Assembly: GCF_028416635.1 (NCBI RefSeq) | Contig: NZ_CP114013.1 | Coordinates: forward strand, 372,001-436,000 | Direction: 5' to 3' | Length of the DNA stretch: 64,000 nt | Source: Baekduia alba | Lineage (GTDB): Bacteria; Actinomycetota; Thermoleophilia; Solirubrobacterales; Solirubrobacteraceae | In this document: positions 1-64,000 of the stretch, one piece after another | Position numbering within the stretch: position 1 is the first letter of the stretch | Layout: each line of letters begins with the position of its first letter | Translations under genes and position numbers: made by a program | The notes under the pieces: model-generated | What the model was told of the DNA's origin: nothing | The model's database searches: none | Seen by the model: only the letters and a program-made list of their open reading frames with translations

Positions 1-969
1 GCCGACCAGGAGGCCACCGGCCGGGTCCTCGCCACGACGCTCACGCCCCGCCGCCGCGGCCGCCACACGCTGCCCGCCGTGGCGCTGCGCACCCGCGGGC
101 CGCTCGGCCTCGGCGCCTGGCAGCACCGCGCCGCGGGCGACCTGGAGCTCACCGTCTACCCCGACCTCCCGTCCGCGCGCCGCCTCGCGCTCGCCGTCCG
201 CGAGGGCCGCTTCCGCGATCCGGGCGTCCGCACGCGCGGGCCCGTCGGGCTCGGGACCGAGTTCGAGCGCGTGCGCGACTACCTGCCCGACGACGACATC
301 CGCCAGGTCAACTGGCGCGCGACCGCCCGGCTCGGCCGGCCGATGAGCAACCAGCACCGCGTCGAGCAGGACCAGGAGATCGTCATCGTCCTCGACGTCG
401 GCCGGCTCATGGCCGCGCCGCTGCGCGACCGCACCCGCTGCGACGAGGCGCTCGACGCCGCCACGGCGCTCGCGCTCGTCGCCGACGAGCTCGGCGACCG
501 CTGCGGCGCGATCGCGTTCGACGACGCGGTCCGCCGCCGCGTCCGGCCCGGCCGCGCCAGCGGCGCCGACGTCGTGCGGGCCACCTTCGACCTCGAGCCC
601 TCCGAGCGCGACGCCGACTACGAGCTGGCGTTCCGCACGATCGGCGGCGGCAAGCGCGCGCTCGTCGTCGTGCTCACCGACCTGCTGGACGCGGCGGCCG
701 CCCGCGCGCTCGTCGACGCCGTCCCGGTCCTCACCCGCCGCCACGCGGTGCTCGTCGCCTCGGCGCGCGACCCGGACGTCGCGGCGATGGCCCAGGACCC
801 GACCGACCCCTACGTCAACGTCGCCGCCCGCGACCTGCTCGCCGCCCGCACTCAGGCGGCGGCCGCCGTCCGCGGGGCGGGCGCCCAGGTCGTCGAGGCC
901 GACCCCGGCCAGCTCGGCGCGGCCTGCGTACGGGCCTACTTGTACGCCAAGTCGCGCCGGCGGCTGTGA
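1..969 (+). CDS. DUF58 domain protein (5' truncated by window)
   Basis: The reading frame is open from base 1, so the N-terminus lies outside the window; the GTG at 79 is internal. The visible 322 residues carry the DUF58 core: an R-D-Y-L-P-D-D-D-I-R stretch followed by VNWRATARLGRP, then a hydrophobic strand with a vWA-like IVIVLDVGR motif. DUF58 proteins usually sit next to MoxR ATPases and transglutaminase-like membrane proteins in actinobacteria; the MoxR partner would lie upstream, off the window. The function in the cell envelope is not established. The last 34 bases overlap the 3' end of the convergent SpoIIM-like gene. Confidence 0.85.
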   Translation, partial: ADQEATGRVLATTLTPRRRGRHTLPAVALRTRGPLGLGAWQHRAAGDLELTVYPDLPSARRLALAVREGRFRDPGVRTRGPVGLGTEFERVRDYLPDDDIRQVNWRATARLGRPMSNQHRVEQDQEIVIVLDVGRLMAAPLRDRTRCDEALDAATALALVADELGDRCGAIAFDDAVRRRVRPGRASGADVVRATFDLEPSERDADYELAFRTIGGGKRALVVVLTDLLDAAAARALVDAVPVLTRRHAVLVASARDPDVAAMAQDPTDPYVNVAARDLLAARTQAAAAVRGAGAQVVEADPGQLGAACVRAYLYAKSRRRL

Positions 970-1901
970 CCGCGCCACAGCACGAGCGACCAGTACAACA
1001 CGCCCAGGCCGACGCCGACCACGTACGGCCCCGCGCCGCCCCAGCCCGCCGGCGAGACGTAGCCCTCGACGACGCCCGCGACGACCAGCCACGGCGCCGT
1101 GCCGAGCACGATCGCCATCGCCGGCCGCGCCTGCGCCGCCAGCGCGTCCAGGCGCCGCAGCGGCCCCGGCGCCACCAGCGCCCAGCCGAGCCGCAGCCCC
1201 GCCGCACCCGCCACCACGATGCACGACAGCTCGAGCACGCCGTGAGCGACGACGAGCCGCGCGACCTGGTCGAGGTTCCCGTTGGCCGCCGCGACGCCGA
1301 GGACCGCCCCGAGGATCAGCCCGTTGTAGAGCAGCAGCACCCCGCCGCCGACCGCGAACAGCAGCCCCGCGGCGAACGCCTGGAACGTCACCTGGATGTT
1401 GTTGGTGAAGATCTCGCTCGAGAACGACGCCGACTGCGCGGTCGTCAACCCGCGCGAGCCGCGCGGCGGGTTCGCGCCGTCGATGAAGCTCCCGGGCACC
1501 AGGCCCGCCGCGGCGTCGGGGTCCACGACGCCCCAGACGAACGCGAACACCGCCCCGCCGACGAAGAGCGCGACCGCCACGGCGAGCGCGAGCCGGCGCT
1601 CGACGACGAGCCGCCAGTAGCCGTTGGTCAAGAAGTCGACAGGCGCGCGGCGCCGGCCGACGTCGGCGTAGACGACCGCGCGCGCCCGCACGACCAGCCC
1701 TTCCAGGCGCCCCGTCAGCGGGTCGCCCGGGAACAGCCGCCGGGCGAGCGCGAGGTCGGCCGCCGCGCCGCGGTACAGCGCGCCCAGCTCGAGCACGCCG
1801 GCGGCGCCCAGCCGCTCCGGCCGGCCGCCCGCGCGCCCGAGCGCGGCCTCCAACGCCTGCCAGCCGCCGGCGCGTTCGCGCTCGAACCGGTCGAGGGTCA
1901 T
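936..1901 (-). CDS. SpoIIM-like (stage II sporulation protein M family) membrane protein
   Basis: A 321-residue protein with a soluble N-terminal third and several hydrophobic segments after about residue 105. The central NNIQVTFQAFAAGLLFAVGG stretch and the following AVLGVAAANG are typical of the SpoIIM/DUF95 family. In spore formers SpoIIM helps degrade septal peptidoglycan, but in actinobacteria without endospores the family is found beside DUF58 and RDD genes, as here, with unknown role. The ATG at 1901 lies about 35 bp from the start of the divergent RDD gene, so the two promoters must be interleaved. The 3' end overlaps the convergent DUF58 gene. Confidence 0.85.
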   Translation of the reverse strand: MTLDRFERERAGGWQALEAALGRAGGRPERLGAAGVLELGALYRGAAADLALARRLFPGDPLTGRLEGLVVRARAVVYADVGRRRAPVDFLTNGYWRLVVERRLALAVAVALFVGGAVFAFVWGVVDPDAAAGLVPGSFIDGANPPRGSRGLTTAQSASFSSEIFTNNIQVTFQAFAAGLLFAVGGGVLLLYNGLILGAVLGVAAANGNLDQVARLVVAHGVLELSCIVVAGAAGLRLGWALVAPGPLRRLDALAAQARPAMAIVLGTAPWLVVAGVVEGYVSPAGWGGAGPYVVGVGLGVLYWSLVLWRGHSRRRDLAYK

Positions 1902-1920
1902 GACCGTTCGCCTTCCCGGG

Positions 1921-1926
1921 TACCGT
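1921..1926 (+). promoter_or_regulatory. -10 box TACCGT for RDD gene
   Basis: TACCGT ends 10 bases before the ATG at 1937 and there is no Shine-Dalgarno sequence. It matches the TANNNT-plus-start-codon arrangement seen at several other genes in this window, which suggests a leaderless or nearly leaderless transcript. Confidence 0.5.
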
Positions 1927-1936
1927 GCGCCACGAG

Positions 1937-2812
1937 ATGGAGGACTACCAGGACCGGCTGCGGATCGCCACGCCCGAGGGCGTGACCGTCGACCTCGTCC
2001 TCGCCGGCCTCGGCTCGCGCTTCAGCGCCTCGCTCATCGATCTCACGTTCAAGAGCCTGCTGTTCGTCGCCGCGTTCCTGGTCGGCGCGGCGATCGGCGA
2101 CTTCGGCATCGCCATCTACTCGATCACGACCTTCGCGATCTACTTCGGCTACGACGTCGCGTTCGAGGTCCTGGCCAACGGCCAGACGCCCGGCAAGCGC
2201 TGGACCGGCCTGCGCGTCCTGCGCGACGACGGGCGCCCGGTCGACCTGCTCTCCAGCTGCATCCGCAACGTCGTGCGCCTGATCGACGGGCTGCCGCTGA
2301 GCTACGTGCCGGCGATGGTCTCGATCCTCGCGACGAAGCGCAACCAGCGGCTCGGCGACCTGGCGGCCGGGACGATCGTCGTCCGCGAGCCGCGCCGGCG
2401 GGAGGCGGCGGGCGCGGGCTTCGTCGCGAGCGCGCCGGCGCCGGCGCCCACCTTCGGCGGCTTCGCCCTGCCGGCCGGCGTCGGCACGGCGCCGCTCACC
2501 GTTGCGACCGCCGGCCGCAACGGCGACGGCGGCGGCCCGCTCGACGTCTCGGCGGTCTCCGCCGACGACCTCGCCGCCGTCCGCGCCTTCCTGGACCGCC
2601 GCACCGACCTGCCCGCGGGCATCCGCGGCGACATCGCGCCGGATCGCCTCGGCGCTGGCGCCGCGCGTCGGCGGCGCCAGCGCCCGGCTGCACGACGAGG
2701 ACCTCATCGAGGCCGTCGCCGCAGCCAAGGCGCGCGAGCGCTGAGCCTCGTGACCTACGTGTTCCCGGCCGTGGTCCCGTCGCCCTCCTCGGCCAACCGC
2801 TCGGCCTCCTGA
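1937..2812 (+). CDS. RDD family membrane protein, probable frameshift near its 3' end
   Basis: The N-terminal 140 residues form an RDD domain: GSRFSASLIDLTF, several membrane segments, then GQTPGKRWTGLRV and the NQRLGDLAAGTIVVR signature. The frame as sequenced runs to 2812 with an unconvincing Arg-rich tail and invades the convergent gene at 2755-2961. Skipping one C in the run at 2639-2640 moves into a frame that gives a family-like C-terminus (SALAPRVGG, then LHDEDLIEAVAAAKARER) and stops at 2744, ten bases short of the neighbour. I infer a one-base insertion, either real or a sequencing error. ATG 1937 is preferred over GTG 1925, which lies inside the -10 box. RDD proteins are thought to act in transport or stress at the membrane; the exact role is unknown. 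Confidence 0.8.
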   Translation: MEDYQDRLRIATPEGVTVDLVLAGLGSRFSASLIDLTFKSLLFVAAFLVGAAIGDFGIAIYSITTFAIYFGYDVAFEVLANGQTPGKRWTGLRVLRDDGRPVDLLSSCIRNVVRLIDGLPLSYVPAMVSILATKRNQRLGDLAAGTIVVREPRRREAAGAGFVASAPAPAPTFGGFALPAGVGTAPLTVATAGRNGDGGGPLDVSAVSADDLAAVRAFLDRRTDLPAGIRGDIAPDRLGAGAARRRRQRPAARRGPHRGRRRSQGARALSLVTYVFPAVVPSPSSANRSAS

Positions 2813-2961
2813 CGGCCCGGGTGGTCCTTGGGCAGGTCCTCGGGGATGATCTCGTCGTGCGCCTCGGGCGTGTCGCCGGCGTCGGTCTCGTCGTCGGGCG
2901 TCACCGGGCCCAGCGGCTCGTCGGCGTGCTCGTCGTGCGGCGAATGCTCGTCTTCGTTCAT
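2755..2961 (-). CDS. small acidic hypothetical protein (68 aa)
   Basis: A short, very acidic, soluble protein without Cys, rich in Asp, Glu, His and Pro, with the phrase [19 protein letters not shown] near its C-terminus. Small acidic proteins with a similar DLPxDHPGRxEAxRLA motif recur in actinobacterial genomes without assigned function (recalled, not searched). It is divergent from clpB, sharing the region that holds the clpB promoter. A TACCGC hexamer lies six bases upstream of its ATG. No domain is recognised. Confidence 0.6.
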
Positions 2962-2979
2962 ACCCCGGCGGTACCCGCG

Positions 2980-3007
2980 TTGACGGCCCGCGACCCCTTG
3001 CTAAAAT
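2980..3007 (+). promoter_or_regulatory. sigma70-type promoter of clpB
   Basis: TTGACG at 2980-2985 and TAAAAT at 3002-3007 are separated by 16 bases, a strong housekeeping-type promoter. It drives clpB, whose TTG start is 50 bases further on behind an AGGAG at 3040-3044. Confidence 0.7.
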
Positions 3008-3028
3008 CTCAGTCAACCCCACTGAGAT
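3006..3028 (+). promoter_or_regulatory. HAIR-like inverted repeat (probable HspR operator)
   Basis: A perfect inverted repeat, ATCTCAGT (3006-3013), seven-base spacer, ACTGAGAT (3021-3028). The HspR operator (HAIR) in Streptomyces and Mycobacterium is CTTGAGT-N7-ACTCAAG, with the same spacer and near-identical inner half-sites, and clpB is a known HspR target. Here the repeat overlaps the last two bases of the -10 box, so bound repressor would block the polymerase. The hspR gene itself is not in the window. Confidence 0.7.
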
Positions 3029-3056
3029 CTGCGACCCGCAGGAGACTCCGAGCACC

Positions 3057-5618
<2,562 letters not shown>

Positions 5619-5619
5619 G

Positions 5620-5639
5620 CTGAACGGACTCCGAGTTGT
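5620..5639 (+). repeat. IS left terminal inverted repeat
   Basis: CTGAACGGACTCCGAGTTGT; 16 of 20 bases match the reverse complement of 6760-6779. Confidence 0.85.
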
Positions 5640-5654
5640 GCCGACGGGTGTGGC

Positions 5655-6638
5655 TCATCGGGGCTCCATCTTTTTGGCACCGTAGACGAGCTCGGCCGGG
5701 CAGCGCCCGGCCGTGTGTCGTCCGTGGTGATCTCGCTCGTAGTTGTATTCGTTGATGTAGGTGTTGAGGTGGCGGCGTAGGCCGGTGAAGCGGACCTGTA
5801 AGAAGCGGGCGAAGGCCGGTCGCCAGCACTCTTCCAGGACGGTGCGGTGTAGGCGTTCGACGTGGCCGTTGGTCTGTGGGCGTCCGGAGCGGGTCTGGGT
5901 GTGAGCGACGCCGTCGGGCAGGGCCGCGGCGAAGGCGCGCCGGCCGAATTCGTTGCCGTTGTCGGTCAGGACCCGCTCCAGTTGCCAGCCGGCGGCCGAG
6001 AGCTCTTTGGCGATGCGGTGGGCGAGTTTTGAGGTGTGTTCGACGGTCGGCCCGCTCGGTGGGCAGACGACCAGGTCGGCCCAGGCAAAGGAGCTGTAGG
6101 TGTCGCAGGCGGTGATCTGCCAGACCGGGCCGGCGCTGCCATGCAGGCGCCCGACAAAGAAGCAGTCGATGCCGACCAGCTCGCCGGGACGGTTGCTGTC
6201 GATGTGGGGCTCGGGCTCGGGCTCGCGCGGCGGCTCAAACGGAGCGCGGTAGCCGGCGACCAACGCCAGGCGCTTAGCCCGCGTGTTCAGGCCGTGGCGA
6301 ACCAGGGTCTTGTAGACGCCGTTGGGCGAGACGATCAGCCCGCCCCACTGCGGTCGGGCCAGGCGCGTAGCGATCCGCCGCGGGCCGAGCCCGGGATGGC
6401 CCAGCGCGAAGGCGACGATCCGTTGTTCGACCATCGGCGAGAGCTGGTTGGGCATCTGCGGCGAGCGTCGTTCTCGGGGCCGCAGCATCTCGAGGCCGGA
6501 CTTCTGGACCTGCTGCTTCCAGCGGTAGTAGGTCGAACGATGAACACCCATCAGACGGCAGGCCTCTGAGACTCCGCGCTCAGCGGCCAGCGAGAACAGC
6601 TGCAGGCGATAGCCGAACAGCACGTCATCCTTGGTCAT
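5655..6638 (-). CDS. IS481-family transposase
   Basis: A 327-residue transposase. An N-terminal helix-turn-helix (ACRLMGVHRSTYYRWK) is followed by the rve integrase core. The DDE triad is visible: Asp in ELVGIDCFF (about 158), Asp in VLTDNGNEF (about 226) and Glu in GHVERLHRTVLEE (about 261), the last two separated by 34 residues as expected. The C-terminal NEYNYERDHHGR is typical of IS481 members. I chose the ATG at 6638 because GAGGAG lies four bases upstream; a longer in-frame start at 6686 would add an Arg-rich tail. No frameshift or internal stop is seen, so it is probably active. Confidence 0.93.
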   Translation of the reverse strand: MTKDDVLFGYRLQLFSLAAERGVSEACRLMGVHRSTYYRWKQQVQKSGLEMLRPRERRSPQMPNQLSPMVEQRIVAFALGHPGLGPRRIATRLARPQWGGLIVSPNGVYKTLVRHGLNTRAKRLALVAGYRAPFEPPREPEPEPHIDSNRPGELVGIDCFFVGRLHGSAGPVWQITACDTYSSFAWADLVVCPPSGPTVEHTSKLAHRIAKELSAAGWQLERVLTDNGNEFGRRAFAAALPDGVAHTQTRSGRPQTNGHVERLHRTVLEECWRPAFARFLQVRFTGLRRHLNTYINEYNYERDHHGRHTAGRCPAELVYGAKKMEPR

Positions 6639-6690
6639 GCGACTCCTCGACTCCTTGGTTTGGCGACTTCGGAGCCTGAGTCGCAACCCG

Positions 6691-6717
6691 GACGGGCCCG
6701 CCTTCGGCGGGCCCGTC
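6691..6717. terminator. 12-bp GC hairpin inside the IS, upstream of the transposase
   Basis: GACGGGCCCGCC, loop TTC, GGCGGGCCCGTC: a perfect stem of 12 with no T tract. It lies between the right IS end and the transposase promoter region, where it would stop transcripts arriving from the ABC ATPase gene on the same strand. Such barriers protect IS elements from impinging transcription; that role is inferred. Confidence 0.5.
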
Positions 6718-6759
6718 TGAGGTCAAGGCATAGATCTCAAACGACAGACAACTGTCGCG

Positions 6760-6779
6760 AGAACATGGAGTCTGTTCAG
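6760..6779 (-). repeat. IS right terminal inverted repeat
   Basis: Read on the minus strand it is CTGAACAGACTCCATGTTCT, matching the left end at 16 of 20 positions. Confidence 0.85.
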
Positions 6780-6785
6780 CCTAGG
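6780..6785. repeat. IS481 target-site duplication CCTAGG, right copy
   Basis: Second copy of CCTAGG. It contains the stop codon (CTA on the plus strand, 6781-6783) of the ABC ATPase gene on the minus strand. Confidence 0.85.
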
Positions 6786-7578
6786 CGTGCTCGACCGCCG
6801 CGGCCCACCGGCCGCGGCGGCCGGTGACCTCGACGGGCACGCCGAAGCAGTCGCCCACGCGCGCGCTCGTGAGGACGTCGTCGACCGGGCCGGCCGCCAG
6901 GACGTGCCCGCCGCGCAGCAGGAGCGCGTGCGTGGTCGACGGCGCGATCTCCTCCAGGTGGTGCGTGACCGTGGCGGTCGGGAGCGCCGGCCGGTCGCGG
7001 GCCAGCGAGACCAGCGCGGCGACGAGGCCCTCGCGCCCGGGCAGGTCCAGGCCGGCGGCCGGCTCGTCGAGCAGCAGCAGCTCGGGGTCGGCCATCAGCG
7101 CCCGGGCCAGCAGCAGGCGCTGGCGCTCGCCCTGCGAGCAGTCCTCGAAGCGCCGCCCGGCCAGGTCGAGCGCGGAGACCAACCCCATCAACTGCCGCGC
7201 GCGCTCCTCGTGCGCGGGCGCCAGGCGCCGGGCCTGCAGCACGATCGTGTTGAACGCGCCCGTCATCACGGTCTGCAACCCGGTGTAGCTGCCGCGCAGC
7301 GAGCGCGCCAGCCGCGCGTCGACGAAGCCGATCCGCTCGCGCAGCGCCCGGACGTCGACGCGGCCCAGCCGCGCGCCCAGCACCTCGACGGTCCCCGACG
7401 ACGGCTGCGCCATCGCGCCGACCAGGTGCATCAACGTGGTCTTGCCCGCGCCGTTGGGCCCCAGGATCACCCAGTGCTCGCCCGGCGCCACGTCCCAGTC
7501 GATGCCGTCCAGCAGCCGCAGCTCACGGCCCAGCGAGGACGACCACCGCGTGACGGTGGCGTCCCGGACCCGCAGCAC
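6781..7578 (-). CDS. ABC transporter ATP-binding protein
   Basis: A 265-residue single nucleotide-binding domain with Walker A GPNGAGKTT (about residue 40), an ABC signature CSQGERQR, Walker B LLLLDEP and a switch region VTHHLEEI. The overall pattern resembles the YlmA/ModF-type stand-alone ATPases. No permease gene is adjacent, so its membrane partner is unknown. The GTG start follows directly on the stop codon of the upstream secreted-protein gene, so the two are co-transcribed. The stop codon lies in the IS target duplication, and before the insertion it overlapped the clpB stop. Confidence 0.88.
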   Translation of the reverse strand: MLRVRDATVTRWSSSLGRELRLLDGIDWDVAPGEHWVILGPNGAGKTTLMHLVGAMAQPSSGTVEVLGARLGRVDVRALRERIGFVDARLARSLRGSYTGLQTVMTGAFNTIVLQARRLAPAHEERARQLMGLVSALDLAGRRFEDCSQGERQRLLLARALMADPELLLLDEPAAGLDLPGREGLVAALVSLARDRPALPTATVTHHLEEIAPSTTHALLLRGGHVLAAGPVDDVLTSARVGDCFGVPVEVTGRRGRWAAAVEHA

Positions 7579-8295
7579 CTACTTCTTGACCTTCTGTGGG
7601 CAGGGGGACTTCGTGCTGGGCTTCGGCGCGCCGGGCGGCTGGAGGCACACGCCGACCGAGTAGAACAGGAACTTGCTCTGCTTGTCGCCCTCGGTGAACG
7701 TCTTGGTGGTGTCGAACTGCAACTGCCACTTGCCCAGCGCCGGGCGCGTGAACGGGAAGAGCTTGCGCTTGGCGGTCTTCGCGATCCGCCCGCACTGGCC
7801 GGTGGCCTGGCCGAGGCGCACCGTCTGCTTGAGCTTGCCGCCCGGGGCGATGTAGTGGACGTAGACGTCCGGGTTGTGCGTGGCGAGGCCGAAGCCCGCG
7901 ACCGAGAAGCGCACCTTGAGCTTGGTCGGGTCGCCCTCCGACGGCGTGAAGTTCGCCTGCAGGCGCGTCACCGTGAAGGTGGCGGCGGCCGCGATGCCGC
8001 TGGAGCTGACCGCGACGTCGAACTTCCGCTCCAGCTCGTCGTCGGCGAGCATCGGCGGGGCGAACGCGCCCTGCATCGCGCCGCCGGCGTCCATCGTCCC
8101 GAGGCCGCCCGTCAGGGCGGTGTTGTCGAGCAGGACGTTGTAAGGCTGGTTGGGCGCGTACCCGTTGCCGCTGACCGTGACGTTGGTCTTGTCGGTCTGC
8201 AGGTAGCAGGTGCGATCGGTCTGGACCGCGGCGCCGTGGGCGACGGCGGGAACGGCCAGGAGAGAAAGGGGGAGAAGAGCGGCGAGACGGCGCAT
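7579..8295 (-). CDS. secreted hypothetical protein (238 aa)
   Basis: The N-terminus ([23 protein letters not shown]) is a clear Sec signal peptide with a likely cleavage after AHG or GAA. The mature part is beta-rich with a few Cys (CYLQTD, QCGRI, VCLQPP, SPCPQ) and an Ig-like opening, [20 protein letters not shown], suggesting an extracellular beta-sandwich. A Lys-rich tail ends the protein. I do not recognise a named family. The ATG at 8295 is preferred over an upstream in-frame start because it begins the signal peptide and sits 11 bases after a TACCCT -10 box. It is transcribed with the ABC ATPase downstream with no gap. Confidence 0.75.
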
Positions 8296-8306
8296 TGGCA
8301 AGAGCC

Positions 8307-8312
8307 AGGGTA
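8307..8312 (-). promoter_or_regulatory. -10 box TACCCT of the secreted-protein operon
   Basis: On the minus strand TACCCT lies 11 bases before the ATG at 8295, in the 62-bp gap shared with the divergent GYD gene. Confidence 0.4.
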
Positions 8313-8357
8313 GGGGTCGTGCTCCGCGGAACACGCAGATGGGGTAGAAGGAGCGGT

Positions 8358-8639
8358 ATGCCGACGTACATCATGCTCTCCACGCTCACGCCCGAGGGCG
8401 TCCAGACGGTCAAGAACAACCCGCAGCGGATCCGCGAGGTCAACACGGAGGTCGAGCAGCTCGGGGCCTCCGTCAAGGCGCAGTGGTCGGTGCTCGGACG
8501 GTTCGACTTCGTGAGCATCGTCGAGGCGCCCGACGAGTCGACGATGGCCCGCGTGTCGCTCGAGCTGGGCTCCCGCGGGACCGGCCGGTTCGAGACGCTG
8601 AGCGCGATCCCGATCGACGACTTCATCGCCAGCCTCTAG
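8358..8639 (+). CDS. GYD domain protein
   Basis: A 93-residue protein beginning [15 protein letters not shown], typical of the GYD family (ferredoxin-like fold, named after a Gly-Tyr-Asp motif; here the equivalent region is [13 protein letters not shown]). The function of the family is unknown. AAGGAG is five bases before the ATG at 8358, which decides this start over upstream in-frame codons. It ends seven bases before purD and probably shares its transcript. Confidence 0.85.
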
Positions 8640-8646
8640 GGGCTCG

Positions 8647-9918
8647 GTGCGCGTCCTGATCGTCGGCTCCGGCGGCCGCGAGCACGCGATCGCCAACGCG
8701 CTCGCGCGCTCGCCGCAGCGGCCGGAGCTGCTCGCCGCGCCCGGCAACCCGGGGATCGGCGCGGTCGCGCGCTGCTTCCCGACGCCGGTCGACGACCTCG
8801 ACGGCCTGGTCGCCCTCGCGCGCGGCGAGGCCGTCGACCTCGTCGTCATCGGCCCTGAGGCGCCGCTGGTCGCGGGCCTCGCGGACCGGCTGGAGGCCGC
8901 CGGCATCGCGCACTTCGGCCCGAGCGCCGCGGCCGCGCAGATGGAGGGCTCCAAGGCGTTCGCCAAGGAGGTCATGTCCTCCGCCGGCGTGCCGACGGCC
9001 GACTGGGCCGAGGTCACGAGCGTCGACGAGGGCATGGAGGCGATCGACGGTCGCTACCCGACCGTCATCAAGTTCGACGGGCTGGCCGCGGGCAAGGGCG
9101 TCGTCGTCGCGCCCGACGCGGCGACCGCGCGCGCCGCGCTGACCGAGATGATCGAGGCACGGCGCTTCGGCGACGGCCCGGTCGTGGTCGAGGACTTCCT
9201 CGCGGGCGAGGAGCTCAGCCTCTTCGCGATCTGCGACGGCGAGCGCGCGGTCCCGATGGTCCCCGCGCAGGACTACAAGCGGATCTTCGACGGCGACGAG
9301 GGCCCCAACACCGGCGGCATGGGCGCGTACTCGCCGGTCGTCGGCGCGCCGGACGTCGACGACCTCGTCGCGCAGATCCACCAGCCGGTCGTCGACCTGC
9401 TGCGCGAGCGCGGCACGCCGTTCCACGGCGTCCTCTACGCGGGCCTGATGCTCACCGACGACGGCGCGCAGGTCATCGAGTTCAACGCGCGCTTCGGCGA
9501 TCCCGAGACGCAGGTCGTCCTGCCGCGGCTGCGCAGCGACCTGCTGGAGACGCTGGTCGCGGCGACGCGCCCCGGCGGCCTGGCCTCCTGCGCGCCGATG
9601 GCCTTCGGCGACGACTGGGCCGTGAGCGTGGTGCTCGCGAGCGCCGGCTACCCGCAGTCGTCCTCGTCGGGCGACGTCATCACGGGCCTGGAGGACGCCG
9701 CGCGCGCGGGCGCCGAGGTCATCCACGCGGGCACCGCGCGCGACGCCGCGGGCGCCGTCGTGACCGCCGGCGGGCGGGTCCTGAACGTGACCGCGTTGGG
9801 CCCCGACCCGGCAGCCGCCCGCGAACGTGCCTATGCTGCCGCCGACCTCATCCAGTTCGAAGGACGGCAGCTGCGGCGCGACATCGCGCAGCGCGCCGTG
9901 GAGCGTGTGACCCCATGA
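8647..9918 (+). CDS. purD: Phosphoribosylamine-glycine ligase (GAR synthetase)
   Basis: A 423-residue ATP-grasp enzyme that joins glycine to 5-phosphoribosylamine, step 2 of de novo purine synthesis. Visible motifs are the N-terminal [22 protein letters not shown] at the ATP-grasp entry, [12 protein letters not shown], and the metal/ATP site [18 protein letters not shown]. Length is normal for bacterial PurD. The start is GTG. It overlaps purE by four bases, so the two are translationally coupled. Confidence 0.97.
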
Positions 9919-10394
9919 CCGACCAGCCCCAGCCGACGACCACCGAGCCGCAGACGATGACGCAGCTCGAGGAGGCCGCGACCGACACCGATGCGCCGCG
10001 CGTCGGGATCATCATGGGATCGCAGTCCGACATGGACACCATGGCCGCCGCGGCCAAGGTCCTGGAGGACGCCGGCGTGCGGTCCGAGACCCGCGTCATG
10101 TCCGCGCACCGCGACCCGGAGACGGTCGCCGACTACTGCAAGAACGCGCGGATGCGCGGGCTCAAGGTCATCATCGCGGGCGCCGGCCTGTCCGCCGCGC
10201 TGCCCGGCGTCGCCGCCGCGCACACCGACCTGCCGGTCATCGGCGTGCCGCTGTCCTCGCGGCTGTCGGCCGCCGGCGGCCTCGACGCGCTGCTGTCCGT
10301 CGTCCAGATGCCGCCGGGCGTGCCGGTCGCGGCCGTCGGCCTGGACAACGCGAAGAACGCCGGCCATCTGGCGCTTCGCATCCTCAACGCCTAG
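9915..10394 (+). CDS. purE: 5-(carboxyamino)imidazole ribonucleotide mutase PurE (variant active site)
   Basis: A 159-residue protein with a disordered 30-residue N-terminus and then the PurE core: GIIMGSQSDMDTM, MSAHRDPETV (carrying the first catalytic His) and LPVIGVPLSSR. The segment usually written AGGAAHLPG in class I PurE reads AGLSAALPG here, so the second conserved His is absent. purK, which makes the N5-CAIR substrate, is not in the window. It may therefore be a divergent mutase or may carboxylate AIR directly with CO2; sequence alone does not decide. ATGA overlap with purD. Confidence 0.88.
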   Translation: MTDQPQPTTTEPQTMTQLEEAATDTDAPRVGIIMGSQSDMDTMAAAAKVLEDAGVRSETRVMSAHRDPETVADYCKNARMRGLKVIIAGAGLSAALPGVAAAHTDLPVIGVPLSSRLSAAGGLDALLSVVQMPPGVPVAAVGLDNAKNAGHLALRILNA

Positions 10395-10401
10395 CTCGCT
10401 C

Positions 10402-10407
10402 TAGACT
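10402..10407 (+). promoter_or_regulatory. -10 box TAGACT of purB
   Basis: TAGACT ends eight bases before the GTG start of purB; there is no Shine-Dalgarno sequence, so a leaderless transcript is likely. Confidence 0.5.
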
Positions 10408-10415
10408 CTCGGCGC

Positions 10416-11708
<1,293 letters not shown>

Positions 11709-11747
11709 GGCCGCCGCCGCCACGCGCCTCTCCTGCGGCGGCTTTCG

Positions 11748-13232
11748 CTACGCCGCCACCAGTGCTTCGACGCCCTCGGCCGCCGCGGCGCTCGCGTTGG
11801 CCTCGCGGGCGCGGAGCGTGACCGCCACCACGACCGCGGCCAGGGCCAGCAGCGCGGCGCCGATGGCGAACGCGACCGTGTAGCCGTGCACGAGCGCCTC
11901 GGCGTGCGTGCCCGTCGCATGGTCGGTCGCCGAGATCGCGAACGTCGACAGGATGGCCAGGCCGAGCGCGCCGCCGATCTGCTGCGACGTGTTGAACAGC
12001 CCGGACGCCAGGCCCTGGTCGTCGGGGTCCACGCCGCCGGTCGCGATCAGCGTCAGCGGCACGAACGCGTGGCCGATGCCCAGCGCGAGCAGCATGATCC
12101 CGGGCAGGAACCCGCCGAGGTAGCCGCTGTCGGGCGTCAGCATCGTCATCCACGCCAGGCCCAGCGCGCCGAGCACGAGCCCGCCGAGCAGGACCGCCTT
12201 GACGCCGAACCGCGCGATCAGGTTCTGCGAGCTGACCGAGCCGGCGATGATCCCGACGGTCATCGGGACGAACGCCGCGCCGGACTCGAGCGCGTTGTAG
12301 CCCTTGATCTGCTGGAAGTACAGCGAGCCGAAGAAGAAGAACGCGTTCATGCCGCTCAGGAGGAACAGCGTCGTCACGTTCGCCGTCGTCAGCGTGCGGG
12401 TCCGGAAGATCGACAGCCGGACCAGCGGCGCGGCACGCCGCGTCTGGACGTAGCCGAAGGCGACCAGCAGCGCGATCGCGCCGGCGCCGAGGCCGAGCGT
12501 CTTGGGGCTGCCCCAGCCGAAGTCCTGCGCCTTGACGATGGCGTAGGTCAGCACCACGAGGCCCGAGGTCACCAGGAAGGCGCCGATCAGGTCGAAGCCG
12601 CCGCGCGTGTCCTCCGCCTTGGACTCGGGGACGAACCGCAGCGCGAGCAGCAGCGTGGCGATGCCGACGGGGACGTTGACGAAGAAGACCCACTCCCACG
12701 ACAGGGCGTCGGTCAGCAGGCCGCCGAGCAGCAGGCCGACGGCGCCGCCGCCGCCGGAGATCGCCGCGAAGGCGCCGAGCGCCTTGGCGCGGTCGGGGCC
12801 CTCGGGGACGGTCGTCGTGATGATCGACAGCGCGGCCGGCGAGACCAGCGCGGCACCCAGGCCCTGGAGCGCGCGGGCGCCCACGAGGAACCCTGGGGAC
12901 GTCGCCAGGCCGTCGAGCAGCGACGCGGCCGTGAACACCGTGATGCCCACGACGAACAGCTTGCGCCGGCCGAGCAGGTCGCCGGCGCGACCACCGAGGA
13001 GCAGGAAGCCGCCGAAGACCAGCATGTAGGCGTTGACGACCCACTGGAGGTCGCCGGCGCTGAACTTCAGGTCGGATTGGATGGAGGGCAGGGCGACGTT
13101 CGTGATCGTCGCGTCGAGGATCACCATGAACTGCGCGAGGCAGACCACGACGACCGTCACGAGCCAGTGGCGCGCGATTGGCGAGTCTTCGGTCACGTGG
13201 GCCTGGGAAGTGGGGGAGGAGAGGTCGGTCAT
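11748..13232 (-). CDS. MFS drug exporter, DHA2 (EmrB/QacA) family, 14 TM
   Basis: A 494-residue protein with about 14 hydrophobic segments. The DHA2 signature ILDATITNVALPSI is in TM1, and RAGDLLGRRKLF (motif A) lies between TM2 and TM3. The family exports drugs or antiseptics with proton antiport; the substrate is unknown. It is divergent from a TetR gene, with four operator-like palindromes between them, so it is almost certainly the target of that repressor. The ATG at 13232 opens a normal cytoplasmic N-terminus; a longer in-frame start would run through the operator region. The pair splits the pur cluster between purB and purC. Confidence 0.93.
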   Translation of the reverse strand: MTDLSSPTSQAHVTEDSPIARHWLVTVVVVCLAQFMVILDATITNVALPSIQSDLKFSAGDLQWVVNAYMLVFGGFLLLGGRAGDLLGRRKLFVVGITVFTAASLLDGLATSPGFLVGARALQGLGAALVSPAALSIITTTVPEGPDRAKALGAFAAISGGGGAVGLLLGGLLTDALSWEWVFFVNVPVGIATLLLALRFVPESKAEDTRGGFDLIGAFLVTSGLVVLTYAIVKAQDFGWGSPKTLGLGAGAIALLVAFGYVQTRRAAPLVRLSIFRTRTLTTANVTTLFLLSGMNAFFFFGSLYFQQIKGYNALESGAAFVPMTVGIIAGSVSSQNLIARFGVKAVLLGGLVLGALGLAWMTMLTPDSGYLGGFLPGIMLLALGIGHAFVPLTLIATGGVDPDDQGLASGLFNTSQQIGGALGLAILSTFAISATDHATGTHAEALVHGYTVAFAIGAALLALAAVVVAVTLRAREANASAAAAEGVEALVAA

Positions 13233-13257
13233 GAGGGTGTGGGGTTGGAGAGCAAGC

Positions 13258-13348
13258 GGACCAGTCGGTCCGGATGACCGTAGCACAAGCGAACCAGTCG
13301 GTCCGCTTTTTCGGACCGGTCGGTCCGTCTTTCTGGACCGAGTGGTCC
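13258..13348. promoter_or_regulatory. four phased GGACC-N4-GGTCC operators (TetR sites)
   Basis: Four 14-bp palindromes: 13258-13271, 13291-13304 (GAACC in the left arm), 13313-13326 and 13335-13348. Starts are 33, 22 and 22 bp apart, whole multiples of 11, so all four lie on one face of the helix. They fill the gap between the MFS exporter and TetR genes and end 20 bp before the tetR -10 box. They are most simply read as binding sites for the adjacent TetR repressor acting on both promoters. Confidence 0.8.
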
Positions 13349-13368
13349 GTTTGGGGGGTCGGGACTGC

Positions 13369-13374
13369 TACCGT
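13369..13374 (+). promoter_or_regulatory. -10 box TACCGT of tetR gene
   Basis: TACCGT ends seven bases before the ATG at 13382, placing the expected transcription start at or next to the A of the start codon (leaderless). Confidence 0.55.
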
Positions 13375-13381
13375 GGTTGCC

Positions 13382-14047
13382 ATGACGGTCCCGAATGCCC
13401 TCCCTATGCGCGCCGACGCACGGCGCAACTTGGAGCGCATCCTGGAAGCCGCCCGCGAGGCGTTCGCCGAGCGCGGCCTCGACGTCGGCGTCGAGGAGAT
13501 CGCGCGGCGCGCCGGCGTCGGCAAGGCTACGTTCTTTCGCCGCTTCCCCACCAAGGACGCGCTCGTCCTGGCGGTGCTGGAGGGCTTCGTGGCCGATATG
13601 GAGGTCTCGGCGCAGCGGGCGCTGGAGCTCGAGGACCCGATGGAGAGCCTGCGCGTCTTCATGATGAGCCACATCCGGCTGCAGGCCGAGAACACGGCCT
13701 TCTTCGACGCGGTCGCCGCGCGCTGGAGCGCGGGCCTGAACCCGCCGGTCGAGCTGACCGACCGCATGCTCGCCGCGCTCGCCACCGTGCTGGCGCCCGC
13801 GCAGGCCGCGGGCGTGCTGCGCGAGGGCGTCGAGCCGGGCGACCTGTCGACGATGGTCAAGATGCTCGGCGCGGCGATCCGGCCGATGCCGGGGATGCTG
13901 CTCTGCGAGGCGGCGTGGGACCGCTACCTGGAGCTCGTGCTCGCCGGCATCCGGTCCGGTCAGCCGGCGCTTCCGGGCAGCGCCGCGGATCCGTGCGCGA
14001 TGGCGCGCGAGATCTCCGCGAAGTCGGCCGGATCCGTCACTCACTGA
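13382..14047 (+). CDS. TetR/AcrR family transcriptional regulator
   Basis: A 221-residue repressor. The N-terminal helix-turn-helix spans about residues 12-60, with ILEAAREAFAERGLDVGVEE, then IARRAGVGKATFFRRFPTKDAL. The ligand domain is all-helical and divergent, as usual. It lies divergent from the MFS exporter and presumably represses it, and itself, at the four palindromes between them. The ATG at 13382 was chosen over upstream starts because it is seven bases from a TACCGT -10 box and because upstream codons would translate the operators. Confidence 0.93.
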   Translation: MTVPNALPMRADARRNLERILEAAREAFAERGLDVGVEEIARRAGVGKATFFRRFPTKDALVLAVLEGFVADMEVSAQRALELEDPMESLRVFMMSHIRLQAENTAFFDAVAARWSAGLNPPVELTDRMLAALATVLAPAQAAGVLREGVEPGDLSTMVKMLGAAIRPMPGMLLCEAAWDRYLELVLAGIRSGQPALPGSAADPCAMAREISAKSAGSVTH

Positions 14048-14062
14048 CGCCGCCGCCTTCGA

Positions 14063-14068
14063 TACCTT
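14063..14068 (+). promoter_or_regulatory. -10 box TACCTT of purC
   Basis: TACCTT ends seven bases before GTG 14076. The same spacing recurs at tetR, purH, the antitoxin and the PEP-mutase-like gene. Confidence 0.55.
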
Positions 14069-14075
14069 GGGGCGT

Positions 14076-14960
14076 GTGACCGCCGCCGCCGACCTCGACC
14101 TGCCGCTCGTCGCCAGCGGCAAGGTCCGTGAGATCTACGACCTGGACGATCGCCTTCTCCTGGTCGCCTCCGATCGCATCTCCACCTACGACGTCGTCCA
14201 TCCCAACGGGATCCCGGACAAGGGCAAGGTGCTGACCGGCATCTCCGCCTTCTGGTTCAACAAGACCGGGCACATCGTGCCCAACCACTACATCTCGGCC
14301 ACCGAGGGCGTGCCGGCCGAGGTCCGCGGCCGCGCGATGGCCGTCCAGAAGCTCAAGATGCTGCCGGTCGAGTGCGTCGTGCGCGGCTACATCACCGGCT
14401 CGGGCTGGAAGGACTACCAGGCCACGGGCGCGGTCTCGGGCATCGAGCTGCCGCCCGGGCTGCGCGAGTCCCAGAAGCTGCCGACGCCGATCTTCACGCC
14501 GTCGACCAAGGCCGACGTCGGGCACGACGAGGCGATCGACCTCGCGCAGGCCGGCGAGATCCTGGGCGATCCGGACATGGCCGCGCGCCTGCGCGACGTC
14601 TCGATCGAGTTGTACTCCTTCGCCGCCGAGCAGGCGGCCGAGCGCGGCGTGATCCTGGCCGACACGAAGTTCGAGTTCGGGATCAACAGCGCCGGCGAGC
14701 TGATCCTCGGCGACGAGGCGCTGACGCCGGACTCCTCGCGCTACTGGCCGGCCGAGGGCTACGAGCCCGGCCACGGCCAGCCGTCGTTCGACAAGCAGTA
14801 CGTGCGCGACTGGGCGTCGGGCACGGGCTGGGACAAGGCGCCGCCGGCGCCGGAGATCCCGCAGGACGTCGTCGCGGGCACGCGTGCGAAGTACGTCGAG
14901 GCCTACGAGCTGGTCTGCGGCGAGTCGTTCGACGCCTGGCTGGCGCGGACGTCGGCATGA
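14076..14960 (+). CDS. purC: SAICAR synthetase
   Basis: A 294-residue enzyme of the longer PurC type that couples CAIR to aspartate using ATP. Landmarks: SGKVREIYDLDD near the N-terminus, LLVASDRISTYDVVHP, VECVVRGYITGSGWKDY, and LILGDEALTPDSSRYWP, all standard for PurC. The GTG at 14076 is preferred to the TTG at 14067 because the TTG overlaps the -10 box. It starts a tight run purC-purS-purQ-purL in which every junction overlaps, so the four are translated from one transcript. Confidence 0.97.
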   Translation: MTAAADLDLPLVASGKVREIYDLDDRLLLVASDRISTYDVVHPNGIPDKGKVLTGISAFWFNKTGHIVPNHYISATEGVPAEVRGRAMAVQKLKMLPVECVVRGYITGSGWKDYQATGAVSGIELPPGLRESQKLPTPIFTPSTKADVGHDEAIDLAQAGEILGDPDMAARLRDVSIELYSFAAEQAAERGVILADTKFEFGINSAGELILGDEALTPDSSRYWPAEGYEPGHGQPSFDKQYVRDWASGTGWDKAPPAPEIPQDVVAGTRAKYVEAYELVCGESFDAWLARTSA

Positions 14961-15180
14961 GGGCGCGCGTGCTGATCCGGCCCAAGGCCGGGATCCTCGA
15001 CCCGCAGGGCGTCGCCGTCGAGCGCGCGCTGCCGGCGCTCGGCTTCGCAGGCGTCGCGAACGTCCACGTCGGCCGCCTGGTCGAGCTGGACGTCGAGGAC
15101 GAGGCGCAGCTGGACGACATGTGCCGCCGGCTGCTGGCCAACCCGCTGATCGAGGACTACGAGATCCAGGCGGTCGGCTC

Positions 15181-15184
<4 letters not shown>
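14957..15184 (+). CDS. purS: Phosphoribosylformylglycinamidine synthase subunit PurS
   Basis: A 75-residue alpha/beta protein with the PurS pattern: ARVLIRPKAGILDPQGVAVERAL, NVHVGRLVELDV, and C-terminal LANPLIEDYEI. PurS dimers bridge PurL and PurQ in the three-part FGAM synthase used by Gram-positive bacteria. The ATG overlaps the purC stop (ATGA) and the end overlaps the purQ TTG start (TTGA). Confidence 0.95.
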
Positions 15185-15811
<627 letters not shown>

Positions 15812-15828
<17 letters not shown>

Positions 15829-18052
15829 GGCCGCCGCGGTGAATGCGGCCCGCCCCCCCATCGAGCAGGCCGTCGCGCTCGGCCTGACGCGCGACGAGTA
15901 CCGGATGGTCGTCGACGAGCTCGGCGGGCGCGAGCCCAACGAGGTCGAGCTGGCGATGTTCTCGCTGCTGTGGAGCGAGCACTGCGCCTACAAGCACTCC
16001 AAGAAGCTGCTGCGCACGCTGCCGACCGAGGGGCCGGCCGTCGTCATGGGGCCGGGCGAGAACGCCGGCGCCGTCGACGTCGGCGACGGCTGGGCGGTCG
16101 CGTTCAAGGTCGAGTCGCACAACCACCCGTCCGCGGTCGAGCCCTTCCAGGGCGCGGCGACCGGCGTCGGCGGGATCCTGCGCGACATCTTCGCGCTCGG
16201 CGCGCGGCCGATCGCGGTCCTCGACTCGCTGCGCTTCGGCGAGCCGGACTCCGAGCGCTCGCGCTACCTGCTCGACCGCGCCGTGGCCGGCATCGGCCAC
16301 TACGGCAACTCGATCGGCGTGCCGACCGTGGGCGGCGAGGTCGTCTTCGAGGCGCCCTACGAGACCAACTGCCTCGTCAACGCGATGGCGATCGGCCTGG
16401 CGAAGACCGACGACATGATCCGGTCGGCCGCGGCCGGCGTCGGCAACGTCCTTGTGCTGTTCGGCGCGTCCACCGGCCGCGACGGCATCGGCGGCGCGTC
16501 GGTGCTCGCGTCGACCGAGCTCGACGTGGCCGACGAGTCCAAGCGCCCGTCGGTGCAGGTCGGCGACCCGTTCGAGGAGTCCAAGCTCCTGGAGTGCTCG
16601 CTGGAGCTGCTGGCGTCCGGGTTGTTGGTGGCCTTGCAGGACCTGGGCGCCGCGGGCCTGACGTCCGCCGCCTCCGAGATGGCGGCCAAGGGCGAGGTCG
16701 GCCTCGACCTCGACGTCGCCAAGGTCCCGCTGCGCGAGGCCGACATGGAGCCGTTCGAGATCATGGTGTCCGAGTCGCAGGAGCGCATGCTGTGCGTCTG
16801 CGAGCCGGCCAAGGTCGACGCGGTCCTGGCGCTCTGCGAGAAGTGGGAGGTCAACGGCACCGCGATCGGCACCGTGACCGAGGGCAACCGCTTCCGGATC
16901 CTGCGCGGCGACGAGCTCGTCGGCGACATGCCGGTCACCGGCCTGGTCGACGACGCGCCGCTGTACGACCTGGCGCCCGAGAAGCCGGCGGCGGGCCTGT
17001 ACCCGGCGCCGCCCGTCGTCCTGGGCTTCGAGGCCGACGTGCGCGAGGCGCTCGTCGCGCTGCTGTCGTCGCCGAACCTCGCGTCGCGCCGTCCGCTGTT
17101 CGAGCAGTACGACGCGATCGTCCAGTCGCGCACCGTGCGCCGGCCCGAAGAGGCCGACGCCGCCGTCCTGCACCTGCACGACATGGGTGAGGGCGCGCCG
17201 GCGATCGCGACGTCGATCGACGGCAACGGCCGCCGCGTCGCCGCAGACCCGTACTGGGGCACCGTCGGCAACGTCCTGGAGTGCGCCGCGAACCTCGCGG
17301 CGGTCGGCGCCCAGCCGCTGGGCACGACCAACAACCTCAACTTCGGCAACCCCGAGAAGCCGCACATCGCGTGGCAGCTGACCGAGGCCGTGCGCGGCCT
17401 GGGGGCGGCGTGCCGCGCGCTGGAGGCGCCGATCGTTGGCGGCAACGTGTCGCTCTACAACGAGGGCGCCGGCGGCCCGATCTACCCGACGCCGGTCGTC
17501 GGCATGGTCGGCATCCTGCCCGACGCCACGCGCGCCGGTCGGCTGGCGTTCGCCCGGGACGGCGACGCGATCGCGCTGGTCGGCTTCGACCTCGACGGCG
17601 CGTCGCTCGACGCCAGCGAGCTGTCCAAGCTGCGCGGCGAGGCGCTCCCGGACGGGCTGCCGGAGATCGACGTCGCCGCGGTCGCGCGCACGCTGGACAC
17701 GATCCGCGCCGCCGTTCGCGCCGGCACGCTGACCAGCGCGCACGACATCGCCGAAGGCGGCCTGCTGGTCGCGATCGCCGAGTCGGCGCTGGCCGGCGAC
17801 CGCGGCGCCGCGCTCGACCTCGGCGACGCCGAGGACGTCTGGACCACGCTCTTCGGCGAGCGCTCCGGCGGCTTCGTCGTCTCCGGCCCGCGCGCAACGC
17901 TCGAAGGCCTCGGCGCCGACGGCGTGCCCGTCACGATCCTCGGCACCGTCGGCGGCGACCACCTCGAGGTCTCGGTCTCCAGCCTCACCGAGCGCTGGCC
18001 ACTGGCCGACCTCCACACGGCCTCCGCCGCGCTGGCACCGCTGTTCCCGTAG
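15812..18052 (+). CDS. purL: Phosphoribosylformylglycinamidine synthase subunit PurL (small type)
   Basis: A 746-residue small-type PurL, the synthetase subunit that converts FGAR to FGAM with ATP and ammonia from PurQ. Visible: MFSLLWSEHCAYKHSKK, VAFKVESHNHPSAVEPFQGAATGVGGI (quoted in part; the metal/ATP site), and the second half repeat with LGTTNNLNFGNPEKP. The GTG start is inside purQ with a 17-base overlap, implying coupling. Length is normal. Confidence 0.96.
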
Positions 18053-18104
18053 CGCACGGATCGCCAGGGTCGCGGCCGTCGTCGAGCGGGTAGCCCGACC
18101 GCGA

Positions 18105-19685
18105 ATGCGATCTGCGGAGATCCTCGTCGGCCTGCTCGGGGCCGTGACCGTGCTGGCCGGGGCGGCTCGGCGCGTCGGCGTGCCGTCGCCGATCGTGCTG
18201 GTCGTCTGCGGCCTGGCCGTCGGGCTCGTGCCTGGGCTGCCGTCCGTCGAGCTCGATCCGGACCTCGTGTTCTTCGTGTTCCTGCCGCCGCTGATCTACG
18301 GCGCGGGGTTCAACTCGTCCCCGCGCGACCTGCGCCAGCAGGCGCGGCGGATCGGCGTCCTGGCGATCGGGCTCGTCGCGGCGAGCACGGTGGCGGTCGC
18401 GGTCGTCGTCAAGCTCGCGGTCCCCGGCTTCGGCTGGGCCGAGGCGTTCGTGCTCGGCGCGGTGCTCGCGCCGACCGATCCGGTCGCGGCCGTCGCGATC
18501 ATGCAGCGGCTGCGCGTCGCGCCGCAGCTGTCGGCGGTCATCGAGGGCGAGTCGCTGGTCAACGACGGCACCGGCCTCGTGCTCTACCGGCTGGCGGTCG
18601 GCGCCGCGGTGTCCGGCACGTTCTCCGTCCTCGACGGCGCGTGGCAGCTGGTCGCGACCGGCGCCGGCGGCGTGGCGATCGGCCTGGCCGTCGGCTACCT
18701 GATCAACCGCGTGCGCGGCCGGATCGACGACGCGCCGATCGAGATCACGCTGTCGCTCTTCACGCCCTACGCGGCGTACATCGCGGCCGAGGCGATCGGC
18801 GCCTCCGGGATCCTCGCGGCCGTCACCGTCGGCCTCTACCTCGGCGCGCGCTCGGAGGGGCTGTTCTCGGCGACCGCGCGCATCGAAGCCCAGGGCTTCT
18901 GGAACGCGCTGACGTTCATCCTGGAGTCGACCCTGTTCTTGTTGATGGGGTTGCAGATCCGCGACGTCGCGAGCGGGATCGAGGACCTCGACGCCGGGCG
19001 CGTGACGCTCACGGTGGCGATCACGCTCGCCGTCGTCCTCGGCCTGCGGGTGATCTGGATGTTCTCGGTCGGCCCGTTCCTGCGCCGCCTGATCCCCGGC
19101 GAGCCGAAGGAGGAGCCGCCGGAGCTGAGCTCGGGCGAGCGGCTCGTCGCGGGCTGGGCCGGGATGCGCGGCGCGGTATCGCTGGCCGCGGCGCTGGCGA
19201 TCCCCGCCACGGTCGACGGCGGCGCGCCGTTCCCGCAGCGCGAGCTGATCGTCTTCACGGTGTTCTCGGTGATCGTGCTGGGGTTGCTGCTCCAAGGTCT
19301 CACGCTGCCGGCGCTGATCAAGGCGACGGGGCTGGGCCGGGACGAGGCCGACGACGCCGCCGACGAGGCGCGCGCCCGTGGCGCCGCGGCCGAGGCGGCG
19401 CTCGCGCGCCTGGACGAGATGCGGCGCGACCCGGCCGACGACGACCGCGCGACCGAGCACCTGCGCGAGCTGTACGAGGCGCGCCTCGAGCACGCGCGCG
19501 CGCCGCAGGACGAGCGCGGCGACCCCGACCGCGAGCACGTCGAGGCCTTCGAGCGGCTGCGCGAGGAGCTGCTGCGCTCCGAGCGCGCCGCCCTGCACGA
19601 GCTGCACGCGCGCGGCGAGATCTCCGAGGAGGCGCTGAAGACGGTGGAGCGCGACCTCGACCTCCAGGAGGCCCGGCTGGACTGA
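18105..19685 (+). CDS. Na+/H+ antiporter, CPA1 family
   Basis: A 526-residue protein with about 12 membrane segments. The CPA1 motifs FFVFLPPLIYGAGF and GAVLAPTDPVAAVAIM (ion-binding Asp) are clear, as are VIEGESLVNDGTGLVLY and AGWAGMRGAVSLAAALA. After about residue 410 there is a long hydrophilic tail rich in Ala, Glu and Arg that probably forms a coiled coil and ends DLDLQEARLD; this cytoplasmic tail may regulate transport. It sits between purL and purF on the same strand with a 52-base gap. A weak -10-like TAGCCC lies eight bases upstream of its ATG. Confidence 0.93.
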   Translation: MRSAEILVGLLGAVTVLAGAARRVGVPSPIVLVVCGLAVGLVPGLPSVELDPDLVFFVFLPPLIYGAGFNSSPRDLRQQARRIGVLAIGLVAASTVAVAVVVKLAVPGFGWAEAFVLGAVLAPTDPVAAVAIMQRLRVAPQLSAVIEGESLVNDGTGLVLYRLAVGAAVSGTFSVLDGAWQLVATGAGGVAIGLAVGYLINRVRGRIDDAPIEITLSLFTPYAAYIAAEAIGASGILAAVTVGLYLGARSEGLFSATARIEAQGFWNALTFILESTLFLLMGLQIRDVASGIEDLDAGRVTLTVAITLAVVLGLRVIWMFSVGPFLRRLIPGEPKEEPPELSSGERLVAGWAGMRGAVSLAAALAIPATVDGGAPFPQRELIVFTVFSVIVLGLLLQGLTLPALIKATGLGRDEADDAADEARARGAAAEAALARLDEMRRDPADDDRATEHLRELYEARLEHARAPQDERGDPDREHVEAFERLREELLRSERAALHELHARGEISEEALKTVERDLDLQEARLD

Positions 19686-19775
19686 GCCCGCAACCTCCGT
19701 CGATCGCGGACGCGGACGCCGCCGCGGGCGTTGCTACCCTGCGCCCTGCCGCCGCGTCTGACTCGGGCGGTCCTC

Positions 19776-21239
19776 ATGACCGAGCAGAACACCCCTCTCG
19801 ACGAGCGCGACGGCCCGCGCGACGAGTGCGGCGTGTTCGGGATCTACGCGCCCGAGCACGACGTTTCGCGCCTGGCCTACTTCGCCCTCTACGCGCTGCA
19901 GCACCGCGGCCAGGAGTCTGCGGGCATCGCCGCGGCCGACCGTGGCGGCTACATCATCACGCAGCGCGCGCTGGGCCTGGTCAACCAGGTCTTCAAGGAG
20001 CACGACCTCCGTGCCCTCGCGGGCGACCTGGCCATCGGCCACGTCCGCTACTCCACCACCGGCTCCAACGAGTGGGAGAACTCGCAGCCCGTGCACCGCA
20101 GCGCGAGCAGCGCGGGTCACCGCGAGCTCGCGCTGGCGCACAACGGCAACCTGATCAACGCCGTGGAGCTGCACGCCGAGCTGCGCGCCAAGGGCGTCCA
20201 GTTCTCCTCCACGTCGGACTCCGAGATCATCGCCGCGCTGATCTCGACGCACCCGGCGGAGAAGGTCGAGGACGCCGTCGCCGACGTCCTGCCGCGCCTG
20301 AAGGGCGCGTTCTCGACGGTCGTCATGACCAAGGACAAGGTCGTCGCGTTCCGCGATCCGGCCGGTCTGCGACCGCTCGCGCTCGGCCAGCTCGGCGACC
20401 GCTACGCGGTGGCCTCCGAGTCCTGCGCGTTCGACATCATCGGCGCCAAGTTCATGCGCGACGTCGCGCCGGGCGAGGTCGTGACGCTGTCGGAGCGGGG
20501 CATCGGCACCAAGCAGGTCGTCTCCGGCGAGCGCCAGGCGTTCTGCGTCTTCGAGTACATCTACTTCGCGCGGCCGGACTCGCGGATGAACGGCCAGCTG
20601 CTGCAGGCCGCCCGCGGCCGGATGGGCGAGATCCTGGCGCGCGAGGCCCCGGCGCCGGGCGCCGACCTCGTCATCGCGGTCCCGGACTCCGGCAACCCCG
20701 CCGCGCGCGGGTTCGCCCGCGCCGCCGGCCTGCCGCAGGACGACGGCCTGATCAAGAACCGCTACGTCGCGCGCACGTTCATCCAGCCGGGCCAGGAGCT
20801 GCGCAAGCACGGGCTGCGGATGAAGTTCAACCCGCTGCCGGAGATCGTCGGCGGCAAGCGGCTCGTGGTGGTCGACGACTCGATCGTGCGCGGCAACACG
20901 ACGCGCCAGATCGTGCAGATGCTCCGGGACGCCGGCGCGCTGGAGGTCCACATGCGGATCTCGGCCCCGCCGATCAAGCACCCGTGCTTCTACGGCATCG
21001 ACATGAGCAAGCGCGAGGAGATGATCGCGCACGAGCGGACGCCGGCGCAGGTCGCCGAGGAGCTCGGCGTCGACTCGCTGGCGTACCTCTCGCTGGAGGG
21101 CGTGTACGAGGCCGTGAAGGGCGACCGCGCGAACCACTGCGACGCGTGCTTCAGCGGTGAGTACCCCTTGCCCGGCACCGAGGCCGGGCAGGCCAAGGAC
21201 GCGTTCGAGCTGCCGCTCGCACGGGCTGCCGCCGTCTAG
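19776..21239 (+). CDS. purF: Amidophosphoribosyltransferase
   Basis: A 487-residue enzyme for the committed step of purine synthesis (PRPP + glutamine to phosphoribosylamine). The N-terminal nucleophile Cys follows a short propeptide, in DECGVFGIYAP; glutaminase residues continue in ALQHRGQESAGIA. The PRPP-binding loop is LVVVDDSIVRGNTTRQIV, and Cys residues after it (KHPCFYGIDM, ANHCDACFSG) fit the Fe-S-containing class. The ATG at 19776 is preferred over the TTG at 19731, which would add 15 residues and overlaps a TACCCT box at 19735-19740 that may be its promoter. Confidence 0.96.
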   Translation: MTEQNTPLDERDGPRDECGVFGIYAPEHDVSRLAYFALYALQHRGQESAGIAAADRGGYIITQRALGLVNQVFKEHDLRALAGDLAIGHVRYSTTGSNEWENSQPVHRSASSAGHRELALAHNGNLINAVELHAELRAKGVQFSSTSDSEIIAALISTHPAEKVEDAVADVLPRLKGAFSTVVMTKDKVVAFRDPAGLRPLALGQLGDRYAVASESCAFDIIGAKFMRDVAPGEVVTLSERGIGTKQVVSGERQAFCVFEYIYFARPDSRMNGQLLQAARGRMGEILAREAPAPGADLVIAVPDSGNPAARGFARAAGLPQDDGLIKNRYVARTFIQPGQELRKHGLRMKFNPLPEIVGGKRLVVVDDSIVRGNTTRQIVQMLRDAGALEVHMRISAPPIKHPCFYGIDMSKREEMIAHERTPAQVAEELGVDSLAYLSLEGVYEAVKGDRANHCDACFSGEYPLPGTEAGQAKDAFELPLARAAAV

Positions 21240-21300
21240 TTCGGCCGTGTCCGAGATCGTGGGGTAGGCGTCCTTGCCGCCACGGGCGGCAGGGAGGACG

Positions 21301-22305
21301 ATGCGCGGCATGCGTGTTGTGATCGTCGCCCTCGACGGCGCCCAGTCGCTCGACGTGCTCGGCCCGGTCGAGGTGCTCCAGGGCGCCTCGGCGCTGGCTG
21401 GACCGGGAGGTGCCTATGAGGTCTCGGTGGTCGCTCCGAGCGGCGGCGGCACGATCACGCTGAGCAACGGGTTGGCGCTGTCGTGCGGCGCGTTGCCGGA
21501 CCCGCGCCGCGGCGCGCCGATCGACACCATCATCTTCGCGGGCGGCGATGGCACGCGCGCGTTGTCGTCGGAGCACCCCGCCGTGGCCTGGCTGCGGCGC
21601 GCGGCGCCGCGGGCCCGGCGAGTCGCGTCGGTGTGCACGGGCGCGCTGGCGCTGGCCCACGCGGGCCTGCTCGACGGGCGGCGCGCGACGACGCACTGGG
21701 CGTACTGCGCCGCGCTGGCGCGGGCGTTCCCGGCGGTGGAGGTCGATCCCGACCCGATCTACGTCCGCGACGGCGACATCTGGACCTCCGCGGGCGTGAC
21801 CGCCGGGATGGACCTGACGCTGGCGCTGGTCGAGGACGACCTCGGGTCGGAGGTCGCGCTGGAGGTCGCACGCTGGCTGGTGCTGTTCCTCAAGCGCCCG
21901 GGCGGCCAGGCGCAGTTCAGCGCGGGGCTGGCGGCGCAGACCGCGGTCCGCGAGCCGCTGCGCGAGCTGCAGGCGTGGATGAACGACAACTTGACGGCCG
22001 ACCTCTCGATCGCGGCGCTGGCCGCGCGGGCGTGCCTGAGCGAGCGGCAGTTCGCGCGCGCGTGGCGGGCGGAGACCGGGGTGACGCCGGCGGCGTACGT
22101 CGAGGGGCTGCGCGTCGAGCGGGCGCGGACGCTGCTCGAGGGCGGCGCGGCGGTCGACGGCGCGGCGCGCGGCGCGGGCTTCGGCAGCGCCGAGGTGCTG
22201 CGGCGGGTGTTCCACCGGCGGCTGGGCGTCGGCCCGGCGGCGTACCGGGAGCGGTTTTGCAACAACATCGACAACGAAGGACAGGAGCTGGTGGTCTCAG
22301 CATGA
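21301..22305 (+). CDS. GlxA-type regulator (DJ-1/PfpI domain + AraC HTH)
   Basis: A 334-residue protein. Residues 1-190 are a DJ-1/PfpI class I amidotransferase-like domain with the nucleophile-elbow segment ASVCTGALALAHAGLL and ATTHWAYC. The C-terminal 100 residues are an AraC/XylS double helix-turn-helix with LAARACLSERQFARAWRAETG and GFGSAEVLRRVFHRRLG. Such regulators respond to nitrogenous small molecules in several bacteria; the ligand here is unknown. GGAGG lies just before the ATG at 21301. The stop overlaps the next DJ-1/PfpI gene (ATGA), so that gene is its likely partner. Confidence 0.9.
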   Translation: MRGMRVVIVALDGAQSLDVLGPVEVLQGASALAGPGGAYEVSVVAPSGGGTITLSNGLALSCGALPDPRRGAPIDTIIFAGGDGTRALSSEHPAVAWLRRAAPRARRVASVCTGALALAHAGLLDGRRATTHWAYCAALARAFPAVEVDPDPIYVRDGDIWTSAGVTAGMDLTLALVEDDLGSEVALEVARWLVLFLKRPGGQAQFSAGLAAQTAVREPLRELQAWMNDNLTADLSIAALAARACLSERQFARAWRAETGVTPAAYVEGLRVERARTLLEGGAAVDGAARGAGFGSAEVLRRVFHRRLGVGPAAYRERFCNNIDNEGQELVVSA

Positions 22306-22949
22306 TGGACATCGTCATCCCCGTGTACAGGGGCTTCACCGCGCTCGACGCGGTCGGACCCTACGAGGTGCTCTCGCGGCTGGGCCGCGTGCGGTTCGTG
22401 GGCGAGGAGATCGGGCCGGTCACGACCGAGACGGGCATGTTGTCCGTGATGGCCGAAGCGTCGCTGGACGAGGTCTCGGCGTGCGACGTGCTCGTCGTTC
22501 CGGGCGGGCCCACCACACGCGCGCTCACGGCAGACGCGGAGTGGGTGTCGTGGATCGCGCGGATCCATGAGACCACGACCTGGACGACGTCGGTCTGCAC
22601 CGGCTCGCTCCTGCTCGGCGCGGCGGGGCTGCTGCGCGGCGTCCCCGCGACGTCGCACTGGACGGAGCTGGAGACCCTCGCCGCCTCGTGGGGCGCGGGC
22701 CCCGTCGGCGGGCGCGTGGTGTTCGCCGGCGAGAAGATCGTCACGGCGGCGGGCGTGTCGGCCGGGATCGACATGGCGCTGACGTTGGCCGCGCGGATCG
22801 CGGGAGAGGACACGGCGCGCGCGATTCAGCTCGGTATCGAGTACGAGCCGGAGCCGCCGTTTGACTCCGGCTCGGTGGACGACGCCGATCCGGCGCTCGT
22901 CGCGGCGGTGCGGGCGGCGATGGCGTCACAGGCGGCGGGCGTTTCGTGA
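22302..22949 (+). CDS. DJ-1/PfpI family protein (isocyanide hydratase-like)
   Basis: A 215-residue protein with MDIVIPVYRGFTALDAVGPYEVL at the start, VLVVPGGP, and the nucleophile elbow TSVCTGSLLLGAAGLL with a following TSHW. This pattern fits the DJ-1/PfpI subgroup that includes isocyanide hydratase. The reaction is not provable from sequence. It overlaps the GlxA-type regulator by four bases and is probably co-expressed with it. Two adjacent ATG codons (22302 and 22305) are both possible starts. Confidence 0.88.
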   Translation: MMDIVIPVYRGFTALDAVGPYEVLSRLGRVRFVGEEIGPVTTETGMLSVMAEASLDEVSACDVLVVPGGPTTRALTADAEWVSWIARIHETTTWTTSVCTGSLLLGAAGLLRGVPATSHWTELETLAASWGAGPVGGRVVFAGEKIVTAAGVSAGIDMALTLAARIAGEDTARAIQLGIEYEPEPPFDSGSVDDADPALVAAVRAAMASQAAGVS

Positions 22950-23012
22950 CGGAAGTGCGGAGGGAGCGCGCCGGGTGTGCGCGTTCGCGGCGGTCGCCTC
23001 CGGGGCCGCCGC

Positions 23013-23018
23013 TATCTT
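23013..23018 (+). promoter_or_regulatory. -10 box TATCTT of recQ
   Basis: TATCTT ends 12 bases before the ATG at 23031, in the 81-bp gap after the DJ-1 gene. This suggests a very short leader. Confidence 0.4.
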
Positions 23019-23030
23019 CCGACGCCCTTC

Positions 23031-24869
23031 ATGGATCTGCGCGCCGCCCTCCAAGACCACTTCGGCTTCGCCGACTTCCGCCCCGGCCAGCAGGCCGCGG
23101 TGGAGGCGGCGGTCGCCGGGCAGGACACGCTCGTCGTGATGCCCACAGGCGCGGGCAAGTCGCTCTGCTACCAGCTGCCCGCGCTCGTGCGGGAGGACCT
23201 CACGATCGTCGTCTCGCCGCTGGTCTCGCTGATGCAGGACCAGGTCGAAGCGCTGGAGCGGCGCGCTCCTGGTGCTGCAGGGCTCATCAACTCCCAGCAG
23301 GACGCGTCGAGCAACGCCGACGTCCTCGCGCGCGCCCGCTCGGGCGCGTTGAAGCTGCTGTACGTGGCGCCGGAGCGGTTCTCGTCGCCCGGGTTCCTGG
23401 AAGCGATCCGGGAGGTCCCGATCGGCCTGTTCGTGGTCGACGAGGCGCACTGCGTGTCGCAGTGGGGGCACGACTTCCGGCCCGACTACTTCCGGCTGGC
23501 CGACGCGGCGCGGTGGCTGGGCGCCAAGGCGCTGGTCGCCTCGACGGCGACGGCGACGACCGAGGTCGCGCGGGACATCGTCGCGCGGCTGGGGCTGCGC
23601 GAGCCCGCGATCGTGACGACGGGCTTCGACCGCCCGAACCTGAGCTTCGCCGTCGTGCCGTGCGCGACGACCGCCGACAAGCACGCGCGGATCGCCGCGG
23701 CGCTGCGCGAAGAGGGCGCGACGCCGGCGATCGTCTACGCGGGCACGCGCAAGGCGTGCGACGCGCTGGCCGAGCGGCTGGGCGTCGACCTCGGCGTCGA
23801 GGTGCTCGCCTACCACGCGGGGCTGGGTCGGGCCGAGCGCACGGCGGTGCAACGGCGGTTCATGTCCGGCGGCGCCGACGTCGTGGTCGCCACGAACGCG
23901 TTCGGCATGGGCGTCGACAAGGCCGACGTCCGGACGGTCGCGCACGAGGTCGTGCCGCCGTCGGTCGAGGCCTATTACCAGGAGGCCGGGCGCGCGGGGC
24001 GCGACGGCGCGCCGGCGCGGGCGCTGCTGTTCGCCGAGAAGCGCGACAAGTCGCTGCACGTGTTCTTCATCCAGCGGTCGGAGGTCTCCGACGGCCTGCT
24101 CGACCAGGTCGCCGCGCGGCTGGTGGAGGCGGCGGTCGAGGGGCGCTTCGACGTCTCGCTGTCCTACCTGGACGACGAGGCTGAGCGCGTGCGCGCGATC
24201 GTCGGCCATCTCGCCCGGGCGGGCGTGATCCAGCCGGCGCCGTCGCCGATGGACCGCGTGCGCGGCCGGGTCGTCGGCGCCTACGACGGCCGGGCGCGCG
24301 CGCTGGCGCGGTCCTCGGCGGCCGAGGGGCAGCGGGCGCGGTGGAAGCAGTACCGCTCGGTGTGGGCGTTCGTCGAGGACGACGGCTGCCGCCGGGCACG
24401 GGTGCTGCGGCACTTCGGCGATCCGGCCGCGCCGGCGCCGATGGCGGGCGTCCCGTGCTGCGACGTGTGTGACCCGTCGCTGGTGCCGGCGGCGCCGACG
24501 CGGGCGCTGGCGGGTGGCGCCGCGGGCGCGTCGCCGCGGGCCGGGACCGCGAAGCACGAGTCCATCGACCAGGCGATCCTGTCGGTCGTGCGCGCGGCGA
24601 AGCCGTCGATCGGCCGCACGCGCGTCGCCGAGGTGCTGCGCGGCGGGCAGGCGAAGGCGCTGCTGCGCAACGGCTGGGACGGCCTGCCGGAGTACGCGAC
24701 CTACGCGCACCTGGCCGGCACGACGGTCCTGAGCCGGATCGACGCGATGGTCGACGAAGGGGTGCTGGACAAGACCGAGGGTCCGCGCCCGGTCCTGCGG
24801 CCGGGCGCGGCGGCGCCGCCGCCGGCGGCGCCCGACGGGCAGGGCTCGCTGTCGTTCGAGGCGGCGTGA
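23031..24869 (+). CDS. recQ: ATP-dependent DNA helicase RecQ
   Basis: A 612-residue SF2 helicase of DNA repair and recombination. Motifs: Walker A MPTGAGKSLCYQLP, DEAH box VVDEAHCVSQWGHDFRPDY (also the RecQ aromatic-loop region), motif VI YYQEAGRAGRDG. A zinc-binding part follows with DGCRRARVLRHFGDP and PCCDVCD (four Cys). The C-terminal region after about 500 is a divergent winged-helix/HRDC-like segment. The ATG at 23031 matches the family start MDLRAALQDHFGFADFRPGQ. The stop overlaps the purN GTG by four bases, coupling a repair helicase with purine synthesis. Confidence 0.95.
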   Translation: MDLRAALQDHFGFADFRPGQQAAVEAAVAGQDTLVVMPTGAGKSLCYQLPALVREDLTIVVSPLVSLMQDQVEALERRAPGAAGLINSQQDASSNADVLARARSGALKLLYVAPERFSSPGFLEAIREVPIGLFVVDEAHCVSQWGHDFRPDYFRLADAARWLGAKALVASTATATTEVARDIVARLGLREPAIVTTGFDRPNLSFAVVPCATTADKHARIAAALREEGATPAIVYAGTRKACDALAERLGVDLGVEVLAYHAGLGRAERTAVQRRFMSGGADVVVATNAFGMGVDKADVRTVAHEVVPPSVEAYYQEAGRAGRDGAPARALLFAEKRDKSLHVFFIQRSEVSDGLLDQVAARLVEAAVEGRFDVSLSYLDDEAERVRAIVGHLARAGVIQPAPSPMDRVRGRVVGAYDGRARALARSSAAEGQRARWKQYRSVWAFVEDDGCRRARVLRHFGDPAAPAPMAGVPCCDVCDPSLVPAAPTRALAGGAAGASPRAGTAKHESIDQAILSVVRAAKPSIGRTRVAEVLRGGQAKALLRNGWDGLPEYATYAHLAGTTVLSRIDAMVDEGVLDKTEGPRPVLRPGAAAPPPAAPDGQGSLSFEAA

Positions 24870-25486
24870 GCGGGCCGCTGCGCGTCGGCGTCCTCGCGTC
24901 CGGCAGCGGGACGAACCTCCAGGCGATCCTCGACCACGTCCACGGCTTCGAGGCCCGAGTTGTAGGGGTCGCCTCCGACAAGGTCGACGCCTTCGCCCTG
25001 GAGCGCGCGCGCACCGCCGCGGTGGCGACGAGCGTCTTCCCGCGCGACGCGTTCCCGGACCGGGCGGCACGCGACGCGGCGATCGCCGACTGGCTCGAGG
25101 CCCAGGGCGTCGAGCTCGTCGTGCTCGCCGGCTACATGGCGATCCTCGACGCGCGCTTCATCGCCCGCTTCCGCGACAAGATCATCAACGTCCACCCGTC
25201 GCTGCTGCCGGCCTTCCCCGGCATCGCCGCCGTCCAGCAGGCGATCGACTACGGCGTCAAGCTCGTCGGCGTCACCGTCCACTTCGTCGACGAGGGCGTC
25301 GACACCGGCGCGATCATCCTCCAGCGCGCCCTCGACCTGCCCTCGGCGACTGACGCCTCGGCCGTCCTCGCGGCGCTTCGTCCGCTCGAGCACGCGCTCC
25401 TCCCGGAGGCCATCCGTCTGATCGCCTCCGGCCGGGTCCACCGCGACGCGGCCAACCCCCGCCGGGTGGTCGTCGACGATACCTGA
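24866..25486 (+). CDS. purN: Phosphoribosylglycinamide formyltransferase
   Basis: A 206-residue formyl-THF-dependent GAR transformylase (purine step 3). Motifs: VLASGSGTNLQAIL (phosphate loop), the catalytic Asn-His in KIINVHPSLLPAFPG, and GVTVHFVDEGVDTGAII with the catalytic Asp. Length is normal. The GTG start overlaps the recQ stop. No purT (formate-using alternative) is seen in the window. Confidence 0.96.
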   Translation: MSGPLRVGVLASGSGTNLQAILDHVHGFEARVVGVASDKVDAFALERARTAAVATSVFPRDAFPDRAARDAAIADWLEAQGVELVVLAGYMAILDARFIARFRDKIINVHPSLLPAFPGIAAVQQAIDYGVKLVGVTVHFVDEGVDTGAIILQRALDLPSATDASAVLAALRPLEHALLPEAIRLIASGRVHRDAANPRRVVVDDT

Positions 25487-25493
25487 CGTTGCA

Positions 25494-25508
25494 TGCATTC
25501 TGAATGCA
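25494..25508. promoter_or_regulatory. operator palindrome of the toxin-antitoxin operon
   Basis: TGCATTC-T-GAATGCA is a perfect 7-bp inverted repeat around one base, located in the -35 region of the antitoxin promoter. Ribbon-helix-helix antitoxins of the FitA/VapB type autoregulate through such sites; the assignment here is by position. Confidence 0.6.
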
Positions 25509-25523
25509 AACAACGCAAAGTGA

Positions 25524-25529
25524 TATTAT
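25524..25529 (+). promoter_or_regulatory. -10 box TATTAT of the toxin-antitoxin operon
   Basis: TATTAT ends exactly seven bases before the ATG at 25537, supporting that start and a leaderless transcript. Confidence 0.6.
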
Positions 25530-25536
25530 GACCCCC

Positions 25537-25761
25537 ATGCCCAACGTCCAGATCCGCGATGTCCCGGAGGACGTGCACCGCCGGTTGAAGTCCCAGGCGG
25601 CGCTGTCCGGGCAGTCGCTCAACGAGTTCCTGCTCGCTCGCATGGGCGACATCGCGAGCGTTCCGACGGTCTCCGAGATGGCCGAGCGCATCCGCGCGCG
25701 GTCGCCGTACGACGGCCCGTCCAGCGCGACGCTCATCCGGGAGGACCGGGATCGTCGATGA
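25537..25761 (+). CDS. FitA/VapB-type ribbon-helix-helix antitoxin
   Basis: A 74-residue protein. The first 45 residues (NVQIRDVPEDVHRRLK, then SGQSLNEFLLARM) form a FitA/Arc-type ribbon-helix-helix DNA-binding domain. The remaining tail (MAERIRARSPYDG) is the likely toxin-binding segment. It would neutralise the PIN toxin encoded immediately downstream with a four-base overlap and repress the operon at the palindrome upstream. ATG 25537 is chosen over 25504 and 25528 because of the -10 box at 25524-25529. The promoter region is notably AT-rich against its surroundings, which fits acquisition as a mobile pair. Confidence 0.85.
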   Translation: MPNVQIRDVPEDVHRRLKSQAALSGQSLNEFLLARMGDIASVPTVSEMAERIRARSPYDGPSSATLIREDRDRR

Positions 25762-26168
25762 GGGTGGTGGACGCGTCGGTCCTCTGCGACTTCCTCCTCG
25801 GGCGTGACGCGGCCGTAGAAGCCCTGCTCGGGACGCCGGAGGAGGAGCATCAGCCGCTGCACTGCCCCGAGCTCGTCGAGCCCGAGACGCTCAACGCGCT
25901 GCGGCGGCTCGTCCGCAGCGGCGACCTGGACGCCCGGCGCGCCGGCGAGGCGGTCGCCGATCTCGCCGAGATGCGCGTCATCCGCCACTCCCATGCGCCG
26001 CTGCGCCCGCGCGTCTGGGCGTTGCGCGACAACTTGACCGCCTACGACGCGACGTACCTCGCGCTGGCCGAGGCGATCGACGGCAGTGTCCTGCTGACGG
26101 CCGACGCGGGTCTGGCCGACCAGGCGCGCATGGCTCTCGGCGCCCGCCGCGTTCGCCACGTCGCCTGA
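25758..26168 (+). CDS. vapC: PIN-domain ribonuclease toxin (VapC/FitB type)
   Basis: A 136-residue PIN domain. The acidic residues expected to bind Mg2+ are visible: Asp in RVVDASVLCDFL, Glu in ELVEPETLNALRRL, Asp in NLTAYDATYLALA and Asp in LLTADAGLA. VapC toxins cleave tRNA or rRNA and arrest growth until the antitoxin is restored. The ATG overlaps the antitoxin stop codon. The pair lies between purN and the acidic-protein gene. The 142 bases after it (26169-26310) hold no recognisable gene. Confidence 0.9.
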   Translation: MRVVDASVLCDFLLGRDAAVEALLGTPEEEHQPLHCPELVEPETLNALRRLVRSGDLDARRAGEAVADLAEMRVIRHSHAPLRPRVWALRDNLTAYDATYLALAEAIDGSVLLTADAGLADQARMALGARRVRHVA

Positions 26169-26310
26169 CGCACGGACGGCTGGAGCGCGATGCCACTACC
26201 CGCGCGCCAGACGAAGCGGCCGTCCGTCGTAGCCATCCCCTGGGCCGCCCGCCACGCGATCCCCATCCCGTCCCGTTGACGCGACGAGCGGCCCTGGGAA
26301 GTCCCGAAGC

Positions 26311-26697
26311 TCAGTCGTCGCCGCCCGCGGGGTGACCCGGCATGCGGCTGCCGGCGGGATCGTCGCGCTCCGGCGGGGAAGCGTCGGCGTCGGCGGAGGG
26401 CTCGTCGCGCCCGGCCTCGTCGGTCGCGTCGCGCTCGGTCGCGTCGCGCTCGGTGGCGCCGTCGCCGTCCTCGTCCGGGCCGATGGCGCCTTCCGGATCC
26501 TCGCCCTGACCCGGAGCCCCGCGGGTCTCCTCCCAGTCGCCGGCGACCGACTCGGGGTCGGCCTCCTCGCGGCGGGCGGCGGCCGCCTTCTGCGCGTCGG
26601 AGATGTGGTCCTCGAGCTCGTTGAGGTGATGCTCGAGCTCGTCGGCGCTGCGCTCCAGCTTGCGCTCGGCGTCAGCCCCGGGTCGGTCCTCGGTCAT
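26311..26697 (-). CDS. acidic coiled-coil hypothetical protein (128 aa)
   Basis: The N-terminal 60 residues (ERKLERSADELEHHLNELED, then HISDAQKAAAARREEAD) are heptad-like and helical, probably a coiled coil. The rest is an acidic, disordered tail with short direct repeats (two adjacent TERDA units) and many Asp, Glu and Gly. No family is recognised. It is monocistronic, converges on vapC and is divergent from the MarR remnant. Confidence 0.6.
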   Translation of the reverse strand: MTEDRPGADAERKLERSADELEHHLNELEDHISDAQKAAAARREEADPESVAGDWEETRGAPGQGEDPEGAIGPDEDGDGATERDATERDATDEAGRDEPSADADASPPERDDPAGSRMPGHPAGGDD

Positions 26698-26797
26698 GCG
26701 CTCGGCCTTCCCGCGGCGAGCGATTCCCACACGCGATGTCGACCGTCCCGACGGCGCCGGTACGCGCCGCGCCCATGGACGACGAACGCGACACCGC

Positions 26798-27046
26798 AGC
26801 GACCTCCACGCGCGCGTCGCCGACCTGGGGCGCGACGGCCTCATCGACCGCGAGCGCGATCCCGATGACGGCCGCCGCAATCGCGTGGGCCTCACCGCGA
26901 AGGGCCGGCAGCGGCTCAAGCGCCTCGACGCCAAGGTCGAGCAGGGCCAGGACGAGCTCCTCCAGCCGCTCACCCCGGCCGAGCGCAAGGCGCTGACGCG
27001 CCTGCTGACGCGGCTCGTCGAGCACCACGCCGACCGCCTGCGCTGA
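26798..27046 (+). pseudogene. MarR-family regulator remnant (C-terminal half)
   Basis: This stretch translates to the wing and dimerisation helix of a MarR regulator: RVADLGRDGLIDRERDPDDG, then RRNRVGLTAKGRQRLKRLD and LTPAERKALTRLLTRLVEHH. The first half, with the dimerisation helices and recognition helix, is not found upstream in any frame, and no good start codon precedes it. I read it as a decayed gene. The less likely alternative is a very short regulator-like protein. Confidence 0.6.
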
Positions 27047-27078
27047 AGCGCCCCACGACCCCGGGCCCACGGGTCGAA

Positions 27079-27084
27079 TACCAT
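27079..27084 (+). promoter_or_regulatory. -10 box TACCAT of purH
   Basis: TACCAT ends seven bases before the ATG at 27092; no Shine-Dalgarno sequence is present. Confidence 0.55.
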
Positions 27085-27091
27085 CGCCGGC

Positions 27092-28681
27092 ATGGCCTCC
27101 GAGACCTCGCCCGAGGCGCCGACCGCGCCCGGCGCCGTCCGCATCCAACGCGCGCTGCTGTCCGTCTCGGACAAGCGCGGGATCGTCGACTTCGCGCGCG
27201 GGCTCGCGGAGCTCGGCGTCGAGATCGTCTCCACCGGCGGGACCGCGACCACGCTCGTCGACGCGGGCCTCGACGTTCGCGCGATCGACGACTTCACCGG
27301 CTTCCCGGAGATCATGGACGGGCGCGTCAAGACGCTCCATCCCAAGCTCTACGCCGGCCTGCTCGCCGTCCGCGACAACCCGCAGCACCTCCAGCAGGCC
27401 GACGACAACGACATCGAGTTCGTCGACCTCGTGTGCGTGAACCTCTACCCGTTCGAGCGCACCGCCGCCAAGCGCGGCGTGGGGGAGGCCGAGGTCATCG
27501 AGAACATCGACATCGGCGGCCCGACGATGATCCGCGCGGCCGCCAAGAACCATGCCTACGCGGCCGTGGTGACGAGCCCCGAGTCCTACGACGCGATCAT
27601 CGAGGAGCTCCGCGACGCCGGCGGCACGCTCTCCATGCCCACCCGCGAGTCGCTCGCCGCCGAGGCCTTCGCCTACACCGCGCGCTACGACACCGCGATC
27701 GCGCGCTGGTTCGCCGAGAAGTCGGAGGACTTCCCGCCGCTGTTCATCCGCGCCTACGAGAAGGTCCTCGACCTGCCCTACGGCGAGAACCCGCACCAGC
27801 GCGCCGCGTACTACACGCAGGTCGGCGCGCGCGCGACCGTGCTCAGCCAGGTCAAGCAGCACCACGGCAAGCAGATCTCCTACAACAACATCCTGGACCT
27901 CGACTCCGCCCGCGCGATGGTGCGCGACTTCGAGGTCCCGGCGTGCGCGATCGTCAAGCACAACAACCCGTGCGGCGTCGCGCTCGGCACCGGCGCGCAG
28001 GAGGCCTACGCGAAGGCCTTCGCCTGCGACCCCGTCAGCGCCTACGGCGGGATCATCGCCCTCAACCGCCCCGTCGACAAGGCGACCGCCGAGCTGCTGC
28101 ACCAGCAGTTCATCGAGATCCTGATCGCGCCCGGCTACGACGACGAGGCGCTCGCCGTCCTCACCCAGAAGCAGAACATCCGGATCCTCGAGGACCAGGA
28201 GCGCCGCCTGCCCGCGCTCGGCGAGCCCGACGTCCGCCAGGTCACCGGCGGCCTGCTGATCCAGGACCGCGACTCCACGCGCGACGAGCGCGAGGACATG
28301 GAGGTCGTGACCGCCCGCCGCCCGACCGAGCAGGAGTGGGCCGACCTGCTGTTCTCCTGGCGCGTGTCGCGCGTCGTGAAGTCCAACGCGATCGTCGTCG
28401 CCCGCGACCTCGCGACGCTCGGCATCGGCGCCGGCCAGATGAGCCGCGTGGACTCGGTCCGGCTGTCGGTGGAGAAGTCCCAGGCCGAGACCCTCGCCAA
28501 CGCCGCGCTGGCCTCCGACGCCTACTTCCCGTTCGCCGACGGCCCGCAGCTGGCGATCGACGCCGGCGTCACGGCCGTCATCCAGCCGGGCGGCTCGATC
28601 CGCGACGGCGTCGTCGTCGAGGCCGCCGACGCCGCGGGCATCGCCATGGTGTTCACCAAGCGCCGGCACTTCCGGCACTAG
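27092..28681 (+). CDS. purH: Bifunctional AICAR transformylase/IMP cyclohydrolase
   Basis: A 529-residue enzyme for the last two steps to IMP. The N-terminal IMP cyclohydrolase (MGS-like) domain shows [27 protein letters not shown] and [11 protein letters not shown]. The AICAR transformylase domain carries the catalytic [14 protein letters not shown] and [14 protein letters not shown], ending [20 protein letters not shown]. Length is normal. It has its own leaderless-type promoter and is followed after six bases by a Rid-family gene. Confidence 0.97.
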
Positions 28682-28687
28682 GGGACC

Positions 28688-29074
28688 GTGGACCGCCTCG
28701 GCTCCGACCCGCCCGGCCCCTACGAGGGCAGCGTCGGCTACTCGCGCGTGGTGCGCGCCGGCCAACATGTATGGGTCGCCGGCTGCACGAGCGTCGACGA
28801 GCACGGCGTCGTCCTCGGCGTGACGCCCGGCGAGCAGATGGCGATCGCGCTGCAGGCGGTCGTCGCCGCCCTGGAGCGCGTCGGCGCGAGCGCCCACGAC
28901 GTCGTCCGGACCCGGATGTTCACCACCGACATCTCGCGCTCGGGCGAGATCGGCCGTGCCCACGGCGAGGTGTTCGGCGACGTCCGGCCGGTCACCGCGA
29001 TGTACGAAGTCTCCGGCTTCATCGACCCGCGCATGCTGGTCGAGGTCGAGGCCGACGCGTTCCTCGAGCAGTGA
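28688..29074 (+). CDS. Rid family (YjgF/YER057c/UK114) protein
   Basis: A 128-residue Rid-fold protein: VVRAGQHVWVAGCTSVDEHG, QMAIALQAVVAALERVGAS and VRTRMFTTDI. True RidA deaminases carry an Arg in the C-terminal IExxAxR segment; here the end reads VEVEADAFLEQ, so that Arg is missing and imine deaminase activity is doubtful. It starts with GTG six bases after purH and is probably co-transcribed with it. Confidence 0.85.
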   Translation: MDRLGSDPPGPYEGSVGYSRVVRAGQHVWVAGCTSVDEHGVVLGVTPGEQMAIALQAVVAALERVGASAHDVVRTRMFTTDISRSGEIGRAHGEVFGDVRPVTAMYEVSGFIDPRMLVEVEADAFLEQ

Positions 29075-29135
29075 ATCGCACCAGGAGCAGGGCCTTCTTC
29101 TTCCGTCCGGCGCGTCGCGCAACCTTCGCCGCCGC

Positions 29136-30779
29136 GTGAGCGCCACGAAGTCCAACGCCCGACACGGATTGCGGGCGTGGCAGGTCTCCGCGCTCGAGGC
29201 GATGAGCACATGGGATTCGGGGCCGTTCCTGATCTCGGCGGCGCCCGGCGCAGGCAAGACCCGCCCGTCCATCGAGATCGCCAACCGCCTCCTGAAGGCG
29301 AAGGTCGTCGACCGCGTGGCGGTCGTCTGCCCGACGACGCCGCTGACCCGGCAGTGGTCGCTCGCCGCCGGCCGCCTCGGGCTCAACCTCGTCCCGGACG
29401 CCGCCGAGCTCGTCCCGCCGCGGGACTTCCAGGGCGTCGCGGTCACCTACGCGAAGATCTCGATGGTCGCGGCCAAGTGGGGTGCGCAGTGCACGGGCCG
29501 GACGCTCGTGATCGCCGACGAGGCGCACCACCTCGGCGAGGAGCTGGCCTGGGGCGAGGGCTTCGCGCTCGCGTTCCGCAACGCCGCGCGCTGGCTCCTG
29601 CTGTCCGGGACGCCGTTCCGCTCGGACACCACGCCGATCCCGGGCGTCCGCTACGACGCCGAGGGCGTGGCGGTCGCCGACGTCGCCTACACCTACGCCG
29701 ACGCCGTGCGCGACGGGATCTGCCGGCCGGTCACGTTCGTCCCCTACGACGGCACGCTGCAGTGGCGGTCGGGCGACGACGTCATCGAGGCCGGGTTCGA
29801 CACGGTGCTGACGACCCGCGAGGCGTCGCGCCGCTACCGCACGGCGATCAGCGCGGAGCTCACCGACGGGCTCCCGCGCATCCTCGCCGCCGCGCACGCC
29901 AAGCTGCTCGAGGCGCGTGCCGCGGGGCACCGGGACGCCGGCGGCCTCGTCGTCGCCGCCGACTCCGACCACGCGCGCAAGATCGCCAAGCTGCTCAAGG
30001 ACGTGTCGGGCAAGTCGCCGACGGTCGTCCTGCACACCGAGACCGGCGCGCACAAGAAGCTCCAGGCGTTCACCGACGCGCGCGACGAGTGGATCGTCGC
30101 GGTCAACATGGTGTCCGAGGGCGTCGACATCCCACGCCTGCGGGTCGGGGTCTACGCGAGCGCCGCGAAGACGCCGCTGATCTTCCGCCAGGTCGTCGGC
30201 CGGTTCGTCCGGACGATCGCGGGCCGGCCGGCCGAGATGTCGTGGCTGTACCTGCCGGCCGACCCGATCCTGCGCCGCCACGCGACCGACGTCGAGGGCG
30301 AGCTGCGCCACGTCCTGCGCCGCCGGGAGAGCGACGAGGAGCTGTTCGAGGAGCGCGAGCCGCGGCGCGAGACCGAGAAGTCCGAGGCCGCCGAGTTCGT
30401 GGCGCTCAGCGCGGACGTCGCGCCGACGTCGCAGATGTCGCTGTTCGGCGGGCCGGCCGCGGTCGCGCCGTTCACGCCGCCGGCGCCGGTCGTCCTGCCC
30501 GAGTTCACGCCCGCGGTGTCGGCCGAGACGCCGGCCGCGCACGGCGAGCCGACGTCGCGCCTGAGCGCGTTCGAGCGCCGCAACATCCTGCGCGACAAGC
30601 GCCACCGCCTCGTCGGCGACCTCGGCCGCCGCGACCGCCGCCCGCACAAGGAGATCAACGCCTGGCTGAACCAGGCGGTCGGCGTCACCCGCGTCGAGGA
30701 CGCGACGCTCGACCAGCTCGAGCGGTCGATCGACCTCCTTCTGGACGCCTTGGCGGGCAAGGCCGCCGCGCGCCGGTAG
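29136..30779 (+). CDS. DEAD/DEAH-box (SF2) helicase
   Basis: A 547-residue protein. Walker A is ISAAPGAGKT (about residue 32), Walker B/DEAH is LVIADEAHHLGEE, motif III is LLLSGTPFRSD, and the C-terminal helicase half has MVSEGVDIPRLRVG and QVVGRFVRT. A Pro-rich linker (VAPFTPPAPVV) leads to a C-terminal basic domain (FERRNILRDKRHRLVGDLGR) that I do not recognise. Restriction-type and phage-type helicases share this core; the substrate is unknown. The GTG at 29136 is the only sensible start before the conserved region. Confidence 0.85.
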   Translation: MSATKSNARHGLRAWQVSALEAMSTWDSGPFLISAAPGAGKTRPSIEIANRLLKAKVVDRVAVVCPTTPLTRQWSLAAGRLGLNLVPDAAELVPPRDFQGVAVTYAKISMVAAKWGAQCTGRTLVIADEAHHLGEELAWGEGFALAFRNAARWLLLSGTPFRSDTTPIPGVRYDAEGVAVADVAYTYADAVRDGICRPVTFVPYDGTLQWRSGDDVIEAGFDTVLTTREASRRYRTAISAELTDGLPRILAAAHAKLLEARAAGHRDAGGLVVAADSDHARKIAKLLKDVSGKSPTVVLHTETGAHKKLQAFTDARDEWIVAVNMVSEGVDIPRLRVGVYASAAKTPLIFRQVVGRFVRTIAGRPAEMSWLYLPADPILRRHATDVEGELRHVLRRRESDEELFEEREPRRETEKSEAAEFVALSADVAPTSQMSLFGGPAAVAPFTPPAPVVLPEFTPAVSAETPAAHGEPTSRLSAFERRNILRDKRHRLVGDLGRRDRRPHKEINAWLNQAVGVTRVEDATLDQLERSIDLLLDALAGKAAARR

Positions 30780-30785
30780 TACCGT
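30780..30785 (+). promoter_or_regulatory. -10 box TACCGT of PEP-mutase-like gene
   Basis: TACCGT ends seven bases before the GTG at 30793; it overlaps the end of the helicase gene region by a base or two. Confidence 0.55.
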
Positions 30786-30792
30786 TCTGCGG

Positions 30793-31608
30793 GTGAGCAC
30801 CGCGCCCGGCAACACCGACCTCGTGGTGCGCGCGCAGGAGCTGCGCCGCCTCCACGTCGACCCCGCGATCCTCGTGCTCGTCAACGTCTGGGACGCCGCG
30901 AGCGCGCGAACCGTCGCGTCGATCCCGGGCTGCCGGGCGATCGCGACCGCGTCGTGGGGCATCGCCGCAGCGCACGGGCTCGCCGACGGCGAGGTGATCG
31001 GCCGCGAGGGCATGCTCGACGCCGTCGCGACGATCGCCGGAGCGGTCGACCTGCCGGTGACCGCCGACCTGGAGGGTGGCTACGGCAGCACGCCCGCGGA
31101 CGTCGGCGAGACGATCGAGCGCGCGGTCGCCGCCGGCGCGGTCGGCTGCAACATCGAGGACGGCCTCCGCGACGGCGACACGCTGCGCGACGCGCAGGAC
31201 GCCGCCGACCGCATCGCCGCGGCGCGGGCCGCCGCCGACGCGGCCGGCGTCCCGATCGTCATCAACGCGCGCACCGACGTCTACCTGCGCGGGACCGACG
31301 ACCCGGAGGCCGCGTTCCTGCGCGGGCAGGCTTACGCGCGCGCCGGCGCGGACTGCATCTTCGTCCCGGGCGTCACCGACGCCAAGACGATCAAGGAGCT
31401 GGTCGACGGCATCGACGCGCCGGTCAGCGTGCTCGCCCGTCCGGGCGCGCCGTCGGTCACCGAGCTGCAGGAGCTGGGCGTCGCGCGCGTGTCGTTCGGG
31501 CCGGGCCCGATGGGCGCCGCGCTGGCGGCGCTGGCGAAGACGGCAAGCGACCTGCTGCAGGGTGGCGTCCCGGCCGACGAGCTCGGTTACCGCCCGCCGG
31601 CCGCCTGA
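30793..31608 (+). CDS. Isocitrate lyase/PEP mutase family protein
   Basis: A 271-residue TIM-barrel enzyme of the ICL/PEPM superfamily. The pattern VLVNVWDAASARTVAS, IATASWGIAAAHG, PVTADLEGGYG, CNIEDG and VINARTDVYLRG is that of the oxaloacetate decarboxylase/carboxyphosphonoenolpyruvate mutase-like subgroup. The Cys of the isocitrate-lyase KKCGH loop is absent, so it is not a true isocitrate lyase. The reaction probably makes or breaks a C-C or P-C bond next to a 2-oxoacid; the substrate is unknown. Confidence 0.85.
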   Translation: MSTAPGNTDLVVRAQELRRLHVDPAILVLVNVWDAASARTVASIPGCRAIATASWGIAAAHGLADGEVIGREGMLDAVATIAGAVDLPVTADLEGGYGSTPADVGETIERAVAAGAVGCNIEDGLRDGDTLRDAQDAADRIAAARAAADAAGVPIVINARTDVYLRGTDDPEAAFLRGQAYARAGADCIFVPGVTDAKTIKELVDGIDAPVSVLARPGAPSVTELQELGVARVSFGPGPMGAALAALAKTASDLLQGGVPADELGYRPPAA

Positions 31609-31683
31609 CGCACATGGGTCTCGCGGAGGGTCCAGGTCCGCGGTCGCTTCATCCCTTCGATCCCATCAACGCCCCTCCTCGTT

Positions 31684-31711
31684 CCGGCGGGGCGCCGGAG
31701 CGCCCCGCCGG
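31684..31711. terminator. 12-bp hairpin after the PEP-mutase-like gene
   Basis: CCGGCGGGGCGC, loop CGGA, GCGCCCCGCCGG: a perfect stem without a T tract, 75 bases after the stop codon. It is a likely transcription terminator for the purH-side genes. The remaining 31712-31870 holds nothing I recognise. Confidence 0.5.
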
Positions 31712-31870
31712 TGAGGGTGGGGAGGAACTGCACTTGCTCTCGTTGCGGAGGGTGTGGTGAAGTCGCCGGCCGGTCCAAGGAACCGACGTCTTCGGTGTCC
31801 GCTGCAGCTCATGATCCGGGGCGAACCACAAGGCGAGCTGAGCGTCGTCTAACGATTCGGTAAGGACGCA

Positions 31871-31944
31871 TGCCCCCGGTGGGGCTCGAACCCACAACCT
31901 CAACGCTTAAAAGGCGCGCGCTCTACCGATTGAGCTACGAGGGC
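31871..31944 (-). tRNA. tRNA-Lys(TTT)
   Basis: On the minus strand the cloverleaf folds: acceptor GCCCTCG/CGGGGGC, D-arm GCTC/GAGC, anticodon loop CTTTTAA, T-arm GTGGG-TTCGAGC-CCCAC, discriminator A. The outermost anticodon-stem pair is a mismatch and one below is G-U. No CCA is encoded. Confidence 0.93.
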
Positions 31945-31950
31945 CCATCC

Positions 31951-31960
31951 AGCCTAGACT
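31951..31960. promoter_or_regulatory. overlapping divergent -10 boxes of tRNA-Lys and tRNA-Glu
   Basis: AGCCTAGACT contains TAGACT on the plus strand (31955-31960, 10 bases before tRNA-Glu) and TAGGCT on the minus strand (31956-31951, six bases before tRNA-Lys). The two divergent tRNA promoters share a CTAG core in a 26-bp gap. Confidence 0.5.
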
Positions 31961-31970
31961 GGAATGCCCC

Positions 31971-32042
31971 GCCCCCATGGTGTAGCGGTTAGCACACGAG
32001 CCTTTCACGCTCGAAGCAGGGGTTCGATTCCCCTTGGGGGTA
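31971..32042 (+). tRNA. tRNA-Glu(TTC)
   Basis: Acceptor GCCCCCA/TGGGGGT, anticodon loop CTTTCAC, T-arm AGGGG-TTCGATT-CCCCT, discriminator A. All arms fold; G1-U72 is a wobble pair. No encoded CCA. Confidence 0.93.
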
Positions 32043-32178
32043 TTCACTGGTGAGTGGGCCGACGCACCGGCAAGGTCCTCGTATTTCCGTCTAGCGGCGG
32101 GAAGACGCCGCTGCACGTGGCAGAGTTCAGTGCTCCACGCGGGCTGTCGTCGCCCGCGGCTATCCCTCTGCTGATCTG

Positions 32179-32961
32179 ATGCCGCTCCTCGCGCGGCGCC
32201 GCCCGTCCGCTGCGATGGTCGTCGCCTCACTCGCCCTCTTCATCGCCCTCGGTGGCCCTGCCACCGCGGCGCACCTCATCGACGGTGCGACGATCAAGGG
32301 CAACTCGATCACCACCAAGCAGGTCCGCAACCGCACGCTCGGGGTGCAGGACCTGTCGAAGTCGGCGGTCAAGGCCCTGCAGACCTCGCCGTCGCTGTCG
32401 GTCGGCGCCAAGCAGCTGCGCGACGGGGCGGTGGGGACCAAGGCCCTGGCCGACAGGGCGGTCGACGCCACCAAGATCGCGCCCGGCGCGGTCGGCAACT
32501 CGCACCTCGCCAGCAAGGCCGTGGACGGCGGCAAGCTCGCCGACGGCGCGGTCGGCAACGCGCAGCTCGGGACCGACGCGGTCACCTCCGCCAAGGTCGC
32601 CGACGGCGCGATCGGCGCCGGCGCGATCGCCGACGGCGGCCTGCAGACGCGCGACATCGGCGACTTCTACGGGTCGGTCTCGGTGCCGTTCGGCGACTTC
32701 ACGGCCAACCAGTGCAAGGTCGTGACGATCAACGCGCAGGCCTCCGTGCCGGGGCAGAGCAACTCGATCGCCGACGACATCGTGGCGGCGTCGCCGACGA
32801 CCAGCGGCTGGCCGGATCCGATCATCGTCACGGCCAACCCGGGGGCGAACAACACGATCCGGATCATCGCCTGCCGCCTCGGCGGCGACGCGCCGACGGA
32901 CCCGCCGGTCATCTCCGCGCCGACGACGACCTTCTACTACGTGGCCTTCGACACGCCCTGA
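32179..32961 (+). CDS. secreted decapeptide-repeat protein
   Basis: A 260-residue protein. The leader (MVVASLALFIALGGPATAA within the first 32 residues) is a signal peptide or membrane anchor of the kind common in Solirubrobacterales surface proteins. Residues about 75-160 are tandem ten-residue units with the consensus GxxxLADGAV (for example GTKALADRAV, GNAQLGTDAV), which should form a regular beta-solenoid. The C-terminal 100 residues are a non-repetitive beta-rich domain with two Cys. A surface or matrix role is inferred; the ligand is unknown. Confidence 0.8.
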   Translation: MPLLARRRPSAAMVVASLALFIALGGPATAAHLIDGATIKGNSITTKQVRNRTLGVQDLSKSAVKALQTSPSLSVGAKQLRDGAVGTKALADRAVDATKIAPGAVGNSHLASKAVDGGKLADGAVGNAQLGTDAVTSAKVADGAIGAGAIADGGLQTRDIGDFYGSVSVPFGDFTANQCKVVTINAQASVPGQSNSIADDIVAASPTTSGWPDPIIVTANPGANNTIRIIACRLGGDAPTDPPVISAPTTTFYYVAFDTP

Positions 32962-33118
32962 TGCATAGGACCGCTTTCCAGGATTGGCGGTTTCTGCCCA
33001 ATTTGCGGTCGTTCGACGAACCGCTTTGCGCAGAACCGCTTGTCCTCGGGGCTGCGGCTGCCGATATAGCGTGCGTGGATGCCGCCCTCACACGGATGGG
33101 GAGGTCGGAGCGGTGCTG

Positions 33119-34171
33119 ATGCACCGCCAAGCGCCGATCGCCGTCGGTGCCCTCGCCGCCTGCGCCGTGATCGCCACCGGCGCCGTGCTCCTGCGCGAGC
33201 AGATCCTCACGTTCGCCTCCTGGCCGGATGCGTCGCGCGACGGGCGCCGGGCGCCGGACGTCGTGATCCCGCACACGCGGCCGTTCTCTCCGCGGGGCGG
33301 GACGCTCGCGCCGCAGGCGACGCTCGGCGGAGCCATGCTCGCCGGTCGCGGCGTCCGCGCGGCCGACCTGGCGCTCTTCGCGCCCGGCGGCTCCGGCGTG
33401 CTCGTGCCGCTCGGCACGGATGGCGCCGCGGGCACGCTTGGCACGGGCGGCGGCCCGACCGCGCCGACCGGGACCGCGCCCAACGCCGGCGGCACCCCGC
33501 CGGTCATCAACGGCCCGTCGGTCACCACGACCGGCCCGAACGGCAGCGGCAACGGCTCCGCGCCGACGACCCCCGGCGGCGACCCGCTCTCCAGCTACGA
33601 CGGCACCGACCAGTCCGCCGTCGGCGACGCCGCGCCGAGCACGGGCACCGGCCCGCTGCCGTCGCGCAAGCCCAACGTCTTCTCGCCGACACCCACGCCG
33701 GCGGCGCGCACCGCCGAGCCCGAGGTGGCCAACGTGGCGCCCGCCGCCGACGCGACGCCCGTGGTCTCCTCGGCCGACAACGCGCCGCCGCCGCCGGACC
33801 CGAACGGCGGCAAGGCCCCGGCGCAGACGCCCCCGCCGGCCGAGCCGACGCCCGACCCGTCCTCGGGCGATCCGTCCGGCGGCCAGCCCGCCGATCCCGC
33901 GCCGACCCCCGCGCCCGCCGAGGACGCGCCGCCGTCCGACCCGACGCCGCCGGTCGAGGACCCGGCGCCGACGCCCGACGATCCGGCGGCCACGCCGGCG
34001 CTGCCAGCCGATCCGGGCCCGACGCCCGCACCGGCCGACCCGGCGCCGCCTGCCGATCCACCGGCGACCGCGCCCACCGGCGGTGGCGACGGCCCGACCC
34101 AGGACGCCGTGCCGGCCCCGCCGGCGCCCGAGCAGCAGCAGCCGGCCGACGCCGAGGGCGCCGGCAGCTAG
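33119..34171 (+). CDS. secreted Pro/Ala-rich protein (350 aa)
   Basis: An N-terminal hydrophobic segment (APIAVGALAACAVIATGAVLL, quoted in part) anchors or exports the protein. Residues 30-130 are Gly/Thr-rich, and from about 190 to the end the chain is a low-complexity Pro, Ala, Asp and Thr spacer (repeated DPAPTP and PADP units), typical of cell-wall-spanning or extracellular linker proteins. No catalytic domain is seen. GGAG nine bases upstream supports the ATG at 33119. Low complexity makes any homology-based function unsafe. Confidence 0.65.
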   Translation: MHRQAPIAVGALAACAVIATGAVLLREQILTFASWPDASRDGRRAPDVVIPHTRPFSPRGGTLAPQATLGGAMLAGRGVRAADLALFAPGGSGVLVPLGTDGAAGTLGTGGGPTAPTGTAPNAGGTPPVINGPSVTTTGPNGSGNGSAPTTPGGDPLSSYDGTDQSAVGDAAPSTGTGPLPSRKPNVFSPTPTPAARTAEPEVANVAPAADATPVVSSADNAPPPPDPNGGKAPAQTPPPAEPTPDPSSGDPSGGQPADPAPTPAPAEDAPPSDPTPPVEDPAPTPDDPAATPALPADPGPTPAPADPAPPADPPATAPTGGGDGPTQDAVPAPPAPEQQQPADAEGAGS

Positions 34172-34195
34172 TGGCCTGAGAGAGGTTCCGCGGCG

Positions 34196-34540
34196 CTAGA
34201 AGTCGGGGCGGAAGAAGCGCGGCTCGGCGCTCTCGTCCTCGACCGGCGCGGAGTAGTGATCGCGCAGCGTCTCGGCGTCCTCTCCCGCGAGCAGGACGTC
34301 GGCCTCGGCCTCGGGCGCGGTCCGCACCTGATGGCGCGAGCAGGCGATGCGCAGGTAGCCGCTCCACCACTGCGCGCCGCGCAGGGGGACCAGACGGGTG
34401 CGCGCGCCGAACGTGCCGCAGTGCACGGTGCCCCAGGCCTCGCCGTCAGGATCGATGTGGATCCCGTCGAGGCGCCCGACGAGCCCGAAGGTCCCGTCGA
34501 GGACGAACACATCTCGCTTGGCCTGGCGCTGGTCGAGCAT
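34196..34540 (-). CDS. PRC-barrel-like hypothetical protein (114 aa)
   Basis: The pattern VLDGTFGLVGRLDGIHIDPD, then TRLVPLRGAQWWSGYLRIAC and a closing LRDHYSAP resembles PRC-barrel/DUF2171-type proteins, small beta-barrels of unclear function. The evidence is pattern recognition only. It converges on the Pro-rich secreted-protein gene; the 197 bases to tRNA-Val hold only the tRNA promoter. Confidence 0.55.
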   Translation of the reverse strand: MLDQRQAKRDVFVLDGTFGLVGRLDGIHIDPDGEAWGTVHCGTFGARTRLVPLRGAQWWSGYLRIACSRHQVRTAPEAEADVLLAGEDAETLRDHYSAPVEDESAEPRFFRPDF

Positions 34541-34721
34541 CGTGCGTGCGGATTACCCCGGGTTGTGGACGTTCACACCTTCGAGCGCCGTCATCGGCCC
34601 ACGACGGTCAGACGACGCGACGCTAGATCACGCGCCGGACCGCTCGTAGGTTCGCCGGTCGCACGCGACCTCCTGCGCGATCGGCCCGGCCGCCGCGCAG
34701 GCCACGCAGGCCGCGGCGAAG

Positions 34722-34727
34722 TAGCCT
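34722..34727 (+). promoter_or_regulatory. -10 box TAGCCT of tRNA-Val
   Basis: TAGCCT ends 10 bases before the first base of tRNA-Val, the same spacing as at tRNA-Glu. Confidence 0.5.
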
Positions 34728-34737
34728 GTGCCAGCCC

Positions 34738-34811
34738 GGGCGGTTAGCTCAGTTGGCCAGAGCACTCGCCTTACAAGCGAGGGGTCCTCGGTTCAAGTCC
34801 GAGACCGCCCA
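34738..34811 (+). tRNA. tRNA-Val(TAC), integration site of the island
   Basis: Acceptor GGGCGGT/ACCGCCC, D-arm GCTC/GAGC, anticodon stem CTCGC/GCGAG with loop CTTACAA, T-arm CTCGG-TTCAAGT-CCGAG, discriminator A. The gene is intact. Its 3' 43 bases plus two more recur perfectly at 57933-57977. Confidence 0.96.
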
Positions 34812-34813
34812 TG
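34769..34813 (+). repeat. attL: 45-bp direct repeat in tRNA-Val 3' end
   Basis: From the anticodon stem of tRNA-Val to two bases past its discriminator, this is identical at all 45 positions to 57933-57977. Flanking bases differ on both sides (G versus C before, A versus C after). This is the classic footprint of tyrosine-integrase insertion at a tRNA 3' end. Confidence 0.92.
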
Positions 34814-34820
34814 ATCCGAG

Positions 34821-34850
34821 ACCCCCGGTGCCACGGGGGTTTCGTCGTTT
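34821..34850 (+). terminator. Rho-independent terminator after tRNA-Val
   Basis: ACCCCCG, loop GTGCCA, CGGGGGT followed by TTCGTCGTTT. It lies eight bases beyond attL, so it belongs to the island and would have replaced the original tRNA terminator. Confidence 0.7.
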
Positions 34851-34883
34851 CCGGCCTCCTCACGCGCAGGCCCCAAGTAGCCA

Positions 34884-34904
34884 TTTGGAAACGATTTGGA
34901 AACG
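34884..34904 (+). repeat. paired TTTGGAAACG repeats (candidate integrase arm sites, left)
   Basis: Two direct copies of TTTGGAAACG, 34884-34893 and 34895-34904, 11 bp apart and 71 bp inside attL. Similar paired copies lie inside attR. Confidence 0.55.
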
Positions 34905-35639
34905 GCGCGGGCTCGGATCCGCTCTCTCGTCGGTCCCGAGGGCGGGAAGAGTGCGCACCCTCCATGCGTGCCGGCCGCCTGTCCGATTCCGTTGGCCTTG
35001 CTCGCGCGCGCGGACCTCGTGGCGCTTGGTGGAAGCGCCTCGGTCTGGCGTGGTCGAGCGCCCGGAGCGGGAGACTCGTAGTGGGGCCCGTTCTGGCTGC
35101 GTCTGGTTAGGACCGGTCGGACGTGGTTCGGGCCGATTGTCAACGCGTTGGTCAACTGGTTGCGTCCGGTTCCGTCCGGCGGGACGGCTGTACTGTGCGC
35201 ACAGGGGAGGACCATGGTTCACCCCGCTCGCTAAGGGTGCGCCCCCTGGGTACTCGGCTAGAACCTTCCCCAGGGGGCGCACTGCGGGCGCGCCAGCCAC
35301 CCGTCCGTGGGTGGTCGATCTCCGTCCATGGAGAGCACCGGGCAGGGTGGCGTGTCGGCCGGACGGAAAAACGGGTCGTCGCCGCTCGTAGCGAGGAACT
35401 TCCGGATGTGGCCGCGCGCGCTCTGAACCCTTGGCTGTGCGCGGAACTTCATGAGGTTCCGTCTCCCTGTCGCGCCTTCAGGTGCTCAACGCCGCCTCGG
35501 CGGCCGCAGCCCTCGCGGGCGGCTGCGCGCTTGCAGTTGTAGTCGCAGTGCACGCTTGGGGCCTGCGGAAAGCGTCGTGCGCCTTATCCATTCCGCGCTT
35601 CGCGCAGCGCTTCGGTCGCTTCGGCGCAGATGACGACGG
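34905..35639. other. island left end, no recognisable gene
   Basis: 735 bases in which no frame gives a protein I recognise; the open frames look like GC-rich by-products. The only structured element is the 14-bp inverted repeat at 35237-35282. A decayed integrase would be expected here, but I see no integrase motif. Confidence 0.4.
35237..35282. repeat. 14-bp inverted repeat with 18-base loop
   Basis: GTGCGCCCCCTGGG (35237-35250) and its exact complement (35269-35282). It could be a terminator, a transfer-origin-like hairpin or a remnant; there is no adjacent gene to decide. Confidence 0.5.
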
Positions 35640-35930
35640 TCATCCGACGTGGCTCCACTTACGCTGGGCGTTCTGCTTCGCCATGCCTACTGCTTGCCCG
35701 ATCTCCTCCCACGTGGCTCCAGCTCGTCGGGCAACCGCCACGCACCGCTCGTCGTAGGCGCGGAGGGCGATGCGCATGTTGTCGTTGACCCGCAGCATCG
35801 TCAGTGGATCGGTTCGCGAGAGGTAGTCCTCGTTCGAGTAACTGGTCGAGTAGTTGGTGACCAAGTGCGGGTCCGGCGCACGGGCTTCGGGGTCCATCAT
35901 GGCTGGATCGTACTGGGATGTCATCATCAT
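35640..35930 (-). CDS. small HTH protein of the island (96 aa)
   Basis: The C-terminal half (ARRAGATWEEIGQAVGMAKQ) is a helix-turn-helix of the sigma-region-4-like kind often seen in small actinobacterial mobile-element proteins. The N-terminal half (YSTSYSNEDYLSRTDPL) is unrecognised. Three in-frame ATG codons in a row (35930, 35927, 35924) are possible starts; all lie inside the left arm of a perfect 18-bp inverted repeat whose loop contains a TACGTT -10-like box. That layout suggests the protein represses itself. A role in island maintenance or excision is conceivable but unproven. Confidence 0.6.
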   Translation of the reverse strand: MMMTSQYDPAMMDPEARAPDPHLVTNYSTSYSNEDYLSRTDPLTMLRVNDNMRIALRAYDERCVAVARRAGATWEEIGQAVGMAKQNAQRKWSHVG

Positions 35931-35966
35931 GATGACCGGAACGTAGCAGGTCATCATGATGATGAC
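35920..35966. promoter_or_regulatory. 18-bp inverted repeat at the HTH-gene promoter
   Basis: GTCATCATCATGATGACC (35920-35937) and its exact complement (35949-35966), with an 11-base loop holding TACGTT on the minus strand (35945-35940). Each arm also contains the palindrome TCATCATGATGA, so the site offers two symmetric binding sites around a -10 box. Confidence 0.6.
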
Positions 35967-36306
35967 CACACGCGGCCTGCAAGCGTACGATCCGTCGTAC
36001 ATCTGCGAGGAACCGTCACTGACGCCGCTCACAACGGTCAGCTTCCGTGCTGTGCTGGGCGAGTGACCGTAGACCGGCACACCAAGTGCGATGGACGGTC
36101 GAAGCTGGTGCTTGACGATCGCGGTGCCAGCGGCGACCTCGTCGGACCGCCTCAGTCGGAGTAGTGAGAGGAGCGAGGCGAACTGCGACCTGGCCGCCGC
36201 GGGCGGATCGCCGGGCAGACGCCTGGCGCCTTGCACGGGAAGGACGGTACGCCGAGGCGTTCATGCGCGACACTAGGATGGAGTGCTGACAGGAGCAGCC
36301 GGCATG

Positions 36307-36373
36307 GTGTGCGGCGCGGCGACGCCGCACACCCACTTGGCGAGGGTCGCCACACTCCGCCCACGGCGGAGTG
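36307..36373. terminator. two consecutive GC hairpins after the EboE-like gene
   Basis: First: GTGTGCGGCG, loop CGGCGA, CGCCGCACAC (36307-36332). Second: CACTCCGCC, loop CAC, GGCGGAGTG (36353-36373). Both are perfect and lie just beyond the 3' end of the gene at 36438-37643. The rest of 35967-36437 shows no gene. Confidence 0.5.
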
Positions 36374-36437
36374 GGTCCACGTGTCGCTGGCGGCGAGGCC
36401 ATGCTCCGGGAACTCGACGGCACGATGGGTGGCCCGC

Positions 36438-37643
36438 TCAGCTGCGTGGGAGAAGCGTGTCGCGCACCCACTCGATCTCACGGCAGACGTATTCGACGAT
36501 GTCACCGGTCTTGAGGTGGTCAGGGAGGACGTCCCAGGTGTAGGTCTCGATCTCCAGGTGCCGTGACACGGGCGTGGCCGCGTGAACGGCGAGGGCGTCG
36601 GCGATCGCCGCGCGCGTGGAACGGAAGGCGCCGAGGTCGTCGAGGAAGACGGGGACGTGGATGTGCACGCGCCACTCGCGGGGGCCGGGGTCGGCGCGCA
36701 AGGCGGCGATGGCGTCTTCGAGGTGCAGGTAGCGGGTCAGGATGCCGTCGCGCAGCTCGAGCGTCTGGGTGAGGTAGATGGTGTCCGTGTAGGGCTCGAG
36801 GGCGGCGACGGCTTCGTCGGTCACCTCGGGCACGTGGATCGCAGCGGCCTCCTGGAGCTTCAGGACCGGGATCCCGGCATCGCGCAGCGCGCCGAGCGAG
36901 GCAGAGACGTCCTCGTACTCCAGCGCCTGGTGGCAGATGTCGAAGACGATGCCGACGTGCCGGCGGAGTGCGGCATGCGCCTCGGACAAGGGGAGGCCGG
37001 CGAGCGTGGCGAGGGTCGTGGCGCCCGTGCCGCTGTAGAGGTGCTCGGTGAAGTAGGCGACCGTCTCCTCGGTCGTCTCCAGGAAGCAGTACGGCTCGGG
37101 CTCGATGGCCAGCGTCACGGTGCGCCCCGTCCGCGTCTCGAGCGCGACGAGGTGCGCGACGACCCGCAGAACGCGATCGGTGTAGGCCGCAACCACGTCC
37201 GGACCGGTGACGTTGGGCTTGAAACCCAGCGGCGGCGTCTGGATCGACGGGTTGACTCCGTCGGGCGCCAGCTCGGCCAGCAGATCGGCGACCTGCAGGG
37301 TGTAGTTCAACCGCTCGTTCGAACGCCAATCGGGCTCGTAGACCTGCTCTTTGACCGGGCCGCCCTTGAACGACCCGTAGGGGAACGCGTTGACCGTGTA
37401 CAGGTACAGGTCCTCGGCGGCCAGGAACGCTGCCAGCTCACGTCGGGCGCCGGCGTCAGCGGTCAACGTCGCCGCCGAGGCGGCCGATAGGCGCAACGAC
37501 ACGCCGAACGGCCGGTCGGGCGACACCCGCGCCTTGACCGCGGGGAGGTAGGTCCCCAGGCTCGCGCGCATCTCTTCCCATGTGTCGCCTGGGTGGACGA
37601 GCGTCGAGTAGGTGAGGTGGCCGAGGTTGTCACCGAGGTCCAT
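36438..37643 (-). CDS. EboE-like TIM-barrel protein (sugar-phosphate isomerase fold)
   Basis: A 401-residue protein starting MDLGDNLGHLTYSTLVHPGD and continuing FGVSLRLSAASA, VNAFPYGSFKGGPVKEQVYEPDW and LAIEPEPYCFLETTEETV. I recognise this as the EboE family, a xylose-isomerase-like TIM barrel known from ebo clusters that help move or process secondary metabolites. No other ebo gene is present here; instead it is divergent from a sugar ABC importer and lies under LacI-type operators, suggesting a catabolic isomerase or epimerase role. AAAGGA is five bases before the ATG at 37643. The family assignment is from memory and should be checked. Confidence 0.75.
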   Translation of the reverse strand: MDLGDNLGHLTYSTLVHPGDTWEEMRASLGTYLPAVKARVSPDRPFGVSLRLSAASAATLTADAGARRELAAFLAAEDLYLYTVNAFPYGSFKGGPVKEQVYEPDWRSNERLNYTLQVADLLAELAPDGVNPSIQTPPLGFKPNVTGPDVVAAYTDRVLRVVAHLVALETRTGRTVTLAIEPEPYCFLETTEETVAYFTEHLYSGTGATTLATLAGLPLSEAHAALRRHVGIVFDICHQALEYEDVSASLGALRDAGIPVLKLQEAAAIHVPEVTDEAVAALEPYTDTIYLTQTLELRDGILTRYLHLEDAIAALRADPGPREWRVHIHVPVFLDDLGAFRSTRAAIADALAVHAATPVSRHLEIETYTWDVLPDHLKTGDIVEYVCREIEWVRDTLLPRS

Positions 37644-37654
37644 GTGAGTCCTTT

Positions 37655-37666
37655 GCAAACGATTGC
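37655..37666. promoter_or_regulatory. LacI-type operator 1 (GCAAACGATTGC)
   Basis: One mismatch from the perfect palindrome GCAAACGTTTGC found at three other sites. It lies 11 bases upstream of the EboE-like start codon, well placed to repress that gene. Confidence 0.7.
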
Positions 37667-37766
37667 TGAAATAACCGGCGAACGATCGGCGCATCTGACG
37701 GCGCGCTCGAGCGGATTCACTCAGTTCCCTTGGAACCATTGGCCGGAGCGATTCCGAGAGAGCGGC

Positions 37767-37796
37767 TTGACATCGCCGTGATTCGCTGGTTAAGGT
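37767..37796 (+). promoter_or_regulatory. sigma70-type promoter of the importer operon
   Basis: TTGACA (37767-37772), 18 bases, TAAGGT (37791-37796). A LacI-type operator begins one base downstream, so repression by steric block is expected. Confidence 0.7.
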
Positions 37797-37797
37797 A

Positions 37798-37809
37798 GCA
37801 AACGTTTGC
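37798..37809. promoter_or_regulatory. LacI-type operator 2 (GCAAACGTTTGC)
   Basis: A perfect 12-bp palindrome with a central CG, the typical LacI/CcpA-family operator form. It directly follows the -10 box of the importer operon. Confidence 0.8.
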
Positions 37810-37890
37810 AAGATCCGTTAGGGCTTGTGGCACACGGAGGAGTCAACCCGCGCCGCCAACCGGCGCGCGAACGCGTGAGAGGACGGAGCG

Positions 37891-38934
37891 GTGTCGAAGC
37901 AGAGCTTCTTCAGGCTGGGTCAAGGGACAGTGGGCATGGTGACCGTCGGCGTCCTCGCCCTCGCCGCCGTGGGCTGCGGCAGCTCGGAATCGAGCTCGTC
38001 GGCCAAGGGGGGTGGCGGGTCGGCCTCGGGGTCCGTCTCGGGCAAGAAGGCCTTCGTCATCTCGTGTAGCGACGAGGTGCCGTTCTGCAACGCGTACAAC
38101 AAGACGATCGCGAGTCGGCTCGAGGCCGCCGGCATGAAGGTGACGACGCTCACCGACGCCTTCGACGCGGGGCTGCAGAACCAGCACATGAACCAGGCCA
38201 TCGCCCAGCACCCGGCAGCGATCGTCCTCAACGCCTCGAACTCCAGTGCGATCGTCCCCGCCGTCAAGCGCGCGGTGGCCGCCGGCGTCAAGGTCGTCAA
38301 CACCGATGCGCCGCTCTCCAGCGACGGTGTAGCGTCGTTGCAGGTCGTAGCCGACCACCAGGCGATGGGGCGCTTCGCCGCCGAAGGGCTCGTCGACGGG
38401 CTTCAGAAGGAAGGGGTCGACAAGGGCAGCGTCTTCGTCGCCGCCGGCGCGCTGGCCAGCAAGGCCGCGCAGGAGCGCGTCGAGGGCTTCAAGACCACGA
38501 TGGCCAAGTACCCGCAGTACAAGATCGTCGCCGTCGACGACACCAGCTGGGACCAGAACAAGGCCACCCAGGTCGCCGCGCAGCGGCTGGCGCAGTACCG
38601 GTCCAGCGGCGGCATCAAGGGCGCCTACGGCATGAACGACTTGCTCGCGCTCGGCGTCATCAAGGCCGCCAAGCAGGCCGGCGTGAAGGTCGGGGTCAAG
38701 CAGAAGGGCGTTGTCGTGGTCGGCGGGAACTGCCTGGCGCCGGGCATCCCGGCGGTCAAGGACGGGTCGCTCTACACCAGCGGCACCCAGACGCCCGTCC
38801 CCCAAGGCGACGCCGTCGCCAAGAACACGATCGCGCTGTTGGAGGGCCAGAAGCTCCCGCCGGTGGTCACGGTGAAGGAGTACAAGATCACGGCCGACAA
38901 CGTGAACCAGTTCGCCGGGGAATGCACGTTCTAG
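37891..38934 (+). CDS. sugar ABC transporter substrate-binding lipoprotein (RbsB type)
   Basis: A 347-residue periplasmic-binding-protein-type I receptor. The N-terminus has a hydrophobic leader ending AAVGC, a plausible lipobox, followed by a Ser/Gly linker. The binding domain shows NAYNKTIASRLEAAG, DAGLQNQHMNQAIAQ and AIVLNASNSSAIVPAVKRA, as in ribose/galactose-type receptors. The ligand is unknown. It is the first gene of a plus-strand operon running to the LacI gene. GTG start; the operator and promoter are about 90 bases upstream. Confidence 0.92.
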   Translation: MSKQSFFRLGQGTVGMVTVGVLALAAVGCGSSESSSSAKGGGGSASGSVSGKKAFVISCSDEVPFCNAYNKTIASRLEAAGMKVTTLTDAFDAGLQNQHMNQAIAQHPAAIVLNASNSSAIVPAVKRAVAAGVKVVNTDAPLSSDGVASLQVVADHQAMGRFAAEGLVDGLQKEGVDKGSVFVAAGALASKAAQERVEGFKTTMAKYPQYKIVAVDDTSWDQNKATQVAAQRLAQYRSSGGIKGAYGMNDLLALGVIKAAKQAGVKVGVKQKGVVVVGGNCLAPGIPAVKDGSLYTSGTQTPVPQGDAVAKNTIALLEGQKLPPVVTVKEYKITADNVNQFAGECTF

Positions 38935-40487
38935 ACGATGCTCGCGCGGGGGCGTCGGCCACCGGCCGGCGTCCACTGCTCACCGTCCGGTCGGTCTCCC
39001 GCCGCTTCGGCGCCATCACGGCGCTGAACGGCGTGAGCCTGACGATCGCCGAGGGCGAGATCCTCGGGCTGTGCGGGCACAACGGCGCCGGCAAGAGCAC
39101 GCTGGTCAAGGTGCTCACCGGCCTGGTCAGCCCCGATGGTGGCGAGATCGCGCTCGACGGCGAGGTGGTCGCGCTGCGCGGGCCGCGCGACGCGCAGGCC
39201 GCCGGCATCGCGCTCGTCGACCAGGAGCTGAGCATCATCTGCGAGCTCACGGTCGCCGAGAACCTGCTTCTGGGCGACATCAGCACCGCGCTGCTCACGC
39301 GCCGGGCAGCGCGCCGGCGCCTGTGTGTCGAGCTGCTGGAACGCGTCGGGCTCGGCGCCGTCGACCCGGACCAGCCGGCCGCGTGGCTGACGCTCGCCGA
39401 GCGCCAGCTCCTCGAGATCGGCCGCGCACTGCACCGCAACGCGCGTCTGCTGATCCTCGACGAGCCGACCGCGACGCTGAGCAAGGCCGAGATCGACCGG
39501 GTCTTCGCGGCGGTCCGCGAAGTCGCGTCACGCGGCCGCGCCGTCATCTTCATCTCCCACCGCCTCGACGAGGTGCTCACGCTCTGCGACCGCGCGACGG
39601 TCATGCGGGATGGCGCCGTCGTCGCCGACCACGCGGTCGGCGAGCTGGACCGCGCGCGGCTCGTCCGGCTGCTCGTCGGCGAGGCCGGCCACATCGGCCC
39701 GGCAGCGTCCGCCCGCCGTGTCGAGCCGGCCCAACGGCGTGTCGCGCTCACCGCCCGGCGCCTGGTCGTCGCGCCGGTCGTTGCCGATGTGGGCCTCGAC
39801 CTCTTCGCCGGAGAGGTCGTCGGGCTCGCCGGTCAGATCGGCTCCGGAACCCAGGACGTCCTGCGAGCGCTGGCCGGCGTCGAGCCGTCGGCCACCGGCG
39901 ACGTCAGCGTCGGCGATCAGCCTCTGACGCTCGGGACGCCGCACGGCAGCATTCGCGCGGGCGTCGCGTACGTCTCGGGTGACCGCAAGGGCGAGGGCCT
40001 ATTCCTGGGTCAGTCGATCGCGCAGAACCTCTTGGCCACGCGGCTGGACACGCTCGGCCGAGGTGGGGTGCTGTCAGGGCGCGGCCTGACGGCGGCGGCT
40101 CGAGCGCTGGCGACGACAGTCGGCGTCGACGCCGCGCGCACGGCGCACGCGGTCGAGACGCTGAGCGGCGGCAACCAGCAGAAGGTGTTCATCGGCCGCT
40201 GCCTCGACCAGGAAGGGATCGACGTGTTGCTCCTCGACGACCCGACCCGCGGGGTCGACGTCGGAGGGCGCGCCGACATCCACGCGCTGGTTCGCGGGTT
40301 CGCCGACGCCGGCGGCGCCGTGCTCTTCGCCAGCTCCGAGCTCGACGAGCTCTTCGACCTCGCCGACGTCATCGTCACGATGTTCGAGGGCGCCGTCGTC
40401 GCGGTCCGGCCGCGCGCCGCGTGCGTCGCGAGCGGGGTGCTGACCGAGATGACGACTGGATGCGTCGCCGGTGAGGCCCCGTCATGA
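38922..40487 (+). CDS. sugar ABC transporter ATPase (RbsA type, two NBDs)
   Basis: A 521-residue fused double ATPase. NBD1 has Walker A GHNGAGKSTL and Walker B LLILDEPTATL; NBD2 has a degenerate P-loop (GQIGSGTQDVL), signature LSGGNQQKVFIGR and LLLDDPTRGVDVG. A degenerate second P-loop is normal for this family. It overlaps the receptor gene by 13 bases and powers import of the same sugar-like compound through the two permeases downstream. Confidence 0.93.
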   Translation: MHVLDDARAGASATGRRPLLTVRSVSRRFGAITALNGVSLTIAEGEILGLCGHNGAGKSTLVKVLTGLVSPDGGEIALDGEVVALRGPRDAQAAGIALVDQELSIICELTVAENLLLGDISTALLTRRAARRRLCVELLERVGLGAVDPDQPAAWLTLAERQLLEIGRALHRNARLLILDEPTATLSKAEIDRVFAAVREVASRGRAVIFISHRLDEVLTLCDRATVMRDGAVVADHAVGELDRARLVRLLVGEAGHIGPAASARRVEPAQRRVALTARRLVVAPVVADVGLDLFAGEVVGLAGQIGSGTQDVLRALAGVEPSATGDVSVGDQPLTLGTPHGSIRAGVAYVSGDRKGEGLFLGQSIAQNLLATRLDTLGRGGVLSGRGLTAAARALATTVGVDAARTAHAVETLSGGNQQKVFIGRCLDQEGIDVLLLDDPTRGVDVGGRADIHALVRGFADAGGAVLFASSELDELFDLADVIVTMFEGAVVAVRPRAACVASGVLTEMTTGCVAGEAPS

Positions 40488-40578
40488 GGCCTCCTGTCTC
40501 AGCCCCCGGCGTCGCCAGCCCCTGCGTACAGCGGACCGGACGCGAGACGCTCGCGCAGATGGAGGAGGCGGACCGAAC

Positions 40579-40734
40579 ATGAGCACGCAACGCCACGTCG
40601 ACCATCCCAAGCCGCCGGCCGGCGGCCGTCCGAACATGCCACCGAAGCACGCGCGGCGCTCGCAGCGGGACCTCGTCCTGGCCTCGCTGGTGCGGTGCCC
40701 CGACCCTTCGGCAGCGACAAGGAAGGGCGCATGA
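40579..40734 (+). CDS. possible 51-aa peptide between ATPase and permease genes
   Basis: The 275-base gap between the ATPase and permease genes holds a short frame (MSTQRHVDHPKPPAGGRPNM at the start) preceded by GGAGGAG ten bases upstream. It is His/Pro/Arg-rich and resembles nothing I know. It may be a non-coding spacer instead. Confidence 0.25.
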   Translation: MSTQRHVDHPKPPAGGRPNMPPKHARRSQRDLVLASLVRCPDPSAATRKGA

Positions 40735-40762
40735 CCGCGACCAGAACCGCGGAGGATGGCCG

Positions 40763-41755
40763 ATGAGCGCCCTGGGCGCCGAGGACATCGCGATGACGGC
40801 GGTGACCGGGACCGCGCGGCGCCGCGCGCGGGCGCTCGCCGAGCCGCTGGCCTTCGTCTTGCTCGCCGCGCTGCTGGTCTACGGCGCTGCGTCGACAAGC
40901 GGCTTCCTGACCTGGGACAACGTCAAGGCGATCCTGGCCTCGATGGGCTTCGTCGGGATCGTCGCCGTCGGCATGACGCTGATCATGATCGGCGGCAACC
41001 TCTTCTCGCTGTCGCTCGGCACCACCACAGCGGTGACCGCGATGGCCTTCTTGGCCGCGCTGCGCTTCGGCGTCGTCCCGGCGATCGCTATCTCCGTCCT
41101 GTTGGGGGCGGCGATCTGCGCGGTCCAGGGCGTGCTCGTCGGCGGCTTGGCCGCCAACCCGATCATCGTCACGATCGCGGCGGGCTCGCTTCAGGCCGGT
41201 GCGGCGTCGGGGATCAGCGGTGGTCGCTCGATCCAACCCAGCGCCACGGCACACGCCTACTCCTTCCTGGCCGACCCGATCCTCGGGATCCCGTTCTCGA
41301 TCTACGTGCTGCTCGCGCTGGTCGTAGCCGGAGAGCTCCTGCTGCGCCGGACGCGCGCCGGACGCCAGCTCTACCTGGTCGGCGAGAGCCGCCGCGCGGC
41401 GTTTGTCGCCGGGCTGCCGGTCACGCGGGTGACCACGATCGCCTTCGCCCTGGCGGGCGCCTGCGCCGCAGTCGCGGGCGTGCTCATCGGCGCGTTCAAC
41501 CAGAACGCCTCGCTGTTGCTCACCGGCACCTACACCTATGACGCGATCTCGGCAGCGATCGTCGGCGGCAACGCGATCAACGGCGGTCGCGGATCGGTGC
41601 TGCGGTCGGTGCTCGGTGCGCTGGTGATCGCCACCGTGACCGACTTGATGTTGTTGCGCCATTACAGCACCGGCGCGCAGATCCTCGTGAAGGGCGTGAT
41701 CGTGATCGTGTTCGTCATCGTGTTGAACTCGACGCGTCTGGGGCGGCGAGCATGA
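40763..41755 (+). CDS. sugar ABC transporter permease (RbsC type), first
   Basis: A 330-residue membrane protein with about eight hydrophobic segments. The permease signature region reads LYLVGESRRAAFVAGLPV, equivalent to the AxGxNxxAAxxxGI of RbsC. It overlaps the second permease by four bases (ATGA), implying a heterodimeric channel as in the Lsr and Fru-type importers. Confidence 0.9.
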   Translation: MSALGAEDIAMTAVTGTARRRARALAEPLAFVLLAALLVYGAASTSGFLTWDNVKAILASMGFVGIVAVGMTLIMIGGNLFSLSLGTTTAVTAMAFLAALRFGVVPAIAISVLLGAAICAVQGVLVGGLAANPIIVTIAAGSLQAGAASGISGGRSIQPSATAHAYSFLADPILGIPFSIYVLLALVVAGELLLRRTRAGRQLYLVGESRRAAFVAGLPVTRVTTIAFALAGACAAVAGVLIGAFNQNASLLLTGTYTYDAISAAIVGGNAINGGRGSVLRSVLGALVIATVTDLMLLRHYSTGAQILVKGVIVIVFVIVLNSTRLGRRA

Positions 41756-42741
41756 GGCCCGGGCGTCCGACCTTGACCCTGCTGGCGATGCTGGCTGGCT
41801 TCCTGGTGATCCCGGTGCTGAGCGGCGACGGCGTGACGACGAGCAACGCCTACGACGTCAGTCAGTACTTCGCCTCGCTGGGGCTGGTGGCGCTCGCTCT
41901 GACCTTGACCATGGTCGCGGGGGAGTTCGACCTGTCGGTCCCGGCCACCTACCTGCTGGGATCGATGGTCGCGGTCAAGGTCGGCGGCGGCTCGCCGCTG
42001 CTCGGGGTCGTCGTGGCGGTGCTCGCCGCGGCCGCGGCCGGGGTGGTCCAGGGAGCGATCGTCGCCAAGCTGAACCTCAACTCGATGAGCGTGACGCTCG
42101 GCGGCTACCTCGCGATCATCGGCGTCGTGTACCTGCTCGGCCACTCCAAGACCGTGCAGTTCGACAACTTCACGCTCGGCGCGGACCTCGACCAGGCCCG
42201 TCTCTTCGGCGTCGTCTCCCTGCGCGCGCTGATCGCGTTCGCGGTCTTTGCCGCGACCGGAGCCATCCTGACCGCGACGCGGCTGGGCGCCGAGCTGCGG
42301 GCCGTCGGCGCCGACCGGCGGTCCGCTCGGACCGCGGGCGTCCGGGTCGATCCCGTGCTCATCGCGGTCTTCGCGACCTCGGGTGCGCTCTGCGCGCTGG
42401 CCGGCGCGCTACAGGGCTTCGCCCTGTCCTACGCCGAGCCGACGACCTCGACCACCTCGCTCGTCTTCGCGGCCACCTCCGCGCTGCTGGGCGGGGTCAG
42501 TCTGAGCGGTGGCGTCGGCACGGTCCGCGGCGTCGCCTGCGGCGTCATCGCCCTGAGCCTGCTGCAGGAGCTGCTCGCGGTCCTGGCCGTCAGCGACTAC
42601 GTCAACGACCTGATCACCGGCGGCCTGCTGGTCGTCGTCGCGCTGCTGAGCGCGCCGGACCTGCTCCGCCGCTGGCGGGCCGTCGAGGCGCGCCGGCGGG
42701 GCATCGAACCTTCCATCACCACATCGCAAGGAGCAGCATGA
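41752..42741 (+). CDS. sugar ABC transporter permease (RbsC type), second
   Basis: A 329-residue paralogue of the preceding gene: MVAGEFDLSVPATYLLGSMV, then LRAVGADRRSARTAGVRVD as the permease signature, and LLGGVSLSGGVGTVRGVACG. Together with the first permease it should form the membrane channel. It overlaps the SDR gene by four bases. Confidence 0.9.
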   Translation: MRPGRPTLTLLAMLAGFLVIPVLSGDGVTTSNAYDVSQYFASLGLVALALTLTMVAGEFDLSVPATYLLGSMVAVKVGGGSPLLGVVVAVLAAAAAGVVQGAIVAKLNLNSMSVTLGGYLAIIGVVYLLGHSKTVQFDNFTLGADLDQARLFGVVSLRALIAFAVFAATGAILTATRLGAELRAVGADRRSARTAGVRVDPVLIAVFATSGALCALAGALQGFALSYAEPTTSTTSLVFAATSALLGGVSLSGGVGTVRGVACGVIALSLLQELLAVLAVSDYVNDLITGGLLVVVALLSAPDLLRRWRAVEARRRGIEPSITTSQGAA

Positions 42742-43496
42742 ACCGCTTCACCGACCAGGTCGTGCTCATCACCGGAGGTGGGTCTGGCATCGGTCGGACC
42801 ACCGCCGCCGCGTTTGCTGCTGAGGGCGCCGCGGTCGTCGTGGCCGGTCGCAACGAGGAGCGCCTGGCCGAGACGGTCGCCGCGATCGCCGACGCCGGCG
42901 GCGAGGCCGTCGCGGTGGCGGCCGACGTGACCGACGAGGCCTCGGTCGCGGCGCTGGTCGCCGCGACCGTCGAGCGCTACGGCAGCCTCGACGTGGCCTT
43001 CAACAACGCCGGCGTCGGCGCCCCGCCCGCTCCGCTCGCCGAGTTGGAGGAGTCGGTCTGGCGCTCGGTGCTGGACGCCAACCTCACGGGCCTGTGGTTG
43101 TGCCTCAAGCATGAGATGGCCTACATGAGGGACAACGGCGGCGGCGCGATCGTCAACGTGGCCTCCAACATCGGCGCGCACGTCAGCCGTCCGGGCATGG
43201 GCGCCTACGCGGTCAGCAAGGCCGGCGTCAGCACGCTCACCCGCATCGCCGCCCTGGAGGGCATCGCCGACGGCGTTCGCGTCAACGCGGTCAGTCCCGG
43301 CGCCAGCGACACCCCCATGTCGCTGCGCCCCGGCGAGACCGAGGACGACCGCGCGGCGCGGATCGCCCAGGCCATCCCGCTGGGCCGCGTCGGCACCCGC
43401 GACGAGGTCGCCTCCGCGGTCCTGTGGCTGGCCTCCGCGGGCGCGGGCTTCGCGGTCGGCCACGACCTCGTCGTCGACGGCGGCGCGAGCGCCTGA
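42738..43496 (+). CDS. short-chain dehydrogenase/reductase (SDR)
   Basis: A 252-residue classical SDR. The cofactor motif is ITGGGSGIGRTTAA, the structural motif is FNNAGVGAP, and the catalytic Ser-Tyr-Lys are in VASNIGAH and GAYAVSKAG. The Gly-rich loop with a following acidic residue absent (AGRNEER) suggests NADP or mixed preference. It probably oxidises a hydroxyl of the imported compound. Coupled by overlap to the permease gene. Confidence 0.9.
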   Translation: MNRFTDQVVLITGGGSGIGRTTAAAFAAEGAAVVVAGRNEERLAETVAAIADAGGEAVAVAADVTDEASVAALVAATVERYGSLDVAFNNAGVGAPPAPLAELEESVWRSVLDANLTGLWLCLKHEMAYMRDNGGGAIVNVASNIGAHVSRPGMGAYAVSKAGVSTLTRIAALEGIADGVRVNAVSPGASDTPMSLRPGETEDDRAARIAQAIPLGRVGTRDEVASAVLWLASAGAGFAVGHDLVVDGGASA

Positions 43497-43542
43497 GCTT
43501 CCTTCTAAACCCCTCTGACCCCACCCGGGAGAACCAACACCG

Positions 43543-43848
43543 ATGAGCGACACCACCACCATCGCCGTCCTCGTGCGGCTGCATGTCCAGGACGGCACCG
43601 AAGCGCCGTTCCTGTCCGAGCTCAGCGCCGTCCTGGAGAAGGTCCGCGACGAGCCGGCGTGCATCTCGATCCAGGCCTACCAGGACGGCGCTGACCCGTG
43701 TGACTTCGTCCTCGTGGAGATCTGGCGGAGCCGCGCGGAGTTCGAGGAGTTCGACGGCAACCGCGAGTACCTTGCCGAGTACATGTCGCGGGCGAAGCTG
43801 ATGTGGTCGCGCCCGCGCGACCTCTCGATCTGGAACCAGGTGGCCTGA
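43543..43848 (+). CDS. ABM-superfamily (antibiotic biosynthesis monooxygenase fold) protein
   Basis: A 101-residue ferredoxin-like protein: VLVRLHVQDGTEAPFLSEL, EPACISIQAYQDGADPCDFVLVEIW and AEYMSRAKLMW, the pattern of small ABM/YgiN proteins. Members can be cofactor-free oxygenases or isomerases of quinols and sugars, including LsrG-type isomerases. It lies two bases before the triple-Rid gene. Confidence 0.82.
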   Translation: MSDTTTIAVLVRLHVQDGTEAPFLSELSAVLEKVRDEPACISIQAYQDGADPCDFVLVEIWRSRAEFEEFDGNREYLAEYMSRAKLMWSRPRDLSIWNQVA

Positions 43849-43850
43849 CC

Positions 43851-45125
43851 ATGACCCAGGGCCTGCTCCCCGCGCCGGCGTGGCGACGCGCCGGCGACTT
43901 CGTGTACGTCTCGTCGATCCATCCTGTCGACGACGACGGAGCGTTGGTGCGTTCGTCGTCCGCGACGCCCTACGCAGGTCCGTCGGAGGTGGCCACGCAG
44001 ACGCGCGCGATCCTCGCGACGCTCGAGCACACGCTGCGCGATGCGGGCACGACGCTGGAGCGTGTGCTCAAGGTGGAGGTGTTGCTCACCGACGCCGCGG
44101 ACTTCCCGGAGTTCAAGCACGCCTACGCCCAGGTGTTCCGCGATGACCTGCCGGCCGCGACCTCGATCGTCGTCGGTGACGAGCACCTGGTCGAGGGCGT
44201 GCGCGTGACGCTGCACGCGGTGGCGCTGGCCGCCGACTCGACCTACGAGCGGACGGTGATCCGCACAGACGACGTCCCTGACCCGACCGATGCCGAGCAC
44301 GCCTCGCTGGCTGTCGCCGCCGGACCGTTCGTCTTCTGCTCGGGCTTCCCGGCGACGGACTTCACGACCGGCATCCCCGTCGGGACGACGCCCGGCACGC
44401 CGTTTCACGGCAACAACGCGCAGATGCAGGCGCGGTACGTCATCGAGAACCTGCAGAAGGTGCTCGCCGCGGCCGGGACGAGCATCGACCAGGCGGTCAA
44501 GGTCCAGTTCTACGAGGACGACCTGTACAACTTCGCCTTCGTCGACCAGGAGTGGGGTAAGGTCATCGGCGTACCGCCGTCGCGCAGCTCGATGGCGACC
44601 CGCGGGTTCCTCGTCCCGGGCGCGGTGTGGATCGTCAACCTCCTCGGTCTCGTGCCGGGCCATGGCCTCGAGAAGGAGGAGACCCGGGCCGGGATCCCGT
44701 GGCATCCGGTCGACGCCGGCAAGGCCAACTTCTCGCCCGGCATTCGCGCGGGGGACTGGCTGTTCACCGCCGGCCAGGTGCCGGTGCCGGACATCAGCAA
44801 CCCGGACTGGGTCGGCGTGCCGCCCGGGCTTCCTCATTACTGGGACCGCATGGAGCTCGAGACCGACTTCACCATGAAGCTGCTCGTCACGCAGCTGGAG
44901 TCCAACGGCTTCGCGCTGGAGGACGTGGTCGACGCGCGCATCTACCTCGTCGACCCGCGCCGCGACTTCCGCGGCTTCGCGCGGTCGTGGGAGCGGACGT
45001 TCGCCGGCATCGAGGCGCGCCCGGCGATGAGCCTGATCCCGTCCACGCAACGCGACGGCTCGTCCGGCGTGCTGATCGAGGGTCCGGGCATCGAGATCGA
45101 CCTGACCTGCAAGAAGGGCGGCTGA
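43851..45125 (+). CDS. Rid-superfamily protein with three tandem domains
   Basis: A 424-residue protein. Three Rid (YjgF) repeats can be seen: about 8-125 (RAGDFVYVSSIHPVDDDG), 140-280 (AAGPFVFCSGFPATDF) and 295-420 (RAGDWLFTAGQVPVPD). Each has the VxVxVxLTDxxDF-like strand and helix. None shows the C-terminal IExxAxR Arg of active RidA deaminases. Single Rid proteins trimerise with active sites at the interfaces; three domains in one chain may form a complete trimer by itself. Substrate unknown; the context is catabolic. Confidence 0.85.
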   Translation: MTQGLLPAPAWRRAGDFVYVSSIHPVDDDGALVRSSSATPYAGPSEVATQTRAILATLEHTLRDAGTTLERVLKVEVLLTDAADFPEFKHAYAQVFRDDLPAATSIVVGDEHLVEGVRVTLHAVALAADSTYERTVIRTDDVPDPTDAEHASLAVAAGPFVFCSGFPATDFTTGIPVGTTPGTPFHGNNAQMQARYVIENLQKVLAAAGTSIDQAVKVQFYEDDLYNFAFVDQEWGKVIGVPPSRSSMATRGFLVPGAVWIVNLLGLVPGHGLEKEETRAGIPWHPVDAGKANFSPGIRAGDWLFTAGQVPVPDISNPDWVGVPPGLPHYWDRMELETDFTMKLLVTQLESNGFALEDVVDARIYLVDPRRDFRGFARSWERTFAGIEARPAMSLIPSTQRDGSSGVLIEGPGIEIDLTCKKGG

Positions 45126-46085
45126 GTGCGGATCGACGTTCACACGCACGTCATCCCGCCCGAGCTCGTCGCCCGGACAGAAACCACGGGCGGGCTCTTC
45201 GGCGTCCGGCGCGACGGCGACACGCTGGTCCACCCGGAGGGGTTCAGCGCGCCGTTGACCGCGGACTTCTACGACGTCGATGCGCTCTTGGCCCGGATGG
45301 ACGGCAACGGGATCGACCGCTCCGTCGTGTCGCTCGCCCCGCCGCTGCTGTTCTACGACCTCGATGCGGTCGCGGCGGTCGCCTTCGCACGAGAGGTCAA
45401 CGACGCGCTGGTCGCGCACGTCGCCCGAGATCCGCGGCTCGCCGCGGTCGCACACCTCCCGATGCAGGATCCGGAGGCGGCGGCCGAGGAGCTCGAGCGC
45501 GCGGTCGTCCTCGGCCTCCGCGGTGCGCAGATCGGCACCAACGTCGGCGACCTGCCGCTCGACGACGCGCGCTTCACCCCGGTGCTCGCGACGGCTGAGC
45601 GGCTTGGGGTTCCGCTGATCCTGCATCCGTACTTCGTAGGGCCCAAGCCCCGGCTGGAGCCGTTCTTCCTCACCAACTCGATCGGCAACCCGCTCGACAC
45701 CGCCATCGCCGCAGCGCGGCTGATCCACACCGGCGCGCTGGATCGTCACCCCGGGCTGGAGGTCGTGCTCGTCCACGGCGCGGGCTACCTGCCCTATCAG
45801 CTGGGGCGCCTCGATCACGCGTTCCGGGTGCGCCCCGAGGCGCGCGCGGCGATCGAGCGACCGCCGAGCAGCTACCTGCGCCGCTTCCGCATCGACACGC
45901 TCACGCACTCCGTCGACGCGCTGCGGTTCCTCGCCGAGCAGGCCGGGCCCGACCGCCTCCTGCTGGGCACCGACCTGCCCTATGACATGGCCGACGTCCG
46001 CCCGCTCGATGCCATCGCCGCGGCCGGCGTGGACGCCGATCAGCTCGGCGCCAACGCGGCGCAGATGCTAGGACTAGGAGCCTGA
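45126..46085 (+). CDS. amidohydrolase-2 family protein (ACMSD-like)
   Basis: A 319-residue TIM-barrel metal enzyme. The N-terminal HxH (RIDVHTHVIPPE), His in LILHPYFVG, a later His in EVVLVHGAGYLPYQLGR and Asp in LLGTDLPYD form the metal and catalytic set of the ACMSD/gamma-resorcylate decarboxylase family. These enzymes decarboxylate or hydrate without redox cofactor. GTG start immediately after the triple-Rid stop codon. Confidence 0.88.
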   Translation: MRIDVHTHVIPPELVARTETTGGLFGVRRDGDTLVHPEGFSAPLTADFYDVDALLARMDGNGIDRSVVSLAPPLLFYDLDAVAAVAFAREVNDALVAHVARDPRLAAVAHLPMQDPEAAAEELERAVVLGLRGAQIGTNVGDLPLDDARFTPVLATAERLGVPLILHPYFVGPKPRLEPFFLTNSIGNPLDTAIAAARLIHTGALDRHPGLEVVLVHGAGYLPYQLGRLDHAFRVRPEARAAIERPPSSYLRRFRIDTLTHSVDALRFLAEQAGPDRLLLGTDLPYDMADVRPLDAIAAAGVDADQLGANAAQMLGLGA

Positions 46086-47137
46086 TGAGCCAGCGGCCGG
46101 TGACCCTTCGCGACGTGGCCGAGGCTGCGGGCCTCCACATCAGCACCGTCTCGCGCGTCCTCAGCCCTGAGACCCGCGGACTGGTCAACGAGAAGACCGC
46201 GCAGCGGATCGACGCGATCATCGCCGAGCTCGGCTACGAGCCCAACCGCGTGGCCCGCGGGCTGAAGACGCGGCGCTCGATGACCGTCGGCGTGCTCATC
46301 AACGACCTGACCAACCCGGTCTTCCCCTACGTGGTGCGTGGCATCGAGGACACGCTGGCCAAGAGCGGCTACACGCCGCTGGTCGCCAACACCGATGGCG
46401 ACCTCGACCGTCAGCGCCGCGGGTTCGACGCGCTCGCCTCGCGCCAGGTCGACGGGTTCATCCTGTCGACGGCCTTGCGCGAGGATCCACTGGTCGAGGA
46501 GATCCTGGACAAGGGGATCCCGCTGGCGCTGGTGGTCCGCAACGTCGACAACCACCGTGCCGCGGCCGTGACCTCCGACGAGCGCCTGGGCACACGCCTG
46601 GCCGTCGAGCATCTGGTCGAGCTGGGCCACGGCGCCATCGCCTGCGTCTCGGGCCCCGAGCACATCTCCACCGGCGCGGCGCGCCGCGCCGGCTTCGAGG
46701 AGGTGATGGCCGCGCGCGGACTGCGGGTCGCCGAAGGGCTCGTGCGGCCCACCACGGGCTTCACGATCAAGGAGGGCCAGCGCGTCATGAACGAGCTGCT
46801 CGATGGGGGGCCGCCCTTCACCGCGGTCGTCGCGGGCAACGACATGCTGGCCATCGGCTGCATCGACGCGCTGAAGGCGCGGGGCCTGCGCTGCCCCGAG
46901 GACGTGTCGATCATCGGCTTCAACGACATGTACATGGCCGGGCGGCTGACGCCCCCGCTGACCACGCTGCACGTGCCGTACTACGACCTGGGCGCCTATG
47001 CCGCCGACCTGTTCCTCGACCAGTTGGCCGGGCGGCCGCCGCGGGAGATCACGGTTGTCCAGAGCCTGATCGTCCGGGAGTCGACCGCTCCGCCGCCGGT
47101 CCGGCCGGCGGCGAAGCGACCGAAGCGCGCGGGCTAG
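46085..47137 (+). CDS. LacI-family transcriptional regulator of the island
   Basis: A 350-residue regulator: HTH and hinge (VTLRDVAEAAGLHISTVSRV, then ARGLKTRRS), then a PBP-I effector domain similar in fold to the operon's receptor (VGVLINDLTNPVFPYVVRGI, IIGFNDMYMAGRLTPPLTT). It is last in the importer operon, overlapping the amidohydrolase stop by one base, and four GCAAACGTTTGC-type palindromes in the island are its obvious targets. It is therefore autoregulated through operator 2. Its TAG stop shares a CTAG with the stop of the convergent M24 gene. Confidence 0.93.
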   Translation: MSQRPVTLRDVAEAAGLHISTVSRVLSPETRGLVNEKTAQRIDAIIAELGYEPNRVARGLKTRRSMTVGVLINDLTNPVFPYVVRGIEDTLAKSGYTPLVANTDGDLDRQRRGFDALASRQVDGFILSTALREDPLVEEILDKGIPLALVVRNVDNHRAAAVTSDERLGTRLAVEHLVELGHGAIACVSGPEHISTGAARRAGFEEVMAARGLRVAEGLVRPTTGFTIKEGQRVMNELLDGGPPFTAVVAGNDMLAIGCIDALKARGLRCPEDVSIIGFNDMYMAGRLTPPLTTLHVPYYDLGAYAADLFLDQLAGRPPREITVVQSLIVRESTAPPPVRPAAKRPKRAG

Positions 47138-48450
47138 CCGGCTGGCGCGTCGCGCCGGCTGTTGCGGTGCGATTCGATCTCCCGGATGCCCGGCAGGCCC
47201 CCGCTCACGGTGGCGTAGCTGCTGCCGGCGATCACGAGGTCCTCGGCGGGGAAGCGACTGATGACCTCGCAGCCGGTGGCCGTGACGACGAGCTGCTCCT
47301 CGATGCGCGCCGCCGACCACCCGTCGCTCGACGGCCAGAACGTCTCCAGAGCGAAGACCATGCCCTCTTCGATCACCTCGGGGTGCTCCAGGGAGACGAG
47401 ACGGCTGAACACGGGCTTCTCCCAGATCGAAAGGCCGATGCCGTGACCGAACTGGAGCGCGAAGGCGTCCTCCTCGTTGGCGAAGCCGAACTCCTTGGCC
47501 TCGGGCCAGAGCTGCACGACCTCGGCGGTCGTGGCGCCCGGGCGGATCGCGTCGATCGCGATGTCGAGGTAGTAGCGGCAGCGCTGGTAGGCGTCGACCA
47601 TCGCTCGTGATGCGCTGCCCACCGCGAACGTGCGGTAGTAGCACGTGCGGTAGCCCATGTAGCTATGCAGGATGTCGAAGTAGGCCGGGTCGCCCGGTCG
47701 CAGGTGCCGGTCGCTGAAGACGTGCGGATGCGGGCTGCAGCGCTCGCCGGAGATCGCGTTGACGCCTTCGACGTGCTCGGAGCCGAGGTCGTAGAGGACC
47801 TTGCTGACGAGGCCGACGCACTCGTTCTCGCGGACGCCGGGCCGCAGGAAGCGGTACAGCTCGTCGTAGGCGGCGTCGACCATCATCGCGGCCGTGTTCA
47901 GGAGCGAGATCTCGTCACGGGTCTTGATCTTGCGCGACTCCTGCAGCAGCTGCTGGCTGTCGACCACGTCGATTCCCTCGCGCTGCAGTGCGAAGAGCAC
48001 GACGGGCTCGACGACATCGATGCCGACGGGGGAGCCGAGCAGCCCGCGCGCTTCGAGCTCAGCCTTGACCTTGCGCGCAACGTCCTCGGCGCGCTCCATC
48101 TTCGGACTGAAGGACCCGCGCATCGTCGAGATCCCCGCGCGGGAGCGTCCGTCGCCCAACCACGGGTTGTGGAGCTGATGGTGGCGGGCCGCGGAGCCGA
48201 AGTCCCACATGATCGGGTCGTCACCCTGAGGCAGCAGGCAGAAGCGGCCGAGCTTGTCGATGGCCCAGGTCCCGATGTGCGTGGCGGTGATGTAGCGGAT
48301 GTTGTTCATGTCGAAGCACAGCAGCGCTCCGATCTCCGAAGCGGCGAGCAGGCCCTTCAGGCGGTCGAGCCGCTCACGGCGCAGGCGGTCGAAGTCGACG
48401 CGCTGCTCCCAGTCGACGCCCATGGTGCCGTCGGTACGTAGCGAGGTCAT
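47134..48450 (-). CDS. M24 metallopeptidase-fold protein (DddP-like subgroup)
   Basis: A 438-residue protein with creatinase-type N-domain (MNNIRYITATHIGTWAIDKL) and M24 pita-bread domain (ISGERCSPHPHVFSDRHL, ALQFGHGIGLSIWEKPVF, GMVFALETFWPS, EEQLVV). The pattern is that of the M24 subgroup containing the DMSP lyase DddP and many uncharacterised enzymes, not of classical aminopeptidases. The reaction is therefore open: lyase, C-N hydrolase or peptidase. It has its own LacI-type operator upstream. Its stop codon overlaps the LacI stop. Confidence 0.85.
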   Translation of the reverse strand: MTSLRTDGTMGVDWEQRVDFDRLRRERLDRLKGLLAASEIGALLCFDMNNIRYITATHIGTWAIDKLGRFCLLPQGDDPIMWDFGSAARHHQLHNPWLGDGRSRAGISTMRGSFSPKMERAEDVARKVKAELEARGLLGSPVGIDVVEPVVLFALQREGIDVVDSQQLLQESRKIKTRDEISLLNTAAMMVDAAYDELYRFLRPGVRENECVGLVSKVLYDLGSEHVEGVNAISGERCSPHPHVFSDRHLRPGDPAYFDILHSYMGYRTCYYRTFAVGSASRAMVDAYQRCRYYLDIAIDAIRPGATTAEVVQLWPEAKEFGFANEEDAFALQFGHGIGLSIWEKPVFSRLVSLEHPEVIEEGMVFALETFWPSSDGWSAARIEEQLVVTATGCEVISRFPAEDLVIAGSSYATVSGGLPGIREIESHRNSRRDAPAG

Positions 48451-48477
48451 ACGGGGTGGGTTCCTGTCGTTCGGTTG

Positions 48478-48489
48478 GCAAACGTTTGC
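48478..48489. promoter_or_regulatory. LacI-type operator 3 (GCAAACGTTTGC)
   Basis: A perfect palindrome in the 52-bp gap between the E2 stop and the M24 start, 27 bases upstream of the M24 ATG. It implies separate control of M24 or a roadblock to read-through from E2. Confidence 0.78.
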
Positions 48490-48502
48490 AACATGGAGGC
48501 GC

Positions 48503-49726
48503 CTAAAGGGCGAGCAGCAATGGCCGCTCGAGCAGTTCGCGGACGCGGGCGATGAAGCGCGCGGCATCGGCGCCGTAGAGGATCCGGTGGTCGGCGACCA
48601 AGGTGATGGTCATCAGGTCGCGAGCGACGATCGTGGTGCCGTCGGAGTCGATGGCCGGACGCCGCTCCAGGGCGCCGACCGCGAGGATCGCGGCCTGCGG
48701 CACGTTGACGACCGCGCTGAAGCGGGCGACACCGAACATCCCGAGGTTCGACACCGTGAAGGTGCCGCCGGCGAGATCGACCGGGGCGATCGTCCCGGCC
48801 CGCACGGCGGCGGCCAGGCGGCGCGTCTCGCGCGCGACGTGCCCGAGCGAGCGGGTGTCGGCGTCGAGGACCGTCGGTACGACGAGCGTGTCCTCGCCTG
48901 CGACCGCGACGCCGACGTTGACACGGTCGTGGAGGTCGAGCCCGGCGTCACGGTAGGCGCCGTTGACCTTGGGGTGCTCGCGCAGCGCGAGGCCGCAGGC
49001 CTTGACCACCATGTCGTTGTAGGAGGGCACCGGATCCGTCAGGGCCTTGAGCTGCCCGCGGAGCTCCACGCAGGCCGTCATGTCGACATCGACGGCGACC
49101 TCGAAATCCGGCACGGTCGCCCGAGATTCCGCCATTCTCCGGGCGATCGTCTGCTGGACGCGACCCAGCTCGACCCGCGTCACGGGGCCCTTGGCGGTCG
49201 CCGGGGCGGGCGTCTCGGCGGCGCTCGCGGGGTGCGCGTCGGCCGACTGGGGGAGGGCGGTCGCGTCCTCCACGTCGGCGCGGACGATGCGGCCGCCCGG
49301 GCCCGATCCGACGACGGTGGCCAGCTCGATGCCGAGCGACGCGGCCACGCGGCGCGCGAGCGGCGAGGCCTTCGCGCGGGTCGTTGCCGGGGCGGGCGAC
49401 GCGACGGGTGGGGCGATCGCAGCGACACCACCCGCCGGCGAGGCGTCGGTCCCCGGCGCCGGCACTTCGGGACGCGGCGCGGCCAGCTCGTCCGGTGAGC
49501 CGAGCAAAGCGATGACCGCGCCCAAGGCCACGGTGTCGCCCACGGCAGCGGTCGGCAGGAGCGTGCCGGCCACCTCGGCCTCGTACGTGACGGTGGCCTT
49601 GTCGGTCTCGATCTCAACGAGCGGATCACCCACGCTCACGGAGGCGCCATCCTCGACGAGCCAGGCGACGATCGTCGCCTCCTCCATCGAGTCCGAGAGT
49701 CGGGGCATGAGGACCTCGACAGCCAT
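48503..49726 (-). CDS. dihydrolipoamide acyltransferase, E2 of a 2-oxoacid dehydrogenase complex
   Basis: A 407-residue E2. One lipoyl domain (EIETDKATVTYEAEVAG with the lipoyl-Lys, about residue 44), a Pro/Ala linker, a peripheral-subunit-binding domain (ASPLARRVAASLGIE, GSGPGGRIVRADV) and the catalytic domain ending ADHRILYGADAARF. The complex oxidatively decarboxylates a 2-oxoacid to an acyl-CoA. GGAG lies eight bases before the ATG. It is divergent from the E1 genes; operator 4 lies between them. Confidence 0.93.
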   Translation of the reverse strand: MAVEVLMPRLSDSMEEATIVAWLVEDGASVSVGDPLVEIETDKATVTYEAEVAGTLLPTAAVGDTVALGAVIALLGSPDELAAPRPEVPAPGTDASPAGGVAAIAPPVASPAPATTRAKASPLARRVAASLGIELATVVGSGPGGRIVRADVEDATALPQSADAHPASAAETPAPATAKGPVTRVELGRVQQTIARRMAESRATVPDFEVAVDVDMTACVELRGQLKALTDPVPSYNDMVVKACGLALREHPKVNGAYRDAGLDLHDRVNVGVAVAGEDTLVVPTVLDADTRSLGHVARETRRLAAAVRAGTIAPVDLAGGTFTVSNLGMFGVARFSAVVNVPQAAILAVGALERRPAIDSDGTTIVARDLMTITLVADHRILYGADAARFIARVRELLERPLLLAL

Positions 49727-49776
49727 CAGCAGGTCTCCAGTTCGGTGCCGGGGGGAAGTCATCGGCTGCGATTCTT

Positions 49777-49794
49777 GCAAACGTTTGCTACCGT
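49777..49794. promoter_or_regulatory. LacI-type operator 4 and TACCGT -10 box of the E1 operon
   Basis: GCAAACGTTTGC at 49777-49788 directly abuts TACCGT at 49789-49794 on the plus strand. The operator therefore occupies the -35/-10 spacer of the E1alpha promoter and lies 51 bp upstream of the divergent E2 gene, so one site can control both. Confidence 0.78.
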
Positions 49795-49858
49795 TGTCCA
49801 GCGCCGCCGTAGGGCCCGGCGTCTCCGCCGTTCGACCGTCCCGAGAGTGAGGAACCGC

Positions 49859-50842
49859 GTGCCAAGAGCTGAGCTTCGACCCCGCAGCGCCGAGGCGGCG
49901 TCGGTGGAGGACCTCGTCCCCTATGAGCGGGCCCACCTGATCCGGTGCTTCGAGACCGAGATGCACCGCCTGTTCCTCAAGGGCGAGGTGCACGGCACGA
50001 CCCACCTCTACTCCGGGCAGGAGGCGGTCGCGGTCGGCGTCTGCGCCGCGTTGACCCAAGGTGATTGGGTCGCCGGGACCTACCGCGGCCACGGCCACGC
50101 GCTGGCTGCGGGCACGGACCCCGCTGGGCTGGCAGCCGAGATGCTCGGGCGGGCGACCGGCGTCTGCGGAGGGCGGGCCGGCTCGATGAACGTCATCGAC
50201 CTCGAGCACGGCCTGCTCGGCTGCTACGGGATCGTCGGCGCGGGCATGGGCGCGGTGCTCGGCGCGGCGCTCTCCGGGCGGCGCACCGGGAAAGTCGCCG
50301 TTGCCTTCTTCGGTGACGGCGCGACCAACCAGGCCTACTTCCACGAGTCGCTGAACTTCGCGCAGGTGCTCGGCCTGCCGATCGTCTTCGTCTGCGAGAA
50401 CAACCTCTACGGGGAGTTCACGCCGTTGGCCGCCTCGACGGCCGGCGGCGACATCGCCGGCCGCGCCAAGGCCTATGCCATGAATGCCGAGAAGGTCGAC
50501 GGCAACGACCTGTGGGCGGTGCGGGACGCGGCGGCGGCCGCTGTCGAACGTGCGCGAGGCGGTGGCGGCCCGACCCTGCTCGAGGCCTTGACCTACCGCC
50601 ACTTCGGCCACTCCAAGTCCGACCCCGGCAGCTACCGGCCGCCCGAGGAGGTCGAGGCGTGGCTGGCCCGCGACCCGCTGGTGATCGCCCGCGAGCGCCT
50701 GCTCGCCGACGGCGTGCCCGTCGAGCACGTCGACGCCGCCGAGACCAGCGCGGCGGACACGCTGCGCAGAGCAGTCGAGGCAGCGCTGGCCGCCCCGTAT
50801 CCCGACCCCGCCACCGAGGCCGCCCAGGAGTTCGCCGCATGA
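49859..50842 (+). CDS. 2-oxoacid dehydrogenase E1 alpha subunit (thiamine-PP)
   Basis: A 327-residue subunit. HLYSGQEAVAVGV, YRGHGHALA and the thiamine-PP motif FFGDGATNQAYFHE...ENN are clear. Sequence style is closest to acetoin/pyruvate-type E1 alpha of the two-subunit class. The GTG at 49859, eight bases after GAGGAA, is preferred over upstream codons that would translate the operator region. Overlaps E1beta by four bases. Confidence 0.93.
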   Translation: MPRAELRPRSAEAASVEDLVPYERAHLIRCFETEMHRLFLKGEVHGTTHLYSGQEAVAVGVCAALTQGDWVAGTYRGHGHALAAGTDPAGLAAEMLGRATGVCGGRAGSMNVIDLEHGLLGCYGIVGAGMGAVLGAALSGRRTGKVAVAFFGDGATNQAYFHESLNFAQVLGLPIVFVCENNLYGEFTPLAASTAGGDIAGRAKAYAMNAEKVDGNDLWAVRDAAAAAVERARGGGGPTLLEALTYRHFGHSKSDPGSYRPPEEVEAWLARDPLVIARERLLADGVPVEHVDAAETSAADTLRRAVEAALAAPYPDPATEAAQEFAA

Positions 50843-51822
50843 GCACCATCGACTTCCGCACCGCCATCCGCGACGCGATCGCGGCCGAGATGGAGCGCGA
50901 CGAGCGCGTCGTCTTCTTCGGCGAGGACGTCGCCATCGCCGGTGGCGTCTTCAAGGCGACCCCGGGCCTCCACGAGCGTTTCGGCGAGGAGCGCGTCTTC
51001 GACACCCCGATCTCCGAGCTCGCGCTGTCGGGTGCGGCGTACGGCGCGGCGATCACGGGCCTTCGGCCGATCATCGAGATCATGTTCGGCGACTTCATGG
51101 CCTTGCCCATGGACGCGCTGGTCAACCAAGCCGCGAAGTTCTTCTACATCTCCAACGAGCAGGGCACGGTTCCGCTCGTCGTGCGCTGCGCGGTCGGTGG
51201 CGGCGGCCGCTTCGGCGCGATCCACTCGCAGATCCCCGGCACCTGGTTCCAGGGCGTCCCAGGGCTGAAGATCGTCGCGCCGTCGAGCCCCGGCGAGGCG
51301 CTCGGCCTCCTGCGCGGCGCGATCCGTGATGAGAACCCGGTGATCTTTCTGGAGCACAAGCGGTTGTACTCGGTCAAGGGGGAGGCGTCGCCCGAGGAGG
51401 TCATCCCGATCGGCCGTGCACGCATCGCGCGGGCCGGCGAGGACGTCACCATCGTGTCGATCATGAAGGGCGTCGGCGATGCCCTCGCCGCGGCGGAAGA
51501 CTTGGCGGCCGAGGGCATCTCTGCCGAGGTCGTGGACCTACGCAGCCTGCGCCCGCTGGACCTCGACACCGTGCTGGCCTCGGTCGCCAAGACCAACCGC
51601 GTGCTGTTGGTCGAAGAGGGTCCTCGCACTGGCGGCTGGTCGACCGGGCTGCTCGGCGCGATCAGCGAGAGCGGCCTGCACGATCTCGATGACGCCTGGA
51701 TCCTGGCGACGGCGGAGTACCCGATCCCCTACAGCCCTCCGCTGGAGGACGCGTTCATGCCCGACGCTGCGGCGATCGCCGCCACGGTGCGTGAGCGTCT
51801 GGGCGCTGGGGTGGCGCGATGA
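50839..51822 (+). CDS. 2-oxoacid dehydrogenase E1 beta subunit
   Basis: A 327-residue subunit: VVFFGEDVAIAGGVFKATPG, RVFDTPISELALSGAAYG, IMFGDFMALPMDALVNQAAK and VVDLRSLRPLDLDTVLASV, the standard E1 beta (transketolase-like) landmarks. With E1alpha it forms the decarboxylase of the complex. ATGA overlaps on both sides (with E1alpha and with the aldehyde dehydrogenase). Confidence 0.94.
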   Translation: MSTIDFRTAIRDAIAAEMERDERVVFFGEDVAIAGGVFKATPGLHERFGEERVFDTPISELALSGAAYGAAITGLRPIIEIMFGDFMALPMDALVNQAAKFFYISNEQGTVPLVVRCAVGGGGRFGAIHSQIPGTWFQGVPGLKIVAPSSPGEALGLLRGAIRDENPVIFLEHKRLYSVKGEASPEEVIPIGRARIARAGEDVTIVSIMKGVGDALAAAEDLAAEGISAEVVDLRSLRPLDLDTVLASVAKTNRVLLVEEGPRTGGWSTGLLGAISESGLHDLDDAWILATAEYPIPYSPPLEDAFMPDAAAIAATVRERLGAGVAR

Positions 51823-53288
51823 CCGTCGCCGCCGGCCCGACCGTGCTCGCGGATGTCCCCAAGGAGCTGTTCATCGGCGGGGCATGGCGCCCGGCCGCGA
51901 GCGGCGCCCGGCTGTCGGTCGAGAACCCGGCGACGGGCGCGCCGCTGTGCGAAGTCGCCGCGGCGGACGTGTCAGACGCGATCGCCGCGTTGGACGCGGC
52001 CGCCGATGCACAGGCGTCATGGGCCGCCACAGCGCCCCGCGTGCGCGGTGAGATCCTGCGCCGGGCTTATGAGCTGATCGTCGCGCGCGCCGACGAGCTC
52101 GCGGTGCTCATGACGATGGAGATGGGCAAGCCGCTGTCGGAGTCCCATGGCGAGATCGCCTATGCGGCCGAGTTCTTCCGCTGGTTCTCCGAGGAGGCCG
52201 TCCGCATCGGCGGGCGCTTCGGCCTCGCGCCCGACGGTGGCACGCGGGTCGTCACGACGCGCCAGCCGGTCGGCCCGTGCCTGCTCATCACGCCGTGGAA
52301 CTTCCCGCTCGCGATGGGCACGCGCAAGATCGGGCCGGCGATCGCGGCGGGCTGCACGATGGTCGTCAAGCCGGCCAAGCAGACGCCGCTGTCGATGCTC
52401 GCGCTGGCGACGATCCTCGTCGAGGCCGGCTTGCCGGACGGCGTCCTCAACGTCGTCGTGGCCGAGTCGGCGGGCGCGACGATGGGGCCGCTGATCGCCG
52501 ACCCGAGGATCCGGAAGCTGTCGTTCACCGGTTCGACGGAAGTCGGACGCCGTCTCGTCGCCCAGAGCGCCCAGCATCTGCAGCGCGTCTCGATGGAGCT
52601 GGGCGGCAACGCCCCGTTCCTGGTCCTGGCCGACGCCGACGTCGACGCGGCGGTGGAGGGCGCGCTGCTGGCCAAGATGCGCAACGGTGGCGAGGCCTGC
52701 ACGGCGGCCAATCGCTTCTACGTCGCCGCGAGCCGCCACGAGGAGTTCGCGACGCGCTTCGCCGAGCGGATGGCCGATCTGCGGGTCGGCAACGGGTTGG
52801 AGCCCGGCGTCCAAGTCGGCCCGCTGATCGACGAGGCGCAGCGCGCCAAGGTGACCGAGCTGGTCGAGGACGGGCGCGAGCGCGGGGCGACCGTCCTCGC
52901 CGGCGGTGATCCGCTCGACGGCCCTGGGTACTTCTTCGCGCCCACCGTCCTGGCCGACGTGCCCGACGACGCCGCGATCCTGGGGGAGGAGACCTTCGGG
53001 CCCGTCGCGCCGATCGTCGCGTTCGCCGACGACGACGAGGAGGGGGCGATCCGCGCCGCGAACGCGACCGAGTACGGACTCGTCGCCTACATCTACACCC
53101 GCGACGTCGGGCGCGGCCTGCGCGTGGCCGAGGCACTGGACACGGGGATGGTGGGGATCAACCGCGGCGTCGTCTCCAGCGCGGCCGCGCCGTTCGGCGG
53201 CGTCAAGGCGTCGGGCTTCGGCCGTGAGGGGGGCGCCGAGGGGATCGACGAGTACCTGGAGACCAAGTACATCGCGGTGGATCGATGA
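51819..53288 (+). CDS. NAD(P)-dependent aldehyde dehydrogenase (GabD-like)
   Basis: A 489-residue ALDH. ITPWNFPLAMGTRKIGPAIA, the SFTGSTEVGR cofactor loop, catalytic Glu in MELGGNAPFLVL and catalytic Cys in GGEACTAANRFYV are all present. The pattern is closest to succinate-semialdehyde dehydrogenases, but substrate cannot be fixed. Overlaps its neighbours by four bases on both sides. Confidence 0.93.
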   Translation: MTVAAGPTVLADVPKELFIGGAWRPAASGARLSVENPATGAPLCEVAAADVSDAIAALDAAADAQASWAATAPRVRGEILRRAYELIVARADELAVLMTMEMGKPLSESHGEIAYAAEFFRWFSEEAVRIGGRFGLAPDGGTRVVTTRQPVGPCLLITPWNFPLAMGTRKIGPAIAAGCTMVVKPAKQTPLSMLALATILVEAGLPDGVLNVVVAESAGATMGPLIADPRIRKLSFTGSTEVGRRLVAQSAQHLQRVSMELGGNAPFLVLADADVDAAVEGALLAKMRNGGEACTAANRFYVAASRHEEFATRFAERMADLRVGNGLEPGVQVGPLIDEAQRAKVTELVEDGRERGATVLAGGDPLDGPGYFFAPTVLADVPDDAAILGEETFGPVAPIVAFADDDEEGAIRAANATEYGLVAYIYTRDVGRGLRVAEALDTGMVGINRGVVSSAAAPFGGVKASGFGREGGAEGIDEYLETKYIAVDR

Positions 53289-54235
53289 GCAGCGTCGAGC
53301 GGATGCGGATCGGGTGGATCGGCGCCGGCCGGATGGGCGCGGCGATGGTCCGGCGGCTACTCGAAGCGGGCCACGAGGTCGAGGTGTTCAACCGGACGCG
53401 CGCGAAGGCCGAGGCGCTCGTGCCCGCCGGCGCGACCGTCGCGGCGTCGCCCGCGGACCTCGCCGGCCGCGATGTCGTGTTCACCATGGTCAGCGGACCG
53501 GCTGACCTGGAGGCGGTCGTCTGCGGCGACGGTGGGCTGCTCGACGACGCGGAAGGGCGCGCTCCGCGGGTGTTGGTCGACGCGTCGACGGTGTCGGTCG
53601 CCGCGTCGGCGCGGGTGCGGGCCGCGGCGGCGGCGCGGGGCGCAGCGTTCCTCGCCGCGCCGGTCAGCGGGAACCCGCGGGTCGTCGAGTCGGGGCGGCT
53701 GACCTTCGTGGCCTCGGGGCCGCGCTGGGCCTACGACGCGGTGCTGCCGCTGCTGGACGAGATCGGCCGCGGCGCCACGTTCGCCGGCGAGGGCGAGGTC
53801 GCGCGGTTGGTGAAGCTCGCGCACAACGTCGTCCTGGGCATCACGGCCCAAGCGCTGGCCGAGACGACCGCGCTGGTCGAAAGCCAGGGTGTCTCGCGGC
53901 GGGCGTACTTGTCGTTCTTGAACGACAGCGTCATGGGATCGACCTTCACGAAGTACAAGACGCCCGCGCTCGTCAACCTCGACTGGACGCCAACGCTGAC
54001 GCCGGACCTGATGCGCAAGGACCTCGACCTCGCGCTGGCTGTCGCCGCGGACGCGGGGGTCTGCCTACCGTTGGCCGGCGGTGTTCGCGCGCGGGTCCAG
54101 GCGATGCTCGACGCCGGCTTCGACGACGTGGACTTCCAGGCGCTGCTCCTCCTGCAGGCCGAGGAGGCCGCGCTCGTCTTGGTGCCCGACCCGGCGCATG
54201 TCGATGACGGGCTGCCCGGCGCGGTGGTCGCGTGA
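53285..54235 (+). CDS. beta-hydroxyacid dehydrogenase (3-hydroxyisobutyrate dehydrogenase family)
   Basis: A 316-residue protein with Rossmann motif GWIGAGRMGAAMVRRL, substrate-binding APVSGNPRVVESG and catalytic Lys in VKLAHNVVLG. The family oxidises 3-hydroxyacids or reduces tartronate semialdehyde. Part of the E1-to-E3 operon. Overlaps the next gene (GTGA). Confidence 0.9.
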   Translation: MSSVERMRIGWIGAGRMGAAMVRRLLEAGHEVEVFNRTRAKAEALVPAGATVAASPADLAGRDVVFTMVSGPADLEAVVCGDGGLLDDAEGRAPRVLVDASTVSVAASARVRAAAAARGAAFLAAPVSGNPRVVESGRLTFVASGPRWAYDAVLPLLDEIGRGATFAGEGEVARLVKLAHNVVLGITAQALAETTALVESQGVSRRAYLSFLNDSVMGSTFTKYKTPALVNLDWTPTLTPDLMRKDLDLALAVAADAGVCLPLAGGVRARVQAMLDAGFDDVDFQALLLLQAEEAALVLVPDPAHVDDGLPGAVVA

Positions 54236-55290
54236 AGGCCGCGCGCTACTACGGGGCGCGCGACGTCCGGGTCGAGTCGGTGCTCGACGCGCCCGTGGCC
54301 GGACCGCATGAGGTGCGGCTGGAGGTCGTGCGTGCCGGCATCTGCGGCTCCGATGCCGCCGAGTTCGCCGCTGGCCCCAAGCAGATCCCGATCGACCGCG
54401 TCCACCCGGGCAACGGACATCGGGGTCCGGTCATCCTCGGTCACGAGTTCGTCGGGCGCGTGGCATCGGTGGGCAGCGGGGTGGAGGCACTGCGGGTGGG
54501 TGACCGGGTCGTGCCGGGCGCCGGCGTGTGGTGCGGTGCGTGCGAATGGTGCGCCGCCGGGCGGACCAACCTCTGCGAGAAGTACTACACCCATGGATTG
54601 CAAGCCGACGGCGGGCTGGCCGAGCTCGTGACCGTGCCGGCGCTGATGTGCCGGCCCGTACCCGATGTGGTCAGCGACGACGCCGCCGCGATGGCCCAGC
54701 CGCTGGCCGTCGCGCTGCACGCCGTCGGGCGGGCCGCGCCGGAGGCCGGGCAGGTGGCGGTGCTGATCGGGGTCGGCGGCGTCGGGCACTTCGCGTTGAC
54801 CGCCCTGGCCGCGCGGCGTCCGGGCACGCTGGTGGTCGTCGACCTCGACGAGGAGCGCTTGGCGGGCGCGCTGGCCGCGGGGGCGACCCACGTCGTCAAC
54901 CCCGCGGTCGATGATCCGCGCGAGGTCGTGAGCGATCTCACCGGTGGCAGCGGCGCGCACGTGGTCGTCGAGGCGTCGGGCGCGGCGCCGTCACCCGCGC
55001 TGGCGGTCGCGCTGGTGCGGCGCGGTGGGTCGGTCGTGCTCGTCGGTCTGCAGAAGGCGTCGCGCGAGCTCGACCTGCACAGCGTGGTGATGCGCGAGGT
55101 CAACCTGGTGTCGACGCTGGCGCACGTGTGTGACGTCGACCTGCCGATCGCGCTCGAGCTGCTGCGCGACCCCGGGCTGGGCGAGCGCGCGATCGACCGC
55201 GTCATCCCGCTGGATGCCGTGGTCGACGAGGGGCTCGTGCCGCTCGCCCAAGGGCGCGTGGCGGGCAAGGTCATCGTCCGGCTCCGGTGA
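54232..55290 (+). CDS. zinc-dependent medium-chain alcohol dehydrogenase
   Basis: A 352-residue MDR enzyme. Catalytic zinc ligands in AGICGSDAAEF and GHEFVGRV, structural-zinc Cys in CGACEWCAAGRTNLC, cofactor motif LIGVGGVGHFAL followed by VVDLDEERL (Asp favours NAD). The pattern resembles threonine/2,3-butanediol dehydrogenases. Substrate unknown. Confidence 0.92.
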   Translation: MKAARYYGARDVRVESVLDAPVAGPHEVRLEVVRAGICGSDAAEFAAGPKQIPIDRVHPGNGHRGPVILGHEFVGRVASVGSGVEALRVGDRVVPGAGVWCGACEWCAAGRTNLCEKYYTHGLQADGGLAELVTVPALMCRPVPDVVSDDAAAMAQPLAVALHAVGRAAPEAGQVAVLIGVGGVGHFALTALAARRPGTLVVVDLDEERLAGALAAGATHVVNPAVDDPREVVSDLTGGSGAHVVVEASGAAPSPALAVALVRRGGSVVLVGLQKASRELDLHSVVMREVNLVSTLAHVCDVDLPIALELLRDPGLGERAIDRVIPLDAVVDEGLVPLAQGRVAGKVIVRLR

Positions 55291-55297
55291 ACGGCGG

Positions 55298-56002
55298 ATG
55301 TCCGAGGTCAATCGTGTCGTCCAGGTGAGTCGCGCCCACGGCGCGGTGCACACGGCGCTCGCCACCTGCGAGCTGATGCCGGGAGGCTGGACCGCAGCGC
55401 ACGCGCACGATGCCGAGGAGCTGGTGTTCGTGCTCGGTGGGCGCGGCATGCTGACCTCCGGCGAGGGCGTGTTGACGCTCGCGGCCGGTGAGGCGGCGTT
55501 CGTCCCGCTGGGCTGTCCGCATGCGTGGCGCGCCGAGGGCGACGAGCCCTGGCGGTGGGTCGAGCTGCACAGCCCCCAGCCGCGGACGTCGGCGGCCACC
55601 GCGGCGGAGCACGCGGACCTCATGCCGGTGCGTGCGGGTGCGTGGGCGGCGCGAGACGACGAGGCCTTCGCGGCACTCGCCGTCGAGGGCATCGCGATCA
55701 CCATGTTGATCGACGAGCGTCAGCGCGCGAGCCTGGCCCAGATGTTCTTGGTGGACTACGCGCCGGGCGCCGTCCTTGCGCCGCACGACCATCCCTTCGA
55801 GGAGACGTTCTCCGTGCTCGACGGCGAGGTGGTCTACCGAACTGAAGCGGCCGAGCGGGTCCTGCGCGTCGGCGATGTCGCGTACGCCGGCGTGGGGTGC
55901 GTCCACGGGTTCGAGAACCGCTCGTCGCGCCCGGTGCGGTGGCTCGAGACGCGGGCGCCGCAGCCGCCACGCCATCACGCCAACCGGTTCGTCGGGGCGT
56001 GA
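55298..56002 (+). CDS. bicupin protein
   Basis: A 234-residue protein with two cupin domains. First: AAHAHDAEELVFVLGGRGML and FVPLGCPHAWRAE. Second: LAPHDHPFEETFSVLDGEVV and CVHGFENRSSRPVRW. Metal-binding His/Glu are kept in both. Bicupins include ureidoglycine aminohydrolase, quercetinase and oxalate decarboxylase; none can be chosen here. The ATG follows the ADH gene by seven bases. Confidence 0.85.
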   Translation: MSEVNRVVQVSRAHGAVHTALATCELMPGGWTAAHAHDAEELVFVLGGRGMLTSGEGVLTLAAGEAAFVPLGCPHAWRAEGDEPWRWVELHSPQPRTSAATAAEHADLMPVRAGAWAARDDEAFAALAVEGIAITMLIDERQRASLAQMFLVDYAPGAVLAPHDHPFEETFSVLDGEVVYRTEAAERVLRVGDVAYAGVGCVHGFENRSSRPVRWLETRAPQPPRHHANRFVGA

Positions 56003-56091
56003 GGGATCGGTTCGGCTTCCTGATTCGCGCGGCCGCCGGGTTCGGGTTCGACTTCTCGCATGTATGTCCACCAACTAGTCAGGAACAGCAC

Positions 56092-57435
56092 ATGTCCGAC
56101 ACGACGTTTGATGTCATCGTCATCGGTTCCGGTCCCGGCGGCTATGTGGCTGCCGTGCGTTCGGCGCAGCTGGGTCTGAGCACGGCGGTGATCGAGCGCG
56201 ACGATGTCGTCGGCGGTCGCTGTTTGAACTACGCGTGCATCCCGGCCAAGGCCGTGTTGCGCAGCGCCGACATCCTGACCGAGGTCCGCGACGCGGCCGA
56301 GTTCGGGATCGTCCTCAACGGCACCGAGCCGACCGTCGACTTCGGCGCGATCGGCGAGCGCCGCAGCAAGGTCATCACGACGCTGACCGGCGGCGTCTCG
56401 GGCTTGTTCAAGAAGAACGACGTGCAGCTGATCTCCGGCGAGGCGTCGCTGACCCCGGACGGCGACGTCCAGGTCGGCGACACGGTCTACACCGCCAACA
56501 AGGCCGTCGTCCTGGCCACCGGCTCGGTGAAGAAGTCGCTGCCGGGCCTGGACTTCGGCGCCAACGTGATCGGGACCGAGGAGGCGTGGGCGCTGACCGA
56601 GCTGCCCAAGACGCTCGCGGTCATCGGCGCGGGGGCGTCGGGGACCGAGATCGCCAGCGCCTATCAGCGCCTGGGCTCCCAGGTCACCTTGTATGAGGGC
56701 CTGGACCGCGTGCTGCCGACCGAGGACGCAGACATCTCCAAGGCCGCCGGCCGCGGCTTTAAGAAGCAGGGCATCGAGGTCAAGACCAACACCTTCTTCG
56801 ACGCGGCCGACACCGGCAACTACGACTACGTCGTGATCGCCGCCGGCCGCGGCCCCGACGTCAGCGCCCTGGGCCTGGACGCCGCCGGCATCCAGCTGAC
56901 CGAGCAGGGTCTGATCAAGGTCGACGGCGCGCTGAAGACCTCCAAGGCCAAGGTGTATGCCATCGGCGACCTCGTCCCCGGCCCCGCCCTGGCCCACAAG
57001 GCCTCTGATGAGGGCATCATCGCCGTCGAGGACGCCGCCGGCCTGGCCACGCACCCGATCTCCTACCTCGACATCCCGCGCGCGACGTTCTGCACCCCGA
57101 ACGTCGGCTCGTTCGGGCTGACCGAGGAGCAGGCGCGCGAGCAGGGCTACGACGTCGTCGTCGGCAAGGTCCAGTACGGCGCGGTCGGCGCGGGCACGGT
57201 CTACGGCGACCGCACCGGCGTCATCAAGATCGTCGGCGACAAGAAGTACGGCGAGATGCTCGGCGGCCACATCGTCGGCACCCGCGCCACCGAGCTCATC
57301 CAGGAGCTCGTCAACGTCAAGCTGCTCGAGGGCGGCTACAGCGAGGTCGCCCGCATGATCCACGGCCACCCCACGCTCTCCGAAGGCGTGATGGAGGCCG
57401 CGCGGGCCGCCGACGGCTGGCTCATCCACGGCTAG
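56092..57435 (+). CDS. lpd: dihydrolipoyl dehydrogenase, E3 of the complex
   Basis: A 447-residue flavoprotein disulfide reductase. FAD motif VIGSGPGGYVAAVRSAQLG, redox disulfide GGRCLNYACIPAKAVL, NAD motif VIGAGASGTEIASAY and C-terminal HGHPTLSE with the catalytic His-Glu. It reoxidises the lipoyl group of E2. AGGAA precedes the ATG by seven bases. The island therefore carries its own E3 rather than sharing the chromosomal one. Confidence 0.95.
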   Translation: MSDTTFDVIVIGSGPGGYVAAVRSAQLGLSTAVIERDDVVGGRCLNYACIPAKAVLRSADILTEVRDAAEFGIVLNGTEPTVDFGAIGERRSKVITTLTGGVSGLFKKNDVQLISGEASLTPDGDVQVGDTVYTANKAVVLATGSVKKSLPGLDFGANVIGTEEAWALTELPKTLAVIGAGASGTEIASAYQRLGSQVTLYEGLDRVLPTEDADISKAAGRGFKKQGIEVKTNTFFDAADTGNYDYVVIAAGRGPDVSALGLDAAGIQLTEQGLIKVDGALKTSKAKVYAIGDLVPGPALAHKASDEGIIAVEDAAGLATHPISYLDIPRATFCTPNVGSFGLTEEQAREQGYDVVVGKVQYGAVGAGTVYGDRTGVIKIVGDKKYGEMLGGHIVGTRATELIQELVNVKLLEGGYSEVARMIHGHPTLSEGVMEAARAADGWLIHG

Positions 57436-57439
57436 CTCG

Positions 57440-57754
57440 ATGCCGCGCTTTGTCGCCTCCGAAGCACGCCTCCCCGAGCACTGTCCTGGGCTTGGGGTGG
57501 GCTGGCGCGATCTTGTCGCCAGTTTGAACCGCCGGTTGCTGACGCTCACGCCGCCGGCCCGCGCCGCGCCGACGCGTTCCTGGGATGGCCTCCTCACCGT
57601 CGTGGCCTACGACCCGGCTCGTCGGGTCAGGACGCTGGAGCTGTGCGCGTCGGCCGAGGCCGCCGCCGTCCGAAGCTGTGAGCTCTGCGGGCGACCCGGT
57701 CACGTCTGCGCCGGCGTGGTCATCAGCGTCCGCTGCAGCGACTGCCACCCATGA
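57440..57754 (+). CDS. hypothetical protein with Cys cluster near attR (104 aa)
   Basis: A small protein whose C-terminus has RSCELCGRPGHVCAG and RCSDCHP, arranged like a zinc ribbon (C-x2-C, C, C-x2-C). The N-terminal part is unrecognised. It is the last gene before attR; a zinc-ribbon protein at this place could belong to island function, but that is a guess. Confidence 0.5.
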   Translation: MPRFVASEARLPEHCPGLGVGWRDLVASLNRRLLTLTPPARAAPTRSWDGLLTVVAYDPARRVRTLELCASAEAAAVRSCELCGRPGHVCAGVVISVRCSDCHP

Positions 57755-57805
57755 CCGGCCTCGCCGCGAGCCGTGCGGCACGTGAGGCATCGCTCGTGTC
57801 GGGAC

Positions 57806-57828
57806 CTTGGAAACGACCATGGAAACAA
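57806..57828 (+). repeat. paired TGGAAAC repeats (candidate integrase arm sites, right)
   Basis: CTTGGAAACGA (57806-57816) and CATGGAAACAA (57818-57828), 12 bp apart and about 105 bp inside attR, in the same orientation as the pair inside attL. Confidence 0.55.
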
Positions 57829-57932
57829 CAGGGCGTAGCAAGGGACAGCAGGAACGCGACGCTGAATCCGAAAGCCCGCTCTAGCGCGAGCGTGAGTCAT
57901 AGAACCGGACAACGCGCAGAGGCGCGCGCCCC

Positions 57933-57977
57933 CCTTACAAGCGAGGGGTCCTCGGTTCAAGTCCGAGACCGCCCATG
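57933..57977 (+). repeat. attR: 45-bp copy of tRNA-Val 3' end
   Basis: Identical to 34769-34813 over all 45 bases. There is no tRNA 5' half upstream, so it is not a functional tRNA gene but the far end of the island. Confidence 0.92.
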
Positions 57978-58043
57978 CGCGGTGCCCGGAAGGGTGGTGC
58001 GAATCACTTCACGAGCAGTTGCGCGCGCGAACCGCGGACGGCG

Positions 58044-58304
58044 TCAGCCGTTCTGGCCCTTGCGTGCATCGCGCTCCTTGCGGCTGAGGCTGAAGCGAAC
58101 TCCCCTCGGCCCGCAGCCGTCGTTGCTCTGCACGACCCGCCCCTGGTCCCTCAGGGCGGAGAGCGCGGAGCTCGTGCTGGCGATGGTCAACAGGCCCGCA
58201 GCCTTCCTGACCCGCTGGTAGGACAGCGGCTCGTCGGCTGTGGTGAGCGCCTCCAGAGCGCGCTCCTCACGCTCCTGCTGGCGCCTCTCTGACCGTTCAC
58301 TCAT
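58044..58304 (-). CDS. small winged-helix-like protein (86 aa)
   Basis: An N-terminal charged helix (MSERSERRQQEREERALEAL) is followed by a compact winged-helix-like region: PLSYQRVRKAAGLLTIASTS, ALSALRDQGRVVQSNDG, ending basic. GGGAG precedes the ATG by about seven bases. Lies 66 bp outside attR on the chromosomal side. Function unknown; DNA binding is likely. Confidence 0.6.
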   Translation of the reverse strand: MSERSERRQQEREERALEALTTADEPLSYQRVRKAAGLLTIASTSSALSALRDQGRVVQSNDGCGPRGVRFSLSRKERDARKGQNG

Positions 58305-58754
58305 CGTGAACTCCCTTCGCCGGCGGTGGCGATCTGCCCCGCCGATGCGCGAATGCTCGTCCTGAGCCTCGCGTGTTGTGCATCCGACCGTCGTTCTCCC
58401 CGGAGTTCCCTGTGACCGACCGCGTGCCGCCCCAGCGGTTACCGGTTCAGGCGAGGAGGGACACGTGGGGCCGGAGCGTGCTCGGTGCTGCTCGTCCCTG
58501 AGCGTCCATTGCCCTCCTTGACCTGTAGCGGTCACCTGTTGGCGGTGATCGTGCATGGGGAAAGGCCCACGCTACGAGAGGACGCAGGCCGCGACCGATG
58601 CGGATCGCTGATTGCCGCCTTCACCGTGGGTCGCGGGTCGCTCCCCGCCCTGCCAGCGCGGGGTCTTCGTGGGCGCCGGCCAGGATCGTGTGCCAGGTCT
58701 TGCCGTCGTTGGTCGAGGACGTTGACCAACGTGCTGCCGATCCGAAGTCGTTGG
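58305..58754. other. non-coding or weakly coding stretch
   Basis: No convincing gene. A 45-codon frame on the minus strand (58621-58758) starts with an ATG that overlaps the stop of the DUF5937 regulator (ATGA), but its product matches nothing I know. Confidence 0.35.
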
Positions 58755-59738
58755 TCATGTCCGGGCCGGCGTTGCCGCGGCGATCAGCTGGTCGGCCAGC
58801 TCGGTGCGACGGCACATGACGTGCCGTCCGTCGCGGTAGGTCGTGACGAGGCCGGCGTCGCGTAGGGGCGCGATGTGCTGGGAGATCGCGCTGGGCGTGA
58901 TGTGCAGCGCCTGGGCCAACGCGCGCCCGGTGCGTGGGACGTCGAGCGCGTGGAGCAGTCGGCCGCGGGTTCGGCCCACGACGCGTGCGAGGGCGTCCGG
59001 GCCCGGATCGGCCGTGGGCTCCCAGGCCGTGGCGACGCCGCGGGCGGCGTAGATCAGCGTGGGCTGCCAGGGCGGGTCGGTGACGGCGTAGATCGACGGC
59101 CACGCGAACACCGAGGGCATCAGGAGCAGCCCGCGACCGACGAGCACGGTCGGGGCGTGGTACCGGGTCGCCACGTCGAGGCGGCCGCCGTCGCGCAGGT
59201 GCACGGCGGGGTGCAGGTCGGCGAAGAGCGCCTGGGCGCCGCCGTCGGTCAACCGGCGCGCCCGATGGGCGATGTCGGCCTCGAGCAGCGCGCGGAGGGC
59301 GGGCCAGCGGTCGGCGAGCGTCGCGGTGAAGTACGCGACCAGCTGCGCCCGCAGGCGGCGCAGCGCGCGCGGTGGGTCGTCGGCCAGCGGGCGCACCGCC
59401 GGCGGCAGCCCGTCGGGGAACGCGATCGCCAGCTCGTCGCGGACCTGGCGGTCGGACGTGGCCTCCATGCGGTCGAGCTCGACGTCGAGGTCGGGCAGCG
59501 GCGAATCCGGCGGCGGCATGACGAAGTCGGGGAGATAGCCCTCGGCCGGCACGAGCGCGCGCAGCAGCGTCAGATCCGTCCCGGCTATGCGGGGGGCGGC
59601 CTCGCGCAGCCACGGCACGTGCATCGCATGGGCGGCGGGATCGGCGACCACCCGCAGGCTCGCGATCGTCTCGTGGAGGACCGAGCACGCGAAGCGGGTG
59701 CGGGCGAGCTCATCCGGATCGAGATGGAACGTGAGCAT
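58755..59738 (-). CDS. DUF5937/ArsR-type HTH transcriptional regulator
   Basis: A 327-residue protein. The long N-terminal part (RFACSVLHETIASLRVVADP, later PSVFAWPSIYAVTDPPWQPT) is the DUF5937-like domain found in actinobacterial regulators. The last 80 residues are an ArsR winged helix: RGRLLHALDVPRTGRALAQA, HITPSAISQHIAPLRDAG and LVTTYRDGRHVMCRRTELAD. It is divergent from an MFS exporter, with an imperfect palindrome between, and probably represses both. Confidence 0.87.
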   Translation of the reverse strand: MLTFHLDPDELARTRFACSVLHETIASLRVVADPAAHAMHVPWLREAAPRIAGTDLTLLRALVPAEGYLPDFVMPPPDSPLPDLDVELDRMEATSDRQVRDELAIAFPDGLPPAVRPLADDPPRALRRLRAQLVAYFTATLADRWPALRALLEADIAHRARRLTDGGAQALFADLHPAVHLRDGGRLDVATRYHAPTVLVGRGLLLMPSVFAWPSIYAVTDPPWQPTLIYAARGVATAWEPTADPGPDALARVVGRTRGRLLHALDVPRTGRALAQALHITPSAISQHIAPLRDAGLVTTYRDGRHVMCRRTELADQLIAAATPART

Positions 59739-59758
59739 GATGTAGCTGAGGCTTCATC
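59739..59758. promoter_or_regulatory. operator-like palindrome between regulator and MFS exporter
   Basis: GATGTAGC-TGAG-GCTTCATC, seven of eight positions symmetric. It abuts the regulator start codon and lies 26 bp before the MFS ATG. ArsR-type proteins bind such short inverted repeats. Confidence 0.55.
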
Positions 59759-59784
59759 GTAGGCGGCGGACGACGCTGACGTCG

Positions 59785-61041
59785 ATGCTGCGGCACGTGG
59801 CGCATCGACTTCGACTCGCGAACCTGCCGGTCCTCCGCCGGCGGGACTTCCGGCTGCTCCTCGGCGGCCAGGCGGTGTCCGTCCTGGGCGACCGCATCGT
59901 CGCCGTGGCGCTCGCGTTCGCGGTGCTGGAGATCGGCGGCTCGCCGTCAGACGTCGGGCTCGTGCTCGCCGCCGGCGTGCTCCCGCTCGTGGCCAGCGTG
60001 TTGGTGGGCGGTGTCGTCGCCGACCGGGCCTCCCGCCGCGCGGTCATGGTGCTCGCCGACCTGGTGCGCGTGGTCAGCCAGGGCACGATGGCGGCGCTGC
60101 TGCTCATGGGCGTGGCGCGGGTGTGGATGCTCGCGCTGCTGGCCGGCGTGACCGGCGTCGCCACCGGCTTCTTCAGCCCGGCCACGATCGGTCTGGTGCC
60201 GGCGATCGTCCCCGCCGAGGAGCTGCAGTCGGCCAACGCGCTGCGCTCCAGCGCGATCTCGGCCGGCGGAATCCTCGGCCCCGTCGCGGCCGGCGTGCTG
60301 GTCGCCGTCGCCGGCGCGGGCTGGGCGATCATGGCCGACGCGCTGACGTTCGCGGTGAGCGTGGCGTGCCTGGCGCTGCTGCGACTTCCCCAGCACGTCA
60401 CGCTGCCGTCGAGCCCGTTCCTCACCGACCTGCGCGAGGGCTGGTTCGCGTTCCGGTCGCGCAAGTGGGTGTGGTCGGTCGTCGCCTACTTCGCGGTGGG
60501 CAACATCGTCTGGAGCGCGTGGAACGTGCTCGGGCCCGTGATCGCCGAGCGCGATCTCGGCGGCGCCGCCGCCTGGGGCACGGCGTTGGCGGCGGTGGGA
60601 GCGGGAGCGCTGATCGGCAGCCTGCTCGCGACCCAGGTCGATCCGCGCCGACCGCTGGTGTTCGTCGCGATCGCCGACGGCCTCTTCGCGATCCCGCTGG
60701 CCTGCCTGGCGGCATCCCCGTCGGTGCCGCTGCTCGTCGGCGGAGCGCTGCTGTCGGGCGCCGGCATGACGCTGGCGATCTCCGTCTGGGAGTCGACGCT
60801 CCAGCGCCACATCCCCGACGAGTCGCTCTCGCGCGTCAGCTCCTACGACTGGTTCGGGTCGCTGGTCTTCGCGCCGCTGGGCCTCGCGATCTGGGCGCCG
60901 ATCGCCGCGCTCATCGGGACGGGCGTGGCGCTGTGGGTCGCGTTTGGCGTCGCCGCCGCAACGACCCTCGCCCTCCTCTCCGTCGGCGATGTCCGCCACC
61001 TCCTCGCGACCTCGCACCAGGATTCGATCGCATCGTCCTGA
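59785..61041 (+). CDS. MFS exporter (12 TM, EntS/TIGR00900-like)
   Basis: A 418-residue protein with 12 predicted membrane segments. FRLLLGGQAVSVLGDRIVAV in TM1 and GGVVADRASRRAVMVLADLV (motif A) are typical of the drug/siderophore exporter subgroup. Substrate unknown. Control is probably by the divergent DUF5937/ArsR regulator. Confidence 0.88.
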   Translation: MLRHVAHRLRLANLPVLRRRDFRLLLGGQAVSVLGDRIVAVALAFAVLEIGGSPSDVGLVLAAGVLPLVASVLVGGVVADRASRRAVMVLADLVRVVSQGTMAALLLMGVARVWMLALLAGVTGVATGFFSPATIGLVPAIVPAEELQSANALRSSAISAGGILGPVAAGVLVAVAGAGWAIMADALTFAVSVACLALLRLPQHVTLPSSPFLTDLREGWFAFRSRKWVWSVVAYFAVGNIVWSAWNVLGPVIAERDLGGAAAWGTALAAVGAGALIGSLLATQVDPRRPLVFVAIADGLFAIPLACLAASPSVPLLVGGALLSGAGMTLAISVWESTLQRHIPDESLSRVSSYDWFGSLVFAPLGLAIWAPIAALIGTGVALWVAFGVAAATTLALLSVGDVRHLLATSHQDSIASS

Positions 61042-61563
61042 CCGGTTGGCGCGTGGAGCGATGACGCCGCTTCGTGATCGGCGCGTTCGTCAGCCGGCGT
61101 TGGCTCGGCGCGACGGCCGGCATATCGTCCCGCGCTCTATCAACACGAACCGATCGCGATCGTCGCCTGCAGGCTCCCTGTGCCTGAGTCACCGTTTCGA
61201 TCGGTCCCTGATCCAGTGCGCATCTACGGCACATCGCAGCAGCCGGTCCGGCAACTATCCCCTCACGGGGTCGCGGTTGCTGGTGGTTGCTGTCCAATCG
61301 CTACGGTCGATCTCGTCTGCCGGTCGCGCTCCTCGCCTGAACCGGCGATGGCTACGGCGATCGTCGAGGCGGCATGCGGAGCAGTGCTCGTGGAAACCCA
61401 CAGTCATGCGGTCCGCCGAGCGATGCCAGGCAGGATGAAGGACCTCTTCGTGGTTGGGAGCCCGTTCCAAGTCATCGGCCAGACGCCGGTGGCGGCAAAT
61501 CGGGGGCCCACCCTCCGGCTCACTCGTTCGAGTGAGACGTCAACATGGGAAGAGGAGCACGTC
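61042..61563. other. 522-bp gap without recognisable gene
   Basis: Less GC-rich than the coding flanks. The open frame running into the next gene has no family-like content before the ATG at 61564. No repeat or RNA was recognised. Confidence 0.4.
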
Positions 61564-61992
61564 ATGGCTCGTCATCTGGACGGGTTGGACATCCAGGAGA
61601 CGCGGCGGCCTCCGTCTCGTCTCGAAAGTGCATTGTGGATCCACGCCGCGTGGTCGGGCAGCCGAGCTTGGGAATGGCGGCTCGCCTGGGTGCTGGAAAC
61701 CCTGCACCAACCGCTCGTGTGCACGCTCTTGACCGCCTACTTCTGGCTGTCTTGGGTGTACCCGACGATGGCGATCGCGGCCGTCATGATCTGGGAGGCG
61801 GCGGTCAAGGGCTGCCCGCTGACCGGGTTGACGGCACGTCTGCGGCGGCGGGTCGATCCTGACCTGCCTCCGCGAACGCTGTGGCTCGAAGGCCTCTACG
61901 AGAGGCACGGCCGCAGTCGCGTCCTGCTCACGAGTCTCGGAGGGCTGGCGGTCGTGACCGCGGTCGCAGCGCTCGTGCAGCACGTCGTGTAG
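61564..61992 (+). CDS. hypothetical membrane protein (142 aa)
   Basis: Two hydrophobic stretches: about residues 50-80 (LVCTLLTAYFWLSWVYPTMA) and the C-terminus (LTSLGGLAVVTAVAALVQHV). A conserved-looking KGCPLTGLTARLRRR lies between. It recalls small DUF2784-like membrane proteins, but I am not certain. AAGAGGAG seven bases upstream fixes the start. Confidence 0.6.
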   Translation: MARHLDGLDIQETRRPPSRLESALWIHAAWSGSRAWEWRLAWVLETLHQPLVCTLLTAYFWLSWVYPTMAIAAVMIWEAAVKGCPLTGLTARLRRRVDPDLPPRTLWLEGLYERHGRSRVLLTSLGGLAVVTAVAALVQHVV

Positions 61993-62097
61993 CGCTCGCT
62001 ACCGAGGTTGCGTTGTCGTGGGAGATCTCGGCTCATGCCGGGATCTTCCCGCGACCCGTGCGTGATCCGCTCTCGTCGTCCTGACAAGCTCCCCGGC

Positions 62098-62452
62098 ATG
62101 GAACGTGTGCTTGGCATCGGCGGCTGCTTCCTGCGCGCAGCCGACCCGGCGGCCCTCGGCGCGTGGTACCGCGAGTGCCTCGGGCTGGACGCCGATCCGC
62201 ATGGCCTGTGGCGGCAGGAGGCCGGGCCGACGGTGTTCGCGACGTTCGCGGCCGACACCGACTCCTTCGGGGTCGCGCGACCAGCAGGTCATGCTGAACT
62301 TCCGGGTCGGCGACCTCGATGCGATGCTCGCGCAGCTGCGCGGCAAGGGCGCGGACGTGGCCGACGAGGTCCAGGACATGGACGGCGTCGGCCGGTTCGG
62401 CTGGGTCACCGATCCGGAGGGGAACCGGATCGAGCTGTGGCAGCCCGCGTGA
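62098..62452 (+). pseudogene. VOC (glyoxalase-like) protein with one-base frameshift
   Basis: The first half is in one frame (MERVLGIGGCFLRAADPAAL, GAWYRECLGLDADPHG, FATFAADTDSFG) and the second half in the next (QQVMLNFRVGDLDAMLAQLR, WVTDPEGNRIELWQPA). Removing one G from the run of four at 62269-62272 joins them into a normal 118-residue VOC protein. The frameshift may be real or a sequencing error. VOC proteins bind a metal and act as dioxygenases, isomerases or resistance proteins. The 3' end overlaps the convergent sigma-factor gene. Confidence 0.8.
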
Positions 62453-63647
62453 TGTCGCCCGCCCGCGCGCGCGCGGCCCGGCGGACGAGGTGGTCGCGCT
62501 CGGCGACGTCGGTCGCCCGGCGGGCGGCCTCCGCGTAAGCGGCCGCGGCGGCCGGCAGGTCGCCGTCGAGCTCGTGCAGGTGGCCGCGGACCGCGTGCCA
62601 GCGGTGGCGGTCGCCGAGGACGTCGCGCAGCCGATCGGTCTCGCGCAGGCCCGCGGCGGCGCCGAGGACGTGGCCGACGGCGACCGCGCGCCCGAGCACC
62701 GCGGCCGGGTCCTGGTCGACGGGGTTGTCGGACAGCGCGACGAGGTCGTCGTACCAGGCGAGGATCTGCGGCCAGTCGGTCTCCTCGGCGCTGGCGGCGT
62801 CGTCGTGCAGGGCGGCGATCGCGGCCTCGACCTGGTAGCGGCCCGGACGTTCGAGGGCGAGCGCCGACTGCAGGACGCGCACGCCCTCGGCGATCTCGCG
62901 GGTCTTCCAGAGACGGCGGTCCTGCTCGTCGAGCGTGACGATCCGGCCCTCGGCGTCGTGCCGCGCCGCCAGCCGGGCGTGGTTGAGGAGCATCAGCGCG
63001 AGCAGCCCGCGCGCCTCCGGCTCCCCGGTGGCCAGCGTGAGCTGGCGGGCGAGCCGGATCGCCTCGGCGGCCAGGTCCACGCGACGGGCGTGGCCGGCGG
63101 TGTAGACGAGGTAGAGCACGCGCAGCACGACCGCGAGGTCGCCGGGCTGGTCCAGCCGGCGGCCGTGCAGGGTGCGCTTGGCCCGGCTGATCCGTTGGGC
63201 CATCGTCGCCTCCGGCACGTAGAACGCGTCGGCGATCTCCCGTGTCGTCAGGCCGCCGACGGCGCGCAACGTCAACGCCACCTGGGACGCGGGCGCGAGG
63301 TCGGGATGGCAGCAGCAGAAGAGCAGGAACAACGTGTCGTCCCCCGCGGCCGCGGGGACGTCGGCGGGCGGCCGCGGCTCAGCGTGCGTCGCCTCCTCGC
63401 GCCGGTGGCGGGCGGCCTCGCTGCGGCGGGCGTCGACGAGCCGCCGGGTCGCGACGGTCGCCAGCCACGCGCGCCGATCGCGCGGCGGCTGCTGCGGCCA
63501 CACCCGCAACGCCTCCAACAACGCCTCCTGCAGCGCGTCCTCGGCGGCGTCGAAGTCCTCGCCCCGCCGGACCAGGCCCGCGAGCACCCGCGGCACGAGC
63601 GCGCGCAGCGCGCCCTCGTCCAGCGGGTGCGTCGACCCGTCGATCAC
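62406..63647 (-). CDS. ECF42-type RNA polymerase sigma factor
   Basis: A 413-residue extended ECF sigma factor. Sigma2: FDAAEDALQEALLEALRVWP and WLATVATRRLVDARR. A CCCHPDLAP stretch leads into sigma4 with GLTTREIADAFYVPEATMAQ and RISRAKRTL. A long C-terminal helical (TPR-like) domain of about 200 residues follows, as in ECF42. The family is known to pair with DGPF/YCII proteins instead of an anti-sigma factor, and such a gene overlaps immediately upstream (GTGA). Start GTG 63647 is inside the partner's stop. Confidence 0.92.
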   Translation of the reverse strand: MIDGSTHPLDEGALRALVPRVLAGLVRRGEDFDAAEDALQEALLEALRVWPQQPPRDRRAWLATVATRRLVDARRSEAARHRREEATHAEPRPPADVPAAAGDDTLFLLFCCCHPDLAPASQVALTLRAVGGLTTREIADAFYVPEATMAQRISRAKRTLHGRRLDQPGDLAVVLRVLYLVYTAGHARRVDLAAEAIRLARQLTLATGEPEARGLLALMLLNHARLAARHDAEGRIVTLDEQDRRLWKTREIAEGVRVLQSALALERPGRYQVEAAIAALHDDAASAEETDWPQILAWYDDLVALSDNPVDQDPAAVLGRAVAVGHVLGAAAGLRETDRLRDVLGDRHRWHAVRGHLHELDGDLPAAAAAYAEAARRATDVAERDHLVRRAARARAGDITRAATARSGSPPDR

Positions 63648-64000
63648 GTCGGGCAGTCGTCCGACGCCGACCCGGACATGATCTCCCGGACGTCGATCCA
63701 CTCGTGCAGCGGCTCGCCGCCGGGGCCGGGCTCGGAGGAGATGTGGGCCGCGATCTCGAGCGCGCGCTCGCGCGAGTCGACGTCGACCATGTACCAGCCC
63801 GCCACGAGGTCGCTGGTCTCCGGCAGCGGGCCGTCGGTGGTGACCGGCGCGGCGTCCGGGCCGCCGTAGCGCACCCACGTCTGCGCCGGGGTGAGCGCCT
63901 GCACGCCGACGAGCTCGCCGTTCTCCTCGAGCACCTTGGTGACGTTCTTGAGGAACGCGAAGTGCGCCTCGACGTCCTCGGGCGCCCACTGGTCCATCGG
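63644..64000 (-). CDS. YCII/DGPF-domain protein, partner of the ECF42 sigma (N-terminus off window)
   Basis: The visible part (DQWAPEDVEAHFAFLKNVTK, then GELVGVQALTPAQTWVRYGG, VTTDGPLPETSDLVAGWYMV and ALEIAAHISSEPG) is a YCII-related/DGPF protein; the DGPL here is the family's DGPF motif. Family proteins begin about 15 residues earlier than the ATG at 63997, so the gene runs past the window end. It is co-transcribed with the sigma gene. Confidence 0.9.
   Translation of the reverse strand, partial: PMDQWAPEDVEAHFAFLKNVTKVLEENGELVGVQALTPAQTWVRYGGPDAAPVTTDGPLPETSDLVAGWYMVDVDSRERALEIAAHISSEPGPGGEPLHEWIDVREIMSGSASDDCPT

What the first reader, a model, noticed from the sequence alone, without database searches (positions are those of the whole stretch)
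13258..13348. Four TetR-type operators on one helical face
GGACC-N4-GGTCC palindromes start 33, 22 and 22 bp apart, all multiples of 11. Most TetR regulators use one or two sites; four in phase suggests cooperative binding and very tight repression of the exporter.
Basis: partly seen in the sequence, partly recalled or inferred. Interest (0 to 1): 0.6.

Follow-up and report, generated by a model that had tools for sequence, protein, structure and literature searches.

The report
Repressor operators stacked every 22 bp
Between a drug-exporter gene and the gene for its likely repressor lie four copies of what looks like the repressor's DNA docking site, and related bacteria have three to five copies at exactly the same step, so the spacing appears to be kept on purpose although nobody has tested what it does.

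Summary
Palindromes GGACC-N4-GGTCC start at 13258, 13291 (one base off), 13313 and 13335, 33/22/22 bp apart, in the 149-bp gap between a DHA2 exporter (minus strand) and a tetR (plus strand). Sixty simulated windows never gave more than 2 such sites in 91 bp. In six orthologous loci the site number varies (4, 3, 4, 3, 4, 5), but the first step is always 33 bp (6 of 6) and every further step 22 bp (11 of 11), while outside distances drift. An extended -10 (TGNTANNNT) lies between sites 1 and 2 for the exporter and another 19-20 bp beyond the last site for tetR, so the array spans both promoters. The 33-bp step looks like promoter geometry: seven related loci have 32, 34, 37 or 44 there. At 10.5 bp/turn each 22-bp step turns about 34 degrees and the ends lie 120 degrees apart. 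Cooperativity and tightness are untested. The protein's C-terminal family is SbtR-like, and an SbtR consensus, TGACCCNNKGGTCA, resembles the site. Verdict: a real, clade-specific variant of ordinary TetR regulation.

The parts
13258..13271 (.). operator 1, GGACCAGTCGGTCC, over the predicted exporter transcription start
   Evidence: first site in the 6 array loci
13291..13304 (.). operator 2, GAACCAGTCGGTCC (one mismatch), in the predicted exporter -35 region
13313..13326 (.). operator 3, GGACCGGTCGGTCC, the bridging unit whose number varies among orthologs (0, 1 or 2)
13335..13348 (.). operator 4, GGACCGAGTGGTCC, ends 20 bp before the tetR -10 hexamer
13272..13290 (-). 19-bp linker holding the exporter extended -10 (TGCTACGGT, 13285 down to 13277 on the minus strand)
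   Evidence: TGNTANNNT in this linker in the 13 of 13 loci given to that call
13305..13312 (.). 8-bp linker GCTTTTTC
   Evidence: GTCTTTTC in 4 of the 5 other array loci
13327..13334 (.). 8-bp linker GTCTTTCT
13366..13374 (+). tetR extended -10 (TGCTACCGT); the ATG follows 7 nt later, so the mRNA is probably leaderless
   Evidence: TGNTANNNT with its hexamer 19 or 20 bp after the last site in 6 of 6 array loci
13382..14047 (+). TetR-family regulator P0001, 221 aa (TetR_N and SbtR-like C-terminal domain)
11748..13232 (-). DHA2 (EmrB type) MFS exporter P0002, 494 aa
   Evidence: TIGR00711, 241.5 bits, cut-off 230.2

Best explanation
The four palindromes are operators of the adjacent SbtR-like TetR-family repressor. 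They form one array across two divergent promoters. Dimers on sites 1 and 2 would cover the start and the -35 region of the exporter promoter, and a dimer on site 4 would cover the edge of the -35 region of the leaderless tetR promoter, so the repressor shuts off both genes until a ligand (perhaps a substrate of the exporter) releases it. The middle sites are in-register 22-bp units that fill the gap between the two promoters; their number changes by whole units in evolution. Shown: sites, spacing, conservation, promoter placement by motif. Inferred from family knowledge: that P0001 binds them, represses, and is released by a ligand. Inferred and weaker: that the 22-bp step (about two turns) is kept by selection because neighbouring dimers lie on nearly the same side and help each other bind.
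For: Divergent pair with a 149-bp gap; TFRs under 200 bp from a divergent neighbour are most likely to regulate it (PMC3511530, passages). P0001's C-terminus matches TetR_C_43 'SbtR-like', and the earlier genomic-SELEX consensus quoted for SbtR, TGACCCNNKGGTCA, has the same GACC-N4-GGTC core (PMC4948773, passages). Six array loci keep 33 then 22n: 6 of 6 first steps and 11 of 11 further steps, with TetR identities to the window of 62-74%. The four central bases of sites 1, 2 and last are only 42-53% identical between loci, so the copies are not recent, yet no indel other than whole 22-bp units is seen inside; outside, the predicted exporter ATG to site 1 gap is 25, 34, 34-43 range and 68 (25, 38, 34, 39, 43, 68). 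Among 110 regions upstream of P0001 homologues only these six have three or more sites, one more (L007) has two, and 103 have fewer than two. Extended -10 in the promoter linker in 13 of 13 loci given. In G081 the exporter is a distant paralogue (51-53% identity) but the TetR (67%) and a five-site array are kept, so array and regulator go together.
Against: No binding, footprint or expression data. The 22-bp steps could be inherited from unit duplication. Two close relatives (TetR 93% identical) have only three sites, so a fourth is dispensable. At 10.5 bp/turn the array winds 34 degrees per step. With the same motif other steps occur outside the clade, including 18 and 37 (L049). Many P0001 homologues lack the motif: of the ten regions fetched for TetR homology alone, only L068 (exact plus one-mismatch) and L072 (two one-mismatch sites) have a pair near the exporter start. 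The selection-based SbtR consensus from REPSA, TGACTGGCCAGTCA, fits less well than the older one. The -35 elements are weak, read by eye. Six loci are few, and five of the six are from one genus.
Confidence: 0.65

Rival explanations
1. The 22-bp step is only a relic of tandem duplication: units were gained and lost by slippage or recombination in whole repeats, and the repressor binds each site independently.
For: Tandem Repeats Finder reports a period-22 array, 2.6 copies. Copy number changes by whole units. The two three-site relatives keep different linkers (GTCTTTTC and GTATTTAC), as if different units were lost.
Against: The centres have diverged and no small indel is seen in 11 of 11 steps, while the exporter-side distance varies from 25 to 68; a mere relic would be expected to drift.
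Confidence: 0.35
2. The conserved linkers matter more than the operators' phase: on the exporter strand they read GAAAAGAC and GGAAATAC just upstream of the -35 region and may act as UP-element or bending tracts.
For: The linker directly upstream of site 2 is GAAAAGAC in 4 of 6 array loci, GAAAAAGC in the window and GTAAATAC in the sixth.
Against: Operator arms in the same units are nearly invariant (3 mismatches in 230 arm positions over 23 sites); in L039 (G081) one linker is GCGTAGAC, not A-rich, with the 22-bp step kept.
Confidence: 0.15
3. The extra middle sites are decoys that soak up repressor and set a sharper or later induction threshold, with no contact between dimers.
For: Middle sites vary in number (0, 1 or 2 between site 2 and the tetR-proximal site) and lie over neither -10.
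Against: Decoys need no fixed spacing, yet 22 bp is fixed in 11 of 11 steps.
Confidence: 0.12
4. Another regulator, not P0001, binds the palindromes.
For: The motif pair flanks exporter promoters in two loci with no P0001 homologue in the DNA fetched (L066, L067), where the contig or the stretch ends at the exporter; and many P0001 homologues lack the motif (103 of 110 upstream regions have fewer than two sites).
Against: Exact 22-bp pairs were found only beside P0001 orthologs (six of 232 genomes; one of 396); the core resembles SbtR's; exporter-tetR operons with more distant P0001 homologues also carry the pair (L057, L063, L064, L065).
Confidence: 0.07

Closest known systems
SbtR of Thermus thermophilus (TetR family)
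   Same: C-terminal family TetR_C_43; older consensus TGACCCNNKGGTCA with core GACC-N4-GGTC (PMC4948773, passages)
   Different: outer base is T/A, not G/C; the REPSA consensus of the same paper is TGACTGGCCAGTCA; no array was mentioned in the passages read; NCBIfam gave no match above a cut-off for P0001
SCO7222 and ActR of Streptomyces coelicolor
   Same: TetR-family repressors of divergent neighbours with three operator-like repeats between the genes (PMC3511530, passages)
   Different: different operator sequences; here 3 to 5 sites on a fixed 22-bp step, which the passages read do not report for them
EilR/eilO of Enterobacter lignolyticus
   Same: repressor with a divergent exporter; one operator in both promoter regions and a second nearer the exporter gene (PMC6127294, passages)
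   Different: two 24-bp operators, 36 bp apart by the stated coordinates; no stacked array
DarR, QacR, EthR (TetR-family proteins binding as several dimers)
   Same: several dimers on one regulatory region; the DarR dimer-of-dimers covers one face of the DNA (PMC10636190, passages); QacR and EthR seen only in citing text and titles
   Different: DarR uses overlapping palindromes, and so, as recalled, does QacR, rather than separate whole operators two turns apart

Membership tests
TetR family of regulators | N-terminal TetR helix-turn-helix | tested here: met
   PF00440, 62.7 bits, cut-off 24
TetR family of regulators | C-terminal domain of a known TetR type | tested here: met
   PF21597 TetR_C_43, 34.9 bits, cut-off 27
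TetR family of regulators | palindromes between own gene and a divergent neighbour under 200 bp away | tested here: met
   149-bp gap
TetR family of regulators | dimer binds the palindromes and is released by a ligand | not testable with these tools
   needs purified protein
SbtR-like regulators | C-terminal domain TetR_C_43 | tested here: met
SbtR-like regulators | operator TGACC-N4-GGTCA | tested here: not met
   same core and gap, but outer base G/C in place of T/A; so it is called SbtR-like by domain only
Cooperative multi-dimer TetR repressors | cooperative binding of two or more dimers | not testable with these tools
   no binding assay
Helically phased operator arrays | whole-turn spacing | tested here: inconclusive
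   22-bp step fixed in 11 of 11, but 34 degrees off per step at 10.5 bp/turn
DHA2 MFS exporters | EmrB-type model above its cut-off | tested here: met
   TIGR00711, 241.5 bits, cut-off 230.2

The most novel reading that the evidence does not exclude
The array is an expandable repressor lattice: TetR-type dimers sit shoulder to shoulder every 22 bp and make a short, slightly winding filament that ties two divergent promoters together, and evolution tunes how sharply and tightly the pair switches by adding or removing whole 22-bp units.
Probability: 0.25. Interest if true: 0.6.

Novelty: new variant of a known kind. Interest (0 to 1): 0.42.

Why it matters
Natural loci with 3, 4 and 5 copies of one operator at one fixed step, with orthologous repressors, are a ready-made series for asking how operator number and helical phase set leakiness and steepness in TetR-type switches, which are widely used in synthetic biology. 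If the lattice reading is true it would be a modular way of tuning a repressor that can be read from sequence.

Tried and rejected
Family-wide phasing. Regions upstream of 110 TetR homologues (30 loci, 80; 107 distinct) were scanned for repeated palindromes. 43 of 107, the array loci included, had a strict pair, against a mean of 2.2 (maximum 4) in 30 block shuffles, so two related operators are common. The 55 spacings from loci under 60% identity showed only weak periodicity (Rayleigh p about 0.02 at 11.0 bp and 0.10 at 10.5 bp; several per locus, not independent; 33 or 44 in 6 of 39 spacings between 26 and 46, 3.7 expected). Not taken as support. Some pairs, such as the 15-bp repeats of L082, look like GC-rich coding repeats by eye; they were left in the counts.

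Loci left out. Of the 26 loci L031-L056 I gave 12 to (the six array loci and L042-L046, L049), plus L068. Left out were loci with weak, partial or no P0001/P0002 homology, among them pairs at 28 (L040), 30 (L041), 33 (L050), 39 (L053) and 40 bp (L047), and others that look like repeats in coding sequence. L072, with two one-mismatch sites 34 bp apart, was also not given.

A regulon in the own genome. CGGACC-N4-GGTCCG occurs 5 times, two of them in this array, against 4 for the reversed control: no evidence of other targets.

Read-through control of purC from the tetR promoter: not needed, because a -10-like TACCTT, TACCGT or TACTTT lies just before the purC start in 5 of 6 loci; read-through is not excluded.

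Named orthologs. The organism of the window is therefore not named; Solirubrobacter loci are among the best hits.

Papers. Passages of PMC5895659 and PMC2723105 held nothing on stacked whole operators. Structure prediction was not run; it would not give contacts between dimers on DNA.

Full report
Observation. The window holds GGACC-N4-GGTCC at 13258, 13291 (GAACC, one mismatch), 13313 and 13335. The exact motif occurs 3 times against 0.26 expected. With one mismatch allowed, 60 simulated windows never had more than two sites within 91 bp, while this place has four. Genome-wide the motif is not enriched, 43 places against 58 for its reversed control.

Setting. The sites lie in the 149 bp between a 494-aa DHA2 exporter on the minus strand (TIGR00711 above cut-off) and a 221-aa TetR-family protein on the plus strand (PF00440 and the SbtR-like PF21597). 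The five nearest solved structures by sequence are TetR-family proteins with no function in their names. The genomic-SELEX consensus quoted for SbtR, TGACCCNNKGGTCA, has the same core and gap as these palindromes; the newer consensus of that paper, TGACTGGCCAGTCA, fits less well (PMC4948773, passages only). This is moderate independent support for pairing the repressor with the sites.

Comparative test. A search of 232 genomes of the order with P0001 gave 131 with a match at E 1e-20 or better; loci were fetched for 30 matches. Six loci (the window, G060, G063, G064, G065, G081; TetR identity of the other five to the window 62-74%) carry the array, with 4, 3, 4, 3, 4 and 5 sites. The first step is 33 bp in 6 of 6; further steps are 22 bp in 11 of 11. 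Of the 23 sites, three have one arm mismatch, 3 in 230 arm positions. The next homologue, G194 at 45%, has two sites 44 bp apart, one with a mismatch; the other 23 of the 30 fetched loci show at most one site with up to two mismatches in 260 bp upstream. Over all 110 homologues examined, only these seven have two or more sites with at most one mismatch in 300 bp upstream. An exact-pair search (gap up to 30 bp) matched 22 of 232 genomes of the order, the reversed control 2; 22-bp pairs were in the six array genomes only. In 396 genomes drawn from the phylum 7 matched, the reversed control 4; the only 22-bp pair was the window's own.

Is the spacing kept? The four central bases of orthologous sites (first, second and last) are only 42-53% identical, so the repeats are old. 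Yet inside the array no length change other than whole 22-bp units is seen. Outside it, the distance from the predicted exporter start codon to site 1 is 25, 38, 34, 39, 43 and 68. From the last site to the tetR -10 hexamer it is 20, 19 or 20 in all six. The two closest relatives, G060 and G064 (TetR 93% identical), both have three sites but different linkers, which suggests separate losses of one unit; this rests on 8 bases and is not strong.

Promoters. Read on the exporter strand, the linker between sites 2 and 1 holds TGNTANNNT in 13 of the 13 loci I gave: the six with the array, six relatives with an exporter homologue and the motif pair, and G194. None of the eleven 22-bp linkers has it. 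Loci with weak or no homology were not given; they are listed under what was tried. In the seven outside the clade the pair is 32, 32, 32, 32, 34, 37 and 44 bp apart, so the 33-bp step most simply reflects one site over the start and one over the -35 region, with a few bases of freedom. On the other side each of the six loci has TGNTANNNT with its hexamer 19-20 bp after the last site; in the window the tetR ATG follows 7 nt after it, so a leaderless message is likely. Site 4 then touches the tetR -35 region. Thus the array serves both promoters; the middle units, 0 to 2 of them, bridge the two.

Helical face. At 11.0 bp per turn all four are in phase. At 10.5 they wind: 34 degrees for 22 bp, 51 for 33, 120 over the full 77 bp. 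Neighbours are on nearly the same side, the ends are not. That TetR-type binding can unwind DNA somewhat is recalled, not tested here.

How it most likely works. The repressor occupies the sites, blocks the exporter at start and -35, blocks its own gene at the -35, and is released by a ligand. The first part is well supported by context; TFRs less than 200 bp from a divergent gene are most likely to regulate it (PMC3511530, passages). Cooperation between dimers two turns apart is plausible and would explain the fixed step, but duplication history explains much of it too. I put cooperation somewhat below even odds.

Against the reading. Most distant P0001 homologues do not carry the motif: 103 of 110 upstream regions have fewer than two sites. 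Several of these are exporter-tetR operons whose promoter lies further off; of the ten regions fetched for TetR homology alone, two (L068, L072) have a pair near the exporter start, both only with a mismatch allowed. So the operator sequence is a property of a sub-group.

What is known. Three operator-like repeats between divergent genes are known (SCO7222, ActR; PMC3511530, passages), two in EilR loci (PMC6127294, passages), and dimer-of-dimers binding in DarR (PMC10636190, passages). No paper describing a TetR operator stack on a fixed 22-bp step came up in ten searches (open-access library only, listings read, passages of six papers), which is a limited search.

Surroundings. The exporter-tetR pair sits between purB and purC. 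tetR is followed by purC in 6 of 6 array loci, and G061 of the same genus has purE-purB-purC without it. In G081 the exporter is a distant paralogue while TetR and array are kept.

Noticed in passing
window 8647-11708 and 14067-18052: The exporter-tetR pair splits a purine gene cluster (purD, purE, purB on one side, purC, purS, purQ, purL on the other; names recalled from the sequences, no family search run on them). The tetR-purC neighbourhood is kept in 6 of 6 array loci; G061 has purB next to purC.
   Followed up: partly
window 14063-14078: purC seems to have its own leaderless promoter (TACCTT just before GTG) in the tetR-purC gap; a similar motif is in 5 of 6 loci.
   Followed up: partly
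L057 3490-3558: G163 exporter-tetR operon with three GGACC sites stepped 18 and 37 bp, a different stacking with the same motif.
   Followed up: no
L029, about 155 to 65 bp before its tetR: A paralogous regulator with three CGGAG...CTCC-type palindromes at 43 and 32 bp steps: multiple operators recur with other motifs.
   Followed up: no
L005 and L039 (G081): Orthologous TetR and five-site array next to an exporter only 51-53% identical to the window's, as if the exporter had been exchanged.
   Followed up: partly
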